A stretch of 32,064 bases of DNA, from NCBI GenBank assembly GCA_030826885.1, contig JAUUDF010000024.1, positions 1 to 32,064 on the forward strand, read 5' to 3'. The DNA comes from Sulfurovum sp. (GTDB lineage: Bacteria; Campylobacterota; Campylobacteria; Campylobacterales; Sulfurovaceae). Under the pieces are notes generated by a model. That model saw only the letters and a program-made list of their open reading frames with translations, did not search any database and was not told the origin of the DNA. The position numbers and the translations under genes are program-made. Shown here piece after piece: positions 1 to 32,064 of the stretch (position 1 is the first letter of the stretch; each line of letters starts with the position of its first letter).

Positions 1-189
1 AACAAAGAGGGGGTAGATGCACAGTTTGACCCACCACAGGAACAGCTTGCCTTTACACTTGGAGAGCATGAGTATGATGTGAATGGTATTTTTGCCAAAC
101 CGTTGGATGTCGTACTTGAAGCGCTTGAGAAAAACAGCTGTTATAGAGCAATGGTAGAGAATTTTCCAGATTTGAAAGAGGGTGTGTGA
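1..189 (+). CDS. C-terminal fragment of an unidentified protein
   Basis: An open frame runs from the window edge to a TGA at 187-189, giving the last 62 residues of a protein whose start lies outside. The fragment is soluble-looking and acidic, with no membrane segment. The stretch GIFAKPLDVVLEAL near its middle faintly recalls the Lys-Pro end of a response-regulator receiver domain, but this is too short to assign a family. It converges on the ABC-F gene, 35 bases away, with no obvious terminator between them. I do not recognise the product. Confidence 0.6.
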   Translation, partial: NKEGVDAQFDPPQEQLAFTLGEHEYDVNGIFAKPLDVVLEALEKNSCYRAMVENFPDLKEGV

Positions 190-224
190 CCCTCACGCTC
201 ATTTGACACGCTTAAATCTCTTGG

Positions 225-2060
225 TTATTCCAACTCCGCCAATCTCTCATCATATTTGTCATTGATCTCATCCAAAGCCTCGGTAGCTGTCTCCAACCTT
301 TCAAAGATCTCTTCTATCTCTGCCTGTGTCGCTGCAACAGCTTTGGCGTGTTCTATCATGCCAGCATTGTCTCCGCTATTTGAAGCATCTGTAAGTGCAT
401 CGTTCTGTTCGGCTTCAAGCTCTTCGAGTTCTTCGAGCCGCTTTTCGCAATACTTTATCTCATCTCTGTAAGGCTTTGCCTCTTTTGCCTTCTCTTCAAT
501 GATAGCGGTACGTCTTTTCTTGCGCTCTTTTTTGTCGAGTTTTGGTTTTGTCTTTTTGGGCTTGGCCGGGCCTTCTTCCTCTTCCCAGCCAATCTTTTGT
601 AAAAAGTCATCGTAGCTGCCGTCAAAATACTCCGCACCGCCTTTGTGGAAGATGATGAGCGTATCGGCCAGTTTTCGAAGCAGCATCTCCGAGTGGGTGA
701 CCATGATGGTCGAACCAGGGAAAGTCTCTATGGCATCACAAAGTGAATCGATGGACTGCATGTCCAGGTGGTTGGTAGGTTCATCCAGAAGCAGAAGGTT
801 AGCAGGGGTGGCGATGATCTTTCCGAGCATTACGCGGCTTCGTTCCCCTCCTGAGAGTACTTCTATCTTTTTGTCTGCCAGTTCACCCGAGAACATCATC
901 GTTCCGCAGATGGCACGTACTTCAGCAATGCCTGTTTTTTTGTCGACCGAGGCAATCTCGTCTATGATGGTGTTTTGGGTGTCGAGCCGTTCGATGTTGG
1001 TCTGACCGAAGTGTGCCATGGCAGTGGAAGGGTGGAAGGAGAGCGTTCCACGCTGCTGCGGCAGTTCCCCTGCAATATAGTTGAGCAGGGTGGATTTTCC
1101 TTTACCGTTCTTACCGATGATCGCAAGTGTTTTCCCGTTCTCAAGCGCAAAGGTCAGGTGCTTGAAAAGTGGCTGATCCTCTTGATATCCGAACCCGAGA
1201 TCTTCTGCTCGGAAAAGGACTTTTGCCGGGGTCTCTTTGTAGTTGAAGTGAAAAGAGAGGGAGTTTTCACTCTCAAGTTCATCCATCTCTTCCATCTTTT
1301 CGAGTATCTTGACCTTGGACTGTGCCAGGGCGGCGGTGGAGGCTCTGGCTTTGTTTCTGGCAATGAACTCTTCGAGCTCTTTGCGTTTCTTCTCCTGGTT
1401 GAGCCTTGTCTTCTCGTAGGTCTCATCCTGAAGCGCCAGTGTCTCATAGTACTTGTGGGTGTTACCCTGGACCATGAAAAGCCCTTTGCGCTGTATACCT
1501 ATGGTGTGGGTGGTCACGGCATCCATAAAGTCACGGTCGTGGGTAATGAGAATGACCTCTCCGTCAAAGTCACGAATGAACTGTTTGAGCCAGCGAAGAG
1601 AGAGCAGGTCGAGGTAGTTGGTAGGTTCATCGAGCAGCAGCATATTGGGTTCGGTTGCCAGCAGTTTTGCCAGATTGATGCGTATCTGGTAGCCTCCGGA
1701 AAAGCTCAAAGGGTCCTTTTTAAGATCTGCTGCGGTAAAACCCAGACCAAAAAGGATCTTCTCTATTTTGTAGAAGTTGTACTGCTCCTCTTCGGGAAGT
1801 ATCTGCGCACACTCCTCTTCCACGGTAGGTTTGGTAAATTCAAGATGCTGCCGAAGCGTACCGATACGGTAGTTTTTGGGGATGCTGATCTCCCCTTCAT
1901 CATAACTCTCCTCACCGAGAATGAGTTTGAAAAGGGTTGATTTCCCTGTACCGTTACGCCCTATAAGCCCTATCTTCTGATGGACTGTGACCTTGAGGTT
2001 GAGGTTTTTGAAAAGTGTCTGATCTCCAAAACTTTTGGAGAGGCTGGTGAGTTGTATCAT
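225..2060 (-). CDS. ABC-F family ATPase (duplicated ATP-binding domains, ribosome-associated type)
   Basis: This 611-residue protein has two ABC ATPase domains and no membrane segments, the hallmark of ABC-F proteins that act on the ribosome rather than in transport. The first domain has Walker A GRNGTGKST near residue 35, a signature LSFSGG and Walker B LLLDEPTNYLD. The second has GKNGKGKST, LSGGERSRVMLGK and LLLDEPTNHLD. A charged linker rich in Lys and Glu joins them, as in the P-site tRNA interaction motif of the family, and the last ~90 residues form an acidic and lysine-rich coiled coil like those of Uup/YdiF-type members. The length is normal for the family. It precedes trpB's 3' end on the same strand by about 137 bases, with a weak ribosome-binding site. 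Which ABC-F subfamily it belongs to, and whether it acts in translation rescue or antibiotic protection, cannot be decided from sequence alone. Confidence 0.93.
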   Translation of the reverse strand: MIQLTSLSKSFGDQTLFKNLNLKVTVHQKIGLIGRNGTGKSTLFKLILGEESYDEGEISIPKNYRIGTLRQHLEFTKPTVEEECAQILPEEEQYNFYKIEKILFGLGFTAADLKKDPLSFSGGYQIRINLAKLLATEPNMLLLDEPTNYLDLLSLRWLKQFIRDFDGEVILITHDRDFMDAVTTHTIGIQRKGLFMVQGNTHKYYETLALQDETYEKTRLNQEKKRKELEEFIARNKARASTAALAQSKVKILEKMEEMDELESENSLSFHFNYKETPAKVLFRAEDLGFGYQEDQPLFKHLTFALENGKTLAIIGKNGKGKSTLLNYIAGELPQQRGTLSFHPSTAMAHFGQTNIERLDTQNTIIDEIASVDKKTGIAEVRAICGTMMFSGELADKKIEVLSGGERSRVMLGKIIATPANLLLLDEPTNHLDMQSIDSLCDAIETFPGSTIMVTHSEMLLRKLADTLIIFHKGGAEYFDGSYDDFLQKIGWEEEEGPAKPKKTKPKLDKKERKKRRTAIIEEKAKEAKPYRDEIKYCEKRLEELEELEAEQNDALTDASNSGDNAGMIEHAKAVAATQAEIEEIFERLETATEALDEINDKYDERLAELE

Positions 2061-2145
2061 CTGTCGTCCATATGCAATATTGGATGAAGTATAGCAAAAG
2101 TGCTATTGTTTTCCACAATTTCGCATTTTAAACTGACATTAGTTT

Positions 2146-2173
2146 GCGGGGTACATTGGGAAACATACCCTGC
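2146..2173. repeat. Imperfect inverted repeat between trpB and the ABC-F gene
   Basis: Arms at 2146-2153 and 2166-2173 pair over 8 bases with one G-T type mismatch around a 12-base loop. On the minus strand it lies just after the trpB stop, so it could slow or end trpB transcription, but no T-run follows. Its inner part (2150-2169) resembles the other GGTAYRT...AYRTACC palindromes in this window. Confidence 0.45.
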
Positions 2174-2197
2174 AATGGATTGTAAGAAGCTGTGATA

Positions 2198-3421
2198 TCA
2201 ATCCTGAGGGATACCGTACTCTTTTCCGTAATGCTCCACAACAAAGTCGATATCTTTGTCGCCGCGTCCGGAAAGATTGACGAGTATCGTTCCGACATTT
2301 GGTTCCTGTGCAAGTTTGAGCGCATAGGCAACAGCATGGGCGGACTCGATAGCAGGGATGATCCCTTCTTCTCTGGAGAGTTCAAAGAAAGCATCGATTG
2401 CTTCATGGTCATAAATGTAGTTATAATTGACCCGACCGATATCTTTAAGGTAGGCATGTTGCGGTCCGACAGATGGGTAGTCCAATCCGCTCGCTACGGA
2501 GTAGACCTCCTCTGGTTCACCGTTTTCGTCCTGAAGCATGTAAGATTTGAAGCCATGCATGACACCGGGTTTACCGAGTGTAATGGTTGCGGCATTCTCT
2601 CCGGCTTTTTCCAGACTTCTCCCTGCGGGTTCGACACCGTGCATAGCTACCTCTTTATCGTCAATGAAAGCAGTAAAAAGACCCATGGCATTGGAGCCTC
2701 CGCCGACACTGGCGACGAGATTGTCAGGAAGCTTCCCTGTCATTTGCCGGAACTGCTCTTTCGCTTCTACCCCTACGATGGACTGGAAGTCTCTTACCAT
2801 ACGGGGGAAAGGGTGGGGTCCTACCACCGAACCGATAGCATAGAATTGGGTAACCGGGTCTTTGAGGTAGTTCTCAAATGCCGTGTCTACTGCCTCTTTG
2901 AGGGTACGACGACCGTGAGTGGCGGGGATGACATTTGCACCGAGAATGTGCATTCTGACCACATTGGGGTGCTCTTTTGCCATATCGACCTCACCCATAT
3001 AAATATCGCATTCCAAGCCTACCAACGCAGCTGCTGTAGCCAGTGCCACGCCATGCTGGCCTGCACCCGTTTCGGCAATAAGTTTCTTTTTTCCCATTTT
3101 TTTGGCAAGGAGTGCCTCTCCCAGGCAGTGGTTGATTTTATGTGCACCGGTATGGTTGAGATCTTCACGTTTGAGATAGATATCTGTACCATACTTCCTG
3201 GAAAGGTGCTTGGCATGGAATACCGGACTGGGTCGTCCAACATAGTGCTGGTAGAGATCTGCAAGCTCTTCAAGGAATTCATGGTCTTTTCTGATCTCTT
3301 CATAGGATGCTGTGATCTCATCCATAATGGTTTGCAGTTCAGGCGGGATGAATGCGCCGCCATACTCTCCAAAAAATCCTTTTTCATCCGGCAACGGACA
3401 GTCAAACATATTGGTTGCCAT
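2198..3421 (-). CDS. trpB: Tryptophan synthase beta chain
   Basis: The enzyme joins indole and L-serine to give L-tryptophan, using PLP, normally as an alpha2-beta2 complex in the cytosol. The protein is 407 residues, the usual TrpB1 length. It shows the N-terminal [12 protein letters not shown] motif, the PLP lysine in [12 protein letters not shown] (Lys95), the catalytic glutamate region AETGAGQHG, and the phosphate-binding loop GGGSNAMG (about 240-246). I chose the ATG at 3421 because an AGGAGGA ribosome-binding site ends about seven bases upstream. An in-frame start 30 bases further up has no such site. A TTGCAC-16-TACAAT promoter lies just upstream. No trpA or other trp genes are adjacent, so here trpB stands alone. 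Confidence 0.96.
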
Positions 3422-3453
3422 GGTCTTTCCTCCTGCAAGTTTGGTATGCAACT

Positions 3454-3481
3454 ATTGTACTTGAAAAACGGTTCTGTGCAA
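3454..3481 (-). promoter_or_regulatory. Probable sigma-70 promoter of trpB
   Basis: On the minus strand TTGCAC (3481-3476) and TACAAT (3459-3454) are spaced by 16 bases, about 30 bases before the trpB start. The match to the -35 and -10 consensus is good for a Campylobacterota genome, where -35 boxes are often weak. Confidence 0.55.
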
Positions 3482-3485
3482 CTTA

Positions 3486-3494
3486 TGCTAAAAT
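3486..3494 (+). promoter_or_regulatory. Possible extended -10 promoter for the DUF1653 gene
   Basis: TGCTAAAAT is an extended -10 element 20 bases before the ATG at 3515. It is divergent from the trpB promoter, so the two genes share a 93-base control region. No clear -35 box is visible. Confidence 0.35.
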
Positions 3495-3514
3495 GCATCT
3501 AAAAAAGGGATGTC

Positions 3515-3727
3515 ATGGAGATTAAAAAAGGCATTTATCGACACTACAAAGGCAATGAGTATGAAGTACTGATGGTTGCCAAACACTCAGAGACGGAAGA
3601 GGCTCTGGTGATCTACAGGGCACTCTACGGCGATTATGGCGTGTGGGCAAGACCCTATGAGATGTTTGTCGAAAAAGTAGATGTGAATGGGGAGATGGTA
3701 GACAGATTTACGTTTTTATATGCGTAG
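3515..3727 (+). CDS. DUF1653 domain protein
   Basis: A 70-residue protein that is almost entirely one DUF1653 domain. It opens with the typical [16 protein letters not shown], continues with a segment about request or state ([22 protein letters not shown]) and ends in RFTFLYA. The family is widespread, small and cytosolic, and its biochemical role is not known to me. An AAGGGA ribosome-binding site precedes the ATG. The gene is transcribed divergently from trpB. Its TAG stop (3725-3727) lies inside the outer arm of a palindromic repeat (3724-3843), so the insertion of that repeat may have fixed the present C-terminus. Confidence 0.88.
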
Positions 3728-3843
3728 GGTGCGTAATGCTCGAAGGAAATGCCCTTGGGGTGCACGCACCATTTGATAGAATTGGCATACAATTTTATTT
3801 GCGATGAAAGGCGACAGGGAAGGTGCGTGGTTACGTACCCTAC
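3724..3843. repeat. Nested palindromic repeat element, possibly MITE- or REP-like
   Basis: The outer arms, 3724-3735 (GTAGGGTGCGTA) and 3832-3843 (TACGTACCCTAC), are inverted with one mismatch. Inside, GGTGCGTA (3729-3736 region) pairs with CACGCACC (3763-3770), and the latter also pairs with GGTGCGTG (3822-3829). The stretch fills the whole gap between the converging DUF1653 gene and the cysteine-motif gene, where it could also act as a two-way terminator. Confidence 0.6.
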
Positions 3844-3856
3844 ACATATCTTTGTT

Positions 3857-4042
3857 TTATATCCCTTCCATTCTTTTTGCCTCAAAAAGAATCAGCCTTT
3901 CATCGGAAAATTTAAAATGCAGCTCGATCGGGCGGCAGCAGACTTCACAGTCTTCGATGTAGTCACTCTCCTCCTCGGAGGGGTCGAGGATCATGGAAAT
4001 GCGTTCCCAGCAGTAGGGGCAGGTAAAGAAGTGCTCCATCAT
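3857..4042 (-). CDS. CPXCG-motif cysteine-rich small protein (probable zinc-binding)
   Basis: A 61-residue protein with CPYC near residue 8-11 and a second cysteine cluster, CEVCCRP, about 20 residues later. This spacing makes a likely four-cysteine zinc ribbon, as in the small CPXCG family found in many proteobacteria. The function of that family is unknown to me. I placed the start at 4042 because AAGGA lies about five bases upstream and because this ATG overlaps the stop codon of the upstream small gene as ATGA, a classic sign of translational coupling. A second ATG follows directly, so the protein may begin one residue later. Confidence 0.8.
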   Translation of the reverse strand: MMEHFFTCPYCWERISMILDPSEEESDYIEDCEVCCRPIELHFKFSDERLILFEAKRMEGI

Positions 4043-4257
4043 TTTTCCTTTGATTTGAAAAGATTTGTCAACCAGCCTGGCAGGCTGCATCCGCTGCAAT
4101 TGCCGGTGCGTTCACAGTGCGTGATGCGGATATTTCTCCAAAGCATAAAAGCAAAACCGGCGGCCATGAGCAGTTGAAGGGCAGCCATGTTGTAGTGGCC
4201 TTCAATGAGATTCTGAACTCCCAGTGCAAGCATGAGAATGGTGATGATGAGACACAA
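4039..4257 (-). CDS. Small membrane protein with a cysteine/histidine-rich tail
   Basis: A 72-residue protein starting at a TTG (4257-4255), supported by AAGGA seven bases upstream. The first ~45 residues hold two hydrophobic stretches (ILMLALGV and MAALQLLMAAGFAFML) that could form a hairpin in the inner membrane. The tail carries HCERTGNCSGCSLPG, with three cysteines and a histidine that could bind a metal. It overlaps the downstream zinc-ribbon gene by four bases, so the two are probably made together. I do not recognise a family. Confidence 0.6.
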   Translation of the reverse strand: MCLIITILMLALGVQNLIEGHYNMAALQLLMAAGFAFMLWRNIRITHCERTGNCSGCSLPGWLTNLFKSKEK

Positions 4258-4337
4258 GGGGTAATCCTTATTTTTATGTGAATCTATTATACTTTCTTTA
4301 AGTTATATCAAATATTCTCTTTTAATGAGTGTTTGTT

Positions 4338-4360
4338 CCTACTTTTTTAGAAAAAGTAGG
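4338..4360. repeat. Perfect 10-bp hairpin (terminator-like)
   Basis: CCTACTTTTT (4338-4347) and AAAAAGTAGG (4351-4360) form a perfect stem with a three-base loop. It is AT-rich and symmetric, and it stands alone in the 269-base non-coding stretch 4258-4526 between the divergent small-protein and dipeptidase genes. It does not end a visible transcription unit, so it is more likely part of the repeat cluster there. Confidence 0.5.
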
Positions 4361-4368
4361 CAAAAATC

Positions 4369-4460
4369 GTTACTTTTGCAATTGTGCGGACGGTGTCTCC
4401 GTCGCTTTGCTTTGCAAATGTGGGCGACTGCGCACCTGCACAACCTGATGCAAAAGTAAC
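4369..4460. repeat. 92-bp palindromic repeat with internal hairpin
   Basis: The outer arms are perfect over 12 bases: GTTACTTTTGCA (4369-4380) and TGCAAAAGTAAC (4449-4460). A second pair, TTGTGC (4382-4387) and GCACAA (4438-4443), continues the stem, and GACGG/CCGTC closes a small inner hairpin near 4389-4403. No open frame of note lies inside. The structure looks like a non-coding mobile palindromic element. Confidence 0.6.
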
Positions 4461-4483
4461 ACGAAAAATGGAAAATAAAATAC

Positions 4484-4511
4484 TGAACGCTTAGCGCTAA
4501 ACGCTGAACGT
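4484..4511. repeat. Heptanucleotide tandem repeat (4 copies)
   Basis: Four consecutive seven-base units can be read: TGAACGC, TTAGCGC, TAAACGC and TGAACGT. They end just before the GGAGGG ribosome-binding site of the dipeptidase gene. Other heptamer arrays of a different sequence occur at 11199-11230 and 11565-11595. Confidence 0.6.
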
Positions 4512-4526
4512 TTCCCGGAGGGATTC

Positions 4527-5798
4527 ATGTCAAAGATTATAGACTATTTTACACAAATTACCCAAATACCGCACTGCTCCAAAGAGGCGGACAGACTCAT
4601 GGAGTTTTTGGTCGGTTTCGCCAAAGAGAGAGGGTATGAGGTCGAAGTGGATGCGGCAAAGAATATCCATATTTTCAAAGGCAGGCCAAAGCTCTGTCTG
4701 CAGGCGCACTACGATATGGTCTGTATGGGCAAAGCGCCACAGATAGAAACGGTAGTCGAAGAGGGATGGATGAAAGCCAAAGGTTCATCACTGGGAGCGG
4801 ACAACGGTATGGCGATCGCGATGATGATGCAGCTTATGGATGAGGGCAGGGTGCTTGGATTTTTGCTCACTTCCGATGAGGAGATAGGACTGATCGGCGC
4901 AAATGCGCTGGCATTTGATCTGCCCTATGCCTATATGCTTAACCTCGACAGTGAAGATGAAGCGGAGGTCTACATCGGCTGTGCAGGCGGTGCGGACATT
5001 ACGGCCCATCGCAGTTTTGACCTGATAGAAGGTGATGGCGTATGCTATGAGATAGCGGTCAAGGGGCTTCCCGGGGGACATTCAGGTGTTGATATCGATA
5101 AAAATATCCCCAATGCCATTGCGCTGCTTGCAGAGTATCTCGATGCCAACGAGGTTGAGCAGGTCGCAGCGATCTATGCCGGAGAACGGCGTAATGCCAT
5201 CCCTGCCAATGCCGTGGCGGTAGTGCGTTCGGCAGAACCGCTTGAGAGTGACGGTGAGGTGACGGTACGGGTATTGAATGAATCGCCGCTGGTCTATGCC
5301 AAAAGTGCCCAGCTCATCGAGGCGTTGCATCGTTTCAAAACAGGTGTAAGGGAGTCTAATGAATCGCTTGGCATTCCGCATACGAGCATCAACCTTGCCA
5401 TTGTCACTGCCGATGAGAAAGGGGATGTTACCATTGAAACAAGTGCCAGAGCGATGGATATGGATGCACTTGAAGACCTGATTGCCGATACACTTAATTT
5501 CTTTGAGGATTATGGCTTTGAGTGTCATACCGAAGACAAGTACCCTGCATGGAAACCTGAGGTGACTGATTTTACCGAACTTGTCAACGAACAGATGCAA
5601 AAAGTCTTTGGACACAGTAAACTAATGGCGATCCATGCGGGACTGGAGTGCGGGGTTATCGCACAGAAGTATACGAAAATGAAATTCGCCTCCATCGGTC
5701 CGACGATACGTTATCCGCACTCGACACGCGAAATGGTCAACCTGGCATCAGTTGAGAAGACCTTTGAGGTGTTAAATAAAGTGATTCAATCAATTTGA
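4527..5798 (+). CDS. pepD: Cytosolic dipeptidase, M20 family, PepD-like (aminoacyl-histidine dipeptidase)
   Basis: This 423-residue enzyme is predicted to hydrolyse dipeptides with two metal ions in the cytosol. Metal and catalytic motifs of M20 peptidases appear in order: QAHYDMV (near residue 80), SLGADNGMA (near 90), the catalytic and metal glutamates in TSDEEIG, an aspartate in LNLDSEDE, and the C-terminal histidine in HAGLECG. GLPGGHSGVDI marks the lid domain joint. It is shorter than the ~485 residues of Escherichia coli PepD but matches the shorter forms of the family. A strong GGAGGG ribosome-binding site precedes the ATG. The gene has its own upstream region full of repeats. Confidence 0.9.
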   Translation: MSKIIDYFTQITQIPHCSKEADRLMEFLVGFAKERGYEVEVDAAKNIHIFKGRPKLCLQAHYDMVCMGKAPQIETVVEEGWMKAKGSSLGADNGMAIAMMMQLMDEGRVLGFLLTSDEEIGLIGANALAFDLPYAYMLNLDSEDEAEVYIGCAGGADITAHRSFDLIEGDGVCYEIAVKGLPGGHSGVDIDKNIPNAIALLAEYLDANEVEQVAAIYAGERRNAIPANAVAVVRSAEPLESDGEVTVRVLNESPLVYAKSAQLIEALHRFKTGVRESNESLGIPHTSINLAIVTADEKGDVTIETSARAMDMDALEDLIADTLNFFEDYGFECHTEDKYPAWKPEVTDFTELVNEQMQKVFGHSKLMAIHAGLECGVIAQKYTKMKFASIGPTIRYPHSTREMVNLASVEKTFEVLNKVIQSI

Positions 5799-5874
5799 AT
5801 GATGATGAAAATTAATAGAGCTTAAGATAAGAAGGAGTAGAATTTAAGGATACCCCTATATACAAGGAAACCTA

Positions 5875-6783
5875 ATGAAAACGATCTTTCAGGATTTGGA
5901 ATATTTAAAAAAGAGTGTCGAAGACAAAAAAGCACAAAAGGTACTCAAAGAGCTTGAGGAGAATATTCATCTTCTCAAAACCAAAAATGGGCTTACCCAG
6001 CTGATGAACAAGAAAAAACTCTCAAAGATTATCCGCAATGTGGAGTATGAGAACGAACTCAAAGAACTTCAGGTAGAACTCATCAAGCTGCAGAACTGGG
6101 TCTTTGAAAACAAAAAACGTGTCATGATCATTTTTGAAGGGCGTGATGCTGCCGGAAAGGGCGGTTCAATCAAACGTTTTACCCAATATCTCAACCCCAG
6201 AAAATTCAGAGTGGTCGCTTTGCAAAAACCTACAGAGGTAGAGACAGGCCAGTTCTATTTTCAGCGTTATTTCCAACATCTTCCTAACCCCGGAGAGATC
6301 ACCTTTTTTGACAGAAGCTGGTACAACCGTGCCATTGTCGAACCGGTCTTTGACTTTTGTACCCCTGAACAGTATGAGAAGTTCATGAAAGAGGTACCCG
6401 AGATTGAGCATGCCCTCATTGATGACGGGATCATTCTCATCAAGTTCTGGTTCTCCATTACCAAAGAAAACCAGCAGAAACGCTTTAAAGAGCGCATGAC
6501 CAATCCGCTTAAACACTGGAAACTCAGTCCGGTCGACCAAAAAGCCCAGGAGATGTGGGACAAGGTAACTTACTACAAAGAGGAGATGTTCTCCCGTACA
6601 CATACAGGGTTTGCACCGTGGATCATTGTCGACAGTAACGATAAAAAAAGAGCCAGACTCGAATCGATTCGTTATGTACTTTCACAGATCCCGTACGAAG
6701 GCAAAAAGGATGCGAAGATCAACCTGCACCATGACCCGGAAGTAGTGGAACGCTATCACAGACGTACACACAGTGAGAGTTAG
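5875..6783 (+). CDS. ppk2: Polyphosphate kinase 2
   Basis: PPK2 enzymes move phosphate between polyphosphate and nucleotides and mostly regenerate nucleoside di- or triphosphates from polyphosphate. The 302-residue protein has a Walker A motif, GRDAAGKGG (89-97), Walker B with the catalytic aspartate in FFDRSWYNR (Asp146), and a lid segment rich in Arg and Lys. The tail SPVDQKAQEMWDKVTYYKEEMF and GFAPWIIVDSNDK is typical of the single-domain class. The first 75 residues are helical and charged. AAGGAAA precedes the ATG. It converges with nth and overlaps it by four bases. Whether it prefers ADP, GDP or AMP is not clear from sequence. Confidence 0.95.
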   Translation: MKTIFQDLEYLKKSVEDKKAQKVLKELEENIHLLKTKNGLTQLMNKKKLSKIIRNVEYENELKELQVELIKLQNWVFENKKRVMIIFEGRDAAGKGGSIKRFTQYLNPRKFRVVALQKPTEVETGQFYFQRYFQHLPNPGEITFFDRSWYNRAIVEPVFDFCTPEQYEKFMKEVPEIEHALIDDGIILIKFWFSITKENQQKRFKERMTNPLKHWKLSPVDQKAQEMWDKVTYYKEEMFSRTHTGFAPWIIVDSNDKKRARLESIRYVLSQIPYEGKKDAKINLHHDPEVVERYHRRTHSES

Positions 6784-7433
6784 ACCTTGAAACTCTTTTT
6801 CGTCTTACAGTGTGCCGCCATGAAGCAGTCGTCACATTCGGGTTTGAGCGCTTTGCAGCGGTAGCGCCCGAAGAGTACCATGGCCTGATGCAGCCGGTGC
6901 AGGTCGGTTTTGAACTTTTTTGTCAGCTGCTCTTCACATTTGATGGCAGTGGGTGCATCACAAAGCCCCAGACGGTGTGCGACACGGTAGACATGGGTAT
7001 CGACTGCCATCAGGTTTGCACCGGTATACTCTATCATGACGACATTGGCGGTTTTCTGTCCGACACCTGCAAGTTTGACAAGCTCGTCACGCTCCAGGGG
7101 GATCTCTCCATTGTAATTCTCTACCACAGACTGTGCCATTTTTATGAGGTTTTTGGCTTTGTTGTTGAAAAAGGAACAGGTATTGATGAGGCTTTTGACC
7201 TCGTCCAGATCGGCACTGGCAAGGCTGACCGGGTTAGGGTAACGTTCAAAAAGCGCCGGGGTAATGAGGTTGACCCGTTTGTCGGTACACTGTGCCGAGA
7301 GCATGACGGCAACAAGCAGTTCATAAATGTTTTTATAGTGCAACTCCGTAACCGAATCGGGGTAGTGCTCGAGAAAGAGTGCCTTGATCTCTTCTATCTC
7401 TTTTTTGGTCGCTTTTTTTACTTTTTTAGCCAT
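6780..7433 (-). CDS. nth: Endonuclease III (DNA glycosylase/AP lyase)
   Basis: The 217-residue protein removes oxidised pyrimidines and cuts the abasic site in base excision repair. The helix-hairpin-helix LAGVGQKTANVV carries the catalytic lysine (Lys127), and VDTHVYRV carries the catalytic aspartate (Asp145). The C-terminal iron-sulfur motif has Cys193, Cys200, Cys203 and Cys209 in the C-x6-C-x2-C-x5-C pattern. All key residues are present and the length is normal. It overlaps ppk2 tail to tail and is divergent from peb4. The order nth-peb4 is also found, as I recall, in Campylobacter jejuni. Confidence 0.96.
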   Translation of the reverse strand: MAKKVKKATKKEIEEIKALFLEHYPDSVTELHYKNIYELLVAVMLSAQCTDKRVNLITPALFERYPNPVSLASADLDEVKSLINTCSFFNNKAKNLIKMAQSVVENYNGEIPLERDELVKLAGVGQKTANVVMIEYTGANLMAVDTHVYRVAHRLGLCDAPTAIKCEEQLTKKFKTDLHRLHQAMVLFGRYRCKALKPECDDCFMAAHCKTKKSFKV

Positions 7434-7550
7434 AGTGACTCAACTCCTTAAAAAAATCTTAGCATATCGTGTAATGGTTAATGAATTGTTTAACTAGTAC
7501 CGCTATACTATTGCCATTCTAAAACCCAAACATCAAAAGGACTTTAAAAC

Positions 7551-8399
7551 ATGTTGAAATTAGCAAAAACATCACTTCTGGCTGTAGCGGTCATGGCTAC
7601 CTCGGTTGTCGCATCAGACATTCTCGTTACTGTAAACGGTAAAAACATCACCAAGCAGGATGCCGAAGCATTTGTAAGTGCAACCGCTCCCAATGCCCAC
7701 TTTGAACAGCTTGCTCCGCAGCAGCAGGAGATGGTCAAAAGAACACTCGTAGAGAAGGTTCTCTTTGCTGATCTCGCAAAAAAAGAGGGTATTGAAAAGA
7801 CACCGGAATTCAAAAGGAACATGCAGAAGATCGCAGATGAGCTGGCGGTCAATATGTGGATGAAAAAGCAGATGGACAGCGCAGTCGTCAGTGACAGTGA
7901 AGCCAAAGCATTCTACGACAAGAACAAAGAGAAGTTCATGGTGCCTGAAACAGTACATGCAAGACACATTCTTGTAAAAACGGAAAAAGAGGCAAAAGAT
8001 ATCATCAATCAGCTCAAAGGGCTTAGCGGAGATAAACTCAAAGCGAAATTCATTGAGCTTGCCAAAGCCAAATCGACCGGTCCTTCAGGTCCGAAAGGTG
8101 GAGATCTCGGAAACTTCAGAAAAGGGCAGATGGTACCGGAGTTCTCCAAAGCGGTATGGTCACTGAAACCGGGCGAAATTACAACAAAGCCGGTTAAAAC
8201 GCAGTTTGGTTACCATGTGATCTATCTTGAAGAGAAAAATGCAGCGAAGCCTGTTGCGTATGAAACAGTCAAAGAGAAGATTATTGCGACACTCAAACAG
8301 CAGCAGTTTGCGAAAAAGATGTCTGAAATTGCCAAAGAACTCAGAAGCAAGGCAAAAATCGTCGACATGAGCAAAGCGGTAGAGAAAACAGCAAAATAG
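7551..8399 (+). CDS. peb4: Periplasmic peptidyl-prolyl isomerase/chaperone, Peb4 (SurA-like) family
   Basis: A 282-residue exported protein with a signal peptide (first ~21 residues, cleavage after VVAS or nearby). It has an N-terminal helical chaperone module starting at ILVTVNGKNITKQDA and including MWMKKQM (near residue 103). A parvulin isomerase domain follows at about 127-235, recognisable by VHARHILVK, GGDLGNF, MVPEFSKAVWSL and FGYHVIYLEEK. A C-terminal helix completes the chaperone core. In C. jejuni Peb4 helps outer-membrane proteins fold, and the same role is inferred here. A weakly sigma-70-like TATACT at 7504-7509 precedes it. The downstream gene repeats its helical module without the isomerase domain. 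Confidence 0.92.
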   Translation: MLKLAKTSLLAVAVMATSVVASDILVTVNGKNITKQDAEAFVSATAPNAHFEQLAPQQQEMVKRTLVEKVLFADLAKKEGIEKTPEFKRNMQKIADELAVNMWMKKQMDSAVVSDSEAKAFYDKNKEKFMVPETVHARHILVKTEKEAKDIINQLKGLSGDKLKAKFIELAKAKSTGPSGPKGGDLGNFRKGQMVPEFSKAVWSLKPGEITTKPVKTQFGYHVIYLEEKNAAKPVAYETVKEKIIATLKQQQFAKKMSEIAKELRSKAKIVDMSKAVEKTAK

Positions 8400-8427
8400 A
8401 ACGATTGACCATTAGACAGGGAAGAGA

Positions 8428-9471
8428 ATGAAACGAACGATCATCGCGATGTCAGTTGCATGTGGGCTTGCCTCAAGCCCGGTCATGGCAGACCATCTCA
8501 AAGAGAGTCTCAGCGGTATGCTGAAGAAAAAAGAAGAAACCCCATCCTTGGTAAACCTCAATGGTATCGATCTGGATGGAAAGGCAAAGCCGCTTAAACC
8601 CAAAAGCCGTTCCTCCAAAGCTGTGGTCGCGACGGTCAATGGAGAGAAAATACGCAAAAAAGAGGCAGATACCTATCTTTCGAAGCGTACGAATGGAAAG
8701 ATCAAAGACTTCGACCTGCTCCCCAAAAAACAGCGTTTGAGTCTGATTAAAGAACTTGCCCTGCCAAAAATCATTGCGAAAAAAGCCCAAAAAGCATTTT
8801 CCAGTGAAGAGAAAGATGCGCTGATAGCACGTGCATGGATGCAGAATGCCATGGCAAAAGCCAAAGTACCCGAAGCGCAGATCAAAGCTGCCTATGAACG
8901 TATCAAAGCACAGGCAAAGGCCAAAAGTGCACTCGCACAGCTTCCGCCTCTGGAAAAGATCAAAGAGCGTATTAAAATGCAAATAGCCGAACAGCAGCTC
9001 ATCGGACAACTAATGCGTGGTGTGGAGGTGAAAGTAGACAGTACGTCGAAGGACATAGCCGGATATGCAGGAATGATTCCCATTTATGTAGAAGATGTGA
9101 ACAAAGCCCTTGCACGTATGACAAAAGGCAAAATGACGTGGGCAACACTCTCTCCAAAAGACAGACTCGGAGTATTGAATATGATCGCACCAAGCAAGTT
9201 GATTACACTCAGTGCAAAGAATGCTTTGACCAAAGAACAAAAAGATGCGGTGCTGGCCAATGTATGGATGCAGAAAAAACTTTCTGAAATAGATGTATCC
9301 GAGAAAGAGCTAAAGGCACGTTATGCCAAACTTAAAACCATACTTAAAAAATCAAAAAGCAAAAAGAAACTTCCGGAGTTTTCCAAAATCGAACCCAGTC
9401 TAAAGATGGAAATTGCACGGGAAAAACTGGTGAAGTCTTTGACAAAAGATGCTAAAATAACGCTCAAGTAA
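8428..9471 (+). CDS. Exported protein with two tandem Peb4/SurA-like helical modules and no isomerase domain
   Basis: A 347-residue protein with a signal peptide (MKRTIIAMSVACGL, cleavage likely after PVMA, residue 21) and a Lys-rich linker to about residue 64. Two similar modules follow, about 66-203 and 216-346. They align through LLPKKQRLSLIKEL with LSPKDRLGVLNMI, and SSEEKDALIARAWMQ with TKEQKDAVLANVWMQ. Both end in long basic helices (KIKERIKMQIAEQQL and IEPSLKMEIAREKL). The first begins with VVATVNGEKIRKKEAD, as the Peb4 chaperone module does, and the WM..K pattern also occurs in the upstream Peb4. No parvulin domain is present. The protein is very Lys/Ala-rich and has no cysteine after the signal. 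The gene follows peb4 by 28 bases with its own AGGGAAGAG site and probably shares its transcript. A periplasmic holdase role is inferred, not shown. Confidence 0.85.
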   Translation: MKRTIIAMSVACGLASSPVMADHLKESLSGMLKKKEETPSLVNLNGIDLDGKAKPLKPKSRSSKAVVATVNGEKIRKKEADTYLSKRTNGKIKDFDLLPKKQRLSLIKELALPKIIAKKAQKAFSSEEKDALIARAWMQNAMAKAKVPEAQIKAAYERIKAQAKAKSALAQLPPLEKIKERIKMQIAEQQLIGQLMRGVEVKVDSTSKDIAGYAGMIPIYVEDVNKALARMTKGKMTWATLSPKDRLGVLNMIAPSKLITLSAKNALTKEQKDAVLANVWMQKKLSEIDVSEKELKARYAKLKTILKKSKSKKKLPEFSKIEPSLKMEIAREKLVKSLTKDAKITLK

Positions 9472-9492
9472 CTCAACAAGGAAAGTGTAATC

Positions 9493-10566
9493 ATGTCTAC
9501 AAAAGTATTGGACTCTATCAATGCAGGTGTCGTGACAGGCGATGACCTGCAAACTCTTTTTTCCATAGCTAAAGCAAATGAATTTGCCATTCCGGCAGTG
9601 AATGTAGTAGGAACCTCTTCTCTCAATGCAGTTATGGAGGCAGCCAAAAAGGTCAATTCCCCTGTGATCGTTCAGTTTAGTAATGGCGGGGCTGCGTTTT
9701 ATGCGGGGAAAGGGCTTCCTTCGGATCAAGCGGCGGTGCTCGGTGCCATCAGTGGTGCGAAACATGTGCATACACTGGCTGAAGCCTACGGTATACCGGT
9801 CGTACTCCATACCGACCATGCTGCAAGAAAACTACTGCCGTGGATCGACGCACTGCTAGATGCTAGTGAAACACACTTCCAAACCTACGGCAAGCCGCTC
9901 TTCTCCTCCCACATGATCGATCTGAGTGAAGAGCCTCTCGAAGAGAATATCGCCACGTGTAAAGCCTACCTTGAACGTATGAGCAAAATGGGTATGACCC
10001 TTGAGATCGAACTGGGGATCACCGGCGGTGAAGAGGATGGAGTGGACAACACCGATGTGGACAACAGTCTGCTCTATACCCAGCCCGAAGAGGTGGCCTA
10101 TGCCTATGAAGAGCTTTCAAAAGTTTCTGACAGATTTACCATTGCAGCATCGTTTGGGAATGTGCATGGGGTCTATAAACCGGGTAATGTCGTGTTGCGT
10201 CCGGAGATCCTTGACAACTCGCAAAAGTATATCGAGCAAAAGTACAACACATCCGAAAAGCCGGTCAACTTCGTCTTCCATGGCGGTTCGGGCAGTGACC
10301 TCAAAGATATTCGTGATGCAATCAGCTACGGTGTGATCAAAATGAACATCGACACCGATACCCAGTGGGCTTTCTGGGATGGTGTACGCGGTTATGTAGC
10401 GAAGTTCCATGACTATCTACAGGGGCAGATCGGCAACCCTGAAGGTGAAGATAAACCAAACAAAAGCTACTATGATCCGCGTAAATGGCTACGAGCCGGT
10501 GAAGAGTCGATGGTCAAGCGTCTTGAGCGGGCATTTGATGATCTTAATTGTGTCGGACGTAATTAG
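9493..10566 (+). CDS. fba: Class II fructose-bisphosphate aldolase
   Basis: This zinc enzyme splits fructose 1,6-bisphosphate into dihydroxyacetone phosphate and glyceraldehyde 3-phosphate, and works in the reverse direction in gluconeogenesis. At 357 residues it is of the long, E. coli FbaA-like type. Visible motifs are FAIPAVNVVGTSSLNA, the catalytic and metal residues in VLHTDHAARK (Asp108, His109), GGEEDGVDN, the zinc histidine in GNVHGVYKPG, and FHGGSGS followed by NIDTDTQWAF, which binds the substrate phosphate. AAGGAAA precedes the ATG. It follows the duplicated chaperone gene by 21 bases. Many Campylobacterota lack a full glycolysis, so the gluconeogenic direction is likely. Confidence 0.97.
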   Translation: MSTKVLDSINAGVVTGDDLQTLFSIAKANEFAIPAVNVVGTSSLNAVMEAAKKVNSPVIVQFSNGGAAFYAGKGLPSDQAAVLGAISGAKHVHTLAEAYGIPVVLHTDHAARKLLPWIDALLDASETHFQTYGKPLFSSHMIDLSEEPLEENIATCKAYLERMSKMGMTLEIELGITGGEEDGVDNTDVDNSLLYTQPEEVAYAYEELSKVSDRFTIAASFGNVHGVYKPGNVVLRPEILDNSQKYIEQKYNTSEKPVNFVFHGGSGSDLKDIRDAISYGVIKMNIDTDTQWAFWDGVRGYVAKFHDYLQGQIGNPEGEDKPNKSYYDPRKWLRAGEESMVKRLERAFDDLNCVGRN

Positions 10567-10673
10567 ACGTTTTTTGGGATTTGGATCAAACACTCCGGTA
10601 GTCGTGAACGGCAGAGCCGCCCTCCGGGCCAAACACTCCTTTGTCGCATTTTATCCAAACCCCCACCACATCT
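10567..10673. other. 107-base gap with a 10-bp direct repeat and weak hairpins
   Basis: CAAACACTCC occurs twice (10587-10596 and 10630-10639). CGGC/GCCG forms a small hairpin near 10609-10619, and TTTGGAT near 10580 is inverted as ATCCAAA near 10653. No T-run follows the hairpin, so it is not a clear terminator. No ribosome-binding site for the next gene is visible. Confidence 0.35.
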
Positions 10674-11573
10674 ATGCTGACACTTCCTTCTCCCATCCAA
10701 TCCATTACATTTGAGAACCAACACTTCTATCTGAAGCGTGATGATCTGATACATCCTGATTTTTCAGGTAACAAGGCACGCAAATTTCATTATTTTCTAC
10801 ACTATGAATTTCCGAATATTCAAAAACTTGTCTCCTATGGCTCTTCACAGTCCAATGCCATGTATTCACTCTCAGTTCTTGCCAAGATGAGAGGATGGGA
10901 ATTCGTGTATTTTGTAGATCATGTTTCAGATTATTTGAAGGAAAATCCTCATGGTAACTACAAAGCTGCGTTGGACAACGGGATGGTTATTTGTGAGCAA
11001 CAAGCAAGAAAGAGGGAGCAGTTTGGAAATGACGTACTCTTCATAGAGGAGGGTGGACGACAGAGAGAGGCGGAGTATGGCATCAGACTTTTGGCAGAGG
11101 AGATCATAGCGTGGCAAAAAGATAATAGTATAGATGAGCTAAATGTTTTTCTTCCCTCTGGTACAGGCACAACCGCGTTATTTTTGCAAAAAAATCTTTC
11201 ACTCTTCACTCTTGACTCTTCACTCTTCACGAAGGTTTATACCTGTCCCTGTGTTGGTGACAGCAACTATCTTCAAAAACAGTTCAAGCAGCTGGAACCT
11301 GATGCAAAACTGTATCCGAAGATTGTTGCCCTTCAGCAAAAACACCATTTTGGGAAACTTTATCGAGAAAATTACGAAATTTGGCTAAAATTACAGCAAG
11401 AAACGGGTGTAATCTTTGACCTCCTGTATGATCCACTGGGGTGGCGCACACTACTGGCACACGCTGAAGTGTTGCAAAAGCCGGTGATGTATATTCATCA
11501 GGGTGGTCTCCTGGGCAATGAAAGCATGCTAAAACGATATTTTCGGAAGTTTCCAAAAATATCGAGTGAATAG
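10674..11573 (+). CDS. PLP-dependent enzyme, ACC deaminase/D-cysteine desulfhydrase family
   Basis: The 299-residue protein belongs to the fold-type II PLP enzymes that include D-cysteine desulfhydrase and 1-aminocyclopropane-1-carboxylate deaminase. The opening LKRDDLIHPDFSGNKARKF holds the PLP lysine, and YGSSQSNAMYSL is the cofactor and substrate loop. LPSGTGTTALFL is the phosphate-binding glycine-rich motif and the C-terminus has IHQGGLLG. The substrate is not clear. I placed the start at the ATG at 10674. A TTG 33 bases upstream is also open, and neither has a good ribosome-binding site. Residues around NLSLFTLDSSLFT are encoded by a heptanucleotide repeat array (11199-11230) and look like an insertion in a surface loop. 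The stop codon itself lies in a second heptamer array. Confidence 0.75.
   Translation: MLTLPSPIQSITFENQHFYLKRDDLIHPDFSGNKARKFHYFLHYEFPNIQKLVSYGSSQSNAMYSLSVLAKMRGWEFVYFVDHVSDYLKENPHGNYKAALDNGMVICEQQARKREQFGNDVLFIEEGGRQREAEYGIRLLAEEIIAWQKDNSIDELNVFLPSGTGTTALFLQKNLSLFTLDSSLFTKVYTCPCVGDSNYLQKQFKQLEPDAKLYPKIVALQQKHHFGKLYRENYEIWLKLQQETGVIFDLLYDPLGWRTLLAHAEVLQKPVMYIHQGGLLGNESMLKRYFRKFPKISSE
11199..11230. repeat. Heptanucleotide tandem repeat inside a coding sequence
   Basis: TCACTCT is repeated four times (third copy TGACTCT) and followed by TCAC. The array stays in frame and encodes Ser/Leu/Phe/Thr-rich residues between the glycine-rich loop and the segment KVYTCPCVGD of the PLP enzyme. Confidence 0.75.
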
Positions 11574-11595
11574 TTAATAGTGAATAGTGAAGAGT
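11565..11595. repeat. Heptanucleotide tandem repeat covering a stop codon
   Basis: AGTGAAT, AGTTAAT, AGTGAAT and AGTGAAG follow each other, plus AGT. AGTGAAG is the exact reverse complement of the CTTCACT unit in the array at 11199-11230, so both belong to one family in opposite orientation. The TAG stop of the PLP enzyme (11571-11573) lies in the first two units. Confidence 0.7.
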
Positions 11596-11635
11596 TTTGG
11601 TATGATTTCTTTCAGAAATCTTTTATCAATATGAT

Positions 11636-11654
11636 AGGTATGTAATTACGTACC
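11636..11654. repeat. Near-perfect 18-bp palindrome in the hisD leader
   Basis: The sequence AGGTATGTAATTACGTACC is a palindrome around GTAATTAC with one mismatched pair. It ends 14 bases before the hisD ATG, so it could be an operator or a hairpin in the leader. Similar sequences occur at 3821-3839 and 13380-13398. Confidence 0.5.
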
Positions 11655-11668
11655 AATGAGGATAATAT

Positions 11669-12958
11669 ATGAAAATATTTTACAGCAATGATGACGCATT
11701 TGAAGCAAATTTCAATGAACTTCTTGAGCGTGGCAAGATGGATATAGAGGGTGTAACAGGCATTGTCTCCGGACTTCTCAAAGAGATACAGAATGAGGGC
11801 AACAAAGCGCTTAAAGCGCAAATTGCCAAGTTTGACCGATGGGAGCCCAAAGAGGATGCTGAACTGATGGTTTCGACCGAGGCGATGGCGAAGGCGTATG
11901 CAAACATAGACCCCAAACTGCGAGATGCCCTCCATCTTGCCTATGACCGCATTGAAGCCTATCACCAGAAGCTCATGCCCAAAACATGGATGGAGGAAGA
12001 GGCGAGCGGTACCATTCTCGGACAGAAGGTCACGGCCGTAGACAAAGCAGGGCTCTACATTCCCGGAGGCAAGGCGGCCTATCCGAGTTCGCTGCTGATG
12101 AATGTCATTCCTGCACAGGTTGCCGGTGTAGAGGAGATTGTGGTTTGTACACCTTCACCGGACAATGAACTCAACGAACTGCTGCTTGCTGCCTGTCACC
12201 TCTGTAAAGTCGACAAAGTCTTCAAAGTCGGAGGTGCTTCGGCGATCGGTGCGATGGCGTACGGTACCGAGACGATCCCCAAGGTCGATGTCATTACAGG
12301 GCCGGGCAATATTTTTGTCGCTACAGCAAAAAAGCTGGTCTATGGAGAAGTGAACATCGATATGATCGCAGGCCCCTCAGAGATCGGCATACTTGCAGAT
12401 GAGAGTGCCAGAGAGGATTATCTGGCGATCGATCTGCTCTCTCAGGCTGAGCATGATGAGATGGCAAGCTCGATTCTCATCACTACCGACAGCGAACTGG
12501 CAAACAGGGTTTCCGGCAAGGTAGAGGCGTTTCTGGGTACGCTTTCGCGTGAAGCGATTGCCAGAAAGTCCATCGAGGAGCGCGGGGCGATCATCGTCAC
12601 CGAAGATATGGATGAAGCGATCGCGCTCATGAATGAGATCGCACCCGAACACCTCGAAGTGGTGACCAAAGAGCCGATGGCACTGCTGGATAAGATCAAA
12701 CATGCCGGAGCGATTTTCCTGGGTGAAAATACACCGGAGCCTATCGGTGACTATATCGCCGGCCCCAACCACACACTCCCTACCGGCGGGACAGCGAAAT
12801 TTTACTCACCGTTGAGTGTAGAGAACTTCCTCAAAAAATCTTCCATCATTATGATGAGCAAACAGGGGATGCAGGAGATCGGAGAACAGTGCGCTATGAT
12901 CGCTCATACCGAAGGGTTGACGGCACATGAGGAGAGTGTGAGGATCAGATTGAAATAA
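11669..12958 (+). CDS. hisD: Histidinol dehydrogenase
   Basis: HisD carries out the last two steps of histidine synthesis, oxidising L-histidinol to L-histidine with two NAD. The protein is 429 residues, the usual length. Family motifs appear in order: GLYIPGGKAAYPSSLLMN, CTPSP, KVGGASAIGAMAYGT, DVITGPGN, DMIAGPSEIGILAD, the zinc and catalytic residues in SQAEHDEMAS, APEHLEV (catalytic Glu and His) and GPNHTLPTGG. AATGAGGATAAT before the ATG gives a modest ribosome-binding site. No other his gene is adjacent. A palindrome sits in the leader and may take part in its control. Confidence 0.97.
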   Translation: MKIFYSNDDAFEANFNELLERGKMDIEGVTGIVSGLLKEIQNEGNKALKAQIAKFDRWEPKEDAELMVSTEAMAKAYANIDPKLRDALHLAYDRIEAYHQKLMPKTWMEEEASGTILGQKVTAVDKAGLYIPGGKAAYPSSLLMNVIPAQVAGVEEIVVCTPSPDNELNELLLAACHLCKVDKVFKVGGASAIGAMAYGTETIPKVDVITGPGNIFVATAKKLVYGEVNIDMIAGPSEIGILADESAREDYLAIDLLSQAEHDEMASSILITTDSELANRVSGKVEAFLGTLSREAIARKSIEERGAIIVTEDMDEAIALMNEIAPEHLEVVTKEPMALLDKIKHAGAIFLGENTPEPIGDYIAGPNHTLPTGGTAKFYSPLSVENFLKKSSIIMMSKQGMQEIGEQCAMIAHTEGLTAHEESVRIRLK

Positions 12959-12961
12959 ATA

Positions 12962-13324
12962 ATGAAATATGTATTGGTTCTTTTTATATTCTTTTTGATT
13001 TTTTTAACAGGGTATTATGTCTTTTCTCCAATGAGAAAGGGTGAATGGAAAGTAAAAAGAACTATTCAGTCTCCAGATGGTCACATTTTTGCAAAAATCA
13101 AGTGTTTGAATGATAGCGGTGCAACAGTCGGGTTTTACTGCAAACCTTTGCTTGATAATAAAGAAATGATGATGGTGCGAAATAAAGATATTGATATTAA
13201 ATGGGCTTCTAACAATGTCTTGGTGGTCTATGTCAATAAATATGAAAAAATATATGATTTTATCAGTGTATATTGGGATGATAAATTTAAAACTGAGTAT
13301 TTTATCAATTTGCAATATATGTAA
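12962..13324 (+). CDS. AT-rich hypothetical membrane-anchored protein
   Basis: A 120-residue protein with one N-terminal membrane anchor (LVLFIFFLIFLTGYYVF) and an outward or periplasmic domain. The pattern SPDGHIFAKIKCLNDSGAT, then IKWASNNVLVVYV, recalls small SPDG...GAT...W.dn.tv domains such as DUF5412, but this is only a weak resemblance. The codon usage is clearly more AT-rich than its neighbours, which suggests later acquisition. It starts three bases after hisD, without a good ribosome-binding site, so it may depend on read-through from hisD. Function unknown. Confidence 0.6.
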   Translation: MKYVLVLFIFFLIFLTGYYVFSPMRKGEWKVKRTIQSPDGHIFAKIKCLNDSGATVGFYCKPLLDNKEMMMVRNKDIDIKWASNNVLVVYVNKYEKIYDFISVYWDDKFKTEYFINLQYM

Positions 13325-13379
13325 CCTCATATTTTTTTCGTCTCCACATTGCAAATCGGGATTAGATATCTTTGTATTA

Positions 13380-13398
13380 GGGTTCGTACTCACGTACC
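13380..13398. repeat. Degenerate palindrome of the GGTNYGT...ACGTACC type
   Basis: GGGTTCGTACTCACGTACC lies in the AT-rich, gene-free stretch 13325-13486 between the orphan gene and the tRNA operon. It aligns without gaps with the sequences at 3821-3839 and 11636-11654. Nothing else is recognisable in that stretch, and I see no clear terminator for the tRNA operon there. Confidence 0.45.
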
Positions 13399-13486
13399 TT
13401 TGATACCTTATTTCTTAACGTATGTATTTTTGACGGAAAGTATAAATATCAGTAGTTGATGATTTGAATTTTTAATTGAAGAAGTG

Positions 13487-13573
13487 TGGTGCGGACAAGA
13501 GGACTTGAACCTCCACGGGCTTGCGCCCACTAGAACCTGAATCTAGCGCGTCTACCAATTCCGCCATGTCCGC
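13487..13573 (-). tRNA. tRNA-Leu (anticodon CAG)
   Basis: The minus strand folds with acceptor GCGGACA/TGTCCGC, a long variable arm, a T-arm with GGTTCAAGTCC, and the anticodon stem CTAGA/TCTAG around the loop TTCAGGT. The long variable arm fits leucine. A discriminator A and an encoded CCA end the gene. It is the last of three tRNAs in the operon. Confidence 0.95.
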
Positions 13574-13607
13574 ATAATCAAAGTGAGTATGCCTGGTAAT
13601 AAAAAAG

Positions 13608-13684
13608 TGGCGCGGCGGACGAGACTCGAACTCGCGACCCCCTGCGTGACAGGCAGGTATTCTAACCAACTGAACTACCGCCGC
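13608..13684 (-). tRNA. tRNA-Asp (anticodon GTC)
   Basis: A 77-base tRNA with CCA encoded. The acceptor is GCGGCGG/CCGCCGC with discriminator G, as expected for aspartate. The anticodon arm CCTGC-CTGTCAC-GCAGG region gives GTC, and the T-arm reads GAGTTCGAGTCTC. It is the middle gene of the Lys-Asp-Leu cluster. Confidence 0.95.
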
Positions 13685-13701
13685 ACATTACAAATTTATG
13701 G

Positions 13702-13777
13702 TGGTGACCCGTCTAGGATTCGAACCTAGGGCCCACTCCTTAAAAGGGAGTTGCTCTACCGACTGAGCTAACGGGTC
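13702..13777 (-). tRNA. tRNA-Lys (anticodon TTT)
   Basis: A 76-base tRNA with CCA encoded. Acceptor GACCCGT/ACGGGTC, D-arm TAGCTCAGTCGGTAGAGC, anticodon stem ACTCC/GGAGT around CTTTTAA, and T-arm CTAGGTTCGAATCCTAG are all intact. It is the first gene of the operon, directly after the consensus promoter. Confidence 0.96.
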
Positions 13778-13814
13778 ACATGGCTTATGCAGAATTTCTG
13801 AATAAGTGGACGGA

Positions 13815-13843
13815 ATTATAGCCAAGAGTCACTTTATTGTCAA
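13815..13843 (-). promoter_or_regulatory. Consensus sigma-70 promoter of the tRNA operon
   Basis: TTGACA (13843-13838) and TATAAT (13820-13815) are both perfect and separated by exactly 17 bases. The -10 lies about 38 bases before the tRNA-Lys 5' end. This is the strongest promoter in the window, fitting a stable-RNA operon. Confidence 0.9.
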
Positions 13844-13870
13844 GAGATTTTTCCAAAAACGGAAAAAAAA

Positions 13871-14353
13871 TTATATTTTCAGCATTTGGGCAAGTTTTTC
13901 AATGCCAAAGTGTACCGACTGTGTCTGTACGGCTTCACGGTCTCCCTGAAAAAGGCAATGGTGTATCTCTTTTAGTTCAGGTGTCTGTACACCTATATAG
14001 ACAGTACCTACAGGTTTGGTCGGCGTACCTCCTGTCGGTCCTGCTATGCCGGAGACGGCAATCGCACAGTCGGCGTCGGCCATGTTGAGAATACCCTCAA
14101 GCATTTGTGAAACGCACGCTTCGCTTACCGCACCGAACTGTTCAAGTACATTCTGCTCAACACCGAGCCACTGGTGTTTGATCTCATTGGAGTAGGTCAC
14201 CGCCGAACCATGCAGTACGGCTGAGGCTCCGGATACCGCGGTAAACTCAGCTGCAATACGCCCTCCGGTACAACTCTCCGCAAAGGTTACGGTCTGGTCT
14301 CTTTCAGCGAGTGTCTGTATGATCTTTTCGGTTACTTTTCTTATCTCTTTCAT
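13871..14353 (-). CDS. pncC: Nicotinamide-nucleotide amidase, CinA C-terminal domain family
   Basis: PncC converts nicotinamide mononucleotide to nicotinic acid mononucleotide in NAD recycling. The 160-residue protein is a stand-alone CinA C-terminal domain without the N-terminal molybdopterin-like half of full CinA. It shows VTFAESCTGGRIAAEF near the start, GSAVTYSNEIKHQWLGV, FGAVSEACVSQM, and AVSGIAGPTGGTPTKPVGTVYIGV. All are typical of active members. It is divergent from ileS across an 82-base control region. Confidence 0.92.
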   Translation of the reverse strand: MKEIRKVTEKIIQTLAERDQTVTFAESCTGGRIAAEFTAVSGASAVLHGSAVTYSNEIKHQWLGVEQNVLEQFGAVSEACVSQMLEGILNMADADCAIAVSGIAGPTGGTPTKPVGTVYIGVQTPELKEIHHCLFQGDREAVQTQSVHFGIEKLAQMLKI

Positions 14354-14394
14354 AAGACAATTGTAGCAAAAGTAGCTTCTAAACCTCTTTTGGA

Positions 14395-14400
14395 TATAAT
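14395..14400 (+). promoter_or_regulatory. Probable -10 box of the ileS operon
   Basis: A perfect TATAAT lies 35 bases before the ileS ATG. No -35 box is visible, as is common for sigma-70 promoters of Campylobacterota. A second AT-rich stretch (GATAATATAAC) follows. Confidence 0.5.
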
Positions 14401-14435
14401 CCCCCGATAATATAACACTTAAGGTATTATCGACG

Positions 14436-17189
14436 ATGGACTACAAAGAAACCCTCCTCCTTCCAAAAACAGACTTTCCGATGCGTGGAAATCTTCCTGC
14501 AAACGAACCCAAAAAATATCAGTCATGGTTTGAGAGCAATGTCTATGAACAGATGAAAGCCAAGCGTGAGGGTGCCGAGCTTTTCACCCTCCATGACGGC
14601 CCTCCCTATGCCAACGGTGACATTCACATCGGGCATGCTCTCAACAAGATTCTTAAAGATATTATTCTCAAGTACAACTATTTTCAGGGAAAAGCGGTGC
14701 GTATGACGCCGGGCTGGGACTGTCACGGACTGCCTATTGAGCAGAAGGTCGAAGAGAAGCTGGGCAAAGCCAAAAAGGAAGCGATGCCTACCGAACAGTT
14801 TCGTGCACTGTGTCGTGAGCATGCAGCGAAATTCATCGACATACAAAGAGAGGGGTTCAAATCTTTGGGGGTCATTGCCGATTGGGACAATCCGTATGTG
14901 ACGATGGATTTCAAGTTTGAAGCCAACATTTACCGTACCTTGTGTGAAGTGGCAAAACGCGGGCTGCTTGTGGAGCGCCACAAGCCGATCTTCTGGTCAT
15001 GGGCGGCACAGACGGCGCTTGCCGATGCGGAAGTGGAGTATGAGGACAAAGAGGACTACTCCATCTATGTACATTTCGAGTTGAGCGATGCTGCAAAAGA
15101 AGCGCTTGATCTGCATGAAAAAGCCGGACTGGTCATCTGGACGACCACTCCGTGGACACTGCCGGCGAACAGCGGAATATCGATCAATTCTGACGAGATG
15201 TATGTATTGACATCAGACGGTCACATTGTTGCAGAGGCACGTTATGACGCCATGATCGAGGAAGGGGTTGTCAGCGGACATGCATCGCGCAAGATCGCGG
15301 CAACCGAACTTGAAGGGCTGCTGGCGATCAATCCGCTTAACGGCAGACCTTCCAAGGTGGTACTCGGAGAGCATGTCATGATGGACGGCGGTACCGGATG
15401 TGTCCATACTGCGCCCGGACACGGGGAAGATGACTACAAAGTAGGGCTGAAGTATGGTCTGGAAGTGATTATGCCGGTCAACGAAAAAGGGCTTTACGAC
15501 GAGTCTGTCGTAGGACTGAATCTGCTGCCCGAGCCGGAGAAGTTTGTAGGTATGCATATTTTCAAAGCCAATGAGCCTATTTTGGAGCTTTTGGGTGATA
15601 ACCTGCTCAAAGTCAGCAAGTTTACGCACTCCTACCCGCACTGCTGGCGAACGAAGAAGCCGTTGATCTACAGAGCGACCAACCAGTGGTTCATCTCCAT
15701 CGATGACAAACCTGCCGGTTCGGATAAAACGCTCAGGGAATCTGCACTCAACGCCATTGAGGCTGTAAAGTTCTATCCCGCAACGGCGAAGAACAGGCTG
15801 CAGCCGATGATCGAGGGTAGACCCGACTGGTGTATCTCGCGTCAGAGAAGCTGGGGGGTGCCTATTGCCTTCTTCAGGGTCAAAAGTACCAAAAAAGTAC
15901 TTCTCGATGAAGATGTCCTTGCTCACATTGCAGCACTCTTCGATGAACACGGTGCAGATGCATGGTACTCCATGAGCATTGCGGAACTTCTTCCAGAAAA
16001 CAGCCCATACAACCCGGATGATCTTGAAAAGATAGAAGATATTCTCGATGTATGGTTCGACAGTGGTTCGACATGGAACTCGGTACTCAGTTCAGGCAAC
16101 TACGATGCAGGCAACTACCCGGCATCGCTCTACCTTGAAGGAAGCGACCAGCACAGGGGGTGGTTCCAGTCATCTCTGCTGCTTAGTGCAGCGATCAATC
16201 AGATCTCACCCTATGAAACACTCATTACCCACGGCTTTACCGTCGACGAGAAGGGTGAAAAGATGTCCAAGTCCAAAGGGAATGTCGTTGCACCCGACAA
16301 GGTCATCAAACAGTACGGATCGGAGATTCTCAGATTGTGGGTAGCGCTTTCGGATTACCAGAGTGACCTGAAGATCAGTGACGGTATTTTGAAACAGACT
16401 GCCGAGCAGTACAGAAAGATACGCAATACCTTCCGTTTCCTGCTTGCAAACGTGAATGACCTTGACCGAATGACTGAGCTGAAACAGTTTGGCCAGCTGG
16501 ACAGATGGATTCTGGCAAAAGCAGGTGAGGTTTTCGCATCGGTCAAGTCGAGTTTTGATGCCAACGATTTTCTCAAAGGCTTTGCGACACTCAATCACTT
16601 CATCACCAATGAGCTCAGCGGTATCTATATGGATATCACCAAAGACAGACTCTATTGTGATGCCGAAACGTCACAGACCAGACGTGCAACCCAGACAGTT
16701 ATGGCGCATATTGCCAAAACGATGCTGGGACTGGTCGCACCGGTACTAACTTATACGGCAGATGAAATTCTCACCTATGCACCGGCAGTATTCAAGGGTA
16801 ATATGGAGAGTATTTTCGACCTTGTGTATGAAACGGTACCGTCTGTGGATGCGCCGTTTGAGGATGCAGTGTTGCTGGAAGCGCGCGAGAAATTCTTCGA
16901 AGCGATCGACGCCTTGAAAAAAGAGAAAGTTATCAAGGCGACACTTGAACTTGAAATTGCGGGAGATCGCAGTCTCTTTGCACTTGGCGATGACAAAGAC
17001 CTGGAAGACTGGTTTGTTGTCTCGGCGGTCAAAACGGAGAGTGCAGGCGAAAAACTCGCATCGTTCGAGGTTGAAGGCAATACCTTTACCGTACATAAGG
17101 CAACTGCGCACAAGTGTCCGAGATGCTGGCGCTATACGGCACCTTCCGAAGAGAGCCTGTGTGAGAGATGTCGTGAGGTTGTGGCATAA
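14436..17189 (+). CDS. ileS: Isoleucine--tRNA ligase
   Basis: A class I aminoacyl-tRNA synthetase that charges tRNA-Ile. The 917 residues match the bacterial type of about 920-940. HIGH is at 64-67, the editing domain includes WTTTPWTLPAN and GTGCVHTAPGHGEDDY, and KMSKSKGN begins at 609. RPDWCISRQRSWGVPI and WFDSGSTWNSVL complete the catalytic core. The C-terminal zinc finger CPRCWRY...CERCREVV is complete. The start is the only good one after the promoter, although the ribosome-binding site (TTAAGG) is weak and far. It heads an apparent operon with a 41-codon gene, gatA and perhaps guaB. Confidence 0.98.
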   Translation: MDYKETLLLPKTDFPMRGNLPANEPKKYQSWFESNVYEQMKAKREGAELFTLHDGPPYANGDIHIGHALNKILKDIILKYNYFQGKAVRMTPGWDCHGLPIEQKVEEKLGKAKKEAMPTEQFRALCREHAAKFIDIQREGFKSLGVIADWDNPYVTMDFKFEANIYRTLCEVAKRGLLVERHKPIFWSWAAQTALADAEVEYEDKEDYSIYVHFELSDAAKEALDLHEKAGLVIWTTTPWTLPANSGISINSDEMYVLTSDGHIVAEARYDAMIEEGVVSGHASRKIAATELEGLLAINPLNGRPSKVVLGEHVMMDGGTGCVHTAPGHGEDDYKVGLKYGLEVIMPVNEKGLYDESVVGLNLLPEPEKFVGMHIFKANEPILELLGDNLLKVSKFTHSYPHCWRTKKPLIYRATNQWFISIDDKPAGSDKTLRESALNAIEAVKFYPATAKNRLQPMIEGRPDWCISRQRSWGVPIAFFRVKSTKKVLLDEDVLAHIAALFDEHGADAWYSMSIAELLPENSPYNPDDLEKIEDILDVWFDSGSTWNSVLSSGNYDAGNYPASLYLEGSDQHRGWFQSSLLLSAAINQISPYETLITHGFTVDEKGEKMSKSKGNVVAPDKVIKQYGSEILRLWVALSDYQSDLKISDGILKQTAEQYRKIRNTFRFLLANVNDLDRMTELKQFGQLDRWILAKAGEVFASVKSSFDANDFLKGFATLNHFITNELSGIYMDITKDRLYCDAETSQTRRATQTVMAHIAKTMLGLVAPVLTYTADEILTYAPAVFKGNMESIFDLVYETVPSVDAPFEDAVLLEAREKFFEAIDALKKEKVIKATLELEIAGDRSLFALGDDKDLEDWFVVSAVKTESAGEKLASFEVEGNTFTVHKATAHKCPRCWRYTAPSEESLCERCREVVA

Positions 17190-17315
17190 ATGTTTGCATT
17201 GAGTCAGCCTGTACCCGTGTCGGTGATCATCGGTTCGATCGCGTTCATAGTAGGACTGGTCGGGATTGGGCTGGCAGTTGTGGCGTATTACAAAAAGAAG
17301 TTTGACATCAAGTAA
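17190..17315 (+). CDS. 41-residue single-span membrane microprotein
   Basis: This frame starts at an ATG immediately after the ileS stop and ends in TAA at 17313-17315. The protein has a short N-terminus (MFALSQPVPVS), one membrane helix of about 21 residues (VIIGSIAFIVGLVGIGLAVV) and a positively charged tail, YYKKKFDIK, that should stay in the cytosol. There is no own ribosome-binding site apart from GTGAGGTTG inside ileS, so it is probably translated by ribosomes re-starting after ileS. The very next gene begins within 10 bases, which leaves no spare room and supports a real gene. Family unknown to me. Confidence 0.65.
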   Translation: MFALSQPVPVSVIIGSIAFIVGLVGIGLAVVAYYKKKFDIK

Positions 17316-17324
17316 GGATTGTAT

Positions 17325-20131
<2,807 letters not shown>

Positions 20132-20145
20132 ATCAGTGAGACAGG

Positions 20146-20165
20146 CGGCACAGAGTGCCGTTTGT
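20146..20165 (+). terminator. Weak terminator-like hairpin after guaB
   Basis: CGGCA (20146-20150) and TGCCG (20156-20160) form a short stem with a five-base loop, followed by TTTGT. It begins 15 bases after the guaB stop. The stem is short and the T-run poor, so termination may be partial. Confidence 0.4.
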
Positions 20166-20227
20166 AAACATCTACTTTTTCTTCCCTATTCTTTTCCAAC
20201 TTCCTTTTGCTTTAATCTCGAATAAGA

Positions 20228-20233
20228 TACAAT
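20228..20233 (+). promoter_or_regulatory. Probable -10 box of the bactofilin-metYX operon
   Basis: TACAAT lies 38 bases before the bactofilin ATG and is preceded by T-rich tracts from about 20173, the AT-periodic pattern often seen instead of a -35 box in Campylobacterota. Confidence 0.45.
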
Positions 20234-20271
20234 AATTGACCAACACTTTTACAACCCAAAAGGAGAGAATG

Positions 20272-20970
20272 ATGGCATTTTTTGGCAGTAGCAGCAAAAA
20301 TGACAAACCGGCACCGAGTACACCGACACCAAGCGCACCCAAGGCACCCAAAACAGGTGCGGCAACCATTACGGGATGTATGGAGATTCTGGGGAATGTC
20401 AAAGGGTGTGGAAGCATTCATGTCGATGGAAAGATTCATGGTGATCTGAGTGTCGATGACAGTGTCGTTATTGGCAAAGACGGGGTGATCAATGGAGATG
20501 TTAAGGCGAAAAAGGTCGTTGTCAGCGGCAAGGTCAACGGGAACATCAAGTGTGATACGCTTGAAGTGACACAGACCGGTCATCTGACCGACACGATCGA
20601 TGCGCTTAAAATTGTCTCAGACGGAAAGATAGAAGCGAGCATTACCAACTGCGAATCGATCCAGATCACTAAAAACGGTAATGTTCAGACACCGAAGATG
20701 ATGGGAAAACACATCATTGTAAACGGTAATATTGAAGGAAATGTCATTGCCACCGAACTGCTTGAAATCAACAAGGACGGACGCGTCAAGGGTGAAATGC
20801 AGGTGAAGAAGATCAAGGTCAGTGAAGGCGGACTGATGCTTGGAACCATGCTGACCTATGAGCCTGCCAACCCGGTACGCAAGGTAGAGAAGAAAGAGAG
20901 TGCTCCTGAGGTTGCCAAGAATGAACAGGCGACTTCGCTTCAAGAGATTGTCAAAACCAAGGAAAAATAA
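20272..20970 (+). CDS. Bactofilin (polymer-forming cytoskeletal protein)
   Basis: Bactofilins form filaments from a right-handed beta-helix and often organise cell-wall enzymes or cell shape. The 232-residue protein has a short Pro/Thr/Ala linker (PAPSTPTPSAPKAPK) and then TITGCMEILGNVKGCGSIHVDGKIHGDLSVD, followed by many six-residue G-x-[IV]-x-G-[DN]-[VI] turns up to about residue 190. The tail is charged and disordered. I chose the second of two adjacent ATGs because AGGAG lies six bases before it. The core repeats appear to extend further than in the shortest bactofilins (~120 residues). Its stop overlaps the metY start by one base, as TAATG. Confidence 0.9.
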   Translation: MAFFGSSSKNDKPAPSTPTPSAPKAPKTGAATITGCMEILGNVKGCGSIHVDGKIHGDLSVDDSVVIGKDGVINGDVKAKKVVVSGKVNGNIKCDTLEVTQTGHLTDTIDALKIVSDGKIEASITNCESIQITKNGNVQTPKMMGKHIIVNGNIEGNVIATELLEINKDGRVKGEMQVKKIKVSEGGLMLGTMLTYEPANPVRKVEKKESAPEVAKNEQATSLQEIVKTKEK

Positions 20971-22232
20971 TGCACGAACAGACCATAGCCATTCATGCGG
21001 GATATGACAAAGATGCACAGGGGACGATGGCGGTACCCATCTATCAGAGTACAGCGTACGAGTTTCGCGATACGGAGCATGCGGCCAATCTCTTTGCGCT
21101 CAAGGAGCTTGGCAATATCTATACACGTCTGATGAATCCGACGACCGATGTCTTTGAAAAACGTTTTGCGGCACTGGAGGGCGGTGTGGCTGCCATAGGG
21201 ACGGCTTCGGGGATGGCGGCGATCTTTTATGCCATCGCCAACGTGGCTGAAGCAGGGGATAACATCATCGTAGCCAAGCAGGTCTATGGCGGTACGACGA
21301 CACTGACGGGGCATACGATCAAGCGTTTTGGGATCGAGACACGTTACTTTGATGTCAACAATCCTGCCGAAATCGAATCGATGATCGATGAAAAAACAAA
21401 GATCATTATCTTTGAGAGTATCACCAACCCGAGTATCGATGTGGCAGATATTGATACGATCACTGCCATCGCGCAGAAGCATGGCATCCTGACCTGTGTG
21501 GACAACACCGTAGCCACACCGGTACTCTGCAAGCCTCTGGAGCATGGTGTGGATTTGACTGTGCACTCGACGAGCAAATACACGACTGGGCAGGGGCTGG
21601 CACTGGGCGGCATCATCGTAGAGCGGGAAAATCTCGTAGAGAAGATCAAGGGCAATGCCCGATACAACCACTTCAATGAGCCCGATCCAAGCTATCATGG
21701 GCTGGTGTATAGTGATCTTCCTCTACCACTTTTTACACTCAGGGTCAGGCTGGCACTGCTGCGTGATCTGGGTGGTGCGCCCAGTCCCTTTAACTCCTGG
21801 CTGCATATACAGGGGCTTGAGACACTGCTGCTACGCATGAAGCAGCATTCGCAGAGTGCACTCGCGATCGCCGAGTTCCTCGAAGCACACCCCAAGGTCA
21901 AAAAGGTCAACTACCCCGGCCTGAAATCCTCTTCACACTACCCGCTGGTGCAGAAATACTTCAAAGAGGGCATGGCAAGCGGGCTGCTCTCTTTTGAGGT
22001 AGAGAGCAAAGAGATGGCACAAAAAATTGCCGATGCGACCGAGATCTTCTCTGTGGTTGTCAATATTGGAGATTCCAAATCGATCATCACCCATCCTGCC
22101 AGTACCACACATCAGCAGCTCTCGGCACAGGAACTGATCGATGCCGGTGTACCCGGTGGTCTGATCCGACTGAGTGTAGGGCTTGAGGATACGCAGGATT
22201 TGATAAAGGATTTGGAACAGGCATTGGGATAA
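20970..22232 (+). CDS. metY: O-acetylhomoserine sulfhydrylase (aminocarboxypropyltransferase)
   Basis: MetY makes homocysteine directly from O-acetyl-L-homoserine and sulfide with PLP. The 420-residue length is that of MetY rather than the ~390 of MetB. Motifs include YTRLMNPTTDVFEKRFAALEGG, GTASGMAA, a PLP pocket aspartate in TCVDNTVATP, the PLP lysine in HSTSKYTTGQG (Lys203), and the C-terminal GDSKSIITHPASTTH. It overlaps the bactofilin stop by one base and lies 53 bases before metX, which makes its substrate. The pair gives direct sulfhydrylation, sensible for a sulfide-rich habitat. Confidence 0.93.
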   Translation: MHEQTIAIHAGYDKDAQGTMAVPIYQSTAYEFRDTEHAANLFALKELGNIYTRLMNPTTDVFEKRFAALEGGVAAIGTASGMAAIFYAIANVAEAGDNIIVAKQVYGGTTTLTGHTIKRFGIETRYFDVNNPAEIESMIDEKTKIIIFESITNPSIDVADIDTITAIAQKHGILTCVDNTVATPVLCKPLEHGVDLTVHSTSKYTTGQGLALGGIIVERENLVEKIKGNARYNHFNEPDPSYHGLVYSDLPLPLFTLRVRLALLRDLGGAPSPFNSWLHIQGLETLLLRMKQHSQSALAIAEFLEAHPKVKKVNYPGLKSSSHYPLVQKYFKEGMASGLLSFEVESKEMAQKIADATEIFSVVVNIGDSKSIITHPASTTHQQLSAQELIDAGVPGGLIRLSVGLEDTQDLIKDLEQALG

Positions 22233-22285
22233 AAGCCCAAATGCGATAAAATGACATCATTTAAATCCAAGCAGCAAAGCAGTTT

Positions 22286-23380
22286 ATGAAAATCGAAACA
22301 AAAACAGCGCATTTCAGCTCGCCGCTCTATCTGGAGAGTGGGCGCATCATTGAACCCTATGAGATCGCCTATGAAACCTATGGTGAGCTCAATGAGGAGA
22401 AGTCCAATGTCATACTTGTCTGTCATGCGCTGAGCGGTTCGCACCATGCCGCAGGTACCTACGAGGGTGACAGAAAGCCCGGATGGTGGGACGGACTCAT
22501 TGGTGACGGTAAAGCGATAGATACGACGAAATATTTTGTCATCTGTACCAATGTCATCGGTTCATGTTTCGGCTCTACCGGACCGATGAGTGAAAGCTAC
22601 CCCTCTTTGGAACCCTACAGATTGAAGTTCCCTGTAGTGACCATCAAAGATATGATCCGCGCACAGATGCATCTGCTTTCCGATCTTGGTATTTACCATG
22701 TCAAAGCGATTGTCGGCGGTTCCATGGGCGGGATGCAGGCACTCCAGTTTGCGGTGGACTACCCCAATTTTGCCGATGAGATCATTTCGCTTGCAGCAAC
22801 CTATGCGACACGTCCGTGGACGATCGCGTTCAACAAAGTAGCTGTTGAGGCGATCCGCCGTGATCCGCGCTTTAAGAACGGTAATTATGACAGAGACGAC
22901 TTTAAAGAAGAGGGACTTGACGGGTTGGCAATCGGCAGAATCGCCGGCCACATCTCCTACCTTTCTCCGGAATCTATGGATGAAAAGTTTGGACGCAACT
23001 ATGTCAGCAATGATGGACTCTTTGAGCTTTTTGGGCGCTATGAGGTCGAGCGTTATATGGAGTACAATACCAACAACTTTGCGCGTATTTTCGATCCGTT
23101 GAGTTATCTGTACATTGTAAAGGCCATCAATACATTCAACCTCTCCAGAGGGTACGACTCCCTGCACGATGCCATCAGCCGTATCAAGGCAAATGTGCAT
23201 CTTATCTCTTTTGCTTCGGATTATCTCTTTTTCCCTTCGGAGATTGAGCATATCGCAAAGATGCTTGAACGCAACGGGCAGCCCTATACCTACCTGGAAG
23301 TTGACAGCAACTACGGGCATGATGCCTTCCTGGTAGAATTGGATAAGTTTGACGAACATATCAGAAAGATTTTGAGATGA
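22286..23380 (+). CDS. metX: Homoserine O-acetyltransferase
   Basis: MetX acetylates homoserine from acetyl-CoA with an alpha/beta-hydrolase fold, the first committed step of methionine synthesis. The 364-residue protein shows VCHALSGSHHAAG, the nucleophile Ser146 in VGGSMGGMQAL, the catalytic aspartate in ASDYLFFPSEI and histidine in DSNYGHDAFLVE. Substrate could be acetyl- or succinyl-CoA, but the adjacent metY argues for acetyl. A GATAAAAT stretch before the gene may be an internal -10, and the ribosome-binding site is poor. It overlaps xseB by four bases. Confidence 0.95.
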   Translation: MKIETKTAHFSSPLYLESGRIIEPYEIAYETYGELNEEKSNVILVCHALSGSHHAAGTYEGDRKPGWWDGLIGDGKAIDTTKYFVICTNVIGSCFGSTGPMSESYPSLEPYRLKFPVVTIKDMIRAQMHLLSDLGIYHVKAIVGGSMGGMQALQFAVDYPNFADEIISLAATYATRPWTIAFNKVAVEAIRRDPRFKNGNYDRDDFKEEGLDGLAIGRIAGHISYLSPESMDEKFGRNYVSNDGLFELFGRYEVERYMEYNTNNFARIFDPLSYLYIVKAINTFNLSRGYDSLHDAISRIKANVHLISFASDYLFFPSEIEHIAKMLERNGQPYTYLEVDSNYGHDAFLVELDKFDEHIRKILR

Positions 23381-23583
23381 AAACAGAGACATTTGAAGAG
23401 AAACTAGCATATTCCAAAAAGCTGCTTGAAAAGCTGATGGATCCGGAGATTACCCTTGAAGAGTCGGTCAAACTCTATGAAGAAGGGCTGAAGACCATTA
23501 AAGAGGCTCAGAAGCTTATTGAAGAGGCGAAGACGAAGATCACGGTGATAGACCGGGAAAATCAGATAGCGGATGACGTGTAA
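23377..23583 (+). CDS. xseB: Exodeoxyribonuclease VII small subunit
   Basis: The 68-residue protein is almost all helix: FEEKLAYSKKLLEKLMDPEITLEESVKLYEEG, then GLKTIKEAQKLIEEAKTKI. This is the characteristic XseB fold that binds the large subunit XseA to degrade single-stranded DNA. The large subunit gene is not in the window. The ATG overlaps the metX stop as ATGA and its own stop TAA overlaps the next ATG by one base, so it is coupled on both sides. Confidence 0.92.
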   Translation: MKTETFEEKLAYSKKLLEKLMDPEITLEESVKLYEEGLKTIKEAQKLIEEAKTKITVIDRENQIADDV

Positions 23584-24395
23584 TGGCAAAGCAGCTTGTT
23601 GTCGCCGCGCTGCAACTGCCGACACTGGGTATGAACGCGACCCGTCTGGAGTTTTACCTTAAAAAAGCAAAAGAGCGCGGGGCTGAAGTCATGCTCCTGG
23701 GTGAGTATGTGCTGAACCACTTTTTTAAAGAACTTGCGACCATGTCCAAAAGCATGGTCAGGGCACAGACCAAAAAACACCTTGAACTGCTCAAGTCACT
23801 CTCTGTAAGATATGACATTGTTTTTGTCGCTCCCATCATAGTGTCCAAAAAAGACGGTTACTATAAAACGATCGTCAAAATCACTTCCAAAAATACCCGA
23901 TACTATGAACAGCAGATCCTTTTACCCTATGAGCATTGGAATGAAAAGGCTTTTTTTGCCAACAAAATTAAACCCCTGAAAGATCCGATGGTATTCAAGC
24001 TAAACGGTTTCAAGATTATGGTAATGGCAGGTTTTGAAATGCATTTCGATCCATTTTGGCAGAAAGTGATGGCAAAGAAGATAGACCTGGTACTGCTGCC
24101 GACCGCTTCGACATTCGGGTCGCACAACCGCTGGCGCGAGATTATCAAAACCAAAGCCTTTCTGCACAGTTGTTTCATTTTACGTGCGAACCGCCTGGGA
24201 GAGTATGCCGATGAAGATATTAAATGGAAATTCTACGGCGATACGATGCTTGTCTCTCCATCGGGAGAAGTGGAGATGATGCTCGAGGACAAGGAGTCGA
24301 TGCTGGTTGAGGTAATAGAAAAAAAAGAGGTCACGGAACACCGTAGAGTGTGGGGGTTTGAAAAAGCACTGAAGGAGCATGGATATGACGCTTGA
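23583..24395 (+). CDS. Nitrilase-fold (carbon-nitrogen hydrolase) homologue lacking catalytic Lys and Cys
   Basis: A 270-residue protein with the overall nitrilase-superfamily layout: VVAALQLPTLGM at the start, the catalytic glutamate in LLGEYVLN (Glu41), and LLPTASTFGSHNRWREIIKTKAFLHSCFILRANRLG near the end. The usual Y-x-K-x-H-L lysine position reads YYEQQIL (Gln110), and the usual IC-Y/F-D/E nucleophile position reads AGFE (Gly150). Cys197 lies elsewhere, in the beta-strand that follows the helix, not at the nucleophile site. The protein thus probably cannot hydrolyse amides by the family mechanism. The alignment is by eye. The gene starts on the xseB stop and overlaps the ThiF-like gene by 11 bases. 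Confidence 0.85.
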   Translation: MAKQLVVAALQLPTLGMNATRLEFYLKKAKERGAEVMLLGEYVLNHFFKELATMSKSMVRAQTKKHLELLKSLSVRYDIVFVAPIIVSKKDGYYKTIVKITSKNTRYYEQQILLPYEHWNEKAFFANKIKPLKDPMVFKLNGFKIMVMAGFEMHFDPFWQKVMAKKIDLVLLPTASTFGSHNRWREIIKTKAFLHSCFILRANRLGEYADEDIKWKFYGDTMLVSPSGEVEMMLEDKESMLVEVIEKKEVTEHRRVWGFEKALKEHGYDA

Positions 24396-25062
24396 AGCAT
24401 ATTTTAACAGACAGATACAGCTATGGGGAGAGGCAACACAGAGAAGCCTTGCAAAAAAGAAAATTGCCATTATTGGCTCAGGCGGTCTTGGGTGTACCCT
24501 TGCAATGGCTTTGGGAACGTCGGGTATAGGTGAGATTCACATGGTCGATTTCGATACGGTCTCTTCGCACAATATACACAGACAGATAGCCTTTACACTG
24601 GCCGATGAAGGAAAAAACAAAGCCAAAACAGTGGTAGAGCTTCTCGAGCGCAAGAACCCTTTTCTGAAAGCGGTGGCGTTCGATATGCCTTTTGAGGACT
24701 TCAAAGCGCTGGGCAATCGTTATGACCTTATTCTTGATGCAACGGACAACCTTCCTGTTCGCGGTGAAATAGACCGACATGCCAAAGCGACCGACACACC
24801 GTGGGTCTATGCCAGTGTGGAGGAGTTCAACGGCCAGGTATGCTTTTTTGATAAGGCAGACTTCGAAGTTTTCAATATTTCCGACCATAAGCCCGGCGGT
24901 ATTGCCGCACCAATTGTGATGCATATCGGCTCGCTTCAGGCAAATCTGGCATTGCGATACCTTGCCGGACTTTCTGTAGCAAAAGACAAACTCTACTATC
25001 TCTATTTCAATGATGAGGGAGAGTTGGTTACACAAAAATTCGGGATGCCGGTTAAGTCATGA
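24385..25062 (+). CDS. ThiF/MoeB/HesA-family protein (E1-like adenylyltransferase fold)
   Basis: A 225-residue protein with the Rossmann-type nucleotide-binding start IAIIGSGGLGCTLAMAL, acidic DFDTVSSHNIHRQI (arginine finger region) and LILDATDN, all standard for enzymes that adenylate ubiquitin-like sulfur carriers. GGIAAPIVMHIGSLQANLALRYL matches the conserved end. The two Cys-x2-Cys pairs of the zinc site of MoeB/ThiF are absent, as is an obvious catalytic cysteine. I chose the second ATG (24385) because AAGGAG lies seven bases before it, whereas the first ATG is only one base away. It overlaps the nitrilase-like gene by 11 bases, and no sulfur-carrier gene is next to it. Confidence 0.85.
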   Translation: MTLEAYFNRQIQLWGEATQRSLAKKKIAIIGSGGLGCTLAMALGTSGIGEIHMVDFDTVSSHNIHRQIAFTLADEGKNKAKTVVELLERKNPFLKAVAFDMPFEDFKALGNRYDLILDATDNLPVRGEIDRHAKATDTPWVYASVEEFNGQVCFFDKADFEVFNISDHKPGGIAAPIVMHIGSLQANLALRYLAGLSVAKDKLYYLYFNDEGELVTQKFGMPVKS

Positions 25063-25124
25063 GAAAACAGCTTGCGATATTTTTAAATAAAAGATAACGT
25101 ATAGATTTCTTATCTCATATAAGG

Positions 25125-25130
25125 TATAAT
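25125..25130 (+). promoter_or_regulatory. Probable -10 box of the lipoprotein gene
   Basis: A perfect TATAAT lies 20 bases before the lipoprotein ATG. Just upstream, TTATCTCATATAAG (25110-25123) is shared, with a two-base insertion, by the region before the last gene of the window. Confidence 0.5.
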
Positions 25131-25150
25131 TTTCGGCCAAGGAGCATATG

Positions 25151-25513
25151 ATGAAGAGAAACTATCTGATTGTTGCCATTACAATGATTGTCTGGCTTTT
25201 AATCGCGGGATGTACGCAGGAGACACAGAACAGCCTGAGCCGTTCACTACAGAACTGGACAGGAACCAACGGCGTGCTCGATGTCTATGCCGGTGACAAG
25301 CTGGTACACCGGTTTATTAAAATAGACAAACTCTCTACGGCGAAGGGAACGACGGATGGTGATCCGAGACCCTACCGATACGGATACGGAATTGATGATC
25401 TCAATTTCAATATGAAGAAAGATCCCGGTGAGCAGAAGGTCTATTTCGAATTTTCGGATTACTCCACCTCCTATATTTTCTATGAACGAAACAACAAATT
25501 AAGAAAGGATTGA
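25151..25513 (+). CDS. Predicted lipoprotein of unknown function
   Basis: The 120-residue protein has a lipoprotein signal: positive MKR, a hydrophobic stretch, and the lipobox LIAGC with Cys21. The mature part contains WTGTNGVLDVYAGDKLVHRFIKIDKLSTA, then a Tyr-rich segment DPRPYRYGYGIDDLNFN and EQKVYFEFSDYSTSYIFYE. It looks like a small beta-rich domain anchored to the inner or outer membrane. I chose the second of two adjacent ATGs because AGGAG lies six bases upstream. The gene is two bases before the RidA gene. I do not know its family. Confidence 0.75.
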   Translation: MKRNYLIVAITMIVWLLIAGCTQETQNSLSRSLQNWTGTNGVLDVYAGDKLVHRFIKIDKLSTAKGTTDGDPRPYRYGYGIDDLNFNMKKDPGEQKVYFEFSDYSTSYIFYERNNKLRKD

Positions 25514-25514
25514 T

Positions 25515-25907
25515 ATGAGATTTGTAAGTACAAAAGAAGCACCGGAAGCGATAGGACCCTATTCTCAGGCTGTTATCGCAAACGGACTGGTCTATACTTC
25601 AGGGCAGATTGCACTGATGCCTGACGGCACTATGGAGACACGCGGTATTGAGTATCAGACAAAACAGGTGATGAAGAACCTTTATTATGTGCTCAAAGAG
25701 GCAAAAACAGGGTTTGAGCATGTAATCAAAACGACCATCTATCTGGCAGATATGAATGATTTTGAAAAGGTCAACGAGATCTACGCACACTATTTCGGTG
25801 ACCACAAGCCTGCAAGAAGTACTGTTGCGGTCAAAACACTGCCAAAGAACGCACTCATTGAGATAGAGTGTATTGCATTTGCAGACCAGATAGTCGATTT
25901 CGGCTAA
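25515..25907 (+). CDS. ridA: RidA/YjgF family reactive-intermediate deaminase
   Basis: RidA proteins hydrolyse reactive enamines and imines that PLP enzymes release, and protect PLP enzymes from damage. The 130-residue protein has all family marks: STKEAPEAIGPYSQAVIANGLVYTSGQI, GIEYQTKQVMKNL, KTTIYLADMNDFEKVNEIYAHYF and ARSTVAVKTLPKNALIEIECIAF, including the active arginine in PARST and the glutamate in EIECIA. AAAGGA precedes the ATG. It likely forms a trimer in the cytosol. Confidence 0.95.
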   Translation: MRFVSTKEAPEAIGPYSQAVIANGLVYTSGQIALMPDGTMETRGIEYQTKQVMKNLYYVLKEAKTGFEHVIKTTIYLADMNDFEKVNEIYAHYFGDHKPARSTVAVKTLPKNALIEIECIAFADQIVDFG

Positions 25908-25945
25908 AGCGTATCAGTTTAAAAATATATTAAACATTGTTTCGA

Positions 25946-25951
25946 TATAAT
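25946..25951 (+). promoter_or_regulatory. Probable -10 box of the rplU-rpmA operon
   Basis: A perfect TATAAT lies 41 bases before the rplU ATG in an AT-rich region. No -35 box is visible. Confidence 0.5.
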
Positions 25952-25992
25952 CACGAACTTTTTTAAAATACACAGATAGTAAAGGGTTTGCA

Positions 25993-26298
25993 ATGTACGC
26001 AATCATTAAAGCAAGTGGCCAGCAATTCAAAGTGCAAGAGGGTGATATCATCTGTTTTGACAACATGGGTCTGGAGCCAAAAGCAGCAGTTGAATTCAAA
26101 GAAGTTCTTGCTGTAGACAACGGAGAACTGACAGTCGGTACGCCATTCGTAGAGGGTGCTGTTGTCAAAGGTGAGGTGATCAACGAAGGTAGAGACAAAA
26201 AAGTGATCATCTACAAAAAAAGAAGAAGAAAAGATTCAAAGCTCAAAAGAGGTTTCAGAAGAGACTATACCAGAGTTAGAATCACTAAAATCGCATAA
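25993..26298 (+). CDS. rplU: 50S ribosomal protein L21
   Basis: A 101-residue ribosomal protein binding 23S rRNA. It starts [20 protein letters not shown] and ends with the typical [23 protein letters not shown], rich in basic residues. It lies nine bases before rpmA, the conserved order in nearly all bacteria. Confidence 0.98.
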
Positions 26299-26307
26299 GG
26301 AGATAGA

Positions 26308-26562
26308 ATGGCACACAAGAAAGGTCAAGGGTCTACCCAGAATAACCGTGATTCCATCGGACGTCGTCTCGGCGTTAAAAAGTTTGGTGGTGAGAAAGTC
26401 ATCCCAGGCAATATCATCATCAGACAAAGAGGAACAAAAGTAAAACCGGGTAACGGTGTAGGTATGGGGAAAGACCATACTATTTTTGCACTCGTTGAAG
26501 GTACAGTAAAATTCGAGAATCACAGCAGAACACAAAAACGCGTTTCTGTTATTCCTGCATAA
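26308..26562 (+). CDS. rpmA: 50S ribosomal protein L27
   Basis: The 84-residue L27 sits near the peptidyl-transferase centre. It begins [20 protein letters not shown] and contains [15 protein letters not shown] and GKDHTIFAL. The N-terminus starts directly at AHKKG, without the extra residues that are cleaved in Firmicutes. AAGGAGAT precedes the ATG. A terminator follows the stop. Confidence 0.98.
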
Positions 26563-26578
26563 CACGTACATTACTTTC

Positions 26579-26614
26579 GGATGTACCTTCCGGTGCATCC
26601 CTCTTTCTATTTTA
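26579..26614 (+). terminator. Intrinsic terminator after rpmA
   Basis: GGATGTACC (26579-26587) and GGTGCATCC (26592-26600) form a nine-pair stem with one G-U type pair and a TTCC loop, followed by a T-rich stretch. It begins 17 bases after the rpmA stop and should end the ribosomal transcript before obgE. Confidence 0.75.
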
Positions 26615-26697
26615 TTTTTCCAATCTTTATTCATTTATTGTTTGATTACTGTTTGATTGACTTGTTTCTATCGGGAATAAATCATTGAAGATTTGGG

Positions 26698-26703
26698 TAT
26701 AAT
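26698..26703 (+). promoter_or_regulatory. Probable -10 box of the obgE operon
   Basis: A perfect TATAAT, 60 bases before the obgE ATG and after the rpmA terminator, so obgE has its own start of transcription. An 11-base tandem repeat (26639-26660, TGTTTGATTAC then TGTTTGATTGA) lies upstream. Confidence 0.5.
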
Positions 26704-26763
26704 TCCATCAATTATTATCTATCACTCTTTTTCACAGAAACAGAGAGGAGTTAAAGGCATACT

Positions 26764-27891
26764 ATGTTTGTAGACAGTGTAGAACTGACAATCAGTTCAG
26801 GCAAAGGCGGAGCGGGAGCAATTTCGTTCTGGACGGAAAAATTCGTTATCAAGGGCGGGCCCGATGGCGGTGACGGCGGACGCGGTGGGTCGGTCTTTTT
26901 TAAAGTGGACAACAATACCGATACCCTTTCGGGCTTAAGAGGTCGAAACCATATTAAAGCAGAGAACGGCCGGCCGGGAGAAGGGCGAAAGAAGTATGGG
27001 CGTAAAGGGAAAGATACGACGATAGTAGTTCCTCCTGGAACAACGGTAATAGATGTCGAAACAGGGGAAGAACTGCTTGACCTTGTAGAAGAGGGACAGG
27101 TCGTCAAGTTTCTTGAGGGCGGAAAAGGCGGTCTGGGAAACATGCATTTCAAGAGTGCCACCAACCAGAGGCCAACCTATGCCCAACCCGGACTCCCCGG
27201 TATTACAAAAAGAGTGCGTTTGGAGATGAAGCTCATTGCCGATGTAGGGCTGGTAGGGTACCCCAATGTCGGGAAATCGACCCTTATCTCTACACTCTCC
27301 AATGCCAGACCACAGGTGGCAAACTATGAGTTTACCACGCTTACGCCGAAACTGGGTGTCGTGCATGTGGGAGAGTATGACTCCTTTATGATGGCAGATA
27401 TTCCCGGCATTATCGAAGGGGCGAGTGACGGAAGAGGACTTGGACTGGAGTTTCTCAAGCATATCGAACGTACCAAAACACTTTTGCTTTTGATCGATGC
27501 CTCCAACTACAGAGAGATGCAGTACCAGTATGAGACACTTTTGGTGGAGCTGCAGCGCTATTCCGAGACGCTCTCGAAACGAAGACACGCCGTTGCCATT
27601 ACCAAGATTGATGCGCTTTCCCAAGATGAAGTGAACACTTTGACAGAAAAATTCCTTGCCGACATCGGCCTGAAACCCAATGATACACTCAAACAGTACA
27701 AGGCGGATATGAATTATGTCAGTTATGGGTTCAAGAGTGATTTCGGTACGACGCTGCCGCAAAAAGAGCCGCTTTTTGTACTGCCCATCTCGTCGGTAGC
27801 CCATCTGAACACGGAGGCACTGCGTTTTGCACTTGGTGATCTGGTCAAACGTGTCGAAACACAAGAGAAAGCAGACAGCGAGGAGGCATGA
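26764..27891 (+). CDS. obgE: GTPase Obg (ribosome assembly/stress GTPase)
   Basis: Obg binds the 50S subunit and couples GTP state to ribosome assembly. The 375-residue protein has the glycine-rich Obg fold (about 1-158; [30 protein letters not shown]) and a G domain with Walker [10 protein letters not shown] (165-173), switch motif [10 protein letters not shown], and ITKID for guanine recognition. [15 protein letters not shown] is the G5 region. The C-terminal OCT domain of some Obg proteins is missing or very short. The stop overlaps the proB start by one base. The ribosome-binding site (AAAGGC) is modest. Confidence 0.97.
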
Positions 27892-28667
27892 TGCGTTTGG
27901 TTATTAAAGTCGGTTCCCATGTCCTTACAGAGAACGGCACGGTAGCAAAAGAGCGAATGTTGGCACTGGTTGCACTGGTGGCAGAGTTGAAAGAGGCGGG
28001 ACATGAAGTGATTCTTGTAAGTTCCGGTGCGGTCGCGGCAGGCTATTCCCAGCTTAAACTCGATAAACGTTCCGTAGCCAACAGGCAGGCACTTGCTGCC
28101 ATAGGGCAGCCGCTACTGTTGAAGATGTATCAGGAAAAATTTGCACGCTTTGGCATACTTTGCTCCCAGATACTGCTGAGTGCCGATGTATTTGACTCAC
28201 GCAGAGCCACTGCCCATGCGAAAGAAGCGGTAGATACACTGCTTGAAAACAGTGTGGTACCGATTATCAACGAGAACGATACCGTCAGTATCGAAGAGCT
28301 TGTATTTGGCGACAACGATCGTCTCTCTGCCCATGTGACACACTATTTTGATGCATCGCTACTGGTGATACTCTCTGACATAGACGCCCTGTACGACAAG
28401 GACCCCAACTGTTATGAAGATGCGACAGTACGCAAGGTGGTTACCCAGATAAGCGAGGAAGAGCTCTGTGCCGAACACACGCCAAACAACGAGTTTGCCA
28501 CGGGCGGCATCGTTACCAAGCTTCAGTCTGCAGATTTTCTGATGTGTCACGGCAGAGAGATGTTTCTTGCCAGCGGATTTGACCTGGGTGATGTGCGCTC
28601 GTTCCTCCTTGCTGGGGAACACAGAGGAGGAACACTCTTTACCGCGAAAGGCAGGGAAACGGAGTGA
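27891..28667 (+). CDS. proB: Glutamate 5-kinase, short form
   Basis: ProB phosphorylates glutamate to start proline synthesis. The 258-residue protein is the amino-acid kinase domain alone, without the C-terminal PUA domain of E. coli ProB (~367). It shows [10 protein letters not shown] at the start, [33 protein letters not shown] (Asp and Asn of the active site) and [13 protein letters not shown]. The [14 protein letters not shown] segment is the ATP-binding end. I chose the second of two ATGs because AGGAGG lies four bases before it and one base from the first. Neighbouring Campylobacterota have similar short forms, as I recall. It overlaps fmt by four bases. Confidence 0.92.
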
Positions 28668-29575
28668 AAAAGATTGTCTATATGGGAACGCCCCACTATG
28701 CCGAAGCGATACTCTCAACACTGATCGATGCAGAAGATATGGATGTGACACTTGTCTTGACACAGCCTGACCGTCCGGTAGGACGCAAGAAGGTCATGAC
28801 ACCGCCACCGGTGAAGATACGTGCACAGGAGTATGGTATTGCAGTACTGCAACCGCAGAGGTTGAGTGAGCCGGGCATTGAAGAGGCAATCAGAGCCGAG
28901 GCACCTGATTTTATTGTGGTTGCCGCTTTTGGCCAACTGCTGCCCAAAACGATTCTTGATATCGCACTGTGTATCAATCTGCATGCCTCATTGCTGCCAC
29001 AGTATCGTGGTGCATCGCCGGTACAGCAGTCTCTACTCAACGGTGACAAGGTAACCGGAGTAACCTCCATGCTGATGGAAGAGGGACTCGATACCGGACC
29101 GATACTCGAAACAAAATCTTTTGAGATACCGAATGATATGCGTCTGTATGCCTTGATGGCACAGCTGACCAAAGATGCCTGCGAGGTGACTCTTTCTACC
29201 CTTCGCAATTTTGCGAACATTACACCGAAGCCCCAGGATGAGAGCAAAGCCTCTTTATGCAAAAAAATCAAAAAAAGTGACGGTGAGGTCGATTTTTCCG
29301 ATGCTAAAGAGGTGTATAACAAATACCGTGCATTTGAGGGATGGCCGGGAATATTCTCTGCCAACGGAACGAAGTTCGACAACATTTCACTTGTCGATAC
29401 CGATACGCAGCATACGCCGTTTGAGATACTGGCATTTGAAGGTGATGATGTCATAGTCGGCTGTGGTAGGGGAAGCCTGAAGATAGGTACGCTTCAGCCT
29501 GTTTCCAAGAAACCGATGAGTGCCAAAGCCTACTGTGTCGGACGGGGACTGAAAGTCGGAGAGTGCCTACTATGA
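28664..29575 (+). CDS. fmt: Methionyl-tRNA formyltransferase
   Basis: Fmt formylates initiator Met-tRNA with 10-formyl-tetrahydrofolate. The 303-residue protein starts at a GTG inside the proB stop (GTGA). It shows the N-terminal [11 protein letters not shown], the catalytic Asn-His-Asp region [18 protein letters not shown] and [11 protein letters not shown], and the C-terminal beta-barrel that binds tRNA ([14 protein letters not shown]). The length is near normal (~310). Confidence 0.96.
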
Positions 29576-30246
29576 TTGATAAGGCATGCAGCCTTGAGCG
29601 TGCCGGTATATTTGAGATTGCCGTTTTCGACCGTCTGCCCTCTACACAGCACTATCTTCTCGATGCGCTTGCAAAAGAAAAGCTCAAAGCTCCGGTGGCG
29701 GTACTTGCCAATATGCAGTATGCCGGCATAGGCAGCAGAGAGAACAGCTGGGAGGGAGAAGAAGGGAATTTTTTCGCTTCCCTCGCGGTTGAACATGCAC
29801 GGTTGCCTGAGGACCTTCCTCTTCCGTCCGCATCGATCTATTTCTCTTTTCTGATGAAGAAAGCATTGTTGGATTTCAGTGACAAAGTATGGTTAAAATG
29901 GCCCAATGATCTCTATGTAGAAAAAGAGAAGGTCGGTGGAACGATCACGAAAATTTCGGGCGACACCATGGTATGCGGTATGGGAATAAATCTTCGGCAT
30001 ACACGTGGTGGTTACCGGGGGATCGGATTGGAAATCACTGCACTTTCCCTTCTGAAACACTATCTTGATCTACTTGGAGAATTTCCGACATGGAAGCAGG
30101 TTTTTAGTGAGTATCGGGTAGAATTTGAACTTAGCAGAGGGTTTTCGGTGCATGTTGAAAATGAGAAAAAGAGCCTTCGTTACGCCCAGTTGTGTGATGA
30201 CGGTTCATTAATGATAGACGGGAAGAGGATATACAGTTTACGATGA
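29572..30246 (+). CDS. birA: Biotin--[acetyl-CoA carboxylase] ligase, short form
   Basis: BirA attaches biotin to the carboxyl-carrier protein. The 225-residue protein is the catalytic domain without the N-terminal DNA-binding domain of E. coli BirA, so it should not regulate biotin genes. FDRLPSTQHYLLDAL opens the domain. AGIGSRENSW takes the place of the GRGRRGR loop, KWPNDLY and KVGGTITKISG follow, and GMGINL is present. The loop retains only part of the usual glycine/arginine pattern. I chose the ATG at 29572, which overlaps the fmt stop, because GGAGAG lies eight bases upstream. It overlaps parA by four bases. Confidence 0.9.
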   Translation: MIDKACSLERAGIFEIAVFDRLPSTQHYLLDALAKEKLKAPVAVLANMQYAGIGSRENSWEGEEGNFFASLAVEHARLPEDLPLPSASIYFSFLMKKALLDFSDKVWLKWPNDLYVEKEKVGGTITKISGDTMVCGMGINLRHTRGGYRGIGLEITALSLLKHYLDLLGEFPTWKQVFSEYRVEFELSRGFSVHVENEKKSLRYAQLCDDGSLMIDGKRIYSLR

Positions 30247-31031
30247 GCGAAGTGATCAGTATTGCCAACCAGAAGGGTGGCGTAGGAAAAACAACGACAG
30301 CGGTCAATTTGGCAGCGTCACTGGCTGAAAAGGGCAAAAAGGTACTGCTTCTCGATATCGACCCGCAGTCCAATGCCACAACCAGTCTCGGCTTTAGCAG
30401 AAACGACTATGAGTACAACATTTACCATGTACTTATCGGAAGCAAGAAGCTTTCGGAAGTGGTATTGAAGACACAGATAAAAAGACTCGATCTTGCACCG
30501 TCGAACATCGGACTGGTAGGTATTGAGAAAGAGTTTTACAACCCAAAGAAGAAAAACCGGGAGCTGGTACTCAAAGAGAAAATCAAAGAGGTCTCCAAAA
30601 AGTACGATTTTGTCATTATCGATTCACCTCCGGCACTCGGACCTATCACCATCAATGCACTCAGTGCTTCTGACTCGGTGATTATTCCCATTCAGTGCGA
30701 GTTCTTTGCGCTTGAAGGATTGGCGCAGCTGCTCAATACTGTCAGCTTGCTGAAGAAGACGATCAACCCGAAACTCAAGATCAGAGGATTTTTGCCGACG
30801 ATGTACTCGAAGCAGAACAACCTCTCCAAACAGGTATTGGCAGACCTTTCCCACCACTTCAAGGGCAAGCTCTTTCATAAAAAGAAAAACTCCAAGGAGT
30901 GCATTGTCGTACCCAGAAATGTTAAGATCGCGGAGAGTCCGAGTTTTGGAAAGCCGGTCACTGCGTATGCAACAACCTCAAAAGGCTCAGTGGCATACAG
31001 GGATCTTGCCGCAGTGATTGCAAGAGGTTAA
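30243..31031 (+). CDS. parA: Chromosome-partitioning ATPase ParA/Soj
   Basis: ParA is a deviant Walker-A ATPase that binds DNA non-specifically and moves ParB-bound origins. The 262-residue protein begins ISIANQKGGVGKTTTAVNLA (Walker A, residues 11-18), with LLLDIDPQSNAT, IIDSPPALG (Walker B) and IPIQCEFFALEG following. It lacks the N-terminal helix-turn-helix of plasmid ParA proteins, so it is of chromosomal type. It starts on the birA stop as ATGA and lies one base before parB. Confidence 0.97.
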   Translation: MSEVISIANQKGGVGKTTTAVNLAASLAEKGKKVLLLDIDPQSNATTSLGFSRNDYEYNIYHVLIGSKKLSEVVLKTQIKRLDLAPSNIGLVGIEKEFYNPKKKNRELVLKEKIKEVSKKYDFVIIDSPPALGPITINALSASDSVIIPIQCEFFALEGLAQLLNTVSLLKKTINPKLKIRGFLPTMYSKQNNLSKQVLADLSHHFKGKLFHKKKNSKECIVVPRNVKIAESPSFGKPVTAYATTSKGSVAYRDLAAVIARG

Positions 31032-31032
31032 T

Positions 31033-31902
31033 ATGGCATTGGGACGCGGACTGGGAGATATTCTCTCCGAAGTGGAAGAAGCGTATGAAAAGGACCTCGG
31101 GAGTATAGACAGTTTTGAACTCGAAGCACAGGGTGCGAGGGTTGAAGAACTGCCTGTCGAGAAGATCACCCCGAATCCCTATCAGCCAAGGAAGCATTTC
31201 GATGAGAAAGCGCTTAAGGAGCTGAGTGCATCTATTCGCGAACATGGGTTGCTGCAGCCGATCGTCGTAATCGAAAAAGCAGACGGCTATCTGCTGGTTG
31301 CAGGCGAACGCCGTCTGCGTGCGCACAAGATAGCAAAGATAGACAAGGTCAAGGCGATCATCGCCAATGTGGACATTGACGAGTTTCGTCTTCGTGAACT
31401 GGCACTTATCGAGAATATTCAACGTGAGAACCTCAATGCCATTGAACTTGCAAACTCCTATGCGGAACTGATAGAAGTGCATAACATTACCCATGACGAA
31501 CTCTCACGTATCGTGCATAAAAGCCGTTCACAGATTACCAATACCATGCGTCTTCTCTCCCTAAGCACGTATGCCAAGCAGCAGCTTGTCGAAGGAAAGA
31601 TAAGCCAGGGGCATGCGAAAGTACTGGTAGGACTGGATGAGAAACGCCAGAAGGTCATCATCGATTCAATCATCGGGCAGAAACTGAGTGTACGAGATGT
31701 AGAGAAAATGGTCAAGAACAGCAAAGATGGGTCTATTCCTGCCAAAGCAGCCGCAAAACCTGCCTCAATCCTTGCCGATATTGCCGAAGAGATCGATGCC
31801 AATCTGCCCTTCAAACACAAAATAAAATCCAAAAGTGTGGAGATATTTTTCGAAAATACACACGAAGTCGAAAACTTCCTTTCCTTCCTCAAAAATCGCT
31901 AA
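31033..31902 (+). CDS. parB: Chromosome-partitioning protein ParB/Spo0J
   Basis: ParB binds parS sites and spreads as a CTP-dependent clamp. The 289-residue protein has ITPNPYQPRKHFDEKAL, LSASIREHGLLQPIVV, the arginine patch GERRLRAHKIA, ENIQRENLNAIE, and a helix-turn-helix (THDELSRIVHKSRSQITNTMRLL), then a C-terminal dimerisation part. I chose the ATG at 31033, after AAGAGG, rather than an upstream TTG inside parA. No parS site was seen nearby, which is usual for a locus where parS may lie elsewhere. Confidence 0.96.
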   Translation: MALGRGLGDILSEVEEAYEKDLGSIDSFELEAQGARVEELPVEKITPNPYQPRKHFDEKALKELSASIREHGLLQPIVVIEKADGYLLVAGERRLRAHKIAKIDKVKAIIANVDIDEFRLRELALIENIQRENLNAIELANSYAELIEVHNITHDELSRIVHKSRSQITNTMRLLSLSTYAKQQLVEGKISQGHAKVLVGLDEKRQKVIIDSIIGQKLSVRDVEKMVKNSKDGSIPAKAAAKPASILADIAEEIDANLPFKHKIKSKSVEIFFENTHEVENFLSFLKNR

Positions 31903-31964
31903 AAATTAATCGTTATCTCATCTATAAGATGCTAATATATTGCGAAATTACAAGAGGAGTTTGA

Positions 31965-32064
31965 ATGCTTGACATACATTTACCGTTAATGATTGTATCG
32001 ATCGCCAGTGTTGTTTTACCTGTCTGTCTGTCACCAATGATAAGTTCTCTCTGTCCACGTCCGA
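31965..32064 (+). CDS. Partial gene start, probably ATP synthase F0 subunit b' (atpF')
   Basis: An ATG with AGAGGAG five bases upstream opens a frame that runs off the window after 33 codons. The start [11 protein letters not shown] and its place directly after parB match the b' subunit gene at the head of the ATP synthase operon in Campylobacterota, as I remember the order. However, the residues after about 17 ([16 protein letters not shown]) do not look like the expected LN..LY.PLL segment. The assignment is tentative. A TAATAT stretch at about 31933 may be a -10. Confidence 0.4.

Follow-up and report, generated by a model that had tools for sequence, protein, structure and literature searches.

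The window analysed here is a stretch of 32,064 nucleotides from a Sulfurovum sp. (contig JAUUDF010000024.1). Its gene X (8428..9471, plus strand, ORF boundaries exact) encodes a protein of 347 aa, probably an exported, two-module, isomerase-less relative of Peb4, and lies between peb4 and fba, as an earlier note on this DNA had placed it. The peb4 gene (7551..8399, plus strand) encodes a full Peb4 of 282 aa, including the parvulin domain (Pfam Rotamase, 2.9e-20; 3rfw, E = 9.1e-52). Downstream, fba (9493..10566, plus strand) encodes a class II fructose-bisphosphate aldolase (PF01116, 1e-87), and nth (6780..7433, minus strand), divergent from peb4, encodes endonuclease III (PF00730, 9.2e-27). 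The gaps are 28 bases between peb4 and X and 21 bases between X and fba.

All parts of X lie on the plus strand. Residues 1-21 (...PVMA/D; 8428..8490) form a probable signal peptide, judged by eye: the N-terminal segment ending ...PVMA-DHL resembles one, and split relatives of X start with similar hydrophobic segments. The signal peptide claimed earlier is thus probable, and so is export of X. The N-terminal linker that follows (residues 22-61; 8491..8610) is of low confidence (pLDDT <50 for residues 1-48) and has a counterpart in module-1-type genes of relatives (L004, L005, and L006). Module 1 (residues 62-207; 8611..9048), of the X1 clade, closes with a C-terminal helix and strand (residues 175-203; 8950..9036), the counterpart of the Peb4 C-terminal helix in the joint alignment of the N- and C-terminal parts. 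A short fusion junction (approximately residues 204-209; 9037..9054), which varies among fused groups, leads to module 2 (residues 208-347; 9049..9468), of the X2 clade, whose C-terminal helix and strand (residues 318-346; 9379..9465) are taken from the AlphaFold2 model.

The two modules are homologous. When the half-profiles were compared with hhalign, residues 62-207 and 208-347 matched with a probability of 99.8 (E = 4.2e-29, 137 columns), compared with 0.5 for the reversed-profile control. On the sequence alone, the half-versus-half score was 190 against a shuffled mean of 41.9, and 0 of 1000 shuffles scored as high. The internal repeat that had been proposed is therefore far above chance in both profile comparison and self-comparison. 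Each module also matched a Peb4 profile built from the window Peb4 and 23 Peb4 proteins of the fetched loci, with the parvulin columns removed (module 1, probability 99.5, 141 columns; module 2, probability 97.9, 135 columns; reversed controls, 0.3 and 0.3), which bears out the proposed kinship with Peb4. Shuffles matched the Peb4-core score in 0 of 1000 cases for module 1 and in 1 of 1000 for module 2. The N-terminal part of Peb4 alone gave probabilities of 99.3 and 98.0 with modules 1 and 2. Its C-segment alone was weak for module 1 (probability 51) and did not match module 2 (probability 1.8), so homology of the C-terminal part is drawn from the joint alignment and the likeness between the modules. 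Because the alignment traverses the N-terminal domain of Peb4 and then its C-terminal helix, the module corresponds to the chaperone domain minus the isomerase. The earlier statement that X had kept the holdase part holds for the chaperone domain, but not merely its opening is preserved: the N-terminal part and the C-terminal helix are both retained.

The Peb4 parvulin profile matched neither module (hhalign probability 0.3 and 0.6), and the Pfam scan of X returned no rotamase domain; the reported lack of a parvulin domain was confirmed on both counts. X is thus a paralogue of Peb4 and not its orthologue: the parvulin PPIase domain is absent, and an intact Peb4 is encoded at 7551-8399. When the X-family profile was compared with PDB sequences, Peb4 (3rfw) was the sole match with E <0.05 (E = 3.1e-7, module 1 only), followed by ribosomal proteins from E = 0.09. 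The Pfam SurA_N models all scored below their cut-offs with X, and NCBIfam gave a chance-level match only. A protein search returned 184 relatives at E ≤0.01; among the best 120 of these (the window's own included), the 119 others were 42-82% identical and 302-350 aa long. On its sequence, X belongs to the SurA/Peb4 chaperone-domain superfamily, with both the N-terminal part and the C-terminal helix found.

It is extremely improbable that the halves are alike merely as lysine-rich helices, or that X is an unrelated lipoprotein or colicin-like protein. Composition does lift some pairwise scores: shuffles reached the score against the Peb4 parvulin sequence in 100 of 1000 cases for module 1 and in only 7 of 1000 for module 2, which makes profiles the stronger test. 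The profile scores, however, collapse on reversed controls, and the modules fall in one clade. No colicin or lipoprotein family in Pfam matched X, the Peb4 profile matching instead. A defence-system protein was also considered and rejected (no PADLOC match).

A profile of the module matched proteins in 168 of the 175 genomes of the family, Peb4 itself included; therefore, the DNA around fba or X was read for classification. This classified 150 of the 175 genomes, the other 25 having fba or X at a contig end, missing, or in DNA that was not fetched. X was carried by 124 of the 150 and occurred in nine of the family's eleven genera. Thus, X is no peculiarity of one strain, and the earlier description of it as lineage-specific does not stand. 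In 116 of the 124 X-bearing genomes, a single stretch contained the genes in the order peb4, X, fba; in the other 8, a single neighbour was visible, with the second past the contig end or undetected. The 26 genomes without X were 25 of genus g75 and 1 of genus g74, with 14-37 bases between peb4 and fba. Oversight of X in g74 and g75 was rejected: when 13 of their genomes were re-searched at E up to 0.01, no frame of X length was found, and the frames listed were of 271-298 or 484-497 aa. Likewise, no gene lay between peb4 and fba in seven loci of other families that held both (L019-L024 and L027), six of which had gaps of 10-13 bases.

The form of X varied among genera. In g3, g4, g5, g6, g2, g71, and g73, one gene of the single-module type was found (with an extra insert in g2), and in g72 the gene was fused in G225 and a fragment in G226 (96 aa, beside fba; counted as single by the script). 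The genus of the window (g1, taken as Sulfurovum; 70 classified genomes) included 28 genomes with tandem pairs, 20 with a fused gene, 13 with a single gene, and 9 with a longer X1 followed by X2. The tandem genes of g1 encode approximately 205 and 160 aa, each with a signal-like start. The longer X1 (L037, L093, L120, and L139 among the 9 of 70) is of approximately 285-310 aa and includes an additional, partial module; the X2 behind it is normal. In both L112 and L222, which may come from one genome, the second split gene is broken into pieces of 108 and 67 aa, possibly by a sequencing error.

The earlier note had placed the doubling inside one gene. This view was set aside on the tandem genes of relatives in the same genus, in which the modules are encoded by two genes with their own signal-like starts. 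Apparently, the doubling passed through tandem genes that were later fused, an order of steps that we infer: the second gene of split species has its own signal-like start, which would be hard to regain, and this argues for the direction of fusion, whereas counts of changes on the trees give no direction. All 74 X modules included in a quick module tree formed one clade relative to Peb4 (SH-aLRT 100), with X1 (98) and X2 (87) inside it, and the single genes of g4 grouped with X2.

The fused genes do not form a single clade. A quick Peb4 tree with long branches (143 rows; loci without a full-length Peb4 excluded) required 4 changes of the fused label, 3 of them forced by starred branches, and placed the g74 row within the outgroup. 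Four changes were also required on a careful tree built from the concatenated X1 and X2 modules (49 rows: 22 fused, 27 split), which excludes genomes of the one-module type, long-X1 genomes, and identical rows and has G225 as a long branch; starred branches forced 2 of the 4, and bootstraps gave 3 to 4. Constraining the fused rows to one clade on this tree cost 65 log units, and a single origin of the fused form was rejected (p-AU = 0.00156, from an AU test made when the Peb4 tree was already known). On the same tree, the fused G315 was sister to the split G299 (support 100/99). The sequences of the fusion junction differ between fused groups.

X is under purifying selection. Its dN/dS ranged from 0.00 to 0.22 in 18 gene pairs from 16 genome pairs, and that of peb4 from 0.01 to 0.19 in 13 of the same 16 genome pairs; the values of 0 and 0.22 from L080/L087, a pair with very few differences, are rough. 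A decaying, functionless paralogue is therefore very improbable, the more so as 124 of the 150 classified genomes carry X, even though the second gene of G316 (counted as split by the script) is broken.

The AlphaFold2 model of X (101 sequences) had a mean pLDDT of 82.2 and a pTM of 0.71; every ten-residue block from residue 61 onward scored 85-95, and both modules approximately 90. The model has helices at residues 175-196 (module 1) and 318-341 (module 2) and a strand at 201-203. Its alignments with SurA cores and Cj1289 begin at residues 57-64, where module 1 starts, and extend to residue 347, the end of module 2. The model of a single-module protein lacks the C-terminal strand and gave its best alignment, end to end, with the swapped chains of Peb4 (3rfw) and HP0175 (6bhf). 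In the available text of a review, Peb4 and HP0175 are described as swapped dimers, and Cj1289 and SurA as not swapped (PMC12428200). Foldseek returned no match at E ≤0.001 with the X or the single-module model. The aligned ranges and secondary structure of the two models suggest a swapped closure between the modules of X, in which the N-terminal part of module 1 would pair with the C-terminal helix of module 2 and vice versa. The fused X would then probably mimic, in one chain, the domain-swapped dimer of Peb4.

In all 108 genomes measured, the order was peb4-X(-X)-fba. Gaps of ≤100 bases separated peb4 from X in 104 of 108 genomes, X from X in 28 of 28, and X from fba in 99 of 108, and these short gaps make joint transcription of peb4, X, and fba likely. 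Scanning for promoters and terminators gave chance-level numbers (3 promoter-like sites compared with 4.0 expected; 5 terminator-like sites compared with 4.0, all on the minus strand), which speak neither for an independent promoter nor for a stop. The constant position of X directly behind peb4 would also suit a partner or regulator of Peb4, with X swapping C-terminal helices to form mixed dimers that have one or no isomerase domain and so tune Peb4. The single-module model fits the swapping fold best, and single-module forms would suit such mixing. Against this stands the history of the genes: fusion of X1 with X2 recurred, whereas X was not found fused to peb4, no ORF labelled peb4 or X in the fetched loci exceeding 348 aa. 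We consider regulation of Peb4 unlikely. Repeated fusion of the same two neighbours predicts that the products of X1 and X2 act together.

The reading that we favour, and hold to be fairly probable, is that X is a periplasmic, ATP-independent holdase consisting of two Peb4-type cores, which arose by tandem duplication and fusion and is closed by a swap. In this history, loss of the parvulin domain from a copy of peb4 beside peb4 would have left a single-module gene, which would have been duplicated in tandem into X1 and X2; these would have fused in several lineages, including that of the window, with loss of the second signal peptide. The two cores of X would bind unfolded proteins as they exit the Sec translocon and would keep them soluble until handover to the assembly machinery or to Peb4. 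The holdase activity is that expected from the family, and outer-membrane proteins are the most likely clients. Export to the periplasm is probable, the signal-like N-terminus and the LysM domains of relatives (described below) being consistent with it. Whole-module matches to non-Peb4 chains also occurred, and these, together with the weak Rotamase_2 matches given below, slightly lowered our confidence in this explanation. We regard the homology and history of X as solid and the mechanism as plausible.

Some relatives of X carry an additional domain. A C-terminal LysM domain (PF01476) was found by Pfam in 4 of 4 tested single-module proteins of g2, g71, and g73 (E = 7.3e-17, 1e-17, 3.5e-16, and 1e-15), and these LysM-tagged, isomerase-less relatives of Peb4 are encoded at L136:1888-2580, L158:1893-2585, L154:1879-2577, and L164:340-1110. 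A word pattern indicated LysM in 11 genomes (4 of 4 in g71, 3 of 4 in g73, and 4 of 11 in g2). The domain would fit a periplasmic site at the peptidoglycan. Ahead of LysM, all four proteins have a partial Rotamase_2 match (three of 25.7-26.4 bits, with a cut-off of 27, and the fourth of 19.3 bits), which may be a trace of an isomerase-adjacent region.

No Skp was found above the OmpH cut-off in 60 genomes (37 of the genus of the window and 23 of other families), and the E. coli control was positive; matches below the cut-off occurred in 3 of the 60. According to the review, neither a Skp homologue nor an exclusively general chaperone has been identified in the model Campylobacterota C. jejuni and H. 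pylori (PMC12428200), and the X family is a candidate for a Skp-like or exclusively chaperone factor outside the pathogenic Campylobacterota. A wider reading is that fused single-chain pseudo-dimers arose repeatedly in Sulfurovum-type bacteria, where they would replace Skp as the general holdase, and that sister genera would anchor the module to peptidoglycan by LysM; we put this forward tentatively, with somewhat more doubt than belief. Skp (OmpH) resembles X in the proposed role only, as an isomerase-free periplasmic holdase, and a Pfam scan of X that reported matches up to E = 1 returned no OmpH (PF03938).

Among known systems, Peb4/Cj0596 and HP0175 share with X the chaperone domain made of an N-terminal part and a C-terminal helix, the signal-like start, and the gene neighbourhood, but X has no parvulin domain and has two modules per chain. 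Compared with Peb4, X is shorter by approximately ten residues midway through the N-terminal part (hhalign gaps) and is more basic (median pI, 9.87 vs. 9.32; net charge per 100 residues, 9.3 vs. 3.4). Cj1289 (SalC) has a SurA-type core, which the X model matches over 64..347; unlike X, it is described in the available review text as a monomer with a parvulin domain and no swap (PMC12428200). Alphaproteobacteria are reported to have SurA proteins with a single isomerase domain or none (PMC2635482), so isomerase loss as such is not new. Those proteins are, like X, SurA-type chaperones that lost isomerase domains naturally; compared by description, it is SurA itself that is affected there, whereas X is an extra paralogue beside an intact Peb4 and is doubled, fused, or LysM-bearing. 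Excerpts of two studies of E. coli SurA report that the isolated core acts as a chaperone and expands OmpX (PMC11401910) and that most SurA activity in vivo resides in the core (PMC2556385). The core construct without both parvulin domains is therefore active alone, as proposed for X, but is engineered and has one core per chain. MirC, a partner in a graspetide cluster, has a SurA-like chaperone fold without similarity to PPIase domains; it differs from X in being a biosynthetic partner from Micromonospora with a different N-terminal domain (PMC13097080, available passages). Among the open-licence papers that the literature searches listed, none was found to describe a fused twin-core Peb4 relative, its recurrent fusion, or a core tagged with LysM. 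The natural series of no, single, tandem paired, fused paired, and LysM-tagged modules offers a direct way to ask how much the isomerase domain and dimer swapping each add to a SurA-type chaperone.

Isomerase-less Peb4-like genes were also observed in other families, in g61 of f16 (L183, L236, and L238), in G107 (L184), and in G179 (L181). The gene at L184:4965-5474 follows two genes whose products have cytochrome D1 heme and cytochrome c domains and is possibly a client-specific chaperone, which makes such recruitment conceivable for X as well: X could serve a single non-barrel client, such as a periplasmic enzyme, rather than act as a general holdase of outer-membrane proteins. The gene at L183:5112-5717, however, has a porin O/P-like gene and a gene for an outer-membrane beta-barrel among its neighbours, and X stays between peb4 and fba, neither of which, as immediate neighbours, is an obvious periplasmic client. 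A single-client role for X is accordingly improbable in our judgement, and a general holdase, most likely for outer-membrane proteins, is preferred. In the quick module tree, which has long branches, none of the isomerase-less genes of other families joined the X clade, and the G179 gene grouped with the Peb4 of its own family (support 99); the isomerase has thus probably been lost more than once. This last gene (L181:1154-1672) lies beside fba, with a full peb4 on another contig, has a Rotamase_2 match of 22.1 bits in Pfam, and is possibly a parallel case to X.
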